Part shown: piece after piece, positions 1-64,000 of the stretch
How the letters are laid out: each line of letters opens with the position of its first letter
How positions within the stretch are numbered: the stretch's first letter is position 1
NCBI GenBank assembly: GCA_903878805.1
Contig: CAIRJF010000033.1
Span: 1 to 64,000, forward strand
Origin: an uncultured Verrucomicrobia subdivision 3 bacterium
GTDB taxonomy: Bacteria; Verrucomicrobiota; Verrucomicrobiia; Limisphaerales; UBA11358
Direction of reading: 5' to 3'
Length of the DNA: 64,000 bases
Notes under the pieces: generated by a model
What the model saw: only the letters and a program-made list of their open reading frames with translations
What the model was told of the DNA's origin: nothing
Database searches by the model: none
Made by a program: the position numbers and the translations under genes

Positions 1-158
1 ACCGTTCGCCGCCGGGCGAAAATGTCCGGCAGCGCGGCGCAAAAGCGCCACGGCTTTCAGTTTGGCAAACGATTTTCACGTTGAAAAATGCCGGTGACAT
101 CAAAACAAACAACTCAAACAGCCTTTTTCAGAGGTCACAACTATTATTTATAATAGCC

Positions 159-530
159 ATGAAGTTCCCGCACTTTTCAAAAATACCGTCAGTCCTAGGC
201 AAAGCGGGCTTGAAAGGTTTTACTTTGATCGAGCTGCTGGTGGTTATTGCCATTATCGGCATTCTGGGAGCGTTTTTGATACCCGCCCTTTCCAAGGCAC
301 AGGAACGGTCTAGGGGCATTGCATGCCTGAACAACACCAAACAGCTTGTGTTGGCATGCGCTGTTTACGCCGCGGATAATGGCGAGCGACTGCCGTATAA
401 TCTGGGCATGGTTGGATCTACGTTCCGCACGGATCTAAACTGGGTCAACAATGTCATGACTTGGGACTTAAGTTCCGACAACACCAGCCACGGCAGCTTT
501 TTCCAAGGCGGCTGGCAAAACATAGTCTGA
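159..530 (+). pseudogene. Prepilin-like protein, 3' end lost
   Basis: The N-terminus is a type IV pilin/type II secretion pseudopilin signal: a short basic leader, then [20 protein letters not shown], with cleavage expected before the Phe and the Glu at +5. After it come [18 protein letters not shown] and [18 protein letters not shown], typical of the large prepilin-type families of Verrucomicrobiota and Planctomycetota. ATG 159 is preferred over the upstream TTG at 81 because it gives a normal leader length. Family-like sequence stops near position 485 (after [16 protein letters not shown]). The last residues overlap a different coding fragment on the other strand, and the frame closes about 15 codons later. 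Homologues are usually 230-300 residues, so roughly half is missing. Bases 1-158 contain no gene I can support. Confidence 0.7.
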
Positions 531-920
531 AGGCGCGTGGTTTTTCGCAAGATAGGAACGTATTTCCACCGGATTGTTCGTCAGCAAATCCATACCGTAG
601 CCGCGCAGCGCAACGTTGACCATCTGGTTTTGATAAATGACCAGCGCGTCATCTTTCGGATGATGCGGAATCCAGAATGGTGCCAGAATCACCAATAATG
701 CGACTGCTGCCGTCGCCGCCAGCAACAAACGTGATTGCCGGTTTAGGCTGCGTCTCTGCGCCGCCTGCTCGGAGATGATTTGCTCCTTCAGTCCGGCGGG
801 CACAGTTATCTGGCGGATTTTCTCGCTGATGACAAATTGGCGGGCGCAATGCACCTCCAGCCAGTGCCCTAGTTCCGGATCTACTTTCGCCAGTGCCAGG
901 GCTTGGGCGATTTCCGGGTC
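500..920 (-). pseudogene. Fragment of a membrane protein resembling an anti-sigma factor
   Basis: Read on the minus strand from about 920 to 500, the frame gives DPEIAQALALAKVDPELGHW, a short stretch ending in ISEKIRQITVPAGLKEQI, a basic patch, one membrane span (LLLAATAAVALLVILAPFWI) and an exported part containing [18 protein letters not shown]. This order (helical cytoplasmic segment, one span, outer domain) is seen in verrucomicrobial proteins encoded after ECF sigma factors; that assignment is from memory of the family. Neither end is natural. Upstream the frame runs into the sugar dehydrogenase fragment, and downstream into the prepilin fragment. The only in-frame starts (such as GTG 854) lie inside conserved sequence. 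It is not a functional gene as it stands. Confidence 0.6.
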
Positions 921-926
921 TTCCGT

Positions 927-1997
927 AACGGCGGCACCTGCACCTTTGGACCGGACGGCTACTTATATCTCGCATTGGGCGATGGCGGCGACGCCAATGA
1001 TGTCGGGGCGAGCCACATTGTGCCGGGAGGCAACGCCCAAAACCTGAGCACCCCACTCGGCAAGATGCTGCGCTTTGACCCGCTTAATCCCGCACTGAAC
1101 ACCGGCAGTTCTGATCCGGTCAGCAGCAACGGACAGTATCGCGTTCCAATCAGCAATCCATTTCAAGGCGCAGGCCAAGTAAAGGAAATCTACGCCTACG
1201 GTCTGCGTAATCCGTATCGGTTTGCTTTCGACTCCGTAACTGGCAACCTGATTGAAGGCGACGTTGGCCAAAATAATGTTGAGGAAATTAATCGCATCGT
1301 CATCGGCGGCAACTTTGGCTGGGCCCTTAAAGAAGGTGATTTTCTGTTCAACCAGACGAATGGTTCGTCCGGAATTGCCGGCACAATCGGCACGCCACCG
1401 GGAAATCGAAGCGCAGGAATTCCATCGGGATTGATTGACCCGATTACCGGAACGTCAGGAACACTGGAATATGATCACAACGAAGGCATCTCCATCACCG
1501 GCGGCTTCGTCTATCGCGGCACCGCCATCCCGGAACTCTACGGCAAATATATCTTCGGCGACCTAGCCCTCCAAGCTTCGCCCGTCCGGGCGAATGGCCG
1601 CATCTTCTACGCCGATCTTCAGACCGGTTTGATTAAGGCATTCACGTTGTCCCAGTTTGGCGGCTCGGCCATTTTGCCAAACGGTCTCACTGTGCATGGC
1701 TTCGGTCAGGACGCCGCTGGGGAACTCTACGCGCTGTTGACCAACACCTCGGCGAATGGGAATGGCGGGCTCGTCTATAAACTCGTCGCCTTGCGCTTGA
1801 CGCTATCTCGGAATGGTAATCAACTGGATATTTCCTGGCCTACCATAGCCGGACATTTAGAAACCCAGACCAACAACGTGAATTTTGGCCTTGGCACCAA
1901 TTGGGTCACCGTGCCGGGCTCATCAGCCACCAATCACGTCACCGTCACGATTGGCTTGTCCAGTGGTAGTGTATTCTACCGGCTGGTCGTGCCATAA
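927..1997 (+). pseudogene. PQQ-dependent sugar dehydrogenase family, 5' part missing
   Basis: The protein belongs to the soluble glucose/sorbosone dehydrogenase beta-propeller family. NGGTCTFGPDGYLYLALGDG and GDANDVG are the Ca/PQQ-side motifs, followed by LGKMLRFDPLNP, YAYGLRNPYRFAFD, GDVGQNNVEEIN, GGNFGWALKEGD and YIFGDL. The last 65 or so residues form a separate C-terminal domain with ISWP and FYRLV, a tail common on secreted verrucomicrobial proteins. The frame is open back to ATG 903, but the signal peptide and first propeller blades that precede NGGT in the family are absent. Sequence to the left of about 927 belongs to the opposite-strand fragment. About 355 residues remain. It is probably non-functional, or an artefact of assembly. 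Confidence 0.7.
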
Positions 1998-2090
1998 TAG
2001 CCGGTCAATCACAAAGCAAAAGTTTTTTGGTCGGGTAGGTTGGCGGGCGATTGACGCATGTTCATTTTCTGGTAGATTGCTCGGCCAATT

Positions 2091-3095
2091 ATGAATCGTA
2101 ATCCGCACGTCGCAGTTGTCGGTGCCACTGGCGCAGTCGGCATCGAGATGATCAAGACTCTGGAAAAAAGAAATTTTCCCGTGGGCAAGCTCACCTTGCT
2201 CGCGTCCGCCCGTTCGGTTGGTAAGAAATTAAAATTTCGCGGACAGGACATCGCCGTGACGGAATTGACGAAGGATTCGTTTGCTGGCATCGACATCGCG
2301 CTGTTCAGCGCGGGCGGCAGCATTTCCAAAGAATTTGCGCCCGCCGCCGTCAAGGCCGGTTGCGTGGTCGTAGATAATTCCAGCGTGTTTCGCCAAGACG
2401 ACAACGTTCCGCTCGTCGTGCCGGAAATCAACGCTGCCGATGTGAAGAAACACAAGGGCATCATCGCCAATCCGAATTGCACCACGGCCATCACGCTCAT
2501 GGCGTTATATCCGCTACACAAAGAATTTGGCGTGAAAAGAATTTTCGCCTCCAGTTATCAGGCCGTTAGCGGCACGGGCGCAAAGGCGCTCGAAGAACTT
2601 GAAAAACAAGTCGAGCAAATTGTGAACAAACAGCCGGTGACGAAGGAAGTTTATCCGCACCAGATCGCGTTCAACGTGCTGCCGCACGTGGATTCATTTC
2701 TGCCGAGCGGTTACACGAAAGAAGAAATGAAGATGGAAAACGAAGGCCGTAAAATCATGCATCACGCCGCATTTCGCGCGAGCGTGACGTGCGTGCGCGT
2801 GCCGGTGTATCGCTCTCATTCCATCGCGGTGAGCGCGGAATTTGAAAAGCCCGTCACGGTGGAAGCCGCACGCGCCGTGTTACTCAAGGCGCCCGGACTC
2901 GATGTCGTGGACGAGCCGGAAAATAAAAAGTATCCGATGCCGCTGAACACCTCCGAGAAATATAATTGTGAAGTCGGTCGCATTCGCTTGGACTGCGCGC
3001 TCGATAATGGCTTGTGTTTCTGGGTCAGCGGCGACCAATTGCTCAAAGGCGCGGCGCTCAACGCGGTGCAGATTGCGGAGGAGTTGTTGAAGTAA
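2091..3095 (+). CDS. asd: Aspartate-semialdehyde dehydrogenase
   Basis: Catalyses the NADPH-dependent reduction of aspartyl phosphate to aspartate semialdehyde, on the route to lysine/diaminopimelate, threonine and methionine in the cytoplasm. The N-terminus has the Rossmann signature VAVVGATGAVGIEM (residues 7-20). ALFSAGGSISKEFAP and VVVDNSSVFRQD follow, and the catalytic cysteine is Cys130 in ANPNCTT. ASSYQAVSGTGAKALEEL and the later RVPVYRSHS with its substrate-contacting Arg/His are present. At 334 residues it is full length. It starts about 95 bases after the sugar-dehydrogenase fragment and stands alone, ending in a shared terminator facing exbD. Confidence 0.97.
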   Translation: MNRNPHVAVVGATGAVGIEMIKTLEKRNFPVGKLTLLASARSVGKKLKFRGQDIAVTELTKDSFAGIDIALFSAGGSISKEFAPAAVKAGCVVVDNSSVFRQDDNVPLVVPEINAADVKKHKGIIANPNCTTAITLMALYPLHKEFGVKRIFASSYQAVSGTGAKALEELEKQVEQIVNKQPVTKEVYPHQIAFNVLPHVDSFLPSGYTKEEMKMENEGRKIMHHAAFRASVTCVRVPVYRSHSIAVSAEFEKPVTVEAARAVLLKAPGLDVVDEPENKKYPMPLNTSEKYNCEVGRIRLDCALDNGLCFWVSGDQLLKGAALNAVQIAEELLK

Positions 3096-3125
3096 AATTG
3101 AACCGCCGAGAAAAAACTAAATAAG

Positions 3126-3160
3126 GAAAGCAGGAATTCAGGAAATTGATTCCTGCTTTC
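3126..3160. terminator. Bidirectional terminator between asd and exbD
   Basis: A perfect 12-bp inverted repeat (3126-3137 with 3149-3160, loop 11) is extendable by a wobble pair. T-rich sequence lies on the right, and an A-rich run on the left becomes T-rich on the minus strand. It sits between two convergent genes. Confidence 0.85.
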
Positions 3161-3197
3161 TTATTTTCCTAATTAAAACCTTGGCGACGTGGTGGTT

Positions 3198-3629
3198 TTA
3201 ATTTCCGGGCTTGCCCGCGTCTTTGGTGAATGCGCTCAAGTTTTTTATTTTCGCTTCTTTAGCTGCGTCCATCACGTTCACGATGCGGAACCACGGCGCT
3301 TTCTTGTCCGCGCGGATGGCGAGCTTCACGTCGGGATTTTTCGCCGCCTGCGCGAGCAGTTCCCCGCGCAACTGTTCAATCGTCATCGGCAGATTTTTTT
3401 CGCCGTAACGAAAATTGCCCTCGGCATCAATGTTCACAACCAGCGGCGGATGCTCCTCCGCGCCGGATTTTTGCGCCGTGGCGGATTCCGGCAGCGCCAG
3501 CTTGAGGGACGGCTGTTGCTTGAACGTCGTCGTCACCATCAAAAAAATCAGCAGCACCACCAGCACGTCAATCAACGCAACGATGATGACGGCGGGCGCA
3601 GTGCGGCGTTTGCGGACGAGAAATTTCAT
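3198..3629 (-). CDS. exbD: ExbD/TolR-type biopolymer transport protein
   Basis: A small inner-membrane protein of the proton channel that energises TonB-type outer-membrane transport. It has a short basic cytoplasmic start (MKFLVRKRR), one membrane helix (VIIVALIDVLVVLLIFLMVT) carrying the essential Asp of the family, and a periplasmic domain with LPMTIEQLRGELLAQAAKNP and VKLAIRADKKAPWFRIVNVM. ATG 3629 is chosen because it overlaps the exbB stop as ATGA, indicating translational coupling. The longer reading frame from 3662 would add 11 non-family residues. It is 143 residues, normal length. Confidence 0.93.
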   Translation of the reverse strand: MKFLVRKRRTAPAVIIVALIDVLVVLLIFLMVTTTFKQQPSLKLALPESATAQKSGAEEHPPLVVNIDAEGNFRYGEKNLPMTIEQLRGELLAQAAKNPDVKLAIRADKKAPWFRIVNVMDAAKEAKIKNLSAFTKDAGKPGN

Positions 3630-4210
3630 TTCCGATATTGGCGGCGGATGAATTCGTCGCACAACGTTTCCATTTCCACCGCGAGCACCTCGACTTTTTT
3701 GCTGAAATAGCTCCAGAAAATCAGCGAAGGAATCGCGATGAGCAAACCCGCCAAAGTCGCGCGCAAAATCAGCGCGATCCCTTGCGCGAGTTTGGTCGCA
3801 TCATTCAAACCGGTTTGGCCGAGGTCGCCGAACACCGTCATCATGCCCGCAATCGTGCCGACCAATCCGAGCAGCGGCGCGATACCGACGATGACTTCAA
3901 GCACGACCAGTCCGCGTTCGAGATGAACGACTTCATGCCGCGCGGCCGTTTCGAGCGAATCCATGTTGTCGTCCTTCGGCCAGTCCAGCCGGTCAATGGC
4001 GATGCTGATCAGCCGTCCGAGCGGCGACGGATTTTTTTCGCACAGGCTGCGAACGTTTTTTGCATCTTCGCGCGAGCGACAGTCCGCCAGTGCCGCGACG
4101 AGTTGCGGCGGGACGACTGAATTCCAGCGCAACATCCACGCGCGCCAGCCAATCACGGCCACGCACACGACCGAAGTCAGACCGAGCAGAATATAAACGG
4201 CATTTTCCAT
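3626..4210 (-). CDS. exbB: ExbB/TolQ/MotA-family proton channel protein
   Basis: Forms the pentameric proton channel with ExbD in the inner membrane. There is an N-terminal span (residues 3-22) and a cytoplasmic segment containing NPSPLGRLISIAIDRLDW. The family core has two helices: LVVLEVIVGIAPLLGLVGTI with GMMTVFGDL, then GIALILRATLAGLLIAIPSL. The first span starts with a stretch around GLTSVVCVAVIGWRAW. At 194 residues it is a compact family member. It lies 26 bases after the TonB-like gene and overlaps exbD by four bases, so tonB-exbB-exbD is one operon. Confidence 0.93.
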   Translation of the reverse strand: MENAVYILLGLTSVVCVAVIGWRAWMLRWNSVVPPQLVAALADCRSREDAKNVRSLCEKNPSPLGRLISIAIDRLDWPKDDNMDSLETAARHEVVHLERGLVVLEVIVGIAPLLGLVGTIAGMMTVFGDLGQTGLNDATKLAQGIALILRATLAGLLIAIPSLIFWSYFSKKVEVLAVEMETLCDEFIRRQYRK

Positions 4211-4236
4211 AAAAATTTTTGGCGCACCAAGTTAGT

Positions 4237-5205
4237 TCAATAGTAGTAGAAGGTAAAAGTGATTTCACGGAAACTTGCGCCAATCATGCGGCGCATATCT
4301 GACGGCCATTTGCCGAACGGCGCGGCTTGCTGAATCGCCTCCTGGCAGATGTAACCAAGCACATCGCCTACGCTGTTGGCGGTGGCGCGCAATTCCGTGA
4401 CCGAACCGTCGGAGTTCAAATGAAACGTGACCGTCACCTTGCCGGAGCGGCTGTCGGCGAACTGCTGGCTGTCCAGCAAATCATACCAGCGCTGGCTGAT
4501 AGCCTCGACAATGGCGCGGTCGTAGGCACCAAACGGCGTGGCGATTGCGTCTAGCGAAGAAGTCAAGGCACGCCGCTTCACACCGCCATCCTGCCGCATC
4601 TGCAAACCGGGAAGTTGGTTCGATTGCGCAAGCGCCTGGCGAATGGTGCGCGGCCTTTCCGGCGGCGTCGGTTTTTCATCCGGCGTGGTCGTGTCAGTCG
4701 GTTTGCCCGGTTGCAACGCGCCGGGATTCAGCGCGCTCGCGGGTTTCGTTTCTTGCGCCGGTTTTTCTTCCACCGGCTTTTGCGGCGGCTCCGGCGGAAC
4801 TGGCTTGGCCTTGGTCGGGCGCGGGGTGTCGTCCAGCTTGGGAACATCGTGCTGTTTGCCGTTCAACTTCGGCTGGTTGGAATCCACCGTCGCATCGGGA
4901 TTAGCCGCATGGGAATTTTTGTCGGAATAATACTTCGCCAGCTTCGGCGCGTCGGCGGACGCCTGCGACACATCCAAAAAACCGGTCGGGTCAAGGTTCT
5001 GCACCACGGGCTTGGGCGGGAGCGCCACCAGCTTGTGCTTGGCAGGCGGAAACAATTTTTTCAGCCAGCCCGTTTTTTTCTCCGCCTCGTAACCGCCCCA
5101 GACGGCGAGGTGCGCGAGCAGGGAAAATAAAAGCGCGAGCAACAACCGCTCTTTTTCAAGGCGGCTGAAGCGCAGGGAACCCAGTTCATTTTGGGGACGA
5201 ACCAT
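4237..5205 (-). CDS. TonB-like energy transducer
   Basis: A cytoplasmic N-terminus is followed by one membrane helix (LLLALLFSLLAHLAVWGGY), then a long Pro/Lys/Thr-rich periplasmic linker (PTKAKPVPPEPPQKPVEEKP and neighbours). The C-terminal domain near residues 230-322 (DRAIVEAISQRWYDLLDSQQ, VTVTFHLNSDGSVTELRATA) resembles the TonB/TolA C-terminal fold. This order and its place ahead of exbB-exbD support a role in moving proton-motive energy to outer-membrane receptors. No receptor gene is in the window. ATG 5205 is preferred over the one at 5256, which would add 17 poor residues. This start overlaps base by base with an upstream in-frame ATG (5204) of the divergent Nif3-like frame. A TolA role cannot be excluded. 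Confidence 0.8.
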   Translation of the reverse strand: MVRPQNELGSLRFSRLEKERLLLALLFSLLAHLAVWGGYEAEKKTGWLKKLFPPAKHKLVALPPKPVVQNLDPTGFLDVSQASADAPKLAKYYSDKNSHAANPDATVDSNQPKLNGKQHDVPKLDDTPRPTKAKPVPPEPPQKPVEEKPAQETKPASALNPGALQPGKPTDTTTPDEKPTPPERPRTIRQALAQSNQLPGLQMRQDGGVKRRALTSSLDAIATPFGAYDRAIVEAISQRWYDLLDSQQFADSRSGKVTVTFHLNSDGSVTELRATANSVGDVLGYICQEAIQQAAPFGKWPSDMRRMIGASFREITFTFYYY

Positions 5206-5311
5206 GAAGCTAAATTTTGCCGCACAGACAGTTGCGGAGCAACAGCTAGATTTCATCAGGCGCGGAGATTTCCTGCCTTGCAGTTTCGCGCCGATTTGCT
5301 TTCATCGCGCC

Positions 5312-6076
5312 ATGCCGAAAACGCCGCTCGCCGCCATCGTGAATCACTGCGACAAAATCCTGCGCACGAGTGAAATCGGCGACTACGACGGCGCGGTGAA
5401 CGGCTTGCAGGTGGAAAATTCTTCCGGCACTGTCACAAAGATCGCCGCCACCGTGGACGCCAGTCTTGCCACGATCAAACTTGCCATCGCCGCGAAAGCG
5501 GATTTGCTCATCGTGCATCATGGATTATTCTGGTCGCCGGCGCAGCCGTGGACAGGCAAAAAATTTGAGCTGATAAAGTTGCTCATGGAAAATAATCTCG
5601 CCGTTTACAGCTCGCATCTGCCGCTCGACGCGCATCCCAAACTTGGCAACAACGCGCAGCTTTGCGCCGCGCTCGGACTGAAAAATACCAAGCCATTTTT
5701 CACAAGCCACGGACAAAACATCGGTTTGAAAACGCAGACGAACATTTCGCGTGACGAACTGGCGGAAAAGTTGGAGCGCGCGACCGGCGGAAAACCGAAA
5801 ATGATTCCCGGCGGAAAAAACTTTTGCGGAAAAATCGGCATCGTCACCGGCGGCGCGGGCGCGGAATTGAAACAAGCGGCGGCGGAAGACGTGGACACGT
5901 TCATCACCGGCGAAGGCCCGCATTGGACGTTTGCGCTGGCCGAGGAATTGGGTCTGAATGTTTTTTACGCCGGCCATTACGCGACGGAAACCTTCGGCGT
6001 GAAGGCGCTGGCGGCGGCGCTTTCCAAAAAATTTCGCGTGCCGTGGGAATTTCTCGACCACCCGACGGGGCTTTGA
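5312..6076 (+). CDS. Nif3-like dinuclear metal-centre protein (YbgI/YqfO family)
   Basis: The Nif3 family forms hexameric toroids with a two-metal site; it is often annotated as GTP cyclohydrolase I type 2-like, but its physiological role is unsettled. Family motifs visible are DYDGAVNGLQVE, KADLLIVHHGLFW with the metal-binding His pair, YSSHLPLDAHPKLGNN, FITGEGPHW and AGHYATETFGVKAL with the C-terminal His/Glu ligands. ATG 5312 (MPKTPLAAIVNHCDKIL) fits the family start. The frame stays open to ATG 5204, but that extension does not look like the family. It is 254 residues, the short single-domain type without the CutA-like insertion. Confidence 0.9.
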   Translation: MPKTPLAAIVNHCDKILRTSEIGDYDGAVNGLQVENSSGTVTKIAATVDASLATIKLAIAAKADLLIVHHGLFWSPAQPWTGKKFELIKLLMENNLAVYSSHLPLDAHPKLGNNAQLCAALGLKNTKPFFTSHGQNIGLKTQTNISRDELAEKLERATGGKPKMIPGGKNFCGKIGIVTGGAGAELKQAAAEDVDTFITGEGPHWTFALAEELGLNVFYAGHYATETFGVKALAAALSKKFRVPWEFLDHPTGL

Positions 6077-6082
6077 ATCTAG

Positions 6083-7324
6083 TCAGGCGCGTTCCAATTT
6101 GGCGCGGCCTTTTTCGCGGAGAAAATCGTCGAGTTTTTTCCCGAGCGCCGTCCAATTTTTTAAATCACTTTCGGCCAAAGCGCGGATGCGCTTACCCATC
6201 GACTCACGTTCAGCCGCGTCGGTAAGGATTTGATCGAGGGCCGCGTTGTGAGCAGCGAAGTCGTCGTAGACAACGCAGGCTTTATGTTGCTTGAGCATGG
6301 GAATATGATCGCCTACGGAATTGCAAATCAGCGGCCGGCTCACCGTAAGATAGTCGTTTAAGCGGGTCGGGCTGCGAAAGTGGTTGAATGGCTTGTCGTC
6401 CTCAATCATTACGAACAGGTCGCAGGCGGCGAGGTGGGTGGCGACCTCGGCTGAAGGCACGCGCCCGGTGTTGCGGACGGGAAAACCCGAGCGGAAAATC
6501 TGCGGATAACTTTCCTGCTTGCAGGGTCCGATGAAGTAAAAAAGCGGATCCTGATTTGTCAATTCCTTGACGCGTTTCCACAAATTCAAATAAGCCGGGA
6601 TTTCTGCCGCGAACATATAATCCGTGCTGGTGGTGCGACCGATGATGAGGGTGTCCTCGGGCAGTCCCAAAAGTTTTCGCGCCCGGTCGCGGGGCGGAGG
6701 CATTTTCACCTCAAAATCGCACCCCGAGGGCAAATACAAAGTGCGTTCCGCAGGCACGCCGACTTGTTCAATTAACTTTTCCAAAAGCGGGCGGGAAATG
6801 GTGGTGCCGAGGTCTGTTGAACGCTTGATTCCATATTCGAGCCGGTGGCTTATCTGGTAGATTGGCTTGGTGAAGGAATGGTTCAAGTGGGCATGCACGC
6901 CGCCGTCGGTAAACAGATCCGCCCAATCGGAAACGAACAGCGCATCGGGATGAATTTTTTTGGCGACCCAGTAGGGCAGCGACACGTTCGGCAGATGGTC
7001 GGAGACAAAATAAACATCATAACGCCGTCCTGTCATTTTTAGCATGCGCCGAAAAATGTCATACGGACAGCAGCCGGTCGCGCCATAGCGAAGGTTGGAA
7101 AGAAACCAAGGCATCTCAATGACGCGCACGCCACGATCCATGGACTCGACGACGCGTAGCGCGCGTTGCGGCGACGTGGTCATCACGGTGGCATCCCAAC
7201 CGCGCGCGGCGAGGACGCGGGCGAGGTTGAAATTGCGAAAATAGGTGGCGCGGGCGCGCCAGTTGTGATTCAAAAACAGAATCGATTTTTTACGGCCATC
7301 AGCGGAAGGTGGGGCAGTTCTCAT
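6083..7324 (-). CDS. Glycosyltransferase, GT4-like (GT-B fold)
   Basis: Probably transfers a sugar from a nucleotide donor during surface glycan synthesis. The N-terminal half starts with ILFLNHNWRARATYFRNFNL and GWDATVMTTSP; the C-terminal half has TLIIGRTTSTDYMF, LFYFIGPCK and RNTGRVPSAEVATHLAACDL. The last is the usual position of the family's donor-binding region, and a Glu-rich end follows (FVMIEDDKPFNHFRSPTRLN, DYLTVSRPLICNSVGDHIP). It has 413 residues with no membrane span. Acceptor and donor cannot be told from the sequence. It opens the glycan island and lies 57 bases after the large membrane protein on the same strand. Confidence 0.82.
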   Translation of the reverse strand: MRTAPPSADGRKKSILFLNHNWRARATYFRNFNLARVLAARGWDATVMTTSPQRALRVVESMDRGVRVIEMPWFLSNLRYGATGCCPYDIFRRMLKMTGRRYDVYFVSDHLPNVSLPYWVAKKIHPDALFVSDWADLFTDGGVHAHLNHSFTKPIYQISHRLEYGIKRSTDLGTTISRPLLEKLIEQVGVPAERTLYLPSGCDFEVKMPPPRDRARKLLGLPEDTLIIGRTTSTDYMFAAEIPAYLNLWKRVKELTNQDPLFYFIGPCKQESYPQIFRSGFPVRNTGRVPSAEVATHLAACDLFVMIEDDKPFNHFRSPTRLNDYLTVSRPLICNSVGDHIPMLKQHKACVVYDDFAAHNAALDQILTDAAERESMGKRIRALAESDLKNWTALGKKLDDFLREKGRAKLERA

Positions 7325-7381
7325 CGGGCTAAAACATGTAAGATTGATTCAGGCGCGTGCGAATATTCCATGCCGCCGCCT

Positions 7382-10102
7382 TCAACCGGCCTTGTTCACA
7401 TTGTCAGGGCGGTTGGCAAAAAAAAGATACACACACATCCCAAGTCCGACGATGAAAGCCGCCAGCGTCACAAACAACGACCCGTTGGGCAGGCTGAAAT
7501 AAAACTCCACCGTATGCTGGCCGGGCGGCACGGACACGCCGCGCATGAGGAAGTTGCAGCGCAACAGTTCCGCCGGTTTGCCATCCACAGTCACGCGCCA
7601 GTTGGGGTCGTATTTGTCGTTGAGCAGGAGGATTGACGGCGTGGTGGCGGTAGCGGTAAAAATTATTTTCTTGGGCGAGTAGCTTTGGAATTCCACCGTG
7701 CCGGAATTTTCATTCGTGGCCACGGACGGCAAATCTTTTTGCGGCGTGGAGATCAAAACAGTTTTTGCCGGATCGAAATTGAGGTCGGCGAGCGTTTGCA
7801 GGTTGGCGGTGTCGTTGGTGTTGACCTGCCAGTTGCCGTAAAGTTTCGCCCGCGGCAGTGCGCCGGTGAAGTCGAAGAGCGCGTAGCGTCCGTTGGGGTC
7901 CGGCGCGGCGGTGAGTTCTTCGAGCCGTTGCGGATTGAGGATGCCGGGCTTGGGCACAATTTCAAAACGCTGGACGATGTGAAAGCGGTGCTGCACCGGG
8001 TCGAGCTGCTGGTTCATCACGTCGAGGTAGCCAGCGGGGCCAAGAAGATAGCGGGTGTTGGCCAGTTCCCAGCGGCGGGCAAAGAGCGGCGCAGATTCCT
8101 GCGTGCCGCGCGGGGACAGCGCCTCAAGATACGTCTTCAAATCTTCCGCGACGCGCGACATCTGGATCCAGTCGAGGCACTGGATGTTGTAATACGGAAA
8201 GTGGTGTTGCATCCATTCGATGCGATAAACTTGATCTAATAATTCCATACCTGCCGGCGCGCGGAATGGCAACGCGGCCACGCGATGTTCGTAGGGTTTT
8301 TCCCGGAGAAATTCGACGATGGGATTGAGCGTGCCAACCTCGTATTTTTGTTTGTAATCCCAATGGATCACGAACGGCAAATCGGCGCGGCCCAGATCAA
8401 AAACCAGAAATGCGCCGAGCAGAATACCGCCGAGCTTGGCGCGCGGCCCGGTAAAATAGCCGGCGATGACCAGCATCAGAATCAACAACGCCACAGCCAG
8501 CAGCGCAACAAACCAGCCGATTTGCCCGAGGCTGAAGGTCGCAATCTGGTTGGCGAGAATGTCATCGGGATACCCCATTTTTTTGAGGTAGCTGACGAAG
8601 CTAGTTTTTTGAGAGGCAAAAATCATCCAGCCCAAGAGGCTCGCCCCAAAAATTCCCGCGCCGGTGAAGGCACATTTGCGGTCAAAATTTCCGGCGCGCG
8701 CCAACCAGCTTTTTAACAGCGCGACTAGGCCGGCCGATTTTGTATTGGCTGCGTTCAGATAGCGCTGGCTCAAGATGTTCACCGCGTAAGCAAAAAGAAT
8801 CGCCACTGCCCAGCTCAAAAACATCATGAATTTGATCGGATTGCGGATGGTTGAGAAATAAGGAAGTTTATAGACCATCCCATAAAACAAGGGCGCAAAA
8901 CGTCCCCAGGCCAGCGGCAGGGAAATCACCACCACCGCCGCCCAAAACCAGATCATTTTTTTCTGCGCATCCGGGAAAGGCGAATCTTTCTTCCGCAATG
9001 ATTGCGCCACCGCCCACACAGCCAGCAGGCAGACGAGGATGCCGCAGTAATTATTGCCGCCCGAAAAGCGCATTACTCCTGACGGCGGCGTGCCGGTGGC
9101 GCCGCTGTCAATGAAACGGTCTATCTCCGGGCTGCGCCCCATGCCGCCCCAATAGACGCCGCCTTCATAATACGGCTGCAACTGCGGCATCATGCCATTG
9201 GGCGTGTCCATTTTGTAACCGAATACACCAGGAACGAAGACGGCCAGCGTTTCGGTTTTGGGCAGGCTCCATTGTGTGGCCCAGTCCCAATGTTGCAATT
9301 TGGTTTCGGTATCCTGCGCCGTCCCCGCCACGCCATGAATCGAGGTGCCGACCAAGGAAGTGACAGATTGCGCTGCGATGAAACCTGCAAATATAGCGAT
9401 GGTTGCCACCCTTCCAAACCCGCGCAAAGTTTTGGCAGCCATTGAACCTCCGGTTTCCATCAAGGACTTGAACAGGACAAAACCAGCGATGAAAATACTG
9501 TAAAGAGCGCCAATGTCGGCTGCCTCGATGACATTGAGGCCAACGCAAAAGCCCGCGAGGGCAATGCGCACCCACCGCGTCAAACTCCCGGTTTCAAAGG
9601 TATTGGCCTCAATCAGTGCCAGCGCCAAAAAATTTAGTGCCAGGGCGATTTGGTGGGAGGCCGTGCCCCAGCAAGCATCGCAAAATGCAGTGGAACCCAG
9701 CATCGCGGCCAGCGCCCCCAAGACGGTGGCCAGCGGCGCAAACTTCAGGCTGCGAAAATAAGCCCACGCTCCCAAGCCGACCATGAACAAAGCAACCGGA
9801 GCCAGAAATTTTGAAAAGCCTACCGGTCCCAGGACAAATTTAACGAAAGCGGTAATGCCCAAAGCGAATGAGCCGGCGGCAAAGCCCACATCATTTAAGT
9901 CGTCCCAAGCCCCAGTCAACGCGTCAGGGAGTTTGAGCCAGTCCACGTTTTGCTGGCCTAGCGGGCCGTCGTTGGCAAAGTGCACATAGCCCGGTAGAAA
10001 ACTCCGCCAGAACAGCACCACCAGAATGACAGTCAAAATTACCACGAGCCACATACCTGAATGACTCGGCGGGTTCTTCTTTTCGATTTGGCTGGATTTC
10101 AT
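7382..10102 (-). CDS. Large polytopic membrane protein, YfhO-like
   Basis: About 906 residues. An N-terminal span is followed by the loop SFLPGYVHFANDGPLGQQN, a dozen or so further hydrophobic segments, and then a large extracytoplasmic C-terminal part. The tail (LLLNDKYDPNWRVTVDGKPA, then GVSVPPGQHTVEFYF, then a last membrane helix) is the hallmark of YfhO-family GT-C-like proteins. B. subtilis YfhO is linked to sugar decoration of lipoteichoic acid; the function here is unknown. Two starts are possible: ATG 10102, used here, and ATG 10150, which adds 16 residues. Neither has a strong ribosome site. Its place beside a GT4 gene suggests a role in envelope glycan assembly. Confidence 0.78.
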   Translation of the reverse strand: MKSSQIEKKNPPSHSGMWLVVILTVILVVLFWRSFLPGYVHFANDGPLGQQNVDWLKLPDALTGAWDDLNDVGFAAGSFALGITAFVKFVLGPVGFSKFLAPVALFMVGLGAWAYFRSLKFAPLATVLGALAAMLGSTAFCDACWGTASHQIALALNFLALALIEANTFETGSLTRWVRIALAGFCVGLNVIEAADIGALYSIFIAGFVLFKSLMETGGSMAAKTLRGFGRVATIAIFAGFIAAQSVTSLVGTSIHGVAGTAQDTETKLQHWDWATQWSLPKTETLAVFVPGVFGYKMDTPNGMMPQLQPYYEGGVYWGGMGRSPEIDRFIDSGATGTPPSGVMRFSGGNNYCGILVCLLAVWAVAQSLRKKDSPFPDAQKKMIWFWAAVVVISLPLAWGRFAPLFYGMVYKLPYFSTIRNPIKFMMFLSWAVAILFAYAVNILSQRYLNAANTKSAGLVALLKSWLARAGNFDRKCAFTGAGIFGASLLGWMIFASQKTSFVSYLKKMGYPDDILANQIATFSLGQIGWFVALLAVALLILMLVIAGYFTGPRAKLGGILLGAFLVFDLGRADLPFVIHWDYKQKYEVGTLNPIVEFLREKPYEHRVAALPFRAPAGMELLDQVYRIEWMQHHFPYYNIQCLDWIQMSRVAEDLKTYLEALSPRGTQESAPLFARRWELANTRYLLGPAGYLDVMNQQLDPVQHRFHIVQRFEIVPKPGILNPQRLEELTAAPDPNGRYALFDFTGALPRAKLYGNWQVNTNDTANLQTLADLNFDPAKTVLISTPQKDLPSVATNENSGTVEFQSYSPKKIIFTATATTPSILLLNDKYDPNWRVTVDGKPAELLRCNFLMRGVSVPPGQHTVEFYFSLPNGSLFVTLAAFIVGLGMCVYLFFANRPDNVNKAG

Positions 10103-10384
10103 AGAATGAATGGATGCATCAAGCTCCAGAACGTTCAATGATAACGTCATTGAAATTCCAAAGTCCCAGGGAACACCAGAAACGAAGGGTCATGTTCCGT
10201 GGCTCCCCGAACGATGTCAAGACAGTGGTGCGGGTTGGCCAGTGTGAACATCACCGGTTAATGTAATATTGCAATAAATGTGAATAGCTGGCAGAGTTTT
10301 TCAATAATAATTTTCTGTCGGCAATCTTATGAGTCACTGGTTCGTGGCCTTGAGTAAATTTTGCTTGATTCCCATGTTTTAAAT

Positions 10385-11278
10385 ATGAGCGGCAACCTTA
10401 TCTTGACGACCGTTTATGGTTTGAATGTGAATCAGGTCAGACCTTTTTTTTCCTCATTAAGCGCGGTGGGCTTTTCCGGAAAAACGATTGTTTTTGCGAG
10501 CAACATTTCCGAAGAATGCCGGGCCATGATGGCTGATCATCATGCAGAAATTATTGATTTTGAATCTCTCGGGCTCCAGCTTGTCTATGCAAGTCTGGCC
10601 AAACGTTTGTTGTCCCTGCCAAAAGCGGTTTTTCGCGGATACTGGCAGCATCCCAAAGACGAAAGATGTCTGCTGGTCAACTGTTGGAGATTTTTTGCTT
10701 ATCATAAATACCTTTTGGCACTGACGGAGAAGCCAGAATTCATTTTGCTGGCGGACTCTCGGGATGTCGTCTTTCAGGCTAATCCCTTTGTATTTACCCC
10801 TGGACTTTCGGTCGCTTCGGAGTGTGTGCACGGCAAAATTAGCCAGTCCCGCGGCAATTCCAAATGGCTTTGGGAGGCAGCTGGTTTCTCGCAATTAAAA
10901 AAACTTGGCGACCTTACCCCCGTATGTGCTGGCACGACGGCGGCAGATTATGATTCAATGATCAAATATTTGGGCTTGATGACTAGTTCGCTTAAAGACC
11001 GTTTTTTTTGGGGATTATTTGACAGTGTTGATCAAGGTCTGCATAACTATTTTGTCCACAACCAAATGATCAAACCGTTGCAAATTCATACCAATTGGCA
11101 CGGCCCGTTCCTGACGCTGGACAGCGAGACCGTCCGTCTCGGAAACAAAAACGCCGATGGCTGGCTCTGCAACCAGAATGGTTCGGTTGTTCCCATTGTG
11201 CACCAATACGACCGAATAAAAGGCCTTTATCAAAAGAACGAAACCGTGCCGCCCGTCTGGCAATTTTTGGTTCACTGA
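10385..11278 (+). CDS. Putative GT-A-type glycosyltransferase
   Basis: 297 residues, no signal peptide. The start LILTTVYGLNVNQVRPFFSS resembles the first strand/helix of GT-A transferases. EFILLADSRDVVFQANPF supplies the DxD-like (DSRD) metal/nucleotide motif, and NWHGPFLTLD and VVPIVHQYDRIK lie near the end, similar to C-terminal parts of sialyl/galactosyl-type families. I do not recognise the exact family. ATG 10385 is preferred over TTG 10361. Codon use and base composition are clearly AT-richer than in most of the window. The next gene begins one base after its stop. The 280 bases between this gene and the divergent YfhO-like gene must hold both promoters; they are AT-rich with no site I can name. 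Confidence 0.6.
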   Translation: MSGNLILTTVYGLNVNQVRPFFSSLSAVGFSGKTIVFASNISEECRAMMADHHAEIIDFESLGLQLVYASLAKRLLSLPKAVFRGYWQHPKDERCLLVNCWRFFAYHKYLLALTEKPEFILLADSRDVVFQANPFVFTPGLSVASECVHGKISQSRGNSKWLWEAAGFSQLKKLGDLTPVCAGTTAADYDSMIKYLGLMTSSLKDRFFWGLFDSVDQGLHNYFVHNQMIKPLQIHTNWHGPFLTLDSETVRLGNKNADGWLCNQNGSVVPIVHQYDRIKGLYQKNETVPPVWQFLVH

Positions 11279-11279
11279 C

Positions 11280-12086
11280 ATGAAAACTTTCATTGCCGGC
11301 GGCGGTCTCGGCGATTGCATCCTGATTCTGAACAAATACCGGCAACTCGCTGCACCCGGCGACAAGCTGATTTATTATCTCGCCGCCAAACAAGCTGGCA
11401 CGCAAAAAGTCATCGCGGAATTTTGGGCCGGCCAAGGCGTGAACCATGAAATCCAGATTGTGCCGGAAATCCGCACGCCCTTGAGCCATTACGACCGCGC
11501 GCAGTGCCGGAAATTGAACCCGCTGATTTACGGCACGGGCTTCATCATGGTCGAGAAATTCAAATTCGTCCTGTATCCGTTCGATGCGTTCGCCACGCCG
11601 ACGCTGGAGCTGGCGGCCAATCCCTCGCCGCACCGGAATTATTTTGTAGTGCAGGCCGATGCCGGCACGATGAAATACCGCGGTCACAAAAACTGGCTGC
11701 ACACCGGCTGGATTAACGACTTTATCGCCGCCGGGCGGGCGACCGGATTGCAATGCGTTGTGCTCGGCACCAAGGACATCGGTTTGCAAGGCGCGGATCA
11801 CGCGCACTACGGTATTCCGTTGAAAGACCTGTTTGGGATCATCCGCGAGGCGGAATTTGTGATGGGTCTGCAAGGCTTCATCACCATCGCCGCGCTGCAA
11901 CTGCGGAAAAAGGTGCTGCTCAAGCGTGAAAACTGTCGCGTCATCCTCAACTATTTTCACCCGCGATGGCGGACACACGGCAAAATCTTTTCCGAACCGC
12001 CCGTCTGGCCCGCGCACAAAACCCAGGAGTTGTTGAAGTGGGCGTTGACTAATCCCAGCCAAGCTGTAAACAAGGCTCGAATCTGA
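11280..12086 (+). CDS. GT9-like (heptosyltransferase-fold) protein
   Basis: 268 residues. The start FIAGGGLGDCILILNKYRQL matches the GxGD loop of GT9/ADP-heptose transferase folds. YFVVQADAGTMKYRGHKNWL and LKDLFGIIREAEFVMGLQGF correspond to the second Rossmann-like half, where the donor is held. It is shorter than typical heptosyltransferases (about 350 residues), and the usual acidic donor motif is not obvious, so the activity is uncertain. It is co-transcribed with the preceding transferase-like gene (one-base gap) and probably with the FkbM methyltransferase 24 bases later. Confidence 0.62.
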   Translation: MKTFIAGGGLGDCILILNKYRQLAAPGDKLIYYLAAKQAGTQKVIAEFWAGQGVNHEIQIVPEIRTPLSHYDRAQCRKLNPLIYGTGFIMVEKFKFVLYPFDAFATPTLELAANPSPHRNYFVVQADAGTMKYRGHKNWLHTGWINDFIAAGRATGLQCVVLGTKDIGLQGADHAHYGIPLKDLFGIIREAEFVMGLQGFITIAALQLRKKVLLKRENCRVILNYFHPRWRTHGKIFSEPPVWPAHKTQELLKWALTNPSQAVNKARI

Positions 12087-12110
12087 TTTTCTTGCAGCTA
12101 TATTTCATCA

Positions 12111-12887
12111 ATGAATTTATTTCGCCCCGGCTTTTTGAAAGGTGCCTTCAAACATTTGTCCATTCTGCCACGCTTAATTTTCACGGTGCGCGGCTGGCCC
12201 AACCTGTTGGCAGATTGTATCGGACAGGACGGAAAACCATACCAATTGCGAACCAGTTCCGGTGTTACTTGCGAAATTCGACCCGGAGCTTCCGACTGGT
12301 GGATTTTTTTGGAGATATTTGTCTTTGGAATTTATCGCCGGGCTCAAGAGGACATCTACCGAGCCAGTGTCATTATTGACATCGGCGCCAACGTCGGATT
12401 TTTTGGTCTTTATGCTTCCTCAATCAATCCCGGCGTGAAGGTTCATGCATTTGAGCCCTTTCCAAAAAACGCAGATCAGCTTTGCAAAAACATGACTCTA
12501 AATCCAAGCAGTCACATAAATCTTCATCAAGCTGCTGTTACTGACAAGACAGGAATGATGAAACTTTATTTTTCACCCGGCGATGATTCAGGCTGCACGC
12601 TTAATGAAGTCCGGGAACAATCTTATTCCGTGAAAACCGTCGGCATCAACGAAGTCTTTGCCACTTGTGGCATCACTAAATGTGACCTCTTAAAAATAGA
12701 TTGCGAAGGTAGTGAACTTTCCATTTTGCGGGCAGCTACATCATCTGTGTTACTTGCTACTCAAGCCATCATCATGGAATACCATATTCTGGCTGAAGTT
12801 GAAACCATTAAGAATATCCTTTCCGCTGCTGGCTTCAAGTGTGAAGTTATTACTCCGATTAAAACTATATACGCCAAACGCAACTAG
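12111..12887 (+). CDS. FkbM-family SAM-dependent methyltransferase
   Basis: The class I methyltransferase motifs are clear: VIIDIGANVGFFGLYASSIN (motif I), VHAFEPFPKNADQL (acidic loop), LLKIDCEGSELSILR (motif IV region) and IIMEYHILAEVE. FkbM proteins usually O-methylate sugars or natural products; in an operon of sugar transferases, methylation of a surface glycan is the natural inference. It has 258 residues with no export signal. The base composition is noticeably AT-rich. A second, unlinked FkbM protein lies at 51415-52200. Confidence 0.88.
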   Translation: MNLFRPGFLKGAFKHLSILPRLIFTVRGWPNLLADCIGQDGKPYQLRTSSGVTCEIRPGASDWWIFLEIFVFGIYRRAQEDIYRASVIIDIGANVGFFGLYASSINPGVKVHAFEPFPKNADQLCKNMTLNPSSHINLHQAAVTDKTGMMKLYFSPGDDSGCTLNEVREQSYSVKTVGINEVFATCGITKCDLLKIDCEGSELSILRAATSSVLLATQAIIMEYHILAEVETIKNILSAAGFKCEVITPIKTIYAKRN

Positions 12888-12959
12888 ATCCCCCCGTAAA
12901 ACTCATGAAACCTACAATAGTGTTTTGCAGAGGATTCAATTGTGAAAAGCAAATATCAG

Positions 12960-14269
12960 TCAGAGATGCAAAGGACTCCTTCCAATCGCCGAGACAGTGC
13001 CCGTGCAGATGAATGGGATGCCATGTGATGAGCCATCACCGGCAGCGGTGGTTATTTTCATGGTTTGGGTTTCCGTATAAATCCCATTAACCGGCGTGGT
13101 ATCGGTTGTGGTTTTACTCAAAACACCATTGAAGTAAAATTTCAAACTGCTGCCGCCATTGATGAACGTGTCGTCAAACATTATGCCGGCAATCTGAAGT
13201 CCGCTTACAGTGGAATTTGCTAATCCCGTCATAGTATTTTGCTTGCCTGAAGTAATCTTGGGTTCACCCGAATTGAAACTCATAATGTCAGAAACATTCA
13301 ACATGATGTTAGTGCCATTAAGCACAACCACTCCATTGCCCACCAACGCCAAAGTCGCATTTGTGGGAAAACTGTTCGTCGGCCAATTTCCTTCTAAATG
13401 TTCATCAAGCGCCAGCGCGTTCAAAATGCCTTTAGTTGTCAGTGAAGAACGGAGATTGGCGATGCCGTGGTCAATACAAGGCTATTGGTATTGCTGTCAC
13501 CTTGCTTGAACAGTTCAAGACGGATTGTCAAGTTTAGTGAAGGCAGAGTAATTACCGGTGGTGTGGTGGATTCAATGGTATACAATTGAGCGACTTCGTT
13601 GGAGGAAAAGGCACGGTTGTAAATTCGGATGTCATCAATAACGCCTGGAAAATATTCACTATACCCATTATCAATAACTTGGCCGACAATCAACTCGCCA
13701 ATTCCTGTGAAGGTTGCTTTCGGTGTGTTTGCATATTCCACTCCGTCAATGAACATTTGAACGTTTCCAGAGCTATAAACACAAACTAACTGATGCCATG
13801 AAGCATCCGGGCTTACCCCAGAAAAAACCGCTTGATTCGGCCCGTCGAAATGCACACCCCAGTCCGGCTGGAGAAAACATCCAAACACCGCATTGTAAGT
13901 ATTCTGTGAATCTCCATAATCAATTGCGACAAAAGTGCCGCCATTTGTAACCACGCTATCAGCCTTCACCCATAGGCTCAAAGTCCGATCAGCCGCACCA
14001 GAAGGAAGCGGTGAACTTGGTGAGGTGGACAACATATAGCTGCTCAAACCGTCAAAATGAAACGCCCGATTGGCAGTGCCAAATCGGTCGGGACATGGGG
14101 TTGCCCCATAGTTGGTAAGGTCGTTGCCAAATCCGCTCGCGTCTTTACTATTTCCACTGAACGGATAATAAGCCACCAAACCGTTGGTGAGGAAGGATTG
14201 AGCCTGAACCTGAACGGCCACACACGCGGTGATGGCGAGAATCCAAGACGGAATTTTATTTGTCTTCAT
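12960..14269 (-). pseudogene. Secreted LamG-domain protein broken by a frameshift
   Basis: The first frame (ATG 14269 to stop near 13439) encodes a signal peptide (IPSWILAITACVAVQVQAQ) and a LamG/concanavalin-type domain: GLVAYYPFSGNSKDASGFGN, RTLSLWVKADS, WHQLVCVYSSGNVQMFIDGV and GVIDDIRIYNRAFSSNEV. It ends abruptly after LVLTTASPISVLH. A second frame, shifted by one base relative to the first and open from about 13475 to 12960, continues with LRSSLTTKGILNALALDEHL, then TSGKQNTMTGLAN and GTVSAIGRSPLHL. These look like a C-terminal domain repeated on other verrucomicrobial secreted proteins. One indel near 13460-13480 would rejoin them into about 435 residues. Possible causes are a true mutation, a sequencing error or programmed slippage; no slippery run is seen. 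Confidence 0.72.
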
Positions 14270-14450
14270 AGTATTTTCCCAGTTTAGAAACAACATGCCC
14301 TGACATTATCCTGTGTCCGGTGCATTGGCCTGCCGTATGAGGCGTTCTGCATCAGACAGACAATCCTCCACAGGTATAGTTTTTTCCCAAAAAAGCACAA
14401 GAAAAACTACCGCGATGATATGTCTTGATTAGTGATTTTTCCGGCTGCTT

Positions 14451-15311
14451 TTATTTACCAACTTCCATCTGGCATTGAAATTTTTCCGGCCAGTTCACAT
14501 GAGGCGCGAGCGTGGCCGCATCCATGTGCGTGGCGAGCGAGGGCACGGGCATGACGAGTCGGTAGCGCCGACCAAAAATGATTTGCCGCCAGTTGTAATA
14601 CCAGGCAAACATCTGGCTGGCTCCCCGGTAGCGGGAAACGAACGGTTGCGTCAGCAAATCCAGCGGGTTCAAAACGTGGTGCTTGGTGAGGCTCAACCAC
14701 ATGGCGGCATCCACGTTCCAACGCCGGATTTTCGTGTAACAGCGGAAGGCGTCGCAGGTGGCTTGCAAAGTTTTTTTCCGCGTCAAGAATGTGCAGGTGG
14801 TGCCGTTGGCCGTGCGCCAGACCTGACCCTGCTCGACAGCCAGCCGCATTTTGTGCCGATGATATTCGTCGCGGTGCAGGTCTAGATGGTCGGCGAGGGA
14901 GCAGAAATCAATTTCAGGCTGGTGCTTCAGCAGATCCAGCGCGAGGTGAAAACTGTCCGGCAGGTAAAAATAATCGTCCTCGGCGAGATAGACAAATTCG
15001 GCGGCGTCCTGGCCGGTCAAAATTTCGAGCTGCCGGCCGAAAGTATCCTGATTGCCGAGACCCGGCAGGCGCAGCAGCACGAAGTCTTCTGCCGGGAACA
15101 GCGTGGTGAACAACGTTTCATATTCCGGCGGGCAGCGGTCGAGCAGCACCCACACTTTCGCGCGCAAATTACCGAGCGAAGCCTTGAACGAGCGCAGGCA
15201 TAATTCCGCGAGGCGGTATTTGGAGTCCGCATGGATGGGCGCCGGCATACGGGAAATTCCCGGATAAATCCGGTAGGCCACGGCCACGTCGTATTTTCGT
15301 TCCTCGCTCAC
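14451..15311 (-). CDS. Putative GT-A glycosyltransferase
   Basis: About 286 residues, no signal peptide. KYDVAVAYRIYPGISRMP begins the fold. AELCLRSFKASLGNLRAKVW and VLLDRCPPEYETLF follow, and AAEFVYLAEDDYFYLPDSFH carries the acidic metal-binding motif (EDD). CSLADHLDLHRDEYHRHKMR and NVDAAMWLSLTKHHVLNPLD come later. The frame is open upstream to 15416 but would then overlap the divergent methyltransferase. GTG 15311 (15317 is an alternative) is chosen because it immediately precedes conserved-looking sequence. The exact family is not recognised. It sits inside the glycan island, convergent with the broken LamG gene's side and divergent from the methyltransferase. Confidence 0.65.
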   Translation of the reverse strand: MSEERKYDVAVAYRIYPGISRMPAPIHADSKYRLAELCLRSFKASLGNLRAKVWVLLDRCPPEYETLFTTLFPAEDFVLLRLPGLGNQDTFGRQLEILTGQDAAEFVYLAEDDYFYLPDSFHLALDLLKHQPEIDFCSLADHLDLHRDEYHRHKMRLAVEQGQVWRTANGTTCTFLTRKKTLQATCDAFRCYTKIRRWNVDAAMWLSLTKHHVLNPLDLLTQPFVSRYRGASQMFAWYYNWRQIIFGRRYRLVMPVPSLATHMDAATLAPHVNWPEKFQCQMEVGK

Positions 15312-15414
15312 GGCCACACACTCTAAATGTGTGAGCGGTGGGTGGCAATTATGGAATTCCCCCCAGCGGGGGTTTACTTGACAAGCGCGGGCGCGGCAAC
15401 TAGCTTTTCGCCCC

Positions 15415-16170
15415 ATGAATCATGGCGGGAATGAGCCAATAGGCGCAACAAAGACGGGGATGTTGGAGCGTTGTCTGGAAAAATTTTACCGCAGCTCGGT
15501 TAGCCGTTTTTATAATTACCACGATTATCGGCTGAAAAAATTCGTCCGCGAACTCAGTCAGTCCGTGCTCCCCGATGAAGTGCTGCTGGATGTCGGCGCG
15601 GGTAACTGCCAGTATAAAAAAGATTTTGCCGGTCGTTGCAAATACATCAGTCAGGACATCGGCGACAAAGATTATTGCTTCACTTACGACCAGATTGACA
15701 TCCGTTCAGAAATTTATGCCATTCCGCTGCCTGACGCGAGCGTGGACGTGATTCTTTGCACGCAGGTGCTGGAGCATCTCAAGTATCCGGTCAAGGCGTT
15801 GCAGGAATTGCACCGGCTTTTGAAACCCGGCGGCCGACTCTATCTGACCGTGCCGTTCGCAGCGGAGGAACACATGCTGCCTTATGACTATTTTCGCTAC
15901 ACCCGTTATTCGCTGGATTTTTTGATGCAGGAGCAGGGATTTTTGCCGCCGCAAATCAGCCCGCAAGGCGGACGCTTCATATTTTTCGGAAAAACAATCA
16001 AAGATTTGTTTCCTTTGCTCACCAACCGGCCGTGGCTGCAAAAAACCCTCTGGTTGCTCCAAGCTCCCGTCGTAATTCCGCTAGTGTTCGTGTTGTATTT
16101 TCTGGACGGTCTTGATCGCGACAAAAATCTGACGCAGAATTACGACGTTATAGCACGGAAACCAAAATGA
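15415..16170 (+). CDS. Class I SAM-dependent methyltransferase
   Basis: Methyltransf_11-like. LLDVGAGNCQYKKDFAGRCK is motif I, DVILCTQVLEHLKYPVKALQ is the post-motif region with the typical EHL, and ELHRLLKPGGRLYLTVPFAA is motif III. A hydrophobic stretch near the C-terminus (PVVIPLVFVLYFLDGLDR) could associate with the membrane. It has 251 residues. This type is common in O-antigen and exopolysaccharide loci; its acceptor is unknown. It is divergent from the 14451-15311 gene and convergent with the flippase gene. Confidence 0.85.
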   Translation: MNHGGNEPIGATKTGMLERCLEKFYRSSVSRFYNYHDYRLKKFVRELSQSVLPDEVLLDVGAGNCQYKKDFAGRCKYISQDIGDKDYCFTYDQIDIRSEIYAIPLPDASVDVILCTQVLEHLKYPVKALQELHRLLKPGGRLYLTVPFAAEEHMLPYDYFRYTRYSLDFLMQEQGFLPPQISPQGGRFIFFGKTIKDLFPLLTNRPWLQKTLWLLQAPVVIPLVFVLYFLDGLDRDKNLTQNYDVIARKPK

Positions 16171-16187
16171 CCGGACGTTGTGGAGTT

Positions 16188-17414
16188 TTAATGATGTCGG
16201 CGCACCGCCAGCAGCCAGAACGCAAACAACAACCCGAACGCCGTGGCCGCCGCCACAGGCATGGCGTGAAGCAGGCCAGTCGTGGTTTTTCCGATATGCA
16301 GCAAGGCGAGCCAGTAAGCCAGTCCCAGTCCGCCGTAAAGTAGTGCAATTTTTAGCCAGCGGCTGGCCAGTGCCCACAAGGCCACTGCTTGGAGCAACCC
16401 CACAAAAACCATCGTCAACGCCAATGGCGGAATCATCGCTGCAGCTTCAGGCGTGTTACGGCCCATTAGTTTGAGGCAAAACGCGCGAAGCACAATCAGC
16501 GCGCCGGCTCCGCCGAGCAGCCCGGCGGCATAAAGCCCGATTAATTTCAGCTGTGCACCGAAAGCCGTAGGTGTGCGGTCACTCGATCGGTGCGTAAAGA
16601 GCACGGTGAGCAGCGGAGCGACGGTCATCGGCAAGGCGACCGCGAGCCGCTCGGCGGCGGCGTAGGCGTCCCGCGCGGCCGGGGAAAAATATTTTTGCGC
16701 AACCAACTGGTCGCCTTGCATGAAAAAGTAACCGCCGCTAACACACGCCGCACTGACCAAAAAGTATTCCACAAACTCCCGGTTCCAAGGCGAAAGCGGC
16801 TTAACTTTCGCGTTGCCCGGTAGGTTCTTTTTCCAGAACAGCAGCACTAGATTCGCCGCCAGCATAAACACGGATGCCATCACCGCCGTTTCGGCCACCG
16901 GATAGCGGGGTAGCAGCACGCCACAAAATGCCAGACGCAAAAAAACGGCAAGCAGACCAATTAGAGCAAGCCGTTTGAACCATGCCAGCCCCTGGCAAAG
17001 CGCGGTGGCAAATGATCCCCACAACCCCGCGAACACGCAAAGCAACGCGACCACCATCAGGCTGTTGCGCGGAAAATTAAAAAAAACGCTCAACGGTTTT
17101 ACCAGCACGATGGCGAAACACGAACCCGCCACCGTTAGCCAGAACAGTGATTTGCGGCAGCCTGCCAGCAAACCTTCCAACCGTGCGTCATCACCGTGAA
17201 ATTTGAAGCGTGCAATGTAATGGGTGATCGCCGTGGTGGCGATGGCCAGCGGCAGCCCTAGAAAACTGGTGAAACCGATGGTGTTGTTCGTCAAACCGTA
17301 TTCGCCATCATGCAACAAAAGACGGCCAATAATAGCTTGAAAGGCGTAATTACCCAGTCCGGCCAGAAAACTGACCACCGTCAAAATGATGCCGCTGCGC
17401 CAAAGTTGGTTCAT
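16188..17414 (-). CDS. Polysaccharide/lipid-linked sugar flippase (Wzx/MVF-like)
   Basis: 408 residues with about 11-12 predicted membrane helices, starting SGIILTVVSFLAGLGNYAFQ and including GFTSFLGLPLAIATTAITHY, GGYFFMQGDQLVAQKYFSPA and AAAERLAVALPMTVAPLLTV. This is the pattern of the polysaccharide biosynthesis/MATE-like superfamily, which moves lipid-linked glycans across the inner membrane. It is the only flippase candidate in the glycan island, so it likely serves the transferases around it. It is convergent with the methyltransferase before it. Confidence 0.8.
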   Translation of the reverse strand: MNQLWRSGIILTVVSFLAGLGNYAFQAIIGRLLLHDGEYGLTNNTIGFTSFLGLPLAIATTAITHYIARFKFHGDDARLEGLLAGCRKSLFWLTVAGSCFAIVLVKPLSVFFNFPRNSLMVVALLCVFAGLWGSFATALCQGLAWFKRLALIGLLAVFLRLAFCGVLLPRYPVAETAVMASVFMLAANLVLLFWKKNLPGNAKVKPLSPWNREFVEYFLVSAACVSGGYFFMQGDQLVAQKYFSPAARDAYAAAERLAVALPMTVAPLLTVLFTHRSSDRTPTAFGAQLKLIGLYAAGLLGGAGALIVLRAFCLKLMGRNTPEAAAMIPPLALTMVFVGLLQAVALWALASRWLKIALLYGGLGLAYWLALLHIGKTTTGLLHAMPVAAATAFGLLFAFWLLAVRRHH

Positions 17415-17589
17415 TTCTTATCTGGATGTGATGCGATGCCTAAAATGACCCGGAAATTATCCATTAAAAAAATTTCAACGCGAGCCTATTCAAAAGCCCG
17501 ACTCACCATGGTCGCGCCGCCATACCACGACCGACCGCGCAGCGGTGTGGATTCCGGCCAAAACACATTGCAACAAAATACTCGCAGGA

Positions 17590-17918
17590 TTTCATCGGCG
17601 ATGCACGCAAAAATGTGCCGCGAGCTGCCGCTCGACCGCGTCGAGGTCTGCTATCATCCCGGCCGGAGTGATTCCGAATGCGACTGTCGCAAGCCGAAAC
17701 CCGGCCTGTTGCTGCACGCCGCGCGCGAACTCGGCCTCGACCTCGCGCAATGCTGGATGGTCGGCGACCGCTGGCGCGACGTGGATTGCGGCGTGGCGGC
17801 GGGCTGCAAAACAGTTTTCATTGACCGAAGATATGCCGAAGGATTGAAGCAGAAAACCGATTTTTCCGCTCGCAATCTGGGCGAGGCGGCGGACATCATC
17901 TTGCGCGAATCCAAATAA
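17590..17918 (+). pseudogene. 3' remnant of a GmhB-type heptose bisphosphate phosphatase
   Basis: The segment from about AMHAKMCRELPLDRVEVCYH to the end matches the C-terminal half of D-glycero-D-manno-heptose-1,7-bisphosphate phosphatase (HAD superfamily). The zinc-binding Cys/His set is kept (CYH and ECDCRKPKPG), as is the HAD motif IV region (QCWMVGDRWRDVDCG). The N-terminal nucleophile motif (DxDGT) and about 70 residues are missing. Although the frame stays open upstream to 17310, that upstream part has no family features and lies over the flippase 5' end. Without the nucleophile Asp it cannot be an active phosphatase. Confidence 0.78.
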
Positions 17919-17925
17919 TTCAATC

Positions 17926-18645
17926 ATGCGCACGCTCAAAGACCTTAAGGTAAAAATTTTTGCCGACGGCGCGGACAAAGGGGGAATGTTGCAGCTCAAC
18001 GCCAATCCGCTTATCCAAGGTTTGACGACGAATCCGACGCTCATGCGCAAGGCTGGGCTGACGGATTTTAAAGCATTCGCGCGCGAAATTTTGCAAAGCA
18101 TCACGGTCAAGCCACTTTCGCTCGAAGTTTTTTCCGACGAATTTGCCGAGATGAAACGGCAGGCGTTGAAAATCAACGGCTGGGGCAAGAATGTTTACGT
18201 CAAAATTCCGATTACGAACACGCGCAACGAATCTGCTTTGCCGCTCATCAAGGAACTGGCGAGCGAAGGCGTGAAGCTCAATGTCACCGCAATTTTAACC
18301 TTGGCGCAAGTCGAAGGCGTGACCGCTGCGTTAAATCCCAAGGTTCCAGCGGTCGTTTCCGTTTTTGCCGGACGAATCGCGGACACGGGCGTTGACCCGG
18401 TTCGCATCATGACCGACAGCAAAACGATTTTGAAAGATTTGCCGCATGCGGAACTGCTCTGGGCCAGCGTCCGTGAAGTGCTGAACATTTTTCAGGCAAA
18501 CGACTGCGGCTGCCACATCGTCACGGCGACGCACGATATTTTAGCGAAGGCTCTGAAAATGTCAGGCATGGATTTAGATGAACTCTCGCTCGACACCGTA
18601 AAGATGTTCGCCAGCGACGCGAAAGCGGCGGGCTTTACGCTCTGA
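17926..18645 (+). CDS. Transaldolase / fructose-6-phosphate aldolase family protein
   Basis: A small transaldolase (239 residues) of the FSA/TalC-like type. KIFADGADKGGMLQLNANPL begins the barrel, GLTTNPTLMRKAGLTD is the N-terminal phosphate-side motif, KNVYVKIPIT holds the Schiff-base lysine, and LNVTAILTLAQVEGVTAAL and VSVFAGRIADTG follow. It may supply or drain sugar phosphates for the heptose/glycan enzymes around it, or act in the pentose phosphate pathway. It begins 7 bases after the gmhB remnant. Its TGA stop and the stop of the convergent heptosyltransferase share the palindrome TGATCA, so the two genes abut exactly. Confidence 0.87.
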   Translation: MRTLKDLKVKIFADGADKGGMLQLNANPLIQGLTTNPTLMRKAGLTDFKAFAREILQSITVKPLSLEVFSDEFAEMKRQALKINGWGKNVYVKIPITNTRNESALPLIKELASEGVKLNVTAILTLAQVEGVTAALNPKVPAVVSVFAGRIADTGVDPVRIMTDSKTILKDLPHAELLWASVREVLNIFQANDCGCHIVTATHDILAKALKMSGMDLDELSLDTVKMFASDAKAAGFTL

Positions 18646-19704
18646 TCAAATCAATTTCGTCACCGTCGCGAAAACATCCGCGACTTTCACGGACTCCATG
18701 CACGCGAGTAGTTCCTCGCGCGTGCCTTTGATGTCACCGCCGTCGTAGCGGTAAAAATCCAGTCCGCGCCCATTCACCGCCGGGTTTTTCACGAGGGTAA
18801 ACGGATTACCGAACGGTTCGATCGGCTTGTTCCAGGTCGGCGTTTCAATCACGATTTGCGCCGGCACTTTCATGGTGGCGGCGACGTGCATTAGCGACGT
18901 ATCCACGCTCAAAAAACCGCCCGCGCGTTTTATCACCGCCGCCGCCTGGCGCAGATTTTTGGTCGGCGGGAAAATGGCGGAAGGCAGGGCGCGGCGGATA
19001 ATCTCATGACCCGCCTGCTCCTCCGACCCACCAAAAAACAAAACCGAGACCTCCGGCCTGGCAGACTGGAGCTGCCGCAAAAGCTCAATGTAATTTTCCA
19101 GCGGCCAGCGGCGCAGCGCCAAATTTTTTGTGCCGCCAGAACCGACGTGAATGCCCAACCACTTTTTCCCGGCCAAGCCGTTGCGCGTTAAAAAATCTTC
19201 CGCCCATTTTTCCTCCGCCGGGGTCAAAAACAATTCCAACTGGTGCGCAGGTAGTTTTTGCTCCGCGCCGACAAGCGGCAGCACCGCCAGATTGTTTTGC
19301 ACCGCGTGAATCGCATAGTCCTGCGGCAGCGTGCCGGAGACGAGCCAGCGGTCAAGCCAGGTAAAGCCGTCGTATTCATGGCTGATGCGAACCTCCGCGC
19401 CCGCCAGCCACGCCGCAATACGATAATGAATGCGGCTCTGCGGATGCGTGTTGATGGAAAGCTGATAACCTTCGCGCCGCAACGACCAGAGAAACTGCAG
19501 CGTTTCCAAATGGCCGCACTTCATCAGATTTTTCTGGAACACGCGGTTGATGTGTGCATTGTGCTCCAGCAGATCCTTCGCGCCCGGCCACATCACCAGC
19601 ACGTCAATCGTCGCAGCGGGAAAGTTGGCGCGCAATTCGTGTAGCAACGGCGTGGCGATCAGTGTATCACCGATGCCCGCGAGCGAGATGACAAGGATTT
19701 TCAC
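18646..19704 (-). CDS. Heptosyltransferase-like GT9 glycosyltransferase
   Basis: A typical GT9 protein of 352 residues. ILVISLAGIGDTLIATPLLH is the N-terminal GIGD acceptor loop. KWLGIHVGSGGTKNLALRRW, SVLFFGGSEEQ and GGFLSVDTSLMHVAATMKVP form the donor (ADP-heptose-type) site. It probably adds a heptose or related sugar to lipid A core or another envelope glycan in the cytoplasm. Its start overlaps the rfaE2 stop by four bases (ATGA), so the two are translationally coupled, which supports an ADP-heptose link. Confidence 0.87.
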   Translation of the reverse strand: MKILVISLAGIGDTLIATPLLHELRANFPAATIDVLVMWPGAKDLLEHNAHINRVFQKNLMKCGHLETLQFLWSLRREGYQLSINTHPQSRIHYRIAAWLAGAEVRISHEYDGFTWLDRWLVSGTLPQDYAIHAVQNNLAVLPLVGAEQKLPAHQLELFLTPAEEKWAEDFLTRNGLAGKKWLGIHVGSGGTKNLALRRWPLENYIELLRQLQSARPEVSVLFFGGSEEQAGHEIIRRALPSAIFPPTKNLRQAAAVIKRAGGFLSVDTSLMHVAATMKVPAQIVIETPTWNKPIEPFGNPFTLVKNPAVNGRGLDFYRYDGGDIKGTREELLACMESVKVADVFATVTKLI

Positions 19705-20186
19705 AGCCGCGAAAATTTTTCAAGCAAGCCGGTCGTGGATTTACCCGGAACGAATGGAACAAGAATAATCTTTCCGCCCGCCGATTCGACCGCGCGGCGC
19801 TCGTCTTGATTCAATGTTTCCAGCGTGTAATCACCGCCCTTGACGTAAATGTCCGGCTGCGCAGCGGCAAGAAATTTGGTGGCGGTCTTATCTTCAAAAA
19901 TGCAAACCCCATCCACACTCTGCAAAGCCGCCAGCACCAGAGCGCGGTCGGTTTCGGAATTCACGGGGCGGCTCGGGCCTTTCAAGCCGCGCACCGCCGC
20001 GTCGCTGTTCACGCCGAGCAGCAGAGCGTCGCCAAAATTACGCGCATTTTCGAGATACGTCACGTGACCGAGATGCAAAATATCAAAGCAGCCGTTGGTG
20101 ACGACAAGTTTTTTGCCGCTGTCGCGAAATCGCTTTCGCCACTCCGGCAACTGGTCCCACGCGATAAGTTTGTCGCGGAAATTCAT
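19701..20186 (-). CDS. rfaE2: D-beta-D-heptose 1-phosphate adenylyltransferase (RfaE domain II)
   Basis: A nucleotidyltransferase that makes ADP-D-glycero-D-manno-heptose from heptose-1-phosphate and ATP. Motifs: KLVVTNGCFDILHLGHVTYL (the HxGH signature), LLLGVNSDAAVRGLKGPSRP, FEDKTATKFLAAAQPDIYVK and VPFVPGKSTTGLLEK (ISSTS-like segment). It is 161 residues, the stand-alone second domain of HldE. No kinase half (RfaE1), isomerase (GmhA) or epimerase (HldD) is in the window, and the only GmhB is a remnant. Operon with the GT9 gene. Confidence 0.92.
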   Translation of the reverse strand: MNFRDKLIAWDQLPEWRKRFRDSGKKLVVTNGCFDILHLGHVTYLENARNFGDALLLGVNSDAAVRGLKGPSRPVNSETDRALVLAALQSVDGVCIFEDKTATKFLAAAQPDIYVKGGDYTLETLNQDERRAVESAGGKIILVPFVPGKSTTGLLEKFSRL

Positions 20187-20268
20187 GCCGTCATTCTGCC
20201 CGCACTGCGCGTCGGCGGCAAATTTTATCCGTGTTCATCCGAGTTTATTCATGGTTTAATTTCCGCAC

Positions 20269-21582
20269 ATGAGCAAGCCCGTTAAATCGCAGTGGAACTT
20301 CGGCGAACTGTTTTCGCCCGCAGAAATGCGCAAGGTTTTGTCCGTCTCGGAACTGACGGGCAACGTCCGCGCGTTGCTGGAAAAACAAATCGGCACGGTC
20401 TGGGTCAGCGGCGAAATCACGAACCTGCGCGCGCAGAATTCCGGCCACATTTATTTCACGCTCAAAGATGCCGGCGCACAGTTGAGCTGCGTCTTATTCA
20501 GTCGCGAAAAAGTGGCGCAACGTGAACTGTTAGCCGATGGACAAAAAGTTTTGCTGCAAGGCGAAGTCACGGTCTACGAAGCGCGCGGACAGTATCAACT
20601 CATCGTGCGCGCTGTGGAATTGCAAGGCGTGGGCGCGCTGCAAGTCGCGTTTGAAAAACTGAAACTGAAACTTGCGGCGGAAGGTTTGTTCGCGGCAGAA
20701 CGCAAACGCGCGCTGCCAAAATTTCCCGCGCGCATCGGTTTGATTACGTCGCCAACGGGCGCAGCGATTCGGGATGTGCTGCACGTGGTTCAGCGGCGAA
20801 ATCCGGCGCTGGAAATCATTCTCGCATCCGCGCGTGTGCAGGGCGACGGCGCGGCAAAGGAAATCGCGGAAGCCATTCGGATGCTGAATAAATATGGAAA
20901 TTTGGATTTGATTTTGGTCACCCGCGGCGGCGGGTCGCTGGAAGATTTGTGGGCGTTTAACGAAGAAGTGGTGGCGCGCGCCATTTTTGAATCGGCAATT
21001 CCGGTCGTGTCCGCCGTCGGCCACGAAATAGATTTTACCATCACCGATTTTGTGGCGGATGTGCGAGCGGCGACACCGAGCGTGGCGGCGGAAATCATCA
21101 CGGAGAATGTTTTTGCCAGTCGCGAGTTGGTCGGCGACGCGATGAGTTTGATGCAGTTACGCGTGCGGCGGCGGATGCGCATCGAAAGCGAAAATTTTGA
21201 ATCGCTCGCAGGCAGATTGGTGCGTTTGCATCCGCGCCGGAAATTGGACGATTCGTTGCAACGATTGGACGATTTACAGTCCGGCTTGTTGCGTGGATTA
21301 AAAACTGCGGCGCGTTCCCGTAATCTGGTTTTACAAAATCTGGCCGGAAGATTTTTGCGCGTGAAGCCGTTGCAGGTTTGGAAAGCGCGTCAGGAAGTTT
21401 TGAAGCAACTGGAAAAACGCTTGAATTTACTGGGGCCGGAGCAGGTTCTGGCGCGCGGATATTCCATCACGACGGACGTGGCGAGCGGCAAGGTTTTGCG
21501 CGACGCGACAAAGGTCAAGGCAGGGCAGAAATTGAAAACGCGACTTGCCAAAGGCGAAGTTTTCAGCACGACCCAACCGTGA
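20269..21582 (+). CDS. xseA: Exodeoxyribonuclease VII large subunit
   Basis: The catalytic subunit of ExoVII, which degrades single-stranded DNA to short oligonucleotides. It starts with the OB-fold domain (LSVSELTGNVRALLEKQIGT, WVSGEITNLRAQNSGHIYFT). The catalytic core follows: PKFPARIGLITSPTGAAIRD, LILVTRGGGSLEDLWAFNEE, IPVVSAVGHEIDFTITDFVA, ADVRAATPSVAAE. A coiled-coil C-terminus ends with LARGYSITTD. At 437 residues it is full length. It starts a run with xseB and dxs and is divergent from rfaE2 across 82 bases. Confidence 0.97.
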   Translation: MSKPVKSQWNFGELFSPAEMRKVLSVSELTGNVRALLEKQIGTVWVSGEITNLRAQNSGHIYFTLKDAGAQLSCVLFSREKVAQRELLADGQKVLLQGEVTVYEARGQYQLIVRAVELQGVGALQVAFEKLKLKLAAEGLFAAERKRALPKFPARIGLITSPTGAAIRDVLHVVQRRNPALEIILASARVQGDGAAKEIAEAIRMLNKYGNLDLILVTRGGGSLEDLWAFNEEVVARAIFESAIPVVSAVGHEIDFTITDFVADVRAATPSVAAEIITENVFASRELVGDAMSLMQLRVRRRMRIESENFESLAGRLVRLHPRRKLDDSLQRLDDLQSGLLRGLKTAARSRNLVLQNLAGRFLRVKPLQVWKARQEVLKQLEKRLNLLGPEQVLARGYSITTDVASGKVLRDATKVKAGQKLKTRLAKGEVFSTTQP

Positions 21583-21634
21583 TTCTTGCGTCTCCGCGCT
21601 GGACGCGGACGCGGTTATTTTCTATTGTTTTCGG

Positions 21635-21898
21635 ATGTCAAAACCAGCCAAGGCCGGTGATACGGCCAAGGGCAGCTTGCCGTTTGAAGAGGCGCTCAAA
21701 AAACTTGAGGGCGTGGTGGAGGCCATGGAGTCGGATGATTTGCCGCTCGAAACCTTGCTGGCGCGTTACGAAGAGGGCGCGCGGCTGGTGAAAATTTGTC
21801 AGGAAAAACTCGCGGAAGCGGAAGTGAAAATCCAGCAGTTGGAAAAAAATGCGGTGGGCGAGTTGAAATTGAAATCTTTTGAAACGTCGGAAGAATAA
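21635..21898 (+). CDS. xseB: Exodeoxyribonuclease VII small subunit
   Basis: The 87-residue helical partner of XseA, with PFEEALKKLEGVVEAMESDD and LPLETLLARYEEGARLVKIC followed by a coiled-coil end. ATG 21635 fits the family length; upstream in-frame codons overlap the end of xseA in a different frame. It lies 52 bases after xseA and 3 bases before dxs. Confidence 0.95.
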   Translation: MSKPAKAGDTAKGSLPFEEALKKLEGVVEAMESDDLPLETLLARYEEGARLVKICQEKLAEAEVKIQQLEKNAVGELKLKSFETSEE

Positions 21899-21901
21899 TT
21901 T

Positions 21902-23887
21902 ATGAGCCGATACTTGGACATGGTGGACGGACCGGAGCACGTAAAGAAACTCACGGTGCCTCAATTGCAGGAACTCGCGGGCGAAATCCGCACGGAGCTG
22001 ATCGAAGGTCTCGCCAAAGGCGGCGGCCATCTCGGTCCGAATCTCGGCGTCGTGGAATTGTCCATCGCGCTGCACAAGGTGTTCACCACGCCAAAGGACA
22101 AATTTGTCTGGGACGTGAGCCATCAGGTTTACGTTCACAAAATTTTGACGGGCCGCAAAAAACGTTTTCGCACGATTCGCCAGACGGATGGCTTGAACGG
22201 CTTCGCGCTGCGCACGGAGAGTGAACACGACTGTTTCGGCGCGGGTCACGCGGGCACAGCGTTGTCAGCCGCGCTGGGCATGGCGGCGGCGCGCGACAAA
22301 CGCGGCTCGGATGAACAAGTCGTATGTATTTTTGGTGACGCCGCGCTGACGAACGGCATTTCGTTTGAAGCTATGAATAACGTCGCGCACACGACGAAGA
22401 AATTCATCGGCATTCTCAACGACAACGAATGGAGCATCGCGAAAAATGTCGGGGCAATCTCCGGTTACCTGAACAAGCTCATTACGAATCCGCGCTATAA
22501 TGCGCTGGCGAAAGATTTTGAAAATTTCGTCCGCAAATTGCCTAAGGGCGAACTTGCGTTGCAACTCGCGCATCGCGCCGAGGGCGGTTTCAAGGGCGCT
22601 TTGACCGGCGTTGGCCTGAAGCCGACCACCAGCCTTGTCGAATCCGACGGACGCGGCGGTCACGGCTCGCCGGTGTTGTTTGAAGAAATGGGCATGCGCT
22701 ACCTCGGCCCGATTGATGGACACGATTTGCCGCTGCTCATCAGCACGCTGGAATTTGCCAAGACGTGCGATCACCCCATTGTTATTCATGTTTTGACGCA
22801 GAAAGGCAAAGGTTTTGAAGCCGCGTTGAAACAGCCGGAGAAATTCCACGGCCTCGGACCTTACAACGCCACGACCGGCGAAACCGCTCCCGCGAAAGCT
22901 GGCACGCCGCCGATGTATCAAGACGTGATGGGGCAAACCGCTGTGAAGCTCGCGAAGCGCAACGAAGCGGTCGTCGGTCTCACCGCCGCGATGCCGAGTG
23001 GCACGGGCATGAAGCATTTGGAAAAAGCGATGCCGGAACGTTACTACGACGTCGGCATCGCCGAAGAACACGGCGTCATTTTTGCCGCCGGCATGGCGAC
23101 GATGGGCTTGCGTCCGATCGTGGCGATTTATTCCAGCTTTTTGCAACGCGCTTACGACTGCATTCATCACGACGTTTGCTTGCAAGATTTGCCGGTGATT
23201 TTTTGCATGGATCGCGCCGGACTTTCCGCGAACGACGGTCCGACGCACCATGGTATTTTCGACATCGCGTATCTGCGCTGTTTTCCGAACGTCATCGCGA
23301 TGGCGCCGGCGAACGAGGACGAGCTCGCGGATATGATGTTTACGGCTACCACCGTGAATCATCCGACGTTCATCCGCTATCCGCGCGGCGCGGCGGAAGG
23401 TGTGCCGGTCAAGGACGAACCGGCGCTCATCGAAGTCGGCAAAGCAGTCGTGCAACAAAATTTTGCCGGCAACGGCAAACGCAAAGTTGCGCTGTTCGGT
23501 CTGGGACCGATGAATGCGATTGCCAAAAAAGCTGCCGAGCAACTCGCGGCGGAAGGTTTTGATGTCGCCGTCATCAATCCGCGCTTCACCAAGCCGATTG
23601 ATGCGGCGGTGCACGAAAAAATCGGCCGCGAGGCGGATTTGATTGTGACGCTCGAAGACCACGTCATCATGGGCGGCTACGGCTCGGCGGTGTTGGAACT
23701 GTTGAGCGAAAAGGCCGTCACCACGCCCGTCGTGCGCATCGGTTGGCCGGATCAATTCATCGAACACGCCACCACGCAGGACGAACTGCGTAACAAATAT
23801 GGTTTGTCCGTCGCCAACACGGTCGCCAAAGTTAAAGCGCATTTCGGCGACACCACTGCCACGACGAAGCTGGTCGGCGGGGCGTGA
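21902..23887 (+). CDS. dxs: 1-deoxy-D-xylulose-5-phosphate synthase
   Basis: The first enzyme of the MEP isoprenoid pathway; it condenses pyruvate and glyceraldehyde-3-phosphate with thiamine diphosphate. Visible features: GGGHLGPNLGVVELSIALHK, FVWDVSHQVYVHKILTGRK, GFGAGHAG-like CFGAGHAGTALSAALGMA, GPIDGHDLPLLI, the catalytic-Glu segment DVGIAEEHGVIFAAGMA and ANDGPTHHGIFDIAYLRCFP. At 661 residues it is close to the usual 620-650. The thiamine motif is unusual: GDAALTNG replaces GDG(A)xTxG, while the partner LNDNEWSIAKNVGA is kept. It would supply precursors for the carotenoid genes 7 kb away. It directly follows xseB. Confidence 0.95.
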   Translation: MSRYLDMVDGPEHVKKLTVPQLQELAGEIRTELIEGLAKGGGHLGPNLGVVELSIALHKVFTTPKDKFVWDVSHQVYVHKILTGRKKRFRTIRQTDGLNGFALRTESEHDCFGAGHAGTALSAALGMAAARDKRGSDEQVVCIFGDAALTNGISFEAMNNVAHTTKKFIGILNDNEWSIAKNVGAISGYLNKLITNPRYNALAKDFENFVRKLPKGELALQLAHRAEGGFKGALTGVGLKPTTSLVESDGRGGHGSPVLFEEMGMRYLGPIDGHDLPLLISTLEFAKTCDHPIVIHVLTQKGKGFEAALKQPEKFHGLGPYNATTGETAPAKAGTPPMYQDVMGQTAVKLAKRNEAVVGLTAAMPSGTGMKHLEKAMPERYYDVGIAEEHGVIFAAGMATMGLRPIVAIYSSFLQRAYDCIHHDVCLQDLPVIFCMDRAGLSANDGPTHHGIFDIAYLRCFPNVIAMAPANEDELADMMFTATTVNHPTFIRYPRGAAEGVPVKDEPALIEVGKAVVQQNFAGNGKRKVALFGLGPMNAIAKKAAEQLAAEGFDVAVINPRFTKPIDAAVHEKIGREADLIVTLEDHVIMGGYGSAVLELLSEKAVTTPVVRIGWPDQFIEHATTQDELRNKYGLSVANTVAKVKAHFGDTTATTKLVGGA

Positions 23888-24025
23888 GATTCCCGGCGAG
23901 AAATTTACGCCCGCGACAACGCCCCCTACCCTGTTACCTCGACCAACACACCGCGAACGCCTGAGGTTGCCCGCTTTGTGACGGATTTGGCGACGTAAAA
24001 GCACACTGGTTTGACGCAAAACGAT

Positions 24026-25345
24026 TTATTGAGCCAGCATCCGTTTCACCCACGCCCGCGCTTCGTCGGCGGTTTTCAATTCATCCGCCAGTTGCCGCTC
24101 GCGGATTTCGTGGAGCAACGCACCCAGTTCCCTGCCTGACTTAACGCCAAGTTCAATCAAATCATTTCCCGTCAACAGCGGATGCATCTGCGGCTGCCGT
24201 TTTAATTCCTCCGCCTGTTCCACCAGAAAATTAAAATGCTCCAAATTGCCCGATGAACCGAGGCAATCCAGCTTGTGCAACTCCAGTTCCAGCGGAAATG
24301 TTTCGCGCATCAACAAACGTCGCAGCGTCGCCTTGCGCATCAGCTTCACGTCCTTGAATTGCATGTGATGCCGCACCGCCTCCACGATTTCTTCCGTTTG
24401 TTTGTTGGGAAACTTCAGCCGCTGCAAAATCGTTTCCGCCATGTCCGCGCCCACTTTTTCGTGGCCGTAAAAATGAATTTTGCCGGTGGCCAAATCTTTT
24501 TCCGCCGTCACCGGCTTGGCGATGTCGTGGAGCAAAACCGCCCATGGCAACAGCTCATTCGCATCCGGCGGCAATTTTTCCAGCATCAAAACAATGTGAT
24601 TGAACACGCTGCCTTCCGGATGAAAATCTGGCGATTGCTCGCAGGCTATAGTCGCAACCAGTTCGGGCAGAATGAACGGCAGCAAACCGCTATCGCGCAG
24701 CAAAACCAAGCCACGCGCGGCGTGCGGCGGACAAAATAATTTCAGCAATTCGTCGCGAATACGCTCGGCGCTGATAATTTGGATTTTCGGCGCCAGTGTT
24801 TGGATGGCGGAAAACGTCTGCGGCTCGATTTCAAAATCCAACTGCGCCGCAAAGCGCACCGCGCGCAGCATCCGAAGATGATCTTCACCGAACCGTTCTT
24901 CCGGTTTACCAATTGTCCGAATAATTTTCGACCGCAAATCCTTTTCGCCGCCAACCCAATCATGAATTTTTTGCGTGAGCGGATCGTAAAAAAGTCCGTT
25001 CACCGTAAAGTCACGGCGCGACGCATCGGCTTCTGCATTGGCAAATTCAATTTTTTCGGGACGCCGGCCATCTTGGTAATCCGCCTCCGCGCGGAATGTG
25101 GCGACCTGAAATTGAATCTCGTTTTCAACGACGATGATGACGCCGAATTTTTTGCCGACGGGAATGGTTTTGTGGAAAAGTTTTTCCACCTGCTCCGGCT
25201 TGGCGTCCGTGGCGATGTCAAAATCCTGCGGCTCGCGGCCGAGCAAAAAATCGCGCACGCAGCCGCCAACCCAAAACGCGGCGAAGCCGACTTGTTGCAG
25301 CGTGGCAACAATTTCTTTGGCAATTTTACGCGGCGACGGATTCAC
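24026..25345 (-). CDS. cca: CCA-adding / poly(A) polymerase family tRNA nucleotidyltransferase
   Basis: A class II nucleotidyltransferase. FAAFWVGGCVRDFLLGREPQ plus DFDIATDA is the active-site GG/DxD motif. FGVIIVVENEIQFQVATFR, ASRRDFTVNGLFYDP, GKPEERFGEDHLRMLRAVRF and AERIRDELLKLF are the tRNA/NTP-binding motifs. An HD-type region follows (LLPWAVLLHDIAKPVTAEKD and YGHEKVGA). GTG 25345 is taken as start: it has a GAGA-type ribosome site 8 bases upstream, and the longer frame from 25384 runs into a repeat hairpin. It has 439 residues. Poly(A) polymerase activity cannot be excluded from sequence. 138 bases separate it from the convergent dxs. Confidence 0.9.
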   Translation of the reverse strand: MNPSPRKIAKEIVATLQQVGFAAFWVGGCVRDFLLGREPQDFDIATDAKPEQVEKLFHKTIPVGKKFGVIIVVENEIQFQVATFRAEADYQDGRRPEKIEFANAEADASRRDFTVNGLFYDPLTQKIHDWVGGEKDLRSKIIRTIGKPEERFGEDHLRMLRAVRFAAQLDFEIEPQTFSAIQTLAPKIQIISAERIRDELLKLFCPPHAARGLVLLRDSGLLPFILPELVATIACEQSPDFHPEGSVFNHIVLMLEKLPPDANELLPWAVLLHDIAKPVTAEKDLATGKIHFYGHEKVGADMAETILQRLKFPNKQTEEIVEAVRHHMQFKDVKLMRKATLRRLLMRETFPLELELHKLDCLGSSGNLEHFNFLVEQAEELKRQPQMHPLLTGNDLIELGVKSGRELGALLHEIRERQLADELKTADEARAWVKRMLAQ

Positions 25346-25366
25346 AAAACTATTCTCACGCAAAGG

Positions 25367-25404
25367 CGCAAAGGCGCAAAGCAATTTTCCTTTGCGCCTT
25401 TGCG
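25367..25404. repeat. Perfect 15-bp hairpin made of CGCAAAGG-type units
   Basis: 25367-25381 and 25390-25404 are perfect inverted copies separated by 8 bases. The left arm belongs to a short run of the unit GCAAAGGC repeated back to back. It lies between the stop of the TIM-barrel gene and the start of cca on the minus strand, so it may be a terminator for the former or a dispersed intergenic repeat. Confidence 0.75.
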
Positions 25405-25414
25405 TGGGGCGGAT

Positions 25415-26326
25415 TTATTCCGCGCCCCAGATTTTTTTGAGATGCACGATGCTGCGCTGAACCGAATCGAGCGGGACCTTGGGGCTTAATTCAAACACCT
25501 TGATGTGCTCCGGTTTCACGAACGGCGCGAGCGCAGCAAAATCAATGTCACCGCCGCCGGGCGGAAAATGGTCGCGCGCGGGAAATTTCACGTCGTGGAT
25601 GTGGAAACCCGCCAGCCGGTCGGCGTGCGCGGCGAGATGCTCCACATGGTTGATGAAACCAAGGTCGTTCTTGATTTGCGCGTGGCCAACGTCGTGCCAA
25701 TAAAAAACGGGTTCGGGAAATTCCTTGAGCAGCGAAGCGAAGTCAGATTCCACCGGCAATTCCTCGACGGCTTCGCGGATTTCGATGCCGAGTTTGAGGC
25801 CGCGCGCCTTCGCCTCGCCGATGAGTTCACGCAACGTGTCGCGCGAGCGGTCGTAGAATTTTTTCTTTTTCGCCTCGCGCGCAGCGTTGGCCTCGGCGAC
25901 AACTTTTAGAAACTTGGGCGAACCGCGTTCGCCGCGTTCGAGGAGTTCCTTGAGTTTGCTGGTGTAATCCTTCAAATCCATGCTGCCGAAATGCAGCACG
26001 ACCAACTGCGCGCCGACGCGTTTGGCGAAATCCAGCGTGATGAGCGAGTGCTTGAGCGCGAGGCGACGGTCATTCTCGCGGTCAGAAGAAAATTCGTAAA
26101 GGTTCGGTGACGGTTTATCCACGCCCACGGGTAACGGACAAAAATTGTGGCAGGTGGAAATTTTTATCTCGCCCGCATTAACGGCTTCGAGAATGCCTGG
26201 CAGCAAACTGATGCGGATGCCGTGGCTTAGCTCGGCGTGGTTGAAGCCGAGGTCGCGGATTTCACGGAGCATGGCGCGACCATCGGTGTGGCGGCCAGAA
26301 TTCCAGCAGGTCGAAAAAGAATACAT
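25415..26326 (-). CDS. Sugar phosphate isomerase/epimerase-like TIM-barrel protein
   Basis: Xylose isomerase-like/AP endonuclease 2 superfamily. AMLREIRDLGFNHAELSHGI starts the barrel. ISTCHNFCPLPVGVDKPSPN, RVGAQLVVLHFGSMDLKDY, GLKLGIEIREAVEELPVESD (Glu ligand), PVFYWHDVGHAQIKNDLGFI (His/Asp ligands), LAGFHIHDVKFPARDHFPPG and IKVFELSPKV carry the usual metal-binding positions. It has 303 residues. The substrate is unknown; members include hydroxypyruvate isomerases, sugar epimerases and ketose 3-epimerases. It lies downstream of rpsU behind a strong terminator. Confidence 0.82.
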   Translation of the reverse strand: MYSFSTCWNSGRHTDGRAMLREIRDLGFNHAELSHGIRISLLPGILEAVNAGEIKISTCHNFCPLPVGVDKPSPNLYEFSSDRENDRRLALKHSLITLDFAKRVGAQLVVLHFGSMDLKDYTSKLKELLERGERGSPKFLKVVAEANAAREAKKKKFYDRSRDTLRELIGEAKARGLKLGIEIREAVEELPVESDFASLLKEFPEPVFYWHDVGHAQIKNDLGFINHVEHLAAHADRLAGFHIHDVKFPARDHFPPGGGDIDFAALAPFVKPEHIKVFELSPKVPLDSVQRSIVHLKKIWGAE

Positions 26327-26362
26327 AAAAAAACCGGCGGCATCCTAACGAATGCCGCCGGT
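26326..26362 (-). terminator. Rho-independent terminator of rpsU
   Basis: An 11-bp perfect GC-rich stem (26333-26343 with 26352-26362, loop 8) is followed on the minus strand by a run of seven T. It ends the rpsU transcript just before the next gene's ATG, so that gene needs its own promoter or read-through. Confidence 0.9.
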
Positions 26363-26383
26363 GGTGAAAATGCAAATCACGGC

Positions 26384-26581
26384 CTAGTCGTCAGCGTGGC
26401 GCGCGGCGAGCATGGCGGAGAAGCGCGAAACTTTTTCCTTACGACGGCGGACGGCACTCGGTTTTTCGAACTGCCGGCGGCTGCGCACGATTTTGAGCGT
26501 GCCTTCGCGGTCGACTTTTTTCTTCAGCCGACGCAACGCACGTTCCACAGGTTCGCCTTTTTTCAGTTTAATCTCTGTCAT
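26384..26581 (-). CDS. rpsU: 30S ribosomal protein S21
   Basis: 65 residues. MTEIKLKKGEPVERALRRLK is the conserved start, REGTLKIVRSRRQFEKPSAV the middle, and RRRKEKVSRF the basic end. S21 binds the 30S platform near the 3' end of 16S rRNA. ATG 26581 is chosen: it matches the family start and has GGAAGGAA nine bases upstream. The open frame to 26626 adds non-family residues. Confidence 0.95.
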   Translation of the reverse strand: MTEIKLKKGEPVERALRRLKKKVDREGTLKIVRSRRQFEKPSAVRRRKEKVSRFSAMLAARHADD

Positions 26582-26739
26582 TACACTCACTTCCTTCCGG
26601 GGGCGGGGATAACTTGCCTCAGGCAAATTCCCGCATAAATTTAGGAACGCGGAGAATAGGTTTTTGGCTGGTTAAGTCAATGAATAAAACCGCACGAACG
26701 GATTGATTCTTCATCGCTAATTCATCATTCTTCCTCGAA

Positions 26740-27801
26740 ATGAGCCTTGCTGAACATCGTCTGGCGATTGACAAACTCGACGCGCAAATCGTCAAGCTTC
26801 TCAACGAACGCACGCGCCATGTGCTGTCCATCGGCGAAATCAAGCTGGCGGCGGGTGAAGAAATTTATGCACCGCACCGCGAACGCGTCGTGTTCGACCG
26901 CGTGTGCGCGCACAACGTCGGGCCAATCACCAACGAACAGCTCCGCGCGATTTACCGCGAAATCATGTCCAGCGCGCTGGCGCTCGAAAAGACTATGACC
27001 ATCGCGTATTTCGGGCCGGAGGCAACTTTCACGCATCAGGCCGCGATTCAGAAATTCGGCGCGAGCCTGAATTACGCCGCGCAGAAAACCATCGGCGACG
27101 TGTTCACCGAAGTTTCCAAAATGAGCGCGGATTATGGCGTAGTGCCCGTGGAAAATTCCACCGAAGGCGTCGTCACGCACACGCTCGACATGTTCGTGGA
27201 CAGCGACCTGAAGATTGTTTCGCAGGTGCTGCTGAAGATTCAACAATGCCTGATGAGTAATTCGCCCAAAGCGAAAATCAAAAAACTTTACGTCCATCCG
27301 CAGTCACTCGCGCAATGCCGCGGCTGGCTGGCGAAAAATCTGCCGCGCGTGGAAATCGTGGAGACCTCGTCCAACGCGCGTTCCGCCGAACTCGCGGCGA
27401 AGGAAAAGTTTACCGCCGCACTCGGTGGCGTTCTCGCTTCTGAAAAATACGGCTTGAAGATTCTGGCACAGGACATTCAGGATAATTCCGTCAACGTCAC
27501 GCGCTTCATCGTCCTCGGCCGCACCTGTAGTCCGCCGACCGGCGACGACCGCACCAGCCTGATGCTGAGCGTGGCCGACAAAGCTGGCGCGCTGCACGAG
27601 GCCATCGCGGCGTTCAAGAAATTCAAGATCAACATGACGAAGATCGAATCCCGCCCCAGCAAGCGCAAGGCGTGGGAGTATTTCTTCTTCATTGATTGCG
27701 CCGGACATTATCAGGATGCGAAGGTTGCCAAGGCCATCCAGCATCTGGGCAAGCATTGCAACTTCGTGAAGATTCTTGGCTCGTATCCAAACGTGGAATA
27801 G
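26740..27801 (+). CDS. pheA: Bifunctional chorismate mutase / prephenate dehydratase
   Basis: Converts chorismate to prephenate and then phenylpyruvate for phenylalanine synthesis. Residues 1-85 are an AroQ-type chorismate mutase (RLAIDKLDAQIVKLLNERTR, EEIYAPHRE). Residues 88-265 are the dehydratase (IAYFGPEATFTHQAAIQKFG, YGVVPVENSTEGVVTHTLDM, KLYVHPQSLAQCRGWL, VNVTRFIVLGR). Residues 275-353 are the ACT domain (RTSLMLSVADKAGALHEAIA, NMTKIESRPSKRKAWEYFFF) with the ESRP feedback motif, so phenylalanine inhibition is expected. It has 353 residues and is divergent from rpsU. Confidence 0.96.
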   Translation: MSLAEHRLAIDKLDAQIVKLLNERTRHVLSIGEIKLAAGEEIYAPHRERVVFDRVCAHNVGPITNEQLRAIYREIMSSALALEKTMTIAYFGPEATFTHQAAIQKFGASLNYAAQKTIGDVFTEVSKMSADYGVVPVENSTEGVVTHTLDMFVDSDLKIVSQVLLKIQQCLMSNSPKAKIKKLYVHPQSLAQCRGWLAKNLPRVEIVETSSNARSAELAAKEKFTAALGGVLASEKYGLKILAQDIQDNSVNVTRFIVLGRTCSPPTGDDRTSLMLSVADKAGALHEAIAAFKKFKINMTKIESRPSKRKAWEYFFFIDCAGHYQDAKVAKAIQHLGKHCNFVKILGSYPNVE

Positions 27802-27945
27802 TCCCGCTGACCGCCGTGTGCGTTTTGTCGCTGGTTTGATGTCAGCGGTTGAAACGCCCGGCCTCACAATTTTTTGCAAATAAATTTTGCAAATCTTGCA
27901 TTCATGCAGAACTTTCTCGCCGTCAATTTCATTCAAATAAAATTT

Positions 27946-28698
27946 ATGAGCGGCGAAATTTCTCCCGTGATGGTGGTTATCGGCGGTGCTGGCGGCATCG
28001 GTTCCGCTGTGGCGCGACGGTTGGCGAAAAGCGGTTGTCAGCTCGTCCTGACCAGCCGCAATCCGGAACGACTGGTGCAAATCGGCGCGGAAACTGGCGC
28101 GCATACTTTTCCGCTCGATGCCCGCGACAGCGCAGCGGTGGAGACGCTGTTGCAATCCGTCTTGGCCAGTCACGGTCGCGTGGACGGCGTGGTGAATTGC
28201 GCCGGATCAATTTTATTGAAGCCGGCCCACCTCATCAGTGATCAGGAATTTGCCGACACGCTGGCCACTAATCTTACGACGGCGTTCAACCTGGTGCGCG
28301 CGGCGGCGCGATTGATGATGAAGCAGGCCGGCGGCGGCAGCATCGTGCTCTGCTCGTCGGTGGCGGCGCGGCGAGGATTGGTGAATCACGAAGCTATTGC
28401 CGCGGCCAAAGCCGGCGTCGAGGGATTGGCACTCGCCGCCGCCGCAAGTTACGCTCGGTTTGGCGTGCGGGTGAATTGCGTTGCCCCCGGCTTGACGCGC
28501 ACGGAACTGACTCGCTCGCTGACGCAAAATGAAGTGGTTGCCAAAATGTCCGCCGCGCTGCACCCGCTAGGACGCATCGGCGAACCGGCGGAGGTCGCGT
28601 CGGCGATTTGCTGGCTGCTGGATTGCGAACAAAGCTGGGTCACTGGCCAGGTCATCGGCATTGACGGTGGCCTCAGCCAGATTCAAGCGCGAAGCTGA
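27946..28698 (+). CDS. SDR-family oxidoreductase lacking the catalytic tyrosine
   Basis: Short-chain dehydrogenase/reductase fold, 250 residues. VVIGGAGGIGSAVARRLAKS is the dinucleotide loop, followed by FPLDARDSAAVETLLQSVLA, GVVNCAGSILLKPA (NAG-type motif) and GSIVLCSSVAARRGLVN with the active-site Ser. The later segment is RFGVRVNCVAPGLTRTELT, and it ends GQVIGIDGGLSQ. In the expected YxxxK position it reads IAAAK, so Tyr is replaced by Ile while the Lys is kept. Activity may be altered or lost. ATG 27946 (MSGEISPV) is preferred to the upstream ATG at 27874. The gene is convergent with aldH, two bases apart. Confidence 0.82.
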   Translation: MSGEISPVMVVIGGAGGIGSAVARRLAKSGCQLVLTSRNPERLVQIGAETGAHTFPLDARDSAAVETLLQSVLASHGRVDGVVNCAGSILLKPAHLISDQEFADTLATNLTTAFNLVRAAARLMMKQAGGGSIVLCSSVAARRGLVNHEAIAAAKAGVEGLALAAAASYARFGVRVNCVAPGLTRTELTRSLTQNEVVAKMSAALHPLGRIGEPAEVASAICWLLDCEQSWVTGQVIGIDGGLSQIQARS

Positions 28699-28700
28699 TT

Positions 28701-30083
28701 TCAGTCACGCAGGAGAAAGTTCAGCGCGCGTTTGAGACGCGCGACCGAAAGCCGGGCGGGCGGATACCGGAACGGCAAATCCAGCCAAGTTCCCCGCCGC
28801 AAGACGGAGCGCTGATGTGAGAAAGCGTCAAACCCAGCGCGACCGTGGTAAGTGCCGAAGCCACTCTGCCCCAAACCGCCAAACGGCAGACCGGTCCCAA
28901 CCATCTGGGCGATGACGTCATTCACACAAACACCGCCGGACCGCAATTCATTGATCATTTTTTCTTCGCACGCCCGGTCTTGTGTGAACAAATACAACGC
29001 CAGCGGCGTCGGGGCAGCTTGCAAACGTGCGGTGACTTCGGCCATGTCGTCAAATTCCAACACGGGCAAGACCGGACCAAAAATTTCCTCGCGTAAGACT
29101 GGCGCACCGGCGGCGACCTCCGTCAAAACTGTCGGGGATAAAAATAACTCCTGCCGGTCATGTTCACCGCCGTAGAAGATTTTTCCCTCGCGCAAATAAT
29201 TTACCAGCCGGTCAAAATGCTTCGCGTTCACAATCCGGCCGTAATCCGTTGAACGGCGCGGGTCTGCGCCATAAAATTCCAACAGACTTTTTTTGAGCGC
29301 CTGCAGAAAAGGTTCGCGCACGCGACTATGAACGTGGACATGGTCTGGCGCAACGCACGTCTGGCCGGCACCGAGAAATTTGCCCCACGCGATGCGGCGC
29401 GCGGCGAGTTCGATTTTCGCGTCGGCACAGACAATGGCGGGACATTTACCGCCAAGCTCCAAGGTCACCGGCGTCAGATGCCGCGCCGCCGCCGCCATTA
29501 CAATCCGGCCAACCCGCGCGCTGCCGGTGAAAAATATTTTGTCGAATTTTTCTTGCAACAAAGCGACGGCAACTTCCGCTCCGCCGTTCACCGGCGAAAT
29601 ATATTCCGGCGAAAAATTTTCGGCGACCAAAGTTGTCAGCACTTCCGCCGTGCGCGGCGCGAGTTCAGAAGGTTTCAAGATGACCGCATTGCCCGCTGCG
29701 ATGGCGCTGACGAGCGGCGACAGCAGCAATTGCACCGGATAATTCCATGGCCCGACAATCAGCGCGACGCCGAACGGCTCCGGCTGCACCCAACCGCGCG
29801 CGGGCGCGACGAGCCACGGCGTGCGCCGTTTTAACGGCGCGACCCAGCGCGACAAATGACGCAAAGCGTGGCTGATTTCTGCATGCACAAAACCGAGTTC
29901 GGACGAAAGCGATTGATACGGCGATTTGCCAAGGTCGGCTTGCAAGGCGGCGAGAATGGCCGGCTCGTGCTGCTGGAGCGCGGCGGAAAGTTTTTGCAAC
30001 TGTTCCCGGCGAAACGCCAGCGGACGCGTGCCGCCCGTCGCAAAAAAATCGCGGGCGCGGCGGACAGGTTCGGCGAATTGCAT
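28701..30083 (-). CDS. aldH: Aldehyde dehydrogenase, ALDH3-like; likely carotenoid aldehyde dehydrogenase
   Basis: NAD(P)-dependent oxidation of an aldehyde to the acid. Motifs: PFGVALIVGPWNYPVQLLLS (the N of the active site), NAVILKPSELAPRTA, KIFFTGSARVGRIV, VTLELGGKCPAIV (general-base Glu), GAGQTCVAPDHV (catalytic Cys), EEIFGPVLPVLEFDD and GLGQSGFGTYHGRAGF. It has 460 residues; ATG 30083 is chosen because the longer frame from 30233 overlaps the divergent TPR gene. The ALDH3-like type and the crtP-crtQ-crtO neighbourhood suggest it is the counterpart of S. aureus AldH, which oxidises 4,4'-diaponeurosporenal. That role is an inference from context, as ALDH specificity cannot be read from sequence. 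Confidence 0.88.
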   Translation of the reverse strand: MQFAEPVRRARDFFATGGTRPLAFRREQLQKLSAALQQHEPAILAALQADLGKSPYQSLSSELGFVHAEISHALRHLSRWVAPLKRRTPWLVAPARGWVQPEPFGVALIVGPWNYPVQLLLSPLVSAIAAGNAVILKPSELAPRTAEVLTTLVAENFSPEYISPVNGGAEVAVALLQEKFDKIFFTGSARVGRIVMAAAARHLTPVTLELGGKCPAIVCADAKIELAARRIAWGKFLGAGQTCVAPDHVHVHSRVREPFLQALKKSLLEFYGADPRRSTDYGRIVNAKHFDRLVNYLREGKIFYGGEHDRQELFLSPTVLTEVAAGAPVLREEIFGPVLPVLEFDDMAEVTARLQAAPTPLALYLFTQDRACEEKMINELRSGGVCVNDVIAQMVGTGLPFGGLGQSGFGTYHGRAGFDAFSHQRSVLRRGTWLDLPFRYPPARLSVARLKRALNFLLRD

Positions 30084-30129
30084 AAACAATTTGGTGAAAG
30101 TTGTCCCGCAGCGTATAAATTGGCAAGCG
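30084..30129. promoter_or_regulatory. Short divergent intergenic region, aldH / crt operon
   Basis: Only 46 bases separate the start of aldH (minus) from the start of the TPR-crtP-crtQ-crtO operon (plus). If transcription starts here in both directions, the promoters must overlap or lie partly in the coding sequences. I cannot assign -10 or -35 boxes with confidence. Confidence 0.35.
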
Positions 30130-30915
30130 ATGTTTCGACTTTTGATTTTAAGTTTGTGGCTGTCCGCCGCCGCGTTGCGCGCCGACACTTCCACGAACCT
30201 GCCACCGGCACTCTCGGGCGTGGCGGAGTTCAACGCGGGGTATCAATCGTGGGATGAAAAAAGTTTTGCCCGCGCCAGCGAACTGTTCCAGCAGGCGACC
30301 GCGCAAGCACCGGACAACGCGACAAATTTTTACTGGCTCGGCGCGTCCGAGTTTCACCGGATGCTTTTGTTGCGCAGCTTGGCCGGCCAGACGACGGTGG
30401 CGGACGCGGCGCAGGCGGCGGCGCTGAAAGCATTGAATCAAGCGGTTAAACTGGATCCGCATCAGGCGGAAAGTCATGCGCTACTCGGCACAATTTACGG
30501 CATCCGCATCAGCGACCTCTGGGTGCGCGCAATTTTTTTGGGGCCGCGCGTGATGTCGCAGCGCGACGCGGCGCTGGCCGATGGCGGGAAAAATCCACGC
30601 GTGCGCTACCTGCTAGGGACTTGCGAATTTTACACCGCGAGCAAACCGGCGGACTGGGAAAAAACGTTGCAAACATTCTTGCTCGCGGAAAAGTTATTTG
30701 AAGCCGAAGCTACCGAACCGGTCGCGCCGCTGGAACCGCGCTGGGGACGCAGCAGTTGCCGGACTTTCATCGGGCTGACTTACGAAAAACTCGGCGAGCG
30801 CGCGTTGGCGGCGGATTATTTCCGCAAAGCGCTGGCGGAAAACACCACCGACAGTCTGGCGCGGGCCGGACTGGCGCGCGTCAGCGAGATTCAATCCAAA
30901 TCAAATCAACCATGA
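30130..30915 (+). CDS. Exported tetratricopeptide-repeat protein, first gene of the crt operon
   Basis: 261 residues. It begins with a signal peptide (FRLLILSLWLSAAALRADTS, cleavage expected near ALRA). Helical TPR-like repeats follow: GVAEFNAGYQSWDEKSFARA with SELFQQATAQAPDNATNFYW, the KALNQAVKLDPHQAESHALL unit and EKLGERALAADYFRKALAEN. ATG 30130 is the only start giving a signal peptide. Its TGA overlaps the crtP ATG (ATGA), so the two are translationally coupled. No role in carotenoid synthesis is established for such a protein. It may be a periplasmic scaffold or may handle pigment delivery; this is speculation from position. Confidence 0.8.
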   Translation: MFRLLILSLWLSAAALRADTSTNLPPALSGVAEFNAGYQSWDEKSFARASELFQQATAQAPDNATNFYWLGASEFHRMLLLRSLAGQTTVADAAQAAALKALNQAVKLDPHQAESHALLGTIYGIRISDLWVRAIFLGPRVMSQRDAALADGGKNPRVRYLLGTCEFYTASKPADWEKTLQTFLLAEKLFEAEATEPVAPLEPRWGRSSCRTFIGLTYEKLGERALAADYFRKALAENTTDSLARAGLARVSEIQSKSNQP

Positions 30916-32393
30916 GCAGCAAAAAAGTCATTGTCATTGGTGCCGGACTGGGCGGATTGTCGGCCGCGATTTCATTGCGGCAGGCGGGCTACGCAGTCGA
31001 GATATTCGAAAAAAATTCACAGATTGGCGGCAAGCTGAATTTGCTCCAAGCGCAGGGCTATACGTTTGACCTCGGCCCGTCCATTCTCACCTTGCCGCAC
31101 ATTTTTGAACGGCTTTTCACGGCGAGCGGCAAAAAAATGGCGGATTATTTTGCCATCCGCCCGCTGCGCCCACACTGGCGAAATTTTTTTGAGGATGGCG
31201 TCACGCTGGACTTGTATCCGGAGCCGGAAAAGATGGCCGCCGAGGCGCGCAAGGTGTGCGAACCGCCGGAGAACATCGAGCGGTTTCTCAAATACTCCGC
31301 CGACCTCTACGATTTGACCAACGACGGCTATTTCGAGCAAGGCTTAGATGACTGGCGCGCGTTCGGCAAACATTATGGGCCGTGGAAATTTTTCCAATTT
31401 GATCTCTTTCGCACGATGCACCAGGGCGTCGCCGCGCATTTGCAGACGCAATACTTCCGCGACATCTTTGATTTTTTCATCAAATACGTCGGCTCGTCGG
31501 CTTATCGCGCGCCGGCCTTCATGAACTCGCTGCCGACGATCCAGTTTCGCTATGACCTCTGGTATGTGGATGGCGGACTTTACAACATCGCGCGCGGTCT
31601 CGGTCGTCTGCTCGACGAACTCGGCATCACAGTTCACCTCAACGCCGAAGTCAGCGAAGTGCGCCGAGAAAATGACCGCGTCACTGGCCTTGTCGTCAAC
31701 GGCGCGTTTCACGCGGCGGACATCGTCGTCTCTAACATGGAAGTGATTCCGGCCTACGAAAAACTGTTGCGCGCGGACAAAAAATTCATCGCGTCGCTGG
31801 AAAAAAAACTGGAGCCGACGTGTTCCGGGCTGGTGCTGGATCTCGGCCTCGACTGCCAGTATCCGCAACTTGCGCACCACAACTTCTTTTTCTCCGGCCA
31901 CCAGCGCGAGCATTTCCGCACGGTGTTTCAAAAATATGAATTGCCCGCCGACCCGACGATTTATCTCGTGGCCGCGTCCAAATCCGACCCCACCGTCGCA
32001 CCGCCGGGCTGCGACTGCCTGAAAATTTTGCCGCACATCCCGCACATCAACGACGCGCAGCCACTCACGCGCGAAGATTATTTGCGCTTCAAAGACCGCA
32101 TCATTGACAAGCTCGAACGCATGGGCTTGAAAGATTTGCGGAAACACATCGTCTTCGAACACGTCCTGACGCCGCACGACATCCGCGAAAAATATAATTC
32201 CAACAAAGGCTCCATCTACGGTGTCGTCAGCGACCGCTGGAAAAATCTCGCGTTCAAAGCGCCGAAACAAAGCACGCTCTACCCGAATTTATTTTTCGTC
32301 GGCGGCTCGGTAAACCCCGGCGGCGGCATGCCGATGGTCGTGCTGTGCGGCCAGAACGTCGCCAAAAAAATTGTCGCGTGGGATCAGTCATGA
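30912..32393 (+). CDS. crtP: 4,4'-diaponeurosporene oxygenase-like carotenoid oxidase
   Basis: An FAD-dependent CrtI/CrtN-superfamily protein, 493 residues. The dinucleotide loop VIVIGAGLGGLSAAISLRQA (GxGxxG at residues 10-15) is followed by FDLGPSILTLPHIFERLF, FIKYVGSSAYRAP, YPQLAHHNFFFSGH, LERMGLKDLRKHIVFEHVLT and FVGGSVNPGGGMPMVVL. These segments recall S. aureus CrtP (remembered: FDLGPSILTMPYIFEKLF, FIKYVGSSSYDAP, CQYPQLAHHNFFF, GGSVNPGGGMPMV) much more than CrtN. CrtP oxidises the terminal methyl of C30 carotenoids to an aldehyde or acid, at the membrane. Coupled to the TPR gene upstream and crtQ downstream by ATGA overlaps. Confidence 0.9.
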   Translation: MSSKKVIVIGAGLGGLSAAISLRQAGYAVEIFEKNSQIGGKLNLLQAQGYTFDLGPSILTLPHIFERLFTASGKKMADYFAIRPLRPHWRNFFEDGVTLDLYPEPEKMAAEARKVCEPPENIERFLKYSADLYDLTNDGYFEQGLDDWRAFGKHYGPWKFFQFDLFRTMHQGVAAHLQTQYFRDIFDFFIKYVGSSAYRAPAFMNSLPTIQFRYDLWYVDGGLYNIARGLGRLLDELGITVHLNAEVSEVRRENDRVTGLVVNGAFHAADIVVSNMEVIPAYEKLLRADKKFIASLEKKLEPTCSGLVLDLGLDCQYPQLAHHNFFFSGHQREHFRTVFQKYELPADPTIYLVAASKSDPTVAPPGCDCLKILPHIPHINDAQPLTREDYLRFKDRIIDKLERMGLKDLRKHIVFEHVLTPHDIREKYNSNKGSIYGVVSDRWKNLAFKAPKQSTLYPNLFFVGGSVNPGGGMPMVVLCGQNVAKKIVAWDQS

Positions 32394-33478
32394 TGCTGCC
32401 AGTCATCCTCGGCGTTTTTTGGCTGGCGGGCTGGCTCATGCTGGGCCGCATCAAACCCTGCCGCGCCATGGCCGCCGTCCCGACAGCGACGCTCGCGCAA
32501 AAACTTTCCATCATCATCCCGTCGCGAAACGAGGAAAAAAATCTTCCGCGCCTGCTCGCCTCGTTGCAACGCCAGCCGGTTCACGCCCGCGAAATTATCG
32601 TGGTCAACGACGCCTCCACCGACCGCACCGTGGCCGTCGCGCGCGAATTTGGCGCGACGGTGCGGGACGCCCCGCCATTGCCGGACGGCTGGCGCGGAAA
32701 AACCTGGGCCTGCCAGCATGGCGCGGCGGAAGCCAAAGGCGAATGGCTATTGTTTCTGGACGCAGACACCTGGTTTGAAGCGGACGGTTTGCCGCGCGTT
32801 TTGGCGGAATTTCACGACGGCGGCGGCGCGTTGTCCGTCGCGCCGTTGCACCGCGTGCGCGCATTGCACGAGCAGTTCTCCGCATTTTTCAATCTCATCA
32901 TGCTCACCGGAACCGGCGCGTTCACCGTGCTGGGCGACCGCCTGACGCCGCGCGGTCTGCTGGGGCAATTTTTATTGATCGAAGCCGCCGCCTACGCGCG
33001 TGTCGGCGGCCATCGCGAAGTCAGAGGGCAGATTCTCGAAAATTTCTGGCTCGCGGAAAAATTGCGCGCCGCCGGTGTGCCGCTGCGTTGTTGCGGCGGG
33101 GAAAATGTTTTTTCCTTTCGCATGTATCCGTCCGGCTGGATGGAAATGACCGAAGGCTGGGTTAAAGGCTTCGCGGCGGGCGCGGGCAAAACTCCGTTGC
33201 CGCTGGTGCTGCTCGTGACCGCGTGGTTGAGCGGACTCATCATGGCCGCCGCTTGCCTGCTGCTCGTCAAAAATTTTGCGCTCCACGTTTTGATTTACGC
33301 GCTTTACGCGGCACAGTTCGGCTGGCTGCTGCGGCGCGTCGGCACGTTTCACTGGCTCACGGCGCTGCTGTATCCGCTACCGCTCGCGTTTTATTTTTCG
33401 ACCTTCACGCGCTCGGCCTGGCGGGCGACGCGTAAAAAATCCGTCACGTGGAAAGGCAGGCAGATCCATGCTGATTGA
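32390..33478 (+). CDS. crtQ: Carotenoid glycosyltransferase, CrtQ-like (GT2)
   Basis: 362 residues: one N-terminal membrane helix, a GT2 domain and C-terminal membrane helices. GT2 motifs are LSIIIPSRNEEKNLPRLLAS, IIVVNDASTDRTVAVAREFG, WLLFLDADTWFE (DxD) and ENFWLAEKLRAAGVPLRCC. FSFRMYPSGWMEMTEGWVKG and the end SVTWKGRQI match my memory of S. aureus CrtQ, which adds glucose to the carotenoid carboxylate as an ester. ATG 32390 overlaps the crtP stop (ATGA). The sugar donor cannot be read from sequence. Confidence 0.88.
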   Translation: MMLPVILGVFWLAGWLMLGRIKPCRAMAAVPTATLAQKLSIIIPSRNEEKNLPRLLASLQRQPVHAREIIVVNDASTDRTVAVAREFGATVRDAPPLPDGWRGKTWACQHGAAEAKGEWLLFLDADTWFEADGLPRVLAEFHDGGGALSVAPLHRVRALHEQFSAFFNLIMLTGTGAFTVLGDRLTPRGLLGQFLLIEAAAYARVGGHREVRGQILENFWLAEKLRAAGVPLRCCGGENVFSFRMYPSGWMEMTEGWVKGFAAGAGKTPLPLVLLVTAWLSGLIMAAACLLLVKNFALHVLIYALYAAQFGWLLRRVGTFHWLTALLYPLPLAFYFSTFTRSAWRATRKKSVTWKGRQIHAD

Positions 33479-33941
33479 ACTGCCCATCACCGAAATTATT
33501 TTGCTCAACGCGACGGCGTGGTTGCTCATCCAATTCGGCCTGGCGTGGTGGCTGACGCGGATTTCCGCCGGACATTTCAACCCGCGCAGCCCGCTGGCGC
33601 AACTCTGGCGCTGGGAAAAATCCGGCCGCGCCTACGAAAAATTTTTTGCCATCAAGCGCTGGAAAGATTCGCTGCCGGACGGCGCGCGCTGGCTGGGCGA
33701 CGCATTCTCCAAAGCCGACTTGCGCAAGCGCACACCGGAATTCTTCGAGCAATTTTTGCGCGAAACGTGGCGCGGCGAAGTGGTTCACTGGCTGGCGCTG
33801 CTGGCCGTGCCGCTGTTTGCGATCTGGAATCCGCCGTGGGCGGTCGCCGTGAACGGACTTTATGCGCTGGCGGCGAACCTGCCGTGTATCCTCGTCCAAC
33901 GCTACAACCGCAGCCGGTTTCTCCGCGTGACCGCAGAATAA
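33468..33941 (+). CDS. crtO: Glycosyl-carotenoid acyltransferase, CrtO-like
   Basis: 157 residues with an N-terminal membrane helix (ILLNATAWLLIQFGLAWWLT) and a second hydrophobic region near the end. Diagnostic segments: YEKFFAIKRWKDSLPDGARW, RGEVVHWLALLAVPLF and NLPCILVQRYNRSRFL. The remembered S. aureus CrtO ends in a similar NVPIIIVQRYNRPRL stretch. CrtO acylates the sugar of the glycosyl carotenoid in the last step of staphyloxanthin synthesis. It is not the ketolase also called CrtO. Its start lies inside crtQ (11-base overlap). It ends 4 bases before the convergent crtN. Confidence 0.87.
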   Translation: MLIELPITEIILLNATAWLLIQFGLAWWLTRISAGHFNPRSPLAQLWRWEKSGRAYEKFFAIKRWKDSLPDGARWLGDAFSKADLRKRTPEFFEQFLRETWRGEVVHWLALLAVPLFAIWNPPWAVAVNGLYALAANLPCILVQRYNRSRFLRVTAE

Positions 33942-33945
33942 TTTT

Positions 33946-35469
33946 TCAGACCTGCGTATTTTTAGAAACGAACTCGACGCCGTGCGCGCGGCTGATGAGG
34001 TTGGCGGCGATGCGGCCCGATTCATAAATCGTCGGCAGACCGCTGCCAGGATGCGTGCCGCCGCCGACGAGATAACAGTTGCCCAACTCCTCGAATTTAT
34101 TACGCGGTCGGAAATACAGCATCTGCGACAATTTGTGCGCGAGGTTGAAGGTTGCACCGATATGGATGTTTTGGTTTTGCCATTCGTCGGGTGAGAGGAC
34201 GATTTCCTCGCGGATGTGCGAGCGCAAATCTTTCATGCCGCCGCGCGTTTCCATTTCGTCGAGCAGCCGGTCACGAAAGGAATTTTTTTCTTTTGACCAG
34301 TCAATCGCCGCCGACTTGTTCGGAACGGGAACCAAAACATAAAGTGCCGAGTGGCCGGGCGGCGCGAGGCTGGGATCGGTCACGCTGGCGTTGCGGACGT
34401 AAAAGGACAATTCCTCCGACAAAATTTTCCGCTGAAACACGTCCTCAATATTTTTTCGGTAATCTTTGGAAAAGAAAATTGTGTGATGCGGCAGGTCGTA
34501 AATTTTGTCCACACCTAGGTAGAGCATGAAGGTGGAACAGGAAAATTCCTTCCCGTCCACTTTCTCTGACGCGTATTTTTTGAGCACACCCGGAGGCACA
34601 AGATTTTTTGCGGCGTAGCCGAAATCGGCGTTGAGCACCGTCTCGTCACCGAGAATTTTTTCACCGGATTCCAGTTCCACACCGCGCACGTCGCGGCCTT
34701 CGAGCACGAGCTGTTTCACCGGCGAATTCAGGCGGATGTCCACGCCGTATTCGCCGCAGACTTTCGCCATCGCCTCGGAAATTTCGCTCAAGCCGCCTTG
34801 CGTGTGATAGACGCCGTAAGCGTGTTCAACAAACGGCAAAATCGCAAACAAGCCGGGACAATCCCACGCGGACATGCCGAGATATTTCGCCTGAAACGTG
34901 AAGCAGAGCTTAAGCCGGTCGGGCTTGAAATAACCGCCGAGCACATCCATCACGGATTTTCCAAGCGACAGATGCGGCAAGGCTTTGATCAGGTTTAAGT
35001 CAAGGTAACTCGTCAGCGAGCCGTAATCTTTTTGCAGGCACGGATACATTTTGCGGAAGCGCTCCTGCTCCGTTTCCAGAAAATGCCAGTAGCCCTCGGC
35101 GTTGCCGGGAAATTTTTCATTCAACTGTTTGAGCATTGCTGCGTGATCGGTCGTCGGTTCAAACATCATGTCATCAAACTGCAAGCGATACATCGGCTCC
35201 AGTTTGACGAACTTCAAATAGTCTTCACTTTTGCGCCCCGATTCCTCGAACACTTCATCAAGGATGAATTTCATCATCAGAAACGTCGGGCCAGTGTCGA
35301 ACTTGTAGCCGTTGCGTTCAATCGCCGCACTGCGTCCGCCGACGCGGCCGTTTTTTTCGATGAGCGTCACCTTGAAACCGCGAGCGCCCAATAACATCGC
35401 CGCCGTCAAACCACCCGGCCCGGCACCAACCACGATGATGTGTTTTTGAGAATTGGTAGAGTGATTCAT
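33946..35469 (-). CDS. crtN: Dehydrosqualene/carotenoid desaturase, CrtN-like
   Basis: A CrtI/CrtN-family FAD enzyme of 507 residues. KHIIVVGAGPGGLTAAMLLG is the dinucleotide loop, followed by FDTGPTFLMMKFILDEVF, KYLGMSAWDCPGLFAILPFV, YGVYHTQGGLSEISEAMAKV, CSTFMLYLGVDKIYDLPHHT, YVRNASVTDPSLAPPGHSAL and YLVGGGTHPGSGLPTIYESG. The late SAPPG and GGxTHPGxGxP segments are typical of desaturases. CrtN-like assignment rests on the neighbours; a C40 CrtI cannot be ruled out from sequence alone. ATG 35469 fits the family start. It runs toward the crtPQO operon, unlike the single-strand S. aureus operon. Confidence 0.85.
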   Translation of the reverse strand: MNHSTNSQKHIIVVGAGPGGLTAAMLLGARGFKVTLIEKNGRVGGRSAAIERNGYKFDTGPTFLMMKFILDEVFEESGRKSEDYLKFVKLEPMYRLQFDDMMFEPTTDHAAMLKQLNEKFPGNAEGYWHFLETEQERFRKMYPCLQKDYGSLTSYLDLNLIKALPHLSLGKSVMDVLGGYFKPDRLKLCFTFQAKYLGMSAWDCPGLFAILPFVEHAYGVYHTQGGLSEISEAMAKVCGEYGVDIRLNSPVKQLVLEGRDVRGVELESGEKILGDETVLNADFGYAAKNLVPPGVLKKYASEKVDGKEFSCSTFMLYLGVDKIYDLPHHTIFFSKDYRKNIEDVFQRKILSEELSFYVRNASVTDPSLAPPGHSALYVLVPVPNKSAAIDWSKEKNSFRDRLLDEMETRGGMKDLRSHIREEIVLSPDEWQNQNIHIGATFNLAHKLSQMLYFRPRNKFEELGNCYLVGGGTHPGSGLPTIYESGRIAANLISRAHGVEFVSKNTQV

Positions 35470-35564
35470 GCGGCAGCGAGATAAACGCTGTAGAGTTTTA
35501 GCACAACTCATCCGTCCCCGCAAACGGGCATTTCCTACTAATGCTTAATTTAACCGCCAGCATG

Positions 35565-36251
35565 TCAACCTTGCGCCGGATGCAGCACCGCCAGCGCCTT
35601 GAATAAATCCAAGGCCCGCGCCAAGGCCGGGTCGCGGATGACCGGCTGACTGGGCTCGACGCGCGGCGTCGCCGCCTCATCTTCCTCGCCATCTTTCACG
35701 CGTTGGCGGACGAGATCCGCCTCGCTCGTGTGATCTACAAATGGCAGCAAATCGTTGGTCGCCGACAGTGGCGGGTTTTTTTGTGGAGCCGGATTAAAGA
35801 ATGGGTTGGCTAGAAAATTTTTCTCGTCCGCACCGGAAACCGTCACGGCGATGTCAGGGGGCTTGCCGGAAAAATTGGTGCTGCCAATCAAAATCCCGTC
35901 GCCCGCCGCGCGCAAATCCGCCGCCAACATCACCGCCGCGCCACGCGTCGGTTCATTGACAAGGATGGCCAGTGGAAATTTTCTGGCCGCAAAGAAACCG
36001 CTGGCGGCTGCCACCGCATTTTTGTCACCGTCCGCCGAGCGCAGGTCGAGAATGACCCCGGCGAGTTGGTTGGTCGGCTGAGCGGCGAGAAATTCCTGAC
36101 CAAAATTAACCGTCAAATGCCGGATGCGCAGCAGCAACACGTCATTTTCCAGCAGCGAGGCGGAGAGCGGCGCGGTTTCGGCTGAACCGGCGTGCGCAAG
36201 AATTTGCGCGGCTAAAAAAATAATGGGGAGACGGAAAATCGGTCGAGTCAT
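35565..36251 (-). CDS. Exported protein with a degenerate S41 peptidase-like core
   Basis: 228 residues. A signal peptide (PIFRLPIIFLAAQILAHAGS) leads to a short domain with LAGVILDLRSADGDKNAVAA, FPLAILVNEPTRGAAVMLAA and DLRAAGDGILIG. This strand pattern is the tail-specific (S41) protease core (GVILDLR, PLAVLVN, then a Ser in SxSA-E and GxAxLIG). The usual catalytic-Ser position reads TRGAAVML, so no nucleophile is seen, and the PDZ domain is absent. A Pro/Asp-rich tail ends the protein. It lies 95 bases upstream of crtN on the same strand and may be co-transcribed. The function is unknown. Confidence 0.65.
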   Translation of the reverse strand: MTRPIFRLPIIFLAAQILAHAGSAETAPLSASLLENDVLLLRIRHLTVNFGQEFLAAQPTNQLAGVILDLRSADGDKNAVAAASGFFAARKFPLAILVNEPTRGAAVMLAADLRAAGDGILIGSTNFSGKPPDIAVTVSGADEKNFLANPFFNPAPQKNPPLSATNDLLPFVDHTSEADLVRQRVKDGEEDEAATPRVEPSQPVIRDPALARALDLFKALAVLHPAQG

Positions 36252-36430
36252 GCGCCGTCAAATTGCGTTATGAAGCCGTGAATGTAAAGGCACATGCGGC
36301 GACGTCTCACGCATTACGTCAAAGGCGCAAGTTGAAGCACTGAATTCATTTTGCTTAAAATGTTCCGCCGCATTACCGGACAGTTACTGAATCGAATTGC
36401 GCCACGACGTTTCTTTTGTAAAATGCGCCT

Positions 36431-37654
36431 ATGAATTTGGACGCGCTTTATTCCGAACTGACTCTCAAAACAAAAACCAAGCTGGCACTGATTGTTCTCG
36501 ACGGCCTCGGCGACCTTGCGACCAAGGAACAAGGCTACCTCACGCCGCTCGAGGCCGCGCACACGCCGAACCTTGACAAGCTTTCCAAAGATTCCGCGCA
36601 AGGCCGCATGATTCCCGTTGCGCCCGGCATCACGCCCGGCAGCGGCCCTGGCCACCTCGGCTTGTTCGGCTACGATCCGTTGGAATTTCAAGTGGGTCGC
36701 GGCGTCATCGAGGCGCTCGGCCTCGGGCTGGAATTGAAACCCGGCGACGTCTGCGCGCGCGCGAATTTTGCGACGCTCGACGCGAAAGGCATTGTCACCG
36801 ACCGCCGCGCTGGTCGTATTCCGACTGAGACGTGCGAAAAACTTGTGGCGCTGTTGTCCGCGAAAATTAAAAAAATCGGCGACACGCAGGTCATCATCAA
36901 AGCCGGTAAAGAACACCGTTTTGTGGTTGTGTTCCGTGGCAAAGGTCTCGAAGGGCCGCTGACGGACGCGGATCCGAATCGCGAAGGTCTGACGATTCCG
37001 ACGGTGAAGCCGCGCGATGCGAAAAATTTGAAGCAGAAGAAAACGGCGAAGTTGATTGCCGATTTTTACAAGGCCGCGCTGCCAGTGCTCGCGAAAGAAA
37101 AACCGGCGAACGGTTTTCTCATGCGCGGCATTGCGCATCAGCCGGAAATTCCGCTGTTCGAAAATCGCTACTTGCTCAAGCCCGCGTGCCTCGCGGTTTA
37201 TCCGATGTATAAAGGCCTCGCCCAGCTCGTCGGCATGGTGAAAATCGAAGGGCCGCAGACCATCAAGGAACAGTTCGAGCGCTACCTCGCCGAATACGAC
37301 AACTACGATTTCTTTTTTATCCATTACAAATACACCGACAAATACGGTGAAGACGGCAATTTCGCCGCGAAGAAAAAGGCCATCGAAGAATTCGACGCCG
37401 CGCTGCCGATTCTTTTGAAAAAGAAACCGGATGTCATCGCCATCACCGGCGACCATTCGACCCCGGTTTCGATGAAGGGCCATTCGTGGCATCCGCAGCC
37501 GGTTTTGCTGCATTCGAGCGCGAGCGGTTCGGACAAGCTGGAACGTTTCACCGAAACGGGAGCGAACAGCGGCTCGCTTGGTATCATGCCTGCGAAATTC
37601 CTCATCCGCCTCATGCAGGCGAACGCGAAGATGTTCGACAAGTTCGGCGCGTGA
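36431..37654 (+). CDS. apgM: Cofactor-independent phosphoglycerate mutase, archaeal type
   Basis: Interconverts 3- and 2-phosphoglycerate in glycolysis. It belongs to the alkaline phosphatase superfamily: LALIVLDGLGDLATKEQGYL holds the metal-binding Asp, HTPNLDKLSKDSAQGRMIPV is the family block, PGSGPGHLGLFGYDPLE contains the active-site Ser, GRGVIEALGLGLELKPGDVC and ARANFATLD follow, and DVIAITGDHSTPVSMKGHSW binds metal. It has 407 residues, usual for ApgM. 178 bases of intergenic DNA upstream hold its promoter. A strong terminator follows. Confidence 0.95.
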   Translation: MNLDALYSELTLKTKTKLALIVLDGLGDLATKEQGYLTPLEAAHTPNLDKLSKDSAQGRMIPVAPGITPGSGPGHLGLFGYDPLEFQVGRGVIEALGLGLELKPGDVCARANFATLDAKGIVTDRRAGRIPTETCEKLVALLSAKIKKIGDTQVIIKAGKEHRFVVVFRGKGLEGPLTDADPNREGLTIPTVKPRDAKNLKQKKTAKLIADFYKAALPVLAKEKPANGFLMRGIAHQPEIPLFENRYLLKPACLAVYPMYKGLAQLVGMVKIEGPQTIKEQFERYLAEYDNYDFFFIHYKYTDKYGEDGNFAAKKKAIEEFDAALPILLKKKPDVIAITGDHSTPVSMKGHSWHPQPVLLHSSASGSDKLERFTETGANSGSLGIMPAKFLIRLMQANAKMFDKFGA

Positions 37655-37669
37655 AAATGAATTGAATCA

Positions 37670-37700
37670 GGCGGGTTGCAATTTGCAGCCCGCCTTTTTT
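37670..37700 (+). terminator. Rho-independent terminator after apgM
   Basis: An 11-bp stem (37670-37680 with 37684-37694, three-base loop, one wobble pair) is followed directly by six T. It separates apgM from pgsA 50 bases further on. Confidence 0.93.
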
Positions 37701-37749
37701 ATTTTTGGGACTTGCCAAGCTCCATCGTGACTCGCCACTCTTCCGCCTC

Positions 37750-38352
37750 ATGAATCTGCCCAACAAACTGACCGTCTCGCGCTTCGCGTTGACGGCAGTT
37801 TTTCTGTGGGCGCTGTTCTGGCCGTGGACGATTCCCTTCCGCAACACGCTGGCGCTGGTTTTGTTCAGCCTCGCCAGCTTCACTGATTTTCTTGACGGTC
37901 GCATCGCGCGTTCGCGCAACCTCATCACAAATTTTGGAAAACTGATGGACCCGCTGGCGGACAAAATTTTGACCTGCTCGGCGTTCGTCGCGTTCGTCGA
38001 AAGCACACATCTGCATCCGAATGCGCCGGTGAAGGTCGCGGCGTGGATGGTCATCGTCATCGTAGCGCGCGAACTGGCCATCACCGGTCTGCGCCTGCTC
38101 GCCGCGTCCAAAAACATCGTGCTGGCGGCGGAGCGCTACGGGAAACACAAGACCATCTCGCAAATCGTCGCCATCATCGCGCTGCTCGTGGTGGACGCCT
38201 GCCCTGAATGGCCGGCGTGGCTGCAAAATATTTTTACCGGCTGGTCTGCGCCGTTCACCACCATCGCGCTGTGGATCACCGTCCTGTTGACCGCGACTTC
38301 AGGATTGATTTATCTCTGGCGCAACCGCGCGCTGTATCTGGAAGACGTGTGA
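37750..38352 (+). CDS. pgsA: CDP-diacylglycerol-glycerol-3-phosphate 3-phosphatidyltransferase
   Basis: A membrane enzyme that makes phosphatidylglycerol phosphate. The CDP-alcohol phosphotransferase motif DG-x2-AR-x8-G-x3-D-x3-D is complete in DFLDGRIARSR followed by NFGKLMDPLADK. Six or so membrane helices span the 200 residues. MNLPNKLTVSR at 37750 is the usual family start; the frame upstream to 37705 is not used. RELAITGLRLLAASKN and AERYGKHKTISQI are family features of PgsA. It is convergent with the RodZ-like gene. Confidence 0.92.
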   Translation: MNLPNKLTVSRFALTAVFLWALFWPWTIPFRNTLALVLFSLASFTDFLDGRIARSRNLITNFGKLMDPLADKILTCSAFVAFVESTHLHPNAPVKVAAWMVIVIVARELAITGLRLLAASKNIVLAAERYGKHKTISQIVAIIALLVVDACPEWPAWLQNIFTGWSAPFTTIALWITVLLTATSGLIYLWRNRALYLEDV

Positions 38353-38356
38353 AAGC

Positions 38357-38445
38357 AAAGGCAGAATTCAGAAAGAAGAATGCAGAAAAATTCCTTTAGT
38401 CCGCGCAAATAAATTTCTGCATTCTACATTCTTCCTTCTGCCTTT
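38357..38445. terminator. Long imperfect hairpin between pgsA and the RodZ-like gene
   Basis: Two nested perfect arms pair: an outer 10 bp (38357-38366 with 38436-38445) and an inner 12 bp (38377-38388 with 38414-38425). A loop of 25 bases and small internal bulges complete it, followed by a T-rich run on the plus strand. The arms are made of GGCAGAA/AGAATG-type units, a style common in dispersed intergenic repeats. It lies between convergent genes and could serve both as terminator. Confidence 0.7.
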
Positions 38446-38931
38446 TTATTTATGCAGCGGCAGCGTGTCGTCTGAACCGGCCGATTGATAAACCGCGGGC
38501 GGAAGATTTTTAAGCGGGTCGTTCTTCTGATGATGCTGCCACGCCCAGAAAGAAATGCCGAAAATCAACGCAATCGCAACGACTGCAAAAACAACCAAAC
38601 CGACTTTCCAGTTCACCTTGGCAAGCAGCAATGCGAGGGCGTCGAGAAAACCTTTTTTCTGGTCGGAAAGCGGCGGCGGCTCCTTAAATTTTTGCGTGCC
38701 TTTTAATTCGCCATCCAGCGCGGCGAGCAGCTTCGGCTCGTCGAGCTTGAGAAACTTCGCGTAGATTTTTACCGAGCCGCGGATGTAAACCGTCGCGGAG
38801 AACGCGGTGAATTTTCCCTCCTCCAACGCACGGACATGATCGGTGCGAATCTTGGTCGCATCGGCGACCTGCTGCACCGTAAGATTTTGCGCCTCACGCG
38901 CAGAGCGGAGTTGTTCGGCAACCGTTGACAT
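38446..38931 (-). CDS. RodZ-like helix-turn-helix membrane protein
   Basis: 161 residues. The N-terminal Xre/RodZ-type HTH (VAEQLRSAREAQNLTVQQVA, DATKIRTDHVRALEEGKFTA, FSATVYIRGSVKIYAKFLKL) is followed by a basic linker, one membrane helix (VNWKVGLVVFAVVAIALIFG) and a short exported tail. Family members link the MreB cytoskeleton to the membrane and help set cell shape. The large periplasmic domain of E. coli RodZ is missing, as in many other phyla. A role in shape is inferred; regulation of another process is possible. Confidence 0.83.
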   Translation of the reverse strand: MSTVAEQLRSAREAQNLTVQQVADATKIRTDHVRALEEGKFTAFSATVYIRGSVKIYAKFLKLDEPKLLAALDGELKGTQKFKEPPPLSDQKKGFLDALALLLAKVNWKVGLVVFAVVAIALIFGISFWAWQHHQKNDPLKNLPPAVYQSAGSDDTLPLHK

Positions 38932-39027
38932 TCCCTTTATTTAGCGCGATTGACGCGGCGTTGGCAATCTTGGAAATGATATTGCACGTTCAGCGGATTG
39001 ACTTTTCAGTGCAACTTCGCAACTGCT

Positions 39028-40518
39028 TCACTTCCGTGTGCACAGGAAGATGTGAAATTCCGTCATCGGCCGGCCGTGATATTGCGACCAGAAATCTTCC
39101 ACCAGTTCCACTTTGCCGAATTGTTCCGTCACGGAGGTCGGCGGCAGCGGGTCGCGCGAGGTGGTCACATACAGTGCGCGGGTGTCCGGATGCACTGAGT
39201 AGCCGGGCCAGAGGGTGAACTGCGTCGTGCCGTAAGGTTCGGGATGCAGATAGGTCGTCGGTTGGTCGGGCAGGTAAAATGCCATCATGCTCGCCTGCGC
39301 GTAATTGTCCGCGACAAGCAGATTGGCCTGTGTTTTTTCGCGAGCGGCTTGGACGTGCGCAGCAAAATTCTGCCAGCCTTGCGCGCGGCGCAACGGGTCG
39401 GGGATTGGCCGACGATGCAACGCATCGGTGACGTGGCGTGCGACGATCATGAGCGGATTGGTGTTGTGCATCACGATGGTCATGAGCAGTGCCACGCCAA
39501 AGGCCGCGCCGATGCCAAAGCGCCACGCGGGTTTGCGCGCGACGAGTTCGCGCCAGTAAACGACGGTGAAAATAATTCCCGTGACGAGCGCGGGCGCAGC
39601 CCAATTCGCCTGGCCCGCTTTGTTCAAACTGAAAAAGGCAAACAAGCCGTAGAGCGGGAGGAATTGGCTCAACAGAAAACGCACGCGTTCATCCGTGTGT
39701 TTTTTCCAAAGCAACCCGCTGGCGGCGATGACCATACCTAGTGCAATCAGCGGCGAGATGACACCGAATTGGCCGCCGATGAACTGGAGTAATTCCATTG
39801 GGTGAATCTTAAAACTTTTATCCACGCCGCTGCGCGTGTGCAAGGCCATGGCGTGCACCCAGCCGGTCTGCATGTTCCACCACAGAATCGGCAGGCTGCT
39901 CAAACTAAGCGAGGCGCAGAGCACGAACATTTTTCGGCTGAAGAGCAGCGGACGATGTTCCTTGGACCACAGCAGAAAAAACGCGATGCAAATGAGTTGC
40001 ACGCCGTTGGTGAATTTGGCGAGGAAGCCCGCGCCAATCGCGAGTCCAAGCCAAAACCAGTCCATGAGCTTATCGCGGTGAATGGCTTTCCAGAAAATCA
40101 GCGCCGCCCACGCCCAGAAGAACACGCTCAACGAATCTATCGTCATCAGAATCGAGCCGACGGCGACGAGCGGAATGACCGCCGCGAGCAGTAAGGTCCA
40201 GAGCGCGACGCGGTCGTCATACAAACGGCGCGCGAGCAGGAACAGCAGCGCGCCCGTAGCCGTGCTCAACGCGACCGCGAAGAAACGAATGCCGAAGACG
40301 GTGTTGCCGAAAATTTTTGTGCCGAGTGCAATCGTCCACGCAACTGCTGGGCCTTTGTCACGATACGACCACGCGAGATGTTTCGACCAGAGCCAGTAAT
40401 AACCTTCGTCCGGCACGAGTTCCATTTGCGTGATGAACCAAAGCCGGTAAGCGGTGAGGGCAAACAACAGAAAAATCGCCAGCCGCACGGGACTGGTTTG
40501 GCGCAGGAAATTAAGCAT
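39028..40518 (-). CDS. ArnT/PMT-type membrane glycosyltransferase (GT39-like)
   Basis: 496 residues with about ten or more membrane helices. The GT-C hallmark is the first extracytoplasmic loop: FITQMELVPDEGYYWLWSKH with the acidic pair DE, then LAWSYRDKGPAVAWTIALGT and IFGNTVFGIRFFAVALSTAT. DRVALWTLLLAAVIPLVAVG and FWAWAALIFWKAIHRDKL follow. A soluble C-terminal part has VADNYAQASMMAFYLPDQPT and YPHPEPYG-like YLHPEPYGTTQFTLWPGYSV. Such enzymes move a sugar from a polyprenyl phosphate to lipid A, protein or another acceptor on the outer face of the membrane. The substrate is unknown. It ends 17 bases after the ftsK stop on the same strand, so it is probably transcribed with ftsK. Confidence 0.85.
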   Translation of the reverse strand: MLNFLRQTSPVRLAIFLLFALTAYRLWFITQMELVPDEGYYWLWSKHLAWSYRDKGPAVAWTIALGTKIFGNTVFGIRFFAVALSTATGALLFLLARRLYDDRVALWTLLLAAVIPLVAVGSILMTIDSLSVFFWAWAALIFWKAIHRDKLMDWFWLGLAIGAGFLAKFTNGVQLICIAFFLLWSKEHRPLLFSRKMFVLCASLSLSSLPILWWNMQTGWVHAMALHTRSGVDKSFKIHPMELLQFIGGQFGVISPLIALGMVIAASGLLWKKHTDERVRFLLSQFLPLYGLFAFFSLNKAGQANWAAPALVTGIIFTVVYWRELVARKPAWRFGIGAAFGVALLMTIVMHNTNPLMIVARHVTDALHRRPIPDPLRRAQGWQNFAAHVQAAREKTQANLLVADNYAQASMMAFYLPDQPTTYLHPEPYGTTQFTLWPGYSVHPDTRALYVTTSRDPLPPTSVTEQFGKVELVEDFWSQYHGRPMTEFHIFLCTRK

Positions 40519-40534
40519 GTGGCGGATTTAAATT

Positions 40535-43258
40535 TTAAACCGCAGATTGACCACCGCCGTCCGCGCCGCCGCCGTCGAGATCAATCAGGATTTCGCGCGG
40601 CTCCGCACCTTTGCTTTCGCCCACGATGCCGCGATTCTCCAATTCGTCCATGATGCGCGCGGCGCGGCCGTAACCGAGTCGCAAGCGACGTTGCAAGAGC
40701 GAGACGCTGGCTTTCTGTTCGCTGCGGATGACTTCGATGCACTGCTGGATGATTTCTTCGTCCTCATCAATGCCGCTCTCGATGTCGGTGTTCGCGCTAG
40801 GTTTGGAAAGCTGTTGATGGATTTCCATTTCGTAACTCGGTTTGCCCTGTTGCGCGATGAAGGCCACGATGTCTTCCAATTCCTTGTCGGTGATGAGCGC
40901 ACCTTGCGCGCGCTTGAGATTTCCCGAACCGGGCGGGAGATAAAGCATGTCGCCCTTGCCGAGCAATTTGTCCGCTCCCATCGCATCGAGAATCGTGCGC
41001 GAGTCCACCCGGCTCGCCACTTGAAACGCGATGCGCGCGGGAATGTTCGCCTTGATGACGCCGGTGATAACATCTACAGACGGACGCTGCGTCGCGACGA
41101 TGCAATGAATGCCCGCCGCGCGCGCCATCTGCGTGATGCGCGCAATGGCCATTTCCACATCCGCCGGCGCAACCAACATCAAGTCCGCCAATTCATCAAT
41201 GATGACGACGATGTATGAAAGCTTTTCGGGAATGACGATGTCTTCCTCGCGCGGCACGACAATTTCCTCGTCCACTTCGACGGCAAATCCACCAGCGCCC
41301 GCTTCGATTTTTTCCTTCTTGGCGGCGAGCGGCAGTTCGAGTTCCTGTTCGGGCAACGGTTTGTTTTTCGGCCGTTCGTTGAACGACTTCACGTTGCGGA
41401 CGCCGACGCGCGCAAAAATTTTGTAGCGCTTTTCCATCTCGTTCACAACCCAGCGCAACGCGAGCAAAACTTTTTTCGGATCGGTCACGACGGGGACGAC
41501 GAGATGCGGTAGCGCGTTGTATTGCTGCAACTCGACGACTTTCGGATCGATCATCACGAAGCGCAGTTGATCCGGCGAGAAACGGTAGAGCAGCGACGCG
41601 ATGATGGAATTAATGCAGACGGATTTGCCGGAACCGGTGGAACCGGCGATAAGCATGTGCGGCATTTCCGCGAGGTCGGCGATGATTGGATGGCCGTAAA
41701 CGTCTTTGCCGAGCGCGATGGGAATGCGCGCCTTGCTGTTACGCCATTCGTCGGACTCGAACAAATCGCGCATGATGACTTTCGTCTTGATGAGATTGGG
41801 AACTTCAATGCCGACGGAAGATTTTCCCGGGACGGGCGCGAGAATGTGAATGCGTTCCGCCTTGAGCGCGGCGGCAAGGTTGTTAGACAACCCTTGAATT
41901 TTTTCCAACTTCACACCCGGCGCGGGATGTAATTCGTAACGCGTGATCGTCGGGCCTTTGGTGATGTCGCCGAGCGAAACTTCGATGTCGAACTGCGCAA
42001 GCGTCTGCTGCATCATCCGCGCGTTGGCCATCAACTCTTCCTTGGATTCCGTTGGCTTGACTGTCAAATCGGGATGCTGGAGAAAATCAAACGACGGCAA
42101 TTGATAATTGCCAATCATCGGCACGCTCGCGACAGTCATCGGCTTGGGCTTGCGCGGTGTGGGTTTCGGACGTGGCACGGCCACGGGCGTAGGCGTCGAG
42201 CCATCGGCAATGCTGACAACGGGTTCAACTTTCGCCTCAGCCTGTTTTTCTTCGACCGGCGCTTCCACTTTTCCTGCGACAACCGGATCGGGTTTGATTT
42301 CTTCAACAATTTTTTTGGCTTCCGATTTACGACCCAAAATATCATCCGTCGTCGCGGGTTTGACTTCACCCGCATGAATGACTTCGCCCACTTCCAGACC
42401 ATCTTCCGGTGCAATTTCCTTGGGCGTTTCCGGCAAAGTGGTTTTGCGGAAGCGCGGGCCTTTGTTTTGCGGCACGCTCAAATCGCGAATGGTGGGTTCC
42501 GGCACGGGCAAACCGTCGGCGCCGAGGCCGCTGGGCGCGGGGCTGGCTGGAGACTTTTCCACTTCCTGTTCGAGGGCGCGTCGTTGTTTTTCCAATTCGC
42601 GCGCGCGTTTTTCAAAACCAATTTCCTCGGCGGATTTCACTTCCGTTTCCGGCGCAGATTTTTCTTTGTGCATCAGCGCGCGAATCCAGTTGCCAAGTTG
42701 GAAATCTGTTAGGAACAGCACGCTGATCAAACCGAGGACGGCATAAACAATCACTGCGCCAAGGTTGCCGAGCAGGCAAAAACCAAACTCCCAATTCTGC
42801 GTTTGGCCATAAGTCAGATAGCCGAGCGCACCGCCCGCACTTTGGATGCCCTTCTGCAAATGGAACCGACCGTTGTGACCGCCGTCATCAGCTAGATACA
42901 GCAGACCGGAAACCGCGACCAAAAACAAAAGCGACCACAACACCGACCAGCGTAAACGTTCGCGCAGATAACCGAAGAAATTCAAAAAATAAGCCGTGCC
43001 AAACAGTGCCAGCAACGGCGGCAGGAAATACGCCGCCCCGCCCAAGAAAAAAAAGCCGGCATACGCCAGCCACGCGCCCAAAAGCCCAATCCAATTAAAC
43101 AACGGTTTGTTGAGATGCGTCGTCAAAAAAGAAATGTCATTGCGGTCAAAGGAGAGTTGCGCCACAAGCAGCAGCAGCGCCAGTGCTAGCAGCGCGATGC
43201 CGATGACATCGTTAAAACCGTTTTTGGAGTTGGAATCGTCGCCCGACTTTCTTGCCAT
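40535..43258 (-). CDS. ftsK: FtsK/SpoIIIE-type DNA translocase
   Basis: 907 residues. Four N-terminal membrane helices (residues about 20-200) are followed by a Pro/Glu/Lys-rich linker and the RecA-like motor: LIAGSTGSGKSVCINSIIAS is Walker A, IVVIIDELADLMLVAPADVE is Walker B, and FQVASRVDSRTILDAMGADK comes later. The C-terminal winged-helix gamma domain (QKASVSLLQRRLRLGYGRAA) recognises KOPS-like DNA signals. It pumps DNA during chromosome segregation at the septum. An acidic insertion of about 50 residues lies between the two ATPase motifs (after VRNVKSFNERPKN), outside the usual core. Confidence 0.96.
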   Translation of the reverse strand: MARKSGDDSNSKNGFNDVIGIALLALALLLLVAQLSFDRNDISFLTTHLNKPLFNWIGLLGAWLAYAGFFFLGGAAYFLPPLLALFGTAYFLNFFGYLRERLRWSVLWSLLFLVAVSGLLYLADDGGHNGRFHLQKGIQSAGGALGYLTYGQTQNWEFGFCLLGNLGAVIVYAVLGLISVLFLTDFQLGNWIRALMHKEKSAPETEVKSAEEIGFEKRARELEKQRRALEQEVEKSPASPAPSGLGADGLPVPEPTIRDLSVPQNKGPRFRKTTLPETPKEIAPEDGLEVGEVIHAGEVKPATTDDILGRKSEAKKIVEEIKPDPVVAGKVEAPVEEKQAEAKVEPVVSIADGSTPTPVAVPRPKPTPRKPKPMTVASVPMIGNYQLPSFDFLQHPDLTVKPTESKEELMANARMMQQTLAQFDIEVSLGDITKGPTITRYELHPAPGVKLEKIQGLSNNLAAALKAERIHILAPVPGKSSVGIEVPNLIKTKVIMRDLFESDEWRNSKARIPIALGKDVYGHPIIADLAEMPHMLIAGSTGSGKSVCINSIIASLLYRFSPDQLRFVMIDPKVVELQQYNALPHLVVPVVTDPKKVLLALRWVVNEMEKRYKIFARVGVRNVKSFNERPKNKPLPEQELELPLAAKKEKIEAGAGGFAVEVDEEIVVPREEDIVIPEKLSYIVVIIDELADLMLVAPADVEMAIARITQMARAAGIHCIVATQRPSVDVITGVIKANIPARIAFQVASRVDSRTILDAMGADKLLGKGDMLYLPPGSGNLKRAQGALITDKELEDIVAFIAQQGKPSYEMEIHQQLSKPSANTDIESGIDEDEEIIQQCIEVIRSEQKASVSLLQRRLRLGYGRAARIMDELENRGIVGESKGAEPREILIDLDGGGADGGGQSAV

Positions 43259-43372
43259 GCCCGCAACTTAGCAATTATTTCGAAGGGATAAAAGTTGAAA
43301 CTGACAACCGCGTGGCGTCAGGCTTTTCACTTGCCATTTTGCTCCGGCTTGCCAAACTTGTTCTCCCTTTGC

Positions 43373-43447
43373 GCGCGGTTAGCTCAGTGGTAGAGCATTA
43401 CCTTGACACGGTAGGGGTCGGAGGTTCGAAACCTCCACCGCGCACCA
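43373..43447 (+). tRNA. tRNA-Val (GAC)
   Basis: A complete cloverleaf. The acceptor stem is 43373-43379 with 43437-43443, the D stem GCTC/GAGC, the anticodon loop TTGACAC (anticodon GAC, valine), the T arm GGAGG-TTCGAAA-CCTCC and the discriminator A 43444. The CCA end (43445-43447) is encoded. It is a single-copy tRNA between ftsK and uxaC. Confidence 0.96.
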
Positions 43448-43468
43448 TTTTTTCTTTCATGCGCAGAT

Positions 43469-44878
43469 TTACTTCACGCCCGGAAACGCCATGTAATTTT
43501 TGGCGTTGGTGTAGCAGATGTTTTTGATCATGGAACCGACGAGGCTATCATCATCTGGAATCAGGCCGTTCTTAATATCACGGCCGATAAGATTGCACAA
43601 CGTGCGGCGGAAATATTCGTGCCGCGGATAGCTCATGAACGAGCGCGAGTCCGTAATCATGCCAATAAAACGTGAGAGCAAGCCGAGGCTGGACAGCGCA
43701 TTGATCTGCCATTCCATGCCTTCCTTCTGGTCGAGAAACCACCACCCGGAGCCGTATTGAATTTTTCCAGCAATCGTGCCGTCCTGAAAATTTCCAATCA
43801 TCGTCGCGAACACATAATTGTCCGCCGGATTCAGATTGTAGATGACGGTCTTGGGCAATTTATTTTCCGAATCGAGCTTGTTGAGATAAGCCGAGAGCGT
43901 GACTGCCTGCGGAAAATCGCCAATGGAATCAAAGCCCGTGTCTGGTCCGAGTTGCGTGAGCAAGCGGTCGTTGTTGTTGCGCAACGCGCCGAGGTGAAGT
44001 TGTTTGGTCCAGCCGCGCTTCGCATCGAGATGGCCGAAAAACACCATCATAAACGACGCGAACTGCGAATGTTCCAACAAAGAAACGACGTCGCCCTTGC
44101 GCGCTTTGTCAAAAATTCCGGCCGCGACTTTTTCGCTGCAAAAATCCGCGAAGCAATGGTTCATGCCGTGGTCGGACAAGCGACAGCCTTGCGAATGAAA
44201 ATATTCGTGCCGCTTTTCCAGCGCGCTGATGAACGCGCTGAAACTACTGATGTCCACGTTCGCGGCGGCCGCAAGTTGCTCCACCCATTTATTAAAACCA
44301 ACGGGCGAATTTACCGTCAGCGCCTTGTCGGGACGAAACGCCGGCAACATTTTTGTCGGATGACCGGACTTCGCAAACGTGCGGTGATATTCCAAATTGT
44401 CCACCGGATCATCCGTGGTGCAGACAACTTTGACCTTCATCTTTTTCAGCAAGCCCTGCGTCGTGTAAGCCGGCGTGGCGAGTTTCGCGTTCGCCTGTTT
44501 CCAGATTTTTGCGGCGGTTTTTTCGCTCAGCAAATCCGTGATGCCGAAGTAACGCTTCAGTTCGAGATGCGTCCAGTGATACAGCGGATTCCGCAGCGTG
44601 TGCGGAACCGTTTTCGCCCACGCGTTGAATTTTTCCTCCGGCGTGGCGTTGCCCGTGCAGAATTTTTCCGCGACGCCGTTGCTGCGCATCGCGCGCCATT
44701 TGTAATGGTCGCCTTCCAGCCAGATTTCAAATAGGTTTTTGAACTGCCGGTTTTCCGCGATGTCCTTCGGCGAAATGTGGCAGTGATAATCAAAAATGGG
44801 TTCGTCCGCCGCGAACTTGTGGTAAAGCCGGCGCGCGGGCTTGTTGCCCAACAGAAAATCTTCGTGGATGAAAGCCAT
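43469..44878 (-). CDS. uxaC: Glucuronate isomerase
   Basis: Isomerises D-glucuronate to fructuronate and D-galacturonate to tagaturonate. It is an amidohydrolase-fold enzyme of 469 residues. EPIFDYHCHISPKDIAENRQ carries the HxH metal motif. FEIWLEGDHYKWRAMRSNGV, VVCTTDDPVDNLEYHRTFAK, MNHCFADFCSEKVAAG, FDSIGDFPQAVTLSAYLNKL and SDSRS-like TDSRSFMSYPRHEYFRRTL are family blocks. A 25-codon relic of a uxaE C-terminus lies directly upstream, showing that the gene once sat behind a uxaE copy. Confidence 0.95.
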   Translation of the reverse strand: MAFIHEDFLLGNKPARRLYHKFAADEPIFDYHCHISPKDIAENRQFKNLFEIWLEGDHYKWRAMRSNGVAEKFCTGNATPEEKFNAWAKTVPHTLRNPLYHWTHLELKRYFGITDLLSEKTAAKIWKQANAKLATPAYTTQGLLKKMKVKVVCTTDDPVDNLEYHRTFAKSGHPTKMLPAFRPDKALTVNSPVGFNKWVEQLAAAANVDISSFSAFISALEKRHEYFHSQGCRLSDHGMNHCFADFCSEKVAAGIFDKARKGDVVSLLEHSQFASFMMVFFGHLDAKRGWTKQLHLGALRNNNDRLLTQLGPDTGFDSIGDFPQAVTLSAYLNKLDSENKLPKTVIYNLNPADNYVFATMIGNFQDGTIAGKIQYGSGWWFLDQKEGMEWQINALSSLGLLSRFIGMITDSRSFMSYPRHEYFRRTLCNLIGRDIKNGLIPDDDSLVGSMIKNICYTNAKNYMAFPGVK

Positions 44879-44881
44879 AAG

Positions 44882-44959
44882 TTATGCCCTCGACAATAAC
44901 GGTTTCATGTGCCGCTCGAAAAGATTTTTGTGTTCGCGGCATTGCGCGTTGAGATGGAT
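44882..44959 (-). pseudogene. Relic of a uxaE 3' end
   Basis: Read on the minus strand, this stretch encodes LNAQCREHKNLFERHMKPLL plus SRA and a stop. It matches the C-terminus of the intact uxaE at 47359-48621 (NLFERHMKPLL shared; DNA 44901-44925 nearly identical). An in-frame TGA at 44960-44962 closes it upstream. It lies 3 bases before uxaC and suggests a lost or moved second uxaE copy. Confidence 0.75.
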
Positions 44960-45013
44960 TCAAAGCGGGGAATGATGAATCGCGGCGAGACATCAAACCG
45001 CCTGGCGTAAAAT

Positions 45014-45829
45014 TTATTTCGCGGCCAACTGCTGCTGGTATTGCGCCATGCCTTCCAATTCTTGCGTTGCCCGGGCTTGCAGCGAACCGGCTGGAAAATT
45101 TTTTACCCAAGCCGCCGCCGCAGAAATGTTTTTTTCGCCCCATTGATGCACCACCGTTAAGACCGCCTCATCTTGGCCCGGTCCGGGCGGCATTTGTTCC
45201 ACCACCAGATTGGCGGCCTGTTCCGGTTCTGTTTGTGACAAAACATAGGTCACCCGCTGCATGAGCTGGTCGCGCTGACTGCCCGCCGGCTGTTTGCTCG
45301 CCCACACAAACGCCGCTGCGGAATCGCTCGCCGCCCATTGTTGCACCAAATCCTGAACCACGTTGCTGGGTTGTTGGAGGCTCTGCGCCATTTCCAAGGC
45401 GAGCGACGGATTAATTTGGATCTGGGCAAAGCAGATGGCTTCCACGGCTTGGCCGCGTTCTATACTGGCGGGCATGGCCGCGACCGCCGCCAGCGCACCC
45501 TTAAGATCGCGCGTCGCCCATTCGCGCCAGCGTTTCATCTCTGTCCGCCGCGCTTCCAGCCGCTCCTGCAACAATGCCCCTTCAGAATCTGTAGCGTTCG
45601 TTTGAGCGTTATCAGCCACCGGCCTAGTCGTGCTCAAATCGCCAGCGTAACTTCCGTCCGTTTGCGCCACCATTGACGATGGTGGTTCAATTATTTTTTG
45701 CATTTCAACTTTTTGAATCGAGGCTGTCGGTGTCAGGGCTGTCGAAGCGAGATTAGTTTTCGCACTATAAATAATCACCCAGCAGACCGTCAAAATCGCG
45801 GCGCAAAATAATAAAACTTTTTTATCCAT
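45014..45829 (-). CDS. Membrane-anchored protein of unknown function with helical repeats
   Basis: 271 residues. An N-terminal hydrophobic helix (KVLLFCAAILTVCWVIIYSA) anchors or exports it. A Ser/Thr-rich linker follows, then a helical part with loosely repeated units of the form W/A-x-P-A/S (REWATRDLKGALAAVAAMPA, QQWAASDSAAAFVWASKQPA, HQWGEKNISAAAAWVKNFPA). Such A/W-rich repeats are frequent in verrucomicrobial proteins, and their function is not known. It lies upstream of the uxaC locus on the same strand, with about 140 bases before it holding a perfect 14-bp hairpin. Confidence 0.6.
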   Translation of the reverse strand: MDKKVLLFCAAILTVCWVIIYSAKTNLASTALTPTASIQKVEMQKIIEPPSSMVAQTDGSYAGDLSTTRPVADNAQTNATDSEGALLQERLEARRTEMKRWREWATRDLKGALAAVAAMPASIERGQAVEAICFAQIQINPSLALEMAQSLQQPSNVVQDLVQQWAASDSAAAFVWASKQPAGSQRDQLMQRVTYVLSQTEPEQAANLVVEQMPPGPGQDEAVLTVVHQWGEKNISAAAAWVKNFPAGSLQARATQELEGMAQYQQQLAAK

Positions 45830-45922
45830 AAAAAGGCGCAGGTTTGTTGGGCATTAAGTCCGTTTCAAATCAAGCTTCGCGGTTTTTTATTTAAAAGCAT
45901 ATGTATTTGAGATGTTGCCAGC

Positions 45923-45955
45923 CAACGCGCGATGGGCAGTCCCCATCGCGCGTTG
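45923..45955. terminator. Perfect 14-bp hairpin after the lectin gene
   Basis: 45923-45936 pairs with 45942-45955 around a 5-base loop. It lies 14 bases beyond the lectin gene stop on the minus strand. No T-run follows, so it is a terminator-like or transcript-stabilising hairpin. Confidence 0.6.
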
Positions 45956-45968
45956 CCGACTTGAACTT

Positions 45969-47102
45969 TTACTGGCTGATCAAAATCCAGCGCTGGCTCA
46001 TCGCCGTGTTATTGAAACTCCATTGATCCATTTGGGTGCCAGCGCTCATGCTGAAGCCCGGATCTTCCAGCACCTTGCCGCTGTGAAGATTGTAGAAGGT
46101 ATAACTACCGTCGCCATTATACACCGGTTTCCATTGGCCGTTGTCGCCCGCCACCGTTGAATACTGGATGATGTTCGCCCCATTGTTGGTGGATGTGCCC
46201 TGCACGGTGGCATCTAGCCCGCTGTTCACGTTGGCCAGATGATAGTAACCACCGGTGGTCGCCGTGAAAGTCCACTCCGCATTTTTGCTGTCCTCGACAA
46301 AAGGCCACTGGATGATCGCGCCGCCATTCGTTAAGACAGCTCCCGCCACATTCAGCGCCAGCCCACTCTGAACATTCAGCGCTTCATAAGTGCTGGCAAA
46401 TTGGCCGGCCAACGTGGCGGTCATATTTTCAATGGTCACCTTGCCTACCGAATACTGCGGCGCCCCCATGGAATATGTGCCGCATTTCACAATGCATCCC
46501 TTGTTCGTAGCGAGCGTATTATTCCCGTAGATTGTGCCCACATAGTTCATGGTTGAATTCTGTTTGCCTGCCCAAACATTGATGAATCCCGAATTGTCGT
46601 TCTTACAATAAATCTGCACGATGAACGTATACCAATTAGTCAGACACGGCGCGGTATAGTTGAACGATTGGTTCCCCCCATAAGTGCCGCCGAAAGGAGG
46701 ATTGTTATACGCGGTAAACGTCCCCGCGCCCGAGGTTTTCAACAGAAAATTTGGTGCCTGATAGGAACCATCATCGCCCTGCGCAAACAATTGAAAGATA
46801 CAGCCGCCCGCCTCGCTGCCACCAGAAGGATTCTGGATGTAAACATCAAATTTAAAAGTCACCGTCGAACCCGTCGGCACCAGACCGTGCGTGGCCAGCT
46901 CCGCCCGCGGCCGGTTAGTGAAATTCGTGCCGGTATAATTCACCGAACAGACTGCCTGCACGTTATTGTTCACCTGGATAGTGCCGGTATTCACCAAATC
47001 CTGAGCCCAGTTATTAAAATTTTGCAAGCCGTATTGCCCCTCCGCATTGAAGGCCAGCAGGGCTATCGCTGCCCCGCCGATGGTTAATTTGAGTAGTTTC
47101 AT
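45969..47102 (-). CDS. Secreted lyase-like protein with C-terminal ricin-type lectin domain
   Basis: 377 residues. The signal peptide (LTIGGAAIALLAFNAEGQYG) leads to a jelly-roll domain: NRPRAELATHGLVPTGSTVT, FKFDVYIQNPSGGSEAGGCI, WYTFIVQIYCKNDNSGFINV, WAGKQNS. This pattern, with an RAEL near the beginning, recalls heparin-lyase-I/PL20-type folds; catalytic residues cannot be assigned. From about residue 240 a ricin B-type (CBM13) lectin follows: YEALNVQSGLALNVAGAVLT, AIIQWPFVEDSKNAEWTF, YYHLANVNSGLDATVQGTS, QWKPVYNGDGSYTFYNLHSG. It may bind or cut uronate-rich polysaccharide outside the cell, consistent with uxaE and uxaC alongside. Enzyme activity is unproven. Confidence 0.72.
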   Translation of the reverse strand: MKLLKLTIGGAAIALLAFNAEGQYGLQNFNNWAQDLVNTGTIQVNNNVQAVCSVNYTGTNFTNRPRAELATHGLVPTGSTVTFKFDVYIQNPSGGSEAGGCIFQLFAQGDDGSYQAPNFLLKTSGAGTFTAYNNPPFGGTYGGNQSFNYTAPCLTNWYTFIVQIYCKNDNSGFINVWAGKQNSTMNYVGTIYGNNTLATNKGCIVKCGTYSMGAPQYSVGKVTIENMTATLAGQFASTYEALNVQSGLALNVAGAVLTNGGAIIQWPFVEDSKNAEWTFTATTGGYYHLANVNSGLDATVQGTSTNNGANIIQYSTVAGDNGQWKPVYNGDGSYTFYNLHSGKVLEDPGFSMSAGTQMDQWSFNNTAMSQRWILISQ

Positions 47103-47233
47103 ATTGCAGTTTATTTATTCGGTGGTTTTTAGTTGCAAACAATGTCGGTGGAACCCCCAAAATAGATAACGGGTTTGATGCCGTGTTTTTTTAAGGGAGC
47201 TTGGAAACTTTAACAGCACTCAAAAAACCGTCC

Positions 47234-47251
47234 ATACCCCAATCGGGGTAT
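47234..47251. promoter_or_regulatory. Small palindrome upstream of the lectin gene
   Basis: A perfect 7-bp inverted repeat with a 4-base spacer (47234-47240 / 47245-47251, ATACCCC-type arms). It lies about 130 bases upstream of the lectin gene start and downstream of uxaE. It might be a repressor site for a uronate-responsive regulator, or a weak hairpin. Confidence 0.3.
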
Positions 47252-47358
47252 AACCGCCGACCTTTTCAAAGCACAACTTGATTCAAACATTGTCCGCAGA
47301 AGCTTCTGGTATGCCGATGCCGAAAACTTCTCACCGCGTTCGGGAAGCAGGGGAAAAT

Positions 47359-48621
47359 TTATTGTCCGAGGAGTAAAGGTTTCATGTGTCGTTCGAAAAG
47401 ATTTTCCGTCACGTTTTTGGCGATGATGGCTTCGTGTTTCTTCAGCGCATTCAGGTAGCGGTCGCCTTTTTTCGCCGCCACCTTGAAGCTGACGTGGAGC
47501 AATTGGCGGAAGCTCGGATTGAACGCCGGATTTTTCTGATCATGACGCAGCGCATCGGTGAACTGCTTGGAACTCCAGCCGTTCACGACGGATGCCGGCG
47601 GCAATTTCGCCTTATCAATGTCAATGACGCTCGCATACGGCGCGCAAAATTCGTCCACGTGCTCGATGGCGTAAGCGTAAATTTCCTTTGCGATTTCCAG
47701 CCCATCGCCGCCCGCTTCCGCGAGGCCGATGAGTTCTTCGAGCCACGTCGTGCCGGCGGTTTTGATGTGCACGCCCGCGCCGAATTTCTTGAGCGCCTTG
47801 CGCATCGGTTCGTAGATGGAAAATTTGTCGCTGCCGGAATGCACACTCAACTTGAGCGTCGGCGGCAAACCATATTTCGCGATGGCGAACGCGATGACCG
47901 CGAGGTCTTCGTTGAACTCCTGCTCGAACTGTTTCACGTCGCCGACGTAATCCACGCCTTTATTGAAACGGCCAGTGAACTTCGGCGCGATGGTTTGAAT
48001 CGGTATTTTCTGGTCGGCAATCGCGGCGAGAATGATGAGCAATTCCGGCGGCGTCTGCGGGCTATCGGTTTCGTCCATGGAAACTTCCGTGACGAAATTC
48101 GCCGCGCCCTTGGCAGCGACGATGTGCGTGTAAATCTTACCGGCGTCCTGCACCGCGAGCAAAAACTTGTTCGCCACGCGCTCGACTTCGGCGCGGGAGA
48201 TTTCAAACGGACGGTCAATGTGCGGAATGGAAACTTTGCCCGTGAGTTCCGGATGACGATCCACGAACGCTTTCACGTCCGCAGCGGCGGCGGGCTTGGC
48301 GATGCTGTCGGCCACGTCAATCGTGAAGAAATCCGACGGCGCGATAAAACGATCCACCGTTTCGAGGCGGATGTGGTCGGCGTCCACGTGATACGATTTT
48401 TTCCAGTTGAGCGCCTTCACCGCGGCATCCGCTTCCGCGCGCAAGCTCGACGGTTCGGTGCCGATGAACGTGTGTTCGCGATTGGATTTGTTCCAGACGG
48501 GAATAAATTCCGCGCCGAGTTCCGTGGCCTTCACGCAGGCTTGCAACTGTGCTTTGCCCTGATGCGCAAAACGGTCGCCCATGCCAAAGGAGAATTTGCC
48601 GAGCGGGAGGTATTGGTTCAT
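47359..48621 (-). CDS. uxaE: Tagaturonate epimerase-family protein (UxaE-like)
   Basis: 420 residues. It begins FSFGMGDRFAHQGKAQLQAC, then FIPVWNKSNREHTFIGTEPS, SYHVDADHIRLETVDRFIAP, NFVTEVSMDETDSPQTPPEL, TIAPKFTGRFNKGVDYVGDV, LKLSVHSGSDKFSIYEPMRK and GVHIKTAGTTWLEELIGLAE, ending LFERHMKPLLLGQ. I place it in the UxaE family, which interconverts tagaturonate and fructuronate and lets galacturonate enter the glucuronate branch. The assignment is from memory of that family and from the uxaC gene nearby. Repeated His/Asp/Glu positions (HADH, VSMDET, SVHSGSD) are consistent with a metal enzyme. Confidence 0.75.
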   Translation of the reverse strand: MNQYLPLGKFSFGMGDRFAHQGKAQLQACVKATELGAEFIPVWNKSNREHTFIGTEPSSLRAEADAAVKALNWKKSYHVDADHIRLETVDRFIAPSDFFTIDVADSIAKPAAAADVKAFVDRHPELTGKVSIPHIDRPFEISRAEVERVANKFLLAVQDAGKIYTHIVAAKGAANFVTEVSMDETDSPQTPPELLIILAAIADQKIPIQTIAPKFTGRFNKGVDYVGDVKQFEQEFNEDLAVIAFAIAKYGLPPTLKLSVHSGSDKFSIYEPMRKALKKFGAGVHIKTAGTTWLEELIGLAEAGGDGLEIAKEIYAYAIEHVDEFCAPYASVIDIDKAKLPPASVVNGWSSKQFTDALRHDQKNPAFNPSFRQLLHVSFKVAAKKGDRYLNALKKHEAIIAKNVTENLFERHMKPLLLGQ

Positions 48622-48779
48622 AAAGTGGTTGATGCGAGTGATGATAATAAATCTTCAGTTGGTTGCACCATGCGATAATTGCAATTCTATTTGAGAAATC
48701 TGCACCAAAGAAATCACCAAAACTGGCGAGCCGGTCAGATGTTTGTCTGACTTGTGAAAATTCAGAAAACGTTGTCGGT

Positions 48780-49526
48780 TTACGCCTGCAACTCGTAATT
48801 TAAAAACGACAGGCAATAAATCGCCGCCGTCTGCACGCGCAAGGTGAGCGCGCCAAGCGTGACGGGTTTTGCGCCTGCGGTTTCAATCAGCTTTAATTCG
48901 CCGAGCGTAAAATCGCCTTCCGGCCCGATCCACGCACCCGCGCTCTGCGGCAAGCGTCCGTGCGTTTTTTGAAATTCTAAAATCCATGCGCGCGGATGTT
49001 TGCGCTCCGTTTGCAGCGAACCGATGAGCGACAATTCAATTTTTTCATCTCGCGCCAGAAATTCCGCGATGGTCTGCGGTGCTTCAACGTTGGGTAACCA
49101 CGGCGCGCCGCATTGTTTGATGGCTTCGATGGCGATGGTCTGCCATTTCTCGCGCTTCGCCTCCGCGCCGTCGTCGTCAAGCTGCGTCACAACGCGTTCG
49201 GTGAGCAGCGGCACGATGCGGTGCGCGCCCAGCTCCACGGCTTTCTGAATGATGGACTCGATGATTTTACCTTTCGGAATCGCGACGAGCACCGTGATGG
49301 CGCAAGTGGGCGCGGGAGTGAATTTCTTTTCCTTCACCACCAGCACGAGAGAATTTTTCGTGGCGCTTTCCACGTCGCAAAAAAATTCCGTGCCCGCGCC
49401 GTCAAGAACGGTCACGCGTTCGCCGCGCTGGATGCGCAGAACATGCAGGGCGTGGTGCGCTTCGCGTCCATCCAACCGCAGCAAATCTTCACGGCAACTT
49501 GCGGGTGGAAGGAAAAACCGATGCAT
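48780..49526 (-). CDS. rsmE: 16S rRNA m3U1498 methyltransferase
   Basis: A SPOUT-class methyltransferase of 248 residues. The N-terminal PUA-like domain (HRFFLPPASCREDLLRLDGR, AHHALHVLRIQRGERVTVLD) is followed by the knot domain. TVLVAIPKGKIIESIIQKAV with ELGAHRIVPLLTERVV is the family block. AWIGPEGDFTLGELKLIETA and PVTLGALTLRVQTAAIYCLS form the SAM-binding knot. It methylates U1498 of 16S rRNA. It starts 3 bases after the dnaJ stop, in the grpE-dnaJ-rsmE operon. Confidence 0.96.
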   Translation of the reverse strand: MHRFFLPPASCREDLLRLDGREAHHALHVLRIQRGERVTVLDGAGTEFFCDVESATKNSLVLVVKEKKFTPAPTCAITVLVAIPKGKIIESIIQKAVELGAHRIVPLLTERVVTQLDDDGAEAKREKWQTIAIEAIKQCGAPWLPNVEAPQTIAEFLARDEKIELSLIGSLQTERKHPRAWILEFQKTHGRLPQSAGAWIGPEGDFTLGELKLIETAGAKPVTLGALTLRVQTAAIYCLSFLNYELQA

Positions 49527-49529
49527 GGT

Positions 49530-50663
49530 TCAGTGGAAAAACTTTTTCGCCTTCTCGAAGAAGCCCTGCGAGAGCGGCATTTCCTTGCCATCGCAGAGCG
49601 CGGCAAATTCCGCCAGCTTGTGTTTCTGCTCGGCGTTGAGATGCGTCGGCACTTCCACTTGGACGCGGATGTGCAAATCGCCTTGCCCGTAGCCTTGCAG
49701 GTTTTTCACGCCGCGACCTTTGAGCCGCAGCAACATGCCGGGCTGCGTGCCGGCGGGGATTTTCACCGTCGCTTTGCCTTGCAGCGTCGGCACTTCAATC
49801 TCCGCGCCGAGCGTGGCCTGAATGAAACTCACTGGCACTTCGCACAATAAATCATCACCTTCGCGCGAGAAGATTTCGTGTTCCTTGACCTGCAAGAAGA
49901 CGTAGAGGTCGCCCGCCGGACCGCCGCGCACGCCCGCTTCGCCGTTGCCGGATGAACGCAGACGCGAGTTTGACTCGACGCCGGGCGGAATGCGCAATTT
50001 GATTTTCGACGTGCGCTCGTGCTTGCCGCTGCCGGAACATTTTTTGCAAGGCTTTTCCAAAATTCTTCCCGCGCCTTTGCAATGCGGACACGTTTGCGCG
50101 ATGCTGAAAATGCCGCGTGAAGTAAGAACTTGGCCGCGTCCGCCGCAGGTGCCGCACGTGCGCATTTTGGAACCAGGTTCCGCGCCGCCGCCGTGGCAAT
50201 GATCGCATTCATCCGGCTTGGTGACGGAAATTTCTTTTTCGCAGCCGAGCGCCGCTTCTTCGAGCGTGATTTGCATATCGTAACGCAAATCATCGCCGCG
50301 TTGCGGGCCGTTCGGATCCTGCCCGCCACCGAAAAGATTTTCAAAAATGCTTCCGCCACCGCCGCCGCCAAACACATCGCGGAAGATGTCGAACGGATCG
50401 TGGAAGCCGCCGCCGCCGCCACGTGCGCGAGCGCGCGGGTCGAAGGCTGCGTGGCCGTATTGATCGTAAAGCGCGCGTTTTTGCGGATCGCTCAACGCCT
50501 CGTAAGCCTCGCCGAGTTCCTTGAATTTTTCCTCGGCCGTCTTGTCGCCCGGATTTTTGTCCGGATGATATTTCACCGCGAGTTTGCGGTAGGATTTCTT
50601 GATGCCGTCCGCCGTTTCTTCGCGGGAGACTTCCAAGATTTCGTAGTAGTCGCGTTTAGCCAT
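49530..50663 (-). CDS. dnaJ: Chaperone protein DnaJ
   Basis: 377 residues. The J domain ([35 protein letters not shown] with HPD) stimulates DnaK ATPase. It is followed by the Gly/Phe-rich region, four zinc-binding repeats ([32 protein letters not shown]) and the C-terminal substrate-binding domains with [20 protein letters not shown]. It is a complete type I DnaJ. It lies 36 bases after grpE; dnaK is not in the window. Confidence 0.97.
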
Positions 50664-50699
50664 TGCCGATTTACGATTGAAGATTTACGCGCTGAAGAA

Positions 50700-51254
50700 T
50701 CAGGCGGATGCTGCCGGTTTCTTCGCCACCACCACCGTGGCGGGGCGCAGTAAACGGTCTTTGAATTTGTAACCCTTGCGCAACTGTTGCAAAACGTGGC
50801 CTTCGGCGACATCGGTGGATTCCTGTTCGGAAACGGCTTCGTGAAAATTCGGGTCAAATAATTTCCCCGTCGCGTCGATTTCTTCCAGGCCGGTTTCGGT
50901 CAAAATGCTTTTCAATTGCTGCTGAATCATCAGCACGCCCGCTTGCAGCGAATCGTTTTTTCCATCCTTCGTGCTTTGCGCGGCGGTGAGCGCCATCTCG
51001 AAATTGTCGAGCACGGGCAAAACTTTTGCGAGTAGCGAGAACGTGGCGTATTGACCCGCTTCAATTTTTTCGCGCGCGGCGCGCTTTTTGAAATTATCAA
51101 AATCCGCCGTGGTGCGCAGCAGGCGTTCCCAGTTTTCATCGGCCTTGGCAGCGCGCGCTTGCAACTCGGCAATCTGTTCCGGCGTCAGCGCGGGATTTTC
51201 AGCGACAGGTATTTCAGTTTCGGTTTTGCTCATAGGCTTTTTACGTCCAAACAT
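50700..51254 (-). CDS. grpE: Nucleotide exchange factor GrpE
   Basis: 184 residues. A long coiled-coil half (ELQARAAKADENWERLLRTT, ADFDNFKKRAAREKIEAGQY) is followed by LLAKVLPVLDNFEMAL and the beta domain (LFDPNFHEAVSEQESTDVAE, QLRKGYKFKDRLLRPATVVV). It releases ADP from DnaK. The ATG at 51254 is used; MSKTETE at 51233 is an alternative start with the typical beginning of such proteins. It heads the operon with dnaJ and rsmE. No CIRCE-type heat-shock element is visible upstream; a weak 6-bp inverted repeat (GCACAA arms) lies at 51315-51334. Confidence 0.95.
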   Translation of the reverse strand: MFGRKKPMSKTETEIPVAENPALTPEQIAELQARAAKADENWERLLRTTADFDNFKKRAAREKIEAGQYATFSLLAKVLPVLDNFEMALTAAQSTKDGKNDSLQAGVLMIQQQLKSILTETGLEEIDATGKLFDPNFHEAVSEQESTDVAEGHVLQQLRKGYKFKDRLLRPATVVVAKKPAASA

Positions 51255-51414
51255 TCAGAAGCACAGCATAGCAGAGATGCGATGTTCGGGCAACGGGCAA
51301 GACGGCAAGATATGGCACAAATTCAAAATTGTGCGTGACTCTTTGCTTCCGTCATCTACCATCCTTTTCCAAATAAAGTTATATTGATTAGTTGCTCAAT
51401 GCGGACTGCAAGTA

Positions 51415-52200
51415 ATGTCGTCAAACCAGCGTATGGAAAACTATCTGAACCCCAAAACCTTGAACGGAACCTTGCGAGCTTTGAAGGTTTGCCTGACCTA
51501 TCCCAAACTGCTTTTGCTTCGCCTGCGTTATGGGGTGATTGATTGCGAGTCTTACGCAATACTCATGCGATTGAGGAAGCAAGGCTATATCTTTGACCAA
51601 ATCATAGACGTGGGGGCGCATGCCGGTGAATTCGCTCTGGCAGCTTTGCTGGCTTTTCCCGAGTGCGAAAAAATTACATCATTTGAGCCCCAGCCGGATG
51701 TCGCCGAAAAGTGCAAAAATAAACTGCTGCCCTTTCCGGCGGCAAAAGTTGAACGGACGGCTCTGGGCAGTGAAGTTTGCAAAAAGACTTTTTACATATC
51801 CAGCTTCACCCCGGACAGCTCGTTTTTTAAAACTACGGAAGAACGGCTTGGCGATGACCGGCTAAAAGCCCTGGAAGTTCCGGTCAAACCGCTCGACGAT
51901 TTCGGATTTCATTCATCGGATGCCAAATGCACCTTGCTTAAATTGGATTGCCAAGGCTTTGAAATGGAGGTCCTGAAAGGTTCACAAAAGACTTTGAAAA
52001 ATGTCGATGTAATCCTGGTTGAAATCCTGTTTGCGCCGGTCTATGCCGGTCAATGTTCTTTCCACCAAATTTACGACACCCTTATAAACATGGGTTTTTA
52101 TTTTGGTGGCCCGTATTGCACGATGTTGGATCAGACCCTCCACGGAGTTCAGCAAATCGACGCAGTCTTTTTCAAACGTAAGCCCAATCAAACCCTTTAA
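51415..52200 (+). CDS. FkbM-family SAM-dependent methyltransferase (second copy)
   Basis: 261 residues. FDQIIDVGAHAGEFALAALL is motif I, KITSFEPQPDVAEKCKNKL the acidic loop, CTLLKLDCQGFEMEVLKGSQ motif IV and VDVILVEILFAPVYAGQCSF the end of the core. It is not a close copy of the one at 12111-12887. It stands alone between grpE and the DUF2723 operon, and its DNA is clearly richer in A+T than both neighbours, a sign of separate origin. The substrate is unknown. Confidence 0.85.
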   Translation: MSSNQRMENYLNPKTLNGTLRALKVCLTYPKLLLLRLRYGVIDCESYAILMRLRKQGYIFDQIIDVGAHAGEFALAALLAFPECEKITSFEPQPDVAEKCKNKLLPFPAAKVERTALGSEVCKKTFYISSFTPDSSFFKTTEERLGDDRLKALEVPVKPLDDFGFHSSDAKCTLLKLDCQGFEMEVLKGSQKTLKNVDVILVEILFAPVYAGQCSFHQIYDTLINMGFYFGGPYCTMLDQTLHGVQQIDAVFFKRKPNQTL

Positions 52201-52254
52201 AGGTCTGCATCGGGATTGAATTTAACCATCTGTCCAACCGAGCATTCTGGTGAA

Positions 52255-55200
52255 TTATGGCGAGCCGATGAGTTTTTGAAATTCCGGTAGGGCGCGGAGA
52301 GAGTTCAAATGTGCGTCGGCACGCGCCTGAGCCAGCAAGTCACGCGCGGCGGGATTGGTCTTGAGCCGAGCCGCGCTCAAGTCGAGCGCAACTTTGAGGT
52401 TGGTCAGCGCGGGCGCGGTCTGCCCGAGATACGCTTCCAGCGCGGCGAGGTCGTAATGCGGTTCCGGCTGGCCGGGCGCGAGCGCGGCGAGTTTTTCAAG
52501 CGCGCGCGTCAGCTTGGGCAGATTGTTCATTTGCGAATAATAGCCGGCGATGGCGCTGGCATCGGGATAAGTCAGGTTGGTGCTGGCGAGCGCCTGATCG
52601 AGCAACTCCGTGGCGCGGTTGGTGTTCTGCATCTGAAAATAGGTGATGCCGAGCGTGATCAAAGTGCGCACGTCGTTGGGATTGGCGCGGACGGCATTTT
52701 CCATCTGCTCAATCTGGCCGACAGCCTTGCTGCGCTCCGCATTTTGATTCTTGTAATCCTGCAAATTTTTGATGAGTCCGGTGATCTGGTCGTTGTAAGG
52801 ATCTAGCTTCTGGCAGGTCTGGGCGATGATAAGCGCGTCATCAAAACGTCCGAGCGGCAGCAGGAAATTGATGTAGCGATAGACGGCCTCCGGGCTGTAG
52901 GGGCAGAAAGCAAAAGCCTGTTTGAACGCATAATCCGCCTCACGAACAAGCGCGGCCTGGCTGGCGGCGGTTTTCTGACGGAATTCCGGCGGACATTGCG
53001 GACTCAAACGCCACGCATACATCCCGGCCTGGGAACTGCGCAACTTGGAGAAGGCTTTTTGCGCATCATCGTCGCGCACAAACTTGCGGTCGCCGGTGTA
53101 ACCTTTGAAATTGTTGCGGACGTAGGTGCGCTCGGCGAAATCACAAATCTCCTTCACCGTGGTGTCGTAGGTGATCCAGTTGCCACATAGGCGCGGGGTG
53201 AAATCATTCCAGTATTTGTGGTCGAGATTCATGATGTCCGACGTCATTTCATAAACCGGCTGGCGGTTGATTTTCATGATGTCGCTGAAGGGCGTTTCGT
53301 AGGGATACATCCAGTCCAGCGGAAAACTTTCCTCGACGTAAAAATCATTCGTCGGGCAGTTGTCGAAAATGACCTTGCACAGCAGGCCGTTGATTTTCAT
53401 GACGGCAACCTGGCCGGAAACTTGCACGCGGCCGTCTTGAATGTTCACGTCCTCGCCGGGAGCGAGTTGGTTGAGCTGCGCGCGGCGGCCGACGTCGTCG
53501 GTGTAATCTTGAAAACATTTTTGCGAATCCGCCGGCGACGGGATGTAAATTTCGTTGTGCGGATAGACGCCTTCGGCTCGGCGGCGTTTTTCGACGTGAG
53601 CACCCCAGGCGGTAAACGGACGGTCGAGCACCTGATAAAGCGTCTGGTTGATCAGCGAGAAGATTCCCGAATCGGCATTGGCTGACCCAAAGCCGATGCC
53701 GAAAATATATTTGGAAAGTTCGCTGAAAAACGGCGGGTCAATCTGCTTGGAGCGATTGTATTGGGCGCGGAGATAATCCAAATACGTTCCGTCGGCGAGC
53801 GCATTTTGCGTGATGAGATAGCAATCGCGGCGGTCAAATTTCTGGTCCTGCTCCGGCTGGCAGTGGGACGGGATGAAGCTCTCGCAGAAAATCATGTAGG
53901 TCGGGCAGAACCGTCCGGGATCTGTGCCGCCAAAGACTACCGAGTTGCGCGTGGCCTCGGGATAGATGAGCTTGGCGTTCGCCGGGTCTTTGAGCAGTTC
54001 GGCGCGCAACGTGTTATCATAGCTCAACTGGCCGGTTTTGGGATTCGTGAATGCCGGCGTGAACATATCATGGCCGAACCAATAGCCGAACCAGTGGTTG
54101 CGCTGCTCGCATTTATACCAATGCGAGAGGCCGGAGCAGATGGGCGTGATGGCAAAGAGCGCGAGCAAAATCAGGACCGGGCCGCGTTTGCGATAAACGA
54201 GCAGCGCGAGCAGGAAAATCACCGGCAGCGCGACGAGGATGAGTCCGGAGAAAATCGGCAGGCCATATTGATCTTTGTCAAAGGCCAGCGCAATGTGGTG
54301 CGGCAGTTGCGCCAGGCTGATATGCCCCGCAGGGCCGTAATAAAGTTTCGCCGCCGCGTCCCGCAAGCAGTAAATCGCCACGATGAAGGCCGCTACGCTG
54401 CCAATGAAACACCAGCGCCGGATTTTCTCATAGTGGGTGGCGACATACGCCGCCAGCAACGTTGTGCCATAGCCAATCAAAATTGCAAACACACCATGTG
54501 AGGCGGTGAAGAAAACTTTGCATAAGTCTGCGGATGCGCGGTCAGGCGCCACGTTCGTAACGACGACCAGCAACAGGCTCAAGGATAAATAAACGGCGGT
54601 TATGCCCAGAATCCAAGCGCGTTCACGCTGGTGCATTTTCCTCAAGAATAATAATGGCAGCGCGCCAATTAATAGATAGACCCAGCCGAACGATTCAGAA
54701 AGTCCTTTGGCCACATACCAAAGATGCCAGACGAAACGCGCCGGATCTTGAAAGAGGTTGGTTCCTTCATCCACGCCGTATTGCCCACGGCTCAGCGCAT
54801 GAAAAAATCCTTCCACCGTGCGCGGATAACCCCATTGCATCGGCGGATCGGTCATGCAGGAAACTGGTTCGTAAAGATAGACCAGCACGCCCACCGCCCA
54901 CATCGCGGCCATCAGGAGAATGGATTTCCATTCCGTCAAAATTTTTCCCGTCTTTGTCCACAGCCAGCCGACCGACAAGATGGAGCCGATGCCGACGATG
55001 TGGAAAATGGTTTTCTCCGTGAAGGTCATCGCGTTCAAGGCCGGCACGTTGCCCTGCCCCATGAAATACAAAATGATCGCGTAAAGCAACGTGTTGGTGA
55101 GAAATAAGTCGCGACCCAGCTTGAAGGAGATGAGCGCAATCAAAATTTCCACCGCCGGCGCACTCAATAATAGACTTTGGTGAATGGTCGCGCACCAGCC

Positions 55201-55863
55201 ATAGACCAGCATCGCCAGATACAGATAACGACGTTGGTGCGGCGCATACATCCAGCGCATCATGAGCGTCAGCATCACCAGCATCCACGGCACGCCGAAC
55301 ACCGAGATGCGGTTGATGACCACCGATTCCTTCCACATGAAACCGCCCGAGCCCAAAAGTGTTCCGGCAACGACGCCGGAAACCACGCAAATCAAATTTT
55401 CCCAGCGTCCGGGAATGGTTTTCAAATCCTCAATGCCCTCGATCAACATGCTGCTGCCGCGCGAAACCATCAGCGCCAACAAGCCGCAACCCATCGAAGC
55501 CGCGAACGACTGGCCGACCTCCACGCGCCAAGCCACGTTGCCGATTGGCAGAATGAATGTCCAAAACCAGCTGTAAATCGCCCAGAATGGATAACCCGGC
55601 GGATGCGGAATGCCCGCGTAAAACGAACCGGTGCAAAGCTCGCCCGAGTCTTCCAATGTCACCTGCGGTGCGAGCGTGAACAGATAAACCGACCAGACTG
55701 ACGCCACCGTGATAATCATGGACAGCCAGTCAAACTTGCGGAACATCGGCGGCACAATTACCGGCGCGGCAGGCGCGGGTGCAGCGGGTTTGGAATCCTT
55801 TGCTTTGGCAGCCATATTTTTAGCTGCCGCATCTTTGGCGTTATTCGGTTTAGATTTTTCCAT
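52255..55863 (-). CDS. DUF2723 membrane protein with C-terminal TPR domain
   Basis: 1202 residues. After a Lys/Ala/Pro-rich tail, about a dozen membrane helices begin with FTLAPQVTLEDSGELCTGSF and YAGIPHPPGYPFWAIYSWFW. This is the DUF2723 signature: the acidic ED pair and HPPGYP in the first outer loop, as in GT-C transferases. A long extracytoplasmic part follows (FGGTDPGRFCPTYMIFCESF, DYLRAQYNRSKQIDPPFF). From about residue 1000 come TPR-like repeats (EYAFKQAFAFCPYSPEAVYR type, NAVRANPNDVRTLITLGITY, ALEKLAALAPGQPEPHYDLA). A glycosyltransferase role on exported proteins or lipids is inferred. It is co-transcribed with the ECF sigma factor and the small membrane protein. Confidence 0.82.
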   Translation of the reverse strand: MEKSKPNNAKDAAAKNMAAKAKDSKPAAPAPAAPVIVPPMFRKFDWLSMIITVASVWSVYLFTLAPQVTLEDSGELCTGSFYAGIPHPPGYPFWAIYSWFWTFILPIGNVAWRVEVGQSFAASMGCGLLALMVSRGSSMLIEGIEDLKTIPGRWENLICVVSGVVAGTLLGSGGFMWKESVVINRISVFGVPWMLVMLTLMMRWMYAPHQRRYLYLAMLVYGWCATIHQSLLLSAPAVEILIALISFKLGRDLFLTNTLLYAIILYFMGQGNVPALNAMTFTEKTIFHIVGIGSILSVGWLWTKTGKILTEWKSILLMAAMWAVGVLVYLYEPVSCMTDPPMQWGYPRTVEGFFHALSRGQYGVDEGTNLFQDPARFVWHLWYVAKGLSESFGWVYLLIGALPLLFLRKMHQRERAWILGITAVYLSLSLLLVVVTNVAPDRASADLCKVFFTASHGVFAILIGYGTTLLAAYVATHYEKIRRWCFIGSVAAFIVAIYCLRDAAAKLYYGPAGHISLAQLPHHIALAFDKDQYGLPIFSGLILVALPVIFLLALLVYRKRGPVLILLALFAITPICSGLSHWYKCEQRNHWFGYWFGHDMFTPAFTNPKTGQLSYDNTLRAELLKDPANAKLIYPEATRNSVVFGGTDPGRFCPTYMIFCESFIPSHCQPEQDQKFDRRDCYLITQNALADGTYLDYLRAQYNRSKQIDPPFFSELSKYIFGIGFGSANADSGIFSLINQTLYQVLDRPFTAWGAHVEKRRRAEGVYPHNEIYIPSPADSQKCFQDYTDDVGRRAQLNQLAPGEDVNIQDGRVQVSGQVAVMKINGLLCKVIFDNCPTNDFYVEESFPLDWMYPYETPFSDIMKINRQPVYEMTSDIMNLDHKYWNDFTPRLCGNWITYDTTVKEICDFAERTYVRNNFKGYTGDRKFVRDDDAQKAFSKLRSSQAGMYAWRLSPQCPPEFRQKTAASQAALVREADYAFKQAFAFCPYSPEAVYRYINFLLPLGRFDDALIIAQTCQKLDPYNDQITGLIKNLQDYKNQNAERSKAVGQIEQMENAVRANPNDVRTLITLGITYFQMQNTNRATELLDQALASTNLTYPDASAIAGYYSQMNNLPKLTRALEKLAALAPGQPEPHYDLAALEAYLGQTAPALTNLKVALDLSAARLKTNPAARDLLAQARADAHLNSLRALPEFQKLIGSP

Positions 55864-55871
55864 TGAAAGCG

Positions 55872-56240
55872 TTAGTTGCTGAAATTCGTTGTCGGCGTAA
55901 AACGGGTAATAGACCTGAAACCACCATAGTTTGTCGAATCAAAACTGACGCTGGCCAGATGGTTTTGTGCCGTCTGCGACTCGTCCGACGCATAGGCAAG
56001 GCAACTTTGATTACTCAAAACCATTGCCATCATTGGCTTCGAACCGAGGCTGTCAGCGCTGCGGCTCAACGCCATTAATGTGAGTAGCGCACAAGCCATC
56101 GTTGGCGCGAGATAAGCCCAGCGCCACACCACCCTGGGCGTAGCCACTTCTGTGGCGAAAATCTTTTGTTTAAGCCCTGATGCCGGCCGGCGCGGACGCC
56201 AAGAACGCAATTGCGTTTCCGTCATATTCAGTTCTTTCAT
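55872..56240 (-). CDS. Small membrane protein in the ECF sigma operon
   Basis: 122 residues. A basic start (MKELNMTETQLRSWRPRRPA, then SGLKQKIFAT) is followed by one membrane helix (RWAYLAPTMACALLTLMALS) and a short outer part rich in Ser/Asn. No zinc-binding anti-sigma motif (HxxxCxxC) is present, so it is a candidate, not a proven, anti-sigma factor. ATG 56240 is supported by a GGAAGGAG ribosome site; the overlap of about 70 bases with the sigma gene indicates coupled translation. It ends 8 bases before the DUF2723 gene. Confidence 0.6.
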   Translation of the reverse strand: MKELNMTETQLRSWRPRRPASGLKQKIFATEVATPRVVWRWAYLAPTMACALLTLMALSRSADSLGSKPMMAMVLSNQSCLAYASDESQTAQNHLASVSFDSTNYGGFRSITRFTPTTNFSN

Positions 56241-56721
56241 AAATGACTCCTTCCAGTTTGTTTTTGATTTTTTGCAGCCCGTAGCGATAACGTCCTGCCG
56301 CCGTGTTCGGCGAAATTTCCAGTAGCCCGCCGATTTCCTCGAACGTGCAGCCGTGCCAGATTTTCAAAACAATGACCTCGCGTTGATCAACCGTCAGTTC
56401 CGCGAGACAACTCATTGCGGCGCGTTCGGCAGGCGTTTCGTCCACGGTTTTTTCAAACCAGCGCAGCGATTCCCACTCTCTCGCCAATCGTCGCCACAAA
56501 GTGCGGCGATAATTCAGCGCGCGATTACGGAAACTGCGCACGCAATAATGTTCAGGTTTCGCAGGCTGAAATTGCATTTGCGCCAGCGCCACGAACGTTT
56601 CCTGCAACACATCCTCCGCCTCGCCGTGACCAAGTCCGAGCGCGCGGCCATACAAAATCAATTCCGCCGCCTTCGCGTCGTAAAGCGGCTCGCACCAGTG
56701 AATTTCGCCATTGTCTGACAT
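56170..56721 (-). CDS. ECF-type RNA polymerase sigma factor
   Basis: 183 residues. Region 2 contains LYDAKAAELILYGRALGLGH and GEAEDVLQETFVALAQMQF. Region 4 has CLAELTVDQREVIVLKIWHG and CTFEEIGGLLEISPNTAAGR with YRYGLQKIKNKL, the -35 binding helix-turn-helix. It directs core polymerase to its own promoters. In operon with a small membrane protein and a DUF2723 protein, it likely responds to an envelope signal; the target promoter is unknown. It is divergent from the GT2 gene 88 bases away. Confidence 0.9.
   Translation of the reverse strand: MSDNGEIHWCEPLYDAKAAELILYGRALGLGHGEAEDVLQETFVALAQMQFQPAKPEHYCVRSFRNRALNYRRTLWRRLAREWESLRWFEKTVDETPAERAAMSCLAELTVDQREVIVLKIWHGCTFEEIGGLLEISPNTAAGRYRYGLQKIKNKLEGVIYERTEYDGNAIAFLASAPAGIRA
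56247..56254 (-). promoter_or_regulatory. Strong ribosome binding site for the small membrane protein
   Basis: GGAAGGAG on the minus strand, six bases ahead of ATG 56240 and inside the end of the sigma factor gene. It decides for this start over ATG 56225, which has only a weak site. Confidence 0.8.
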
Positions 56722-56810
56722 CGTTTCAATTCATAGACACCACTCCGGCGAAATTTGTATAAAAATTTTTCACTTCACCCGCGCCCACACTTCCGGCAGC
56801 ATTCGCGCAA

Positions 56811-57557
56811 ATGTATAACGGCAAGAAAATCGTCGTCGTCATGCCCGCCTACAACGCGGCCAAAACCGTCACCCAAACCGTGGACGAAGTTCACCAGCAG
56901 GGCATCGTGGATTTGATTATCCTCGTGGACGACCGCAGCCGTGACGACACCGTAAAGATTGCCTCCCAACTCCTTGGCGTCCGCGTTCACGTCCACGAGC
57001 AAAACAAGGGCTACGGCGGCAATCAAAAAACCTGCTACCGCCTCGCGCTCGAAGCCGGTGCCGACATCGTCATCATGGTTCATCCCGATTATCAATACAC
57101 GCCCAAGCTCATTCCCGCGCTCGCCTCGATGATCGCCAACGACATCCATCCCTGCATCCTCGCCAGCCGCATCCTTGGCGGCTACTCGCTGCAAGGCGGC
57201 ATGCCGGGCTGGAAATACATCGCCAACCGCTTCCTCACCTTTGCGGAAAACATCATGATCGGCGCGAAACTTTCCGAATACCACACCGGCTACCGCGCGT
57301 TCTCCAAAGAACTGCTCCAGAAGATTGACCTCTCGCACAACTCCGATGACTTCGTGTTCGACAACCAGATGCTCGCGCAAATTTTCTGGCACGGCTTTAC
57401 GATTGGCGAAGTCAGTTGCCCCACCAAATATTTTGACGACGCCTCCTCCATTAATTTCAAGCGCAGTTGCAAATATGGCTTCGGCTGCCTCGGCACCGGC
57501 CTGAAATTCCGCCTCGCGAAAATGGGGCTGATTAAATCGAAACTGTTTCCGAAGTAA
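56811..57557 (+). CDS. GT2 glycosyltransferase, DPM1-like
   Basis: 248 residues with no clear membrane helices. IVVVMPAYNAAKTVTQTVDE is the nucleotide-sugar start, VDLIILVDDRSRDDTVKIAS the first acidic region, KGYGGNQKTCYRLALEAGAD and IVIMVHPDYQYTPKLIPALA (HPD in the usual DxD place), then YHTGYRAFSKELLQKIDLSH and FDNQMLAQIFWHGFTIGEV. This is close to dolichyl/polyprenyl-phosphate mannose or glucose synthases. It could make the lipid-linked sugar used by the GT39-like and DUF2723-like proteins. Donor and acceptor are inferred. Confidence 0.83.
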   Translation: MYNGKKIVVVMPAYNAAKTVTQTVDEVHQQGIVDLIILVDDRSRDDTVKIASQLLGVRVHVHEQNKGYGGNQKTCYRLALEAGADIVIMVHPDYQYTPKLIPALASMIANDIHPCILASRILGGYSLQGGMPGWKYIANRFLTFAENIMIGAKLSEYHTGYRAFSKELLQKIDLSHNSDDFVFDNQMLAQIFWHGFTIGEVSCPTKYFDDASSINFKRSCKYGFGCLGTGLKFRLAKMGLIKSKLFPK

Positions 57558-57589
57558 ACGAACAGTTTACACTCTGCGCAGAAAAGAAA

Positions 57590-57943
57590 TTAACCTTTGC
57601 AGCCCATTTTTAGTGGACGTTTTGGCTTTGAACTAAAAGGGCAACAATCTCTTGGTTGTATGCTTTTAGCATAGCTGACTGAGTATTTTTCCTTCGGGTT
57701 TGTGCATCCAGTCAAACTGCTATTTCGTGGTAGTTTCGCAACAAGAGCTTTCTCATTTTCCGCAATTCCTGGTTCGAAAGAAGCATAACCACCTGCTTCA
57801 TAAATCTGGGGATTTCCTGCTGCGAAATCTCGTTCTGCTTGTTTCCGACCTGCATGTGGTGAAAGTTCACCGAATATTGGTGCAGAGCTGCAGGAGCATA
57901 CCATTAAAATTCCAATGAAAAATATGTGACGTAATTTGTTCAT
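57590..57943 (-). CDS. Small putative lipoprotein of unknown function
   Basis: 117 residues. The N-terminus (KLRHIFFIGILMVCSCSSAP) has a hydrophobic stretch ending in a lipobox-like LMVC/VCSC, so the protein is probably lipidated. The body (ELSPHAGRKQAERDFAAGNP, QIYEAGGYASFEPGIAENEK, SLTGCTNPKEKYSVSYAKSI) shows no known domain. It is AT-rich compared with its neighbours. Function unknown. Confidence 0.55.
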   Translation of the reverse strand: MNKLRHIFFIGILMVCSCSSAPIFGELSPHAGRKQAERDFAAGNPQIYEAGGYASFEPGIAENEKALVAKLPRNSSLTGCTNPKEKYSVSYAKSIQPRDCCPFSSKPKRPLKMGCKG

Positions 57944-57960
57944 GGATTACTTATTCGCGA

Positions 57961-58743
57961 CTAAATCATCGTCTCACTCACGCGTTGAATGCTCACGGCC
58001 TTGCCACTCGCATCGTCAATGCGGATGAGCGCGCCGAGCAGACGCACGCGGTTGCGCGCCACTTCAAACCGTTGCGGCATTCCCGTCAGAAATTTTTTCA
58101 GCACCGGCTCGATTTCGCGACCCAGACAACCGTCCTGCGGCCCGGTAAAACCCGCGTCGCTCAAATACGCCGTGCCGTTGGGCAGAATCTGTTCGTCCGC
58201 CGTCTGCACATGCGTGTGCGTGCCCACCACCGCGCTCACGCGTCCGTCGAGAAATCTGCCAAACGCAATTTTTTCCGAAGTCGCCTCGCCGTGGAAATCC
58301 ACAAAAATAATTTTCGTCTGTTCGCGCAAACGGTTCACCGCTTCGTCGGCGGTGGTGAACGGATTTTCCATCGGCGGCATGAACACGCGGCCTTGCACAT
58401 TTATCACGCCGATGGGCGGCAGGTTGCGCACTTGAAAAACATTCGCGCCGCGCCCCGGCACACCCGGCGGATAATTCAGCGGACGTAAAAATCGCGGCTC
58501 GCTGTAAAGCAGTTCGGAAACCGTTTTCTGATCCCACAAATGGTCGCCGCTGGTGATGACATCTACGCCCGCAGAAAAAAGTTCGCCCGCAATCTGCGGC
58601 GTGATGCCGTTGCCGCCGGCGGAGTTCTCACCATTGGCGATGACGAAATCCAGCGCCTGCGAGTCGCGCAGGCGCGGCAAAATGGTTTCAACCGCTTTGC
58701 GTCCCGGTTCGCCCACGATGTCGCCGATGAAGAGAATTTTCAC
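57961..58743 (-). CDS. ymdB: YmdB-family metallophosphoesterase
   Basis: 260 residues of the TIGR00282 type. KILFIGDIVGEPGRKAVETI carries the first metal-binding Asp, FVIANGENSAGGNGITPQIA the second block with Asn/His, DVITSGDHLWDQKTV the third, IIFVDFHGEATSEKIAFGRF and VSAVVGTHTHVQTADEQILP the last ligands. Members hydrolyse cyclic nucleotides in vitro; B. subtilis YmdB influences biofilm and sporulation gene expression. The role here is unknown. Confidence 0.93.
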   Translation of the reverse strand: MKILFIGDIVGEPGRKAVETILPRLRDSQALDFVIANGENSAGGNGITPQIAGELFSAGVDVITSGDHLWDQKTVSELLYSEPRFLRPLNYPPGVPGRGANVFQVRNLPPIGVINVQGRVFMPPMENPFTTADEAVNRLREQTKIIFVDFHGEATSEKIAFGRFLDGRVSAVVGTHTHVQTADEQILPNGTAYLSDAGFTGPQDGCLGREIEPVLKKFLTGMPQRFEVARNRVRLLGALIRIDDASGKAVSIQRVSETMI

Positions 58744-58802
58744 GCAGAAATTTTAACCGCGAATAACGCGAAAGACACGAAAAGAAAATTCCGCGCCGCG
58801 TG

Positions 58803-61115
58803 TCAGGACTTTTTTCCGCCACCGAAGAGCAACCGCAGGCTGTTCATCACGACGATGACCGTGCTGCCTTCGTGGCCGACCACGCCGAGGGTCAGCGGGA
58901 TTTTGCCGAACAAGGCGAAGGTCACCAGCACCGCCACCGTGCCGAGCGAGATGAAGAGATTCTGCCGGATGATGCTGCGGGCGCGACGGCTCAAACGGAA
59001 GGCGGCGAGAAAGTTTTCCAGCTTGTCGTTCATCAGCACCACGTCCGCCTGTTCCAACGCGGCGTCCGCCCCGCGCGCACCCATGGCCACGCCGATGTGC
59101 GCCACGGCCAGACTCGGCGCGTCGTTCACGCCGTCGCCGATCATCGCCACTTTTTTGCCGGCGGCGGAAAATTCCTGAATCGCGGCGACCTTTTGCTCCG
59201 GCTTCAACTCGGCGCGCACGTCGTCGAGTTTTAATTCCGTCCGCAAATATTCGGCGGCGGCGCGACGGTCGCCGGTCAGCACAACGGATTTTAAACCTTC
59301 ATGCCGCAAATCGTCAATGACCTGCGCGGCCTGCGGACGAATGTCGTCGCGCAAAATGACGCGGCCAATCAAACCGTCGCAAGCAATCCAAACTTCGGAC
59401 GTGCCCACACCGGATTGCGGCGCGGCAAATTCTCCGCGCGCCACTTGCGTCTCCACCCATTCACGTTTGCCGAGGAAAACTTCTTTGCCGGCGCGCTTCG
59501 CCTTCAAGCCTTGACCGGTGACGGATTCAAACTGCGTGAATTCAGCCGTCGTGAGATTTTGCTGTTTGCCGTGGCGCGTGATGGCGCGGGCAAGCGGATG
59601 CGTGGACAATTTTTCTAACGAATACGCGAGTTGGGCGATTTCGTTTTCGCGACCGGGCGGAAAACTTTCCACCTGTTCCACGCGGAGTTCACCGGTAGTG
59701 AGCGTGCCGGTTTTGTCGAGCGCGACGACATTGACCTCGGCCAATTTCTCCACCGCTGCGCCGCCGCGAAATAAAATTCCGTGCCGCGCCGCCCACGCAA
59801 TCGCCGCCAGCACCGCGCTCGGAATGGACAACACGAGCGCACACGGGGATGAAACAACGAGCAGTGTCATTGTGCGGTAGAAGGCGCTAAATTCTGGATT
59901 GGCCGGATTCGGCGTGGTAAACGCGGCAAGTCCGAGACCAAAGTGCCACACGAAGAACATCGCGAGCGAAAGCCCCAGCACGCCGTAGGTGTAAATGGTG
60001 CTGAACTTGTCAGCGAACATTTGCGCGGGCGCTTTCTGATGCTGCGCCTCGCGGATGAGCGTGATGATCTTTTGCAGTGAGCTTTCCGCGGCCGGTCGCA
60101 GGACGATGACTTCGACGGCGCCCCACAAATTCAAAGTGCCAGCGAGCGCGGTGTCGCCGATGATTTTTTCCACGGGCGCGGCTTCGCCGGTGAGATTGGA
60201 TTCGTCAGCGGCGGTGTTGCCCTTGGCGATTTCCGCGTCCACGGGAAATTGCGCGCCGGGCTTGATGAGCAGCCGCGCGCCGGTGGCAATGTTTTCAACG
60301 GGAATTTCCGTTTCGTTTCCATTCGCGTCAATCAGCGTGGCGGTTTTGGGCGCGTCGCGGAACAACGAGCGGATTTCCTTCTGCGTGCGGCCAAAGGCGT
60401 AATGTTCCAGCGCGCCGGAGAATGAAAACAGAAACAGCAACGTCGCACCTTCCGCCCACGCGCCGATGGTGGCTGCGCCGAACGCGACGGCGAGCATCAG
60501 GAAATGCACGTCGAGCACGCGTTTTTGCAAGCGTTCCAAAACTTCCTCGGCGGCAAAGAATGCGCCCGCCAGATACGCGGCGGCATACGCGAAGACTTTG
60601 AACTCCGCCGGCACGACAAACGCCGCGAGCAGACCGAAGACGCCGCAGGCGATGGCAAGGACGAGCTGGCCTTTCCATTCGTCGATGTGGTGATCGTCGT
60701 CTTGGATCTCCATTTCGCGCGGCGCGATTTTGGGAAACGGCAGGTCACGCCAGCGCCAGAATTTCGGCGCGGTCGGGCACGTCACGCGCGCGATGGTCGT
60801 GGAGTCGCCGTCCCGTTGGATGGTGATGAGCCTGCGCTCGGCTTCAGTAAGCGGCGATACGCAAGTCGCGCAATCGCCTTTGCCTGTGAGCAGCGAGCAG
60901 CCCTCGCTGGTTGAAGAATTTTGCGCGGAGGAAATTTTTTGCGCGAGCCGCTCCGTAAGTTTTTCCACGTCCGTGCGGCCGAGCGTGGCGACGGAGATTT
61001 TTTTTTGCGCGGCGTCAAAAGTCACTGCCTCCAGCGCCGGCTCCTCGGCGAGCGTGTCGGCGACGGAACGCGCCAAACAGGCTTCGTCGTGCGGATGGTT
61101 GCGTCCTGAACTCAT
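58803..61115 (-). CDS. Heavy-metal P1B-type ATPase
   Basis: 770 residues. The N-terminal cytoplasmic part has a CxxC (GDCATCVSPL) and a heavy-metal-associated-like fold (EEPALEAVTFDAAQKKISVA). The membrane core includes TLLVVSSPCALVLSIPSAVL (the SPC ion-binding motif). VALDKTGTLTTGELRVEQVE is the phosphorylation site, LSTHPLARAI the HP motif, and VAMIGDGVNDAPSLAVAHIG the hinge. SPC suggests Zn/Cd/Pb or related ions rather than Cu (CPC). ATG 61115 is used; a TTG at 61139 is an alternative. It exports or imports metal at the inner membrane. It is 58 bases downstream of ymdB's start on the same strand side. Confidence 0.92.
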   Translation of the reverse strand: MSSGRNHPHDEACLARSVADTLAEEPALEAVTFDAAQKKISVATLGRTDVEKLTERLAQKISSAQNSSTSEGCSLLTGKGDCATCVSPLTEAERRLITIQRDGDSTTIARVTCPTAPKFWRWRDLPFPKIAPREMEIQDDDHHIDEWKGQLVLAIACGVFGLLAAFVVPAEFKVFAYAAAYLAGAFFAAEEVLERLQKRVLDVHFLMLAVAFGAATIGAWAEGATLLFLFSFSGALEHYAFGRTQKEIRSLFRDAPKTATLIDANGNETEIPVENIATGARLLIKPGAQFPVDAEIAKGNTAADESNLTGEAAPVEKIIGDTALAGTLNLWGAVEVIVLRPAAESSLQKIITLIREAQHQKAPAQMFADKFSTIYTYGVLGLSLAMFFVWHFGLGLAAFTTPNPANPEFSAFYRTMTLLVVSSPCALVLSIPSAVLAAIAWAARHGILFRGGAAVEKLAEVNVVALDKTGTLTTGELRVEQVESFPPGRENEIAQLAYSLEKLSTHPLARAITRHGKQQNLTTAEFTQFESVTGQGLKAKRAGKEVFLGKREWVETQVARGEFAAPQSGVGTSEVWIACDGLIGRVILRDDIRPQAAQVIDDLRHEGLKSVVLTGDRRAAAEYLRTELKLDDVRAELKPEQKVAAIQEFSAAGKKVAMIGDGVNDAPSLAVAHIGVAMGARGADAALEQADVVLMNDKLENFLAAFRLSRRARSIIRQNLFISLGTVAVLVTFALFGKIPLTLGVVGHEGSTVIVVMNSLRLLFGGGKKS

Positions 61116-61157
61116 CACCTGATTTGTAGCACAGCCCAATCCGCCACGCGAAGGAAA

Positions 61158-64000
61158 TCAGGGCAGCAACGATTTCACTTTCGCCAGCGCCTCGTCCAAT
61201 TTGCTGGCGTCCTTGCCGCCGCCGCGCGCGTTGTCCGGCTTGCCACCGCCTTTGCCGACGACGATGGGCGCGATGGTTTGAATAATTTTTCCCGCCTGAA
61301 CTTTTGACGTGAAATCAGGTGAAACATTTGCCACGAGCGAAACATTTCCATTCATCGCGCCACCGAGAACAATCACGCCCTTGAACTGGCTTTTCAACAC
61401 GTCCACGATGACTTGCAGATAATCGCCGTCCGAGTCCGGGAATTGTTGGGTGATGAGCGGGATGCCGTTGAATGCCTGCGCCCGCGTGAGGAGCCACGCC
61501 GCCGTCTGCGCCGCGTTGCGGTGGATGGCAGACTTGAGCGACTTCTCCAATTCCTTCTGGTGCGCGAGCAACGCCTCAATTTTTTTCTCCAGCTCGCCAA
61601 CGGGCGAATTGATCTTGCCCGCGATGCTTTTGATGACCTGCAACTGGTCGTTGGCCAGCGCGTAGGCGTTCAACCCCGCGACCGCCTCGATGCGCCGCAC
61701 GCCCGCCGCCACGGCTGCCTCGCTGACGATGCGGAATAAGCCGATCTCGCCCGTCGCGCGCGTGTGCGTGCCGCCGCACAGTTCCATCGAGTAGCCGTTT
61801 AATTTATTCGCGTCGCCGCCGATTTGGACGACGCGCACCGTGTCGCCGTATTTGTCGCCGAAGAATTGCATCACGTCCTTGCGCTGCTTCACGTCGGCGT
61901 GCGCGACTTCAGTCCACGAGACGCCGGCGTTTTCGAGGATGCGTTCGTTGACGAGCTTCTCGATGTCCGCGACTTGCGCGGGCGTGAGTGGCGCGCTATT
62001 GAAATCGAAGGTCAACTTGTCCGGCCCGACGAACGAACCTTTCTGCGATGCTTCCTTGCTCGCGACTTCGTGCAATGCCCAATGCAAAAGATGCGTGACC
62101 GTGTGATGCCGTTGAATCGCATCGCGGCGCGCTTTCTCAACGGAAAGTGTGACGCCTGCGCCGACTGCCGGAGCATCACCGCCTTCGACAAAATGCAGAA
62201 ATGTGTTGCCGGACTTCTGCGTATTGCTGACGCGCCAGAGCTGGCCGCTGCCGGTCAACTCGCCGGTGTCGCCGACCTGGCCACCCATCTCGGCGTAAAA
62301 CGGCGACGTGTCCAGCACGACGGCGGTTTTGTCTTTGACGTTGACGACTTCGAGCACGCGCGCGCGCGATTCCAATTTTTCAAAGCCGACGAATTTTGTC
62401 GGCGCGGTCGTTTCGATTTGCGAGAGCGAAATGACTTCCTTCTTTTGGGCAGCCTGTGACCGCTTCTTTTGCTCATCCATTAACTGGTTAAATTCCTCGA
62501 TATGCACTTGGAAGCCCTGCTCGCGTGCCATCAGTTCAGTTAAGTCGAGCGGAAAACCGTAAGTGTCATACAACTCGAAAGCCTTACGACCAGAGAAACG
62601 CGTGATGACGGGAACACCAGCTTCCCACCCAATCTTTGCGTTGCGTTGCATTACCTCAATTTGTCCTTTAACGACTTCGTTAAAAATTTCAATTCCTCGA
62701 TCCAAAGTTTTATTAAACGCCTCTTCCTCGGTGCGGATAGTTTCCTGCACTTGCTTTTTGCGCGCGCGGATTTCGGGGAAGACGTCGCCCATCGTGTCGG
62801 CTAGCACGTCCACGAGTTTGTAGAAGAACGGTTCGTGGAAGCCAAGCGTGCGACCGTATCGCACCGCTCGGCGCAGGATGCGTCGCAAAACGTAGTTGCG
62901 GTCGGTGTTGCCGGGCTGGATGCCGTCGGCAATCGCAAAACTCAACGTGCGGATGTGGTCGGCAATGACGCGGAAGGCGATGTCGAGCGCGATCTGTTCC
63001 GCGCTCGCGGTCGCGACGGGAAAATCATCGTCGTCATCACCGGTCGAACCGTGGTGCGCGCCGCGTTCCTCGGCTTCAACTTCGATGATGTTTCCGCGCG
63101 CTTCGCCGGAAGTTTTCAGCGGCTCTTCTACAACTGCAACTTTTGCAATCGCATCGCCGGGCAATGTGCTGCCGTATTTTTTGCCGGAAAGTTTTTCCAG
63201 TTCGTCGAAGATCGGGCGGAAAATGTCAGTCTTGTAATTGGAAATTTTTGCGTTGGCGAAATCAGAAAAGTTTTTCGTGCCTTGGATGATTGAAGTCACA
63301 CGCTCAAAGCCCATGCCGGTGTCAACGTGTTTGGCGGGCAGCGGCGAGAACGTGCCGTCGGGATTCGCGTTGAATTGGATGAAAACAAGATTCCAGATTT
63401 CGATGCAGCGCGCGTCGCCTTTGTTCACAAGGCTGCCGCGCGTGTCGCCGTCGGGCGTGAGATCAACGTGCAGTTCGGAGCACGGACCGCATGGGCCGGT
63501 TTCGCCCATCATCCAGAAATTATCTTTCTTGTTGCCGTTGACGATGTGAATTGCCGGATCAAGTCCGACGCTGCGAAATTTTTCCGCCCAAAAATCCCAC
63601 GCTTCCTGATCGAATTCGCTCGGATCGTTTTTACTTTTGTCGGGATGATAAACGGTGGCGTAAAGGCGTTGCGGTGGAAATTTCCAGATGCCGACGACGA
63701 GTTCCCATGCCCAGTCAATCGCCTCTCGCTTGAAATAATCGCCGAAGCTCCAGTTGCCGAGCATCTCGAAGAACGTGTGGTGATAGGTGTCGAGGCCCAC
63801 GTCGTCGAGGTCGTTGTGCTTGCCGCCGGCGCGGATGCACTTCTGCGTGTCCGCAGCGCGACCGGGTGTGTAAGGACATTTGGTCTGACCGAGAAAAATC
63901 GGGACGAACTGGTTCATGCCGGCGTTCGTGAACAAAAGATTCGGCGAATCCGGCATCAGCGAGGACGACGGGACAATGGTGTGCTGCTTCGATTTGAAAA
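61158..64000 (-). CDS. alaS: Alanyl-tRNA synthetase, 5' end outside the window
   Basis: About 946 residues are visible; only the first ten or so are cut off at the right edge (the frame reads KSKQHTIVPSSSLMPDSPNL to the end). It has the class II synthetase core (SLMPDSPNLLFTNAGMNQFV, EIWNLVFIQFN, DTGMGFERVTSIIQG), the editing domain (RHHTVTHLLHWALHEVASKE, VRVVQIGGDANKLNGYSMEL, CGGTHTRATGEIGLFRIVSE) with the zinc-binding His/Cys, and the C-terminal domain. An acidic insertion near residue 290 (AEERGAHHGSTGDDDDDFPV) is unusual. It charges tRNA-Ala. Confidence 0.97.
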   Translation of the reverse strand, partial: FKSKQHTIVPSSSLMPDSPNLLFTNAGMNQFVPIFLGQTKCPYTPGRAADTQKCIRAGGKHNDLDDVGLDTYHHTFFEMLGNWSFGDYFKREAIDWAWELVVGIWKFPPQRLYATVYHPDKSKNDPSEFDQEAWDFWAEKFRSVGLDPAIHIVNGNKKDNFWMMGETGPCGPCSELHVDLTPDGDTRGSLVNKGDARCIEIWNLVFIQFNANPDGTFSPLPAKHVDTGMGFERVTSIIQGTKNFSDFANAKISNYKTDIFRPIFDELEKLSGKKYGSTLPGDAIAKVAVVEEPLKTSGEARGNIIEVEAEERGAHHGSTGDDDDDFPVATASAEQIALDIAFRVIADHIRTLSFAIADGIQPGNTDRNYVLRRILRRAVRYGRTLGFHEPFFYKLVDVLADTMGDVFPEIRARKKQVQETIRTEEEAFNKTLDRGIEIFNEVVKGQIEVMQRNAKIGWEAGVPVITRFSGRKAFELYDTYGFPLDLTELMAREQGFQVHIEEFNQLMDEQKKRSQAAQKKEVISLSQIETTAPTKFVGFEKLESRARVLEVVNVKDKTAVVLDTSPFYAEMGGQVGDTGELTGSGQLWRVSNTQKSGNTFLHFVEGGDAPAVGAGVTLSVEKARRDAIQRHHTVTHLLHWALHEVASKEASQKGSFVGPDKLTFDFNSAPLTPAQVADIEKLVNERILENAGVSWTEVAHADVKQRKDVMQFFGDKYGDTVRVVQIGGDANKLNGYSMELCGGTHTRATGEIGLFRIVSEAAVAAGVRRIEAVAGLNAYALANDQLQVIKSIAGKINSPVGELEKKIEALLAHQKELEKSLKSAIHRNAAQTAAWLLTRAQAFNGIPLITQQFPDSDGDYLQVIVDVLKSQFKGVIVLGGAMNGNVSLVANVSPDFTSKVQAGKIIQTIAPIVVGKGGGKPDNARGGGKDASKLDEALAKVKSLLP

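Follow-up and report, generated by a model that had tools for sequence, protein, structure and literature searches.

Why does a second copy of the end of uxaE stand directly in front of uxaC, in a genome whose intact uxaE now lies 2.4 kb further upstream? The window analyzed here, a stretch of 64,000 nucleotides (nts) from a Verrucomicrobia subdivision 3 bacterium, carries on its minus strand the gene order dnaJ-rsmE-uxaE-lyase/lectin gene-271-aa gene-uxaC-ftsK, with a plus-strand tRNA-Val gene between the last two. Both hexuronate genes are intact. uxaC (43469..44878, minus strand; PF02614, NF002794) encodes a glucuronate isomerase of 469 aa; uxaE (47359..48621, minus strand; PF16257) encodes a tagaturonate epimerase of 420 aa and, with one match in the genome, is the only copy. 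The intervening genes are also on the minus strand. The one nearer uxaE (45969..47102), which an earlier note on this DNA had called the lectin segment, encodes a 377-aa protein with a PF14099 polysaccharide-lyase domain and ricin-type lectin domains. The other (45014..45829) encodes a 271-aa protein that had no Pfam match and has homologues beside lectin homologues in two other genomes. The two genes thus adjoin three times (window 45014-47102; G024:C67:6562-8104; G011:C104:32488-33976), and G011 and G024 each have a dozen or more lectin-domain matches of the lyase/lectin type. The tail of the intact uxaE contains a 5-2-5 inverted repeat, GAAAATCTTTTC (47396-47407, minus strand), which is nearly invariant across the clade's uxaE genes despite codon freedom.

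On the minus strand, positions 44882-44928 read in frame as the last codons of uxaE, ending in NLFERHMKPLLSRA and a stop codon; no complete open reading frame remains. Over 44897-44928, 29 of the 32 nts are the same as those at the end of the intact uxaE (47374-47405), and the three differences (GAG/GAA, CGG/CGA, and CCG/CCT) are each synonymous. The local alignment score was 49, compared to a mean of 17.6 (sd 2.4) and a maximum of 34 among 2,000 dinucleotide-preserving shuffles, and a BLASTN comparison of the relic with the uxaE tail, searching within the window, gave an E value of 1.6e-7. The earlier note had proposed a second uxaE tail before uxaC and a comparison with shuffled sequence as the check; with the right frame and orientation and a score beyond that of any shuffle, this tail is real. 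The note had extended it from 44882 to 44959, along a frame that reads HLNAQCREHKNLFERHMKPLLSRA and stops 3 bases ahead of the uxaC ATG (44878). The part from 44882 to 44928 stood, and the provable relic runs on through the stop codon and a CTT spacer to the uxaC start codon (44876-44928). Beyond 44928 there was no detectable similarity to uxaE, and the extension over 44929-44959 ("HLNAQCREHK"; P = 0.12) was rejected.

Of 49 congeneric genomes, 23 contain a 30-mer core of the relic (≤3 mismatches allowed), in single copy except in G021, which has one copy in an intact tail and one in a relic; the reversed control pattern had no match among the 49 genomes. A dispersed repeat was rejected because the 30-mer is single copy in nearly all the genomes that have it. 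A search of Rfam found no element besides the tRNA, and literature searches found no report of such a relic before uxaC.

We compared gene order among 37 genomes of the same genus with a usable uxaC (Limisphaerales MAGs). uxaE is immediately upstream of uxaC in 25 of them, with gaps of 5 to 81 bp; in the nearest genome, G029, the pair is intact with an 18-bp gap. The same order was found in more distant bacteria, and sdhB lies ahead of uxaE in several congeners. Because uxaE is just upstream of uxaC in most of the same-genus genomes, including G029, the ancestral uxaE-uxaC pair that the earlier note had postulated, with gene order in relatives as its check, holds up, and the interpretation of the scar as a vestige of the ancestral junction is supported. 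The relic is closer to the uxaE-uxaC junction of a congener (G071) than to the intact uxaE tail of its own genome: through the stop codon and the uxaC ATG, 48 of 53 nts match without a gap. Because of this match, the relic is most likely the old native junction, from which the tail of the genome's own intact uxaE would have diverged.

The same short piece precedes uxaC in three more genomes, G013, G021, and G030, in which uxaE is gone or elsewhere, a new finding. The alignment scores were 53 for G021, 42 for G030, and 25 for G013 (P = 0.02), with shuffle means of ∼17; thus, the match is significant in G021 and G030 and marginal in G013, where it is backed by synteny with G030. In G021 an intact uxaE lies behind sdhCAB on contig C7, and uxaC, with the second tail, is on contig C142. 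In G013 and G030 the order is sdhB, a terminator hairpin, the decayed tail, and uxaC; uxaE was not found in these genomes, which are 91% and 79% complete, respectively, and the protein sequence of their relics has been lost. These two relics share changes, and their scars may represent one event. AU tests on the uxaC tree rejected a single origin of all four relics (P = 0.015 for one clade) but not a shared origin for the uxaC genes of G030 and G013, or for those of G021, G030, and G013 (P = 0.35 to 0.36). The rejection of one relic clade, the position of this genome as sister to a genome with an intact pair, and the differing gene orders together imply at least three separate break-ups of the pair. 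No relics were found in four other genomes with an orphan uxaC (G015, G016, G070, and G002); the match in G003/G017 was borderline (P of about 0.04), and we do not claim these as relics.

All four relics retain CTTTTC-N18-TTATYGT without an indel, while the bases between the two blocks drift. In this genome the blocks contain a putative −35 element of uxaC, TTTTCG (44917..44922, minus strand), where CTTTTC is identical in all four relics, and a putative −10 element, TATTGT (44893..44898, minus strand), 14 bp ahead of the ATG, where all four have TATYGT. Mismatches to the consensus of the pairs numbered 1/52 in the two blocks and 24/72 in the spacer between them (P = 6e-6, with the motif blocks and the subclade picked post hoc, after the alignment and data had been viewed). 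If sigma-70 rules are valid for the host group, as we assumed, TTTTCR-N18-TATYGT is the top sigma-70-type site in the 75 bp upstream of uxaC in each of the four relics; its promoter score was within the range of shuffles in every single relic (P = 0.10 to 0.38), and the −35 is weak. The orphan uxaC of G070, which has no scar, has a more canonical promoter-like sequence, TTGACT-N16-TAATTT, in the same interval (P = 0.04); the promoter-like sites upstream of most other scarless orphan uxaC genes were not above shuffles.

The −10-like sequence is also found in intact pairs. TAnnnT occurs in 9 of 10 tails that abut uxaC (short-gap pairs of the clade, G014 included) versus 0 of 8 nonabutting tails of the clade (P = 4e-4, ignoring phylogeny); a test restricted to phylogenetically independent pairs had few informative ones and little power. 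It is formed by TTA or CTA at the first Leu of the LLL in PLLLG. One of these codons is used there in 8 of 9 short-gap pairs of the clade versus 11 of 277 times (4%) at other Leu positions in uxaE, which ranks this column first of 32 Leu columns. In both this genome and G021, TAnnnT is present in the tail copy adjoining uxaC and missing from that of the intact uxaE; here the intact tail has TACTCC at the −10-like position. The intact pair of G029, the closest genome, also lacks TAnnnT. Within uxaE, synonymous conservation in the clade's pairs is highest over TENLFERHMKP, a window that is unremarkable in separated uxaE genes; when all 21 pairs were pooled, the synonymous conservation of the tail was unexceptional (rank 74 of 357).

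Given the conservation of the blocks in the scars, together with the TAnnnT and Leu codon pattern, our inference, and the most economical reading, is that the end of uxaE also serves as the promoter of uxaC and is left in place when uxaE moves or is lost. We give a probability of about 0.6 to the reading that the relic comes from the 3′ terminus of an ancestral uxaE and was kept because it holds the putative uxaC promoter; sequence comparisons are what point to the activity of this promoter and to selection having preserved the relic on its account. In the ancestor, uxaE would have stood directly upstream of uxaC, with the promoter of uxaC within the codons of its 3′ end. After the two genes came apart in this lineage, uxaC would have retained the final ∼45 bases of uxaE because they carried the sigma-70-type promoter TTTTCG-N18-TATTGT. 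RNA polymerase would then initiate a few bases ahead of the uxaC ATG, and the leader would be very short. We also lean, by somewhat less, toward the more general proposal that the uxaC promoter constrains synonymous codons at the 3′ end of uxaE and that break-ups of the pair have repeatedly left a "promoter fossil," which would be a recurrent route from coding to purely regulatory DNA.

The main alternative is that the scar has no function, the tail having been left by chance when uxaE moved, was replaced, or was deleted, and having decayed neutrally since. We consider this unlikely, because the same extent of ∼45 bp recurs in at least three break-ups with a constant 18-bp spacing, the blocks are conserved while the middle changes, and −10-like codons are kept in intact pairs. 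Chance retention would nevertheless agree with the loss of the protein sequence in the G013 and G030 relics and with the absence of a start codon ahead of what is retained of the relic frame in this genome; in addition, selection on uxaC itself would force deletions to end just short of uxaC.

Two other explanations give the tail a different role. It could be a recombination or attachment site, where integration of a mobile segment that bore a uxaE tail of its own produced direct repeats around the lyase/lectin and 271-aa genes. Direct repeats of 32 bp do surround this foreign-looking 2.4-kb block, and tyrosine-recombinase-like open reading frames (ORFs) adjoin uxaC in G030 and a partial tRNA-Val in G029. 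However, the repeats enclose only the lyase/lectin and 271-aa genes and no recombinase, the G013/G030 relic lies behind the sdhB terminator with neither an insert nor a second tail, the 30-mer is rarely present twice in a genome, and the relic is nearer to the junction of G071 than to its own intact tail; integration as the origin of the tail is thus quite improbable. Still less probable is retention for the translation of uxaC, by way of a ribosome-binding site or of coupling through the short ORF MKPLLSRA. Although this ORF stops 3 bases short of the uxaC ATG, and GAGGG lies 8 bases before it, the relics of G013, G021, and G030 have kept neither the GAGGG nor the short ORF and its ATG, and the conserved part of the tail sits further upstream.

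Retention as a promoter leaves a choice of events that could have separated the pair in this genome: insertion of the lyase/lectin and 271-aa genes, replacement of uxaE, or a recombination-based integration in the tail would each account for the present arrangement. In the uxaE tree, this genome (G000) and G029 fall in a nine-genome clade that is rejected by the uxaC data (AU P = 0.007); the grouping in the uxaC tree is not rejected by the uxaE data (AU P = 0.30). The conflict hints at a replacement of uxaE in this lineage, and the partial conflict between the two trees in the genus suggests that uxaE has recombined or been transferred independently of uxaC.

In G029 (locus L112), the end of the uxaE tail is duplicated, CTCGGAAAATAA / ATCGGGAAATAA, between the uxaE stop and the uxaC ATG (7613-7645). 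The second copy covers the last ∼12 bases of uxaE and is possibly a trace of the same separating event or a simple tandem duplication. Beyond the pectin-degradation cluster that follows uxaC in G029, 34 bp of the tRNA-Val 3′ terminus are repeated without a tRNA gene (13523-13556), next to the tyrosine-recombinase-like ORF (13607-14824). This looks like the attachment site of an integrative element at the tRNA-Val that is the neighbor of uxaC in this genome. The tyrosine-recombinase-like ORF of G030 (L033, 1395-2429) is directly downstream of uxaC, a gene that may border a hot spot for integration.

The fate of an internal promoter after its host gene leaves can rarely be watched. This genus provides a natural experiment around uxaC: besides intact pairs, it contains pairs with long gaps, genes that stand apart with different upstream regions, and scars at several stages of decay. 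If our reading is true, the change from coding to regulatory sequence is seen several times over, and there is a warning in it that short "gene fragments" before genes may be functional promoters. The case is modest but clean: here a piece of coding DNA has probably survived as regulatory DNA.

Bacterial operons are well known to contain internal promoters that lie within the 3′ end of the preceding coding sequence. The proposed uxaC promoter would be of this kind, with promoter-like elements inside the codons of the upstream gene driving the next one; the difference is that here the gene body has repeatedly disappeared or been relocated, and the tail that would bear the promoter stayed alone. 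Like gene remnants at rearrangement breakpoints, the relic is a short vestige of a once complete gene and is recognized by comparison, but the uxaE scar recurs, equal in extent and in its internal conservation, in at least three inferred break-ups. Finally, the enzymes (PF16257 and PF02614), order, and strand are those of the uxaE-uxaC hexuronate pair in relatives and more distant bacteria, whereas in this genome the lyase/lectin and 271-aa genes have come to stand between the two.
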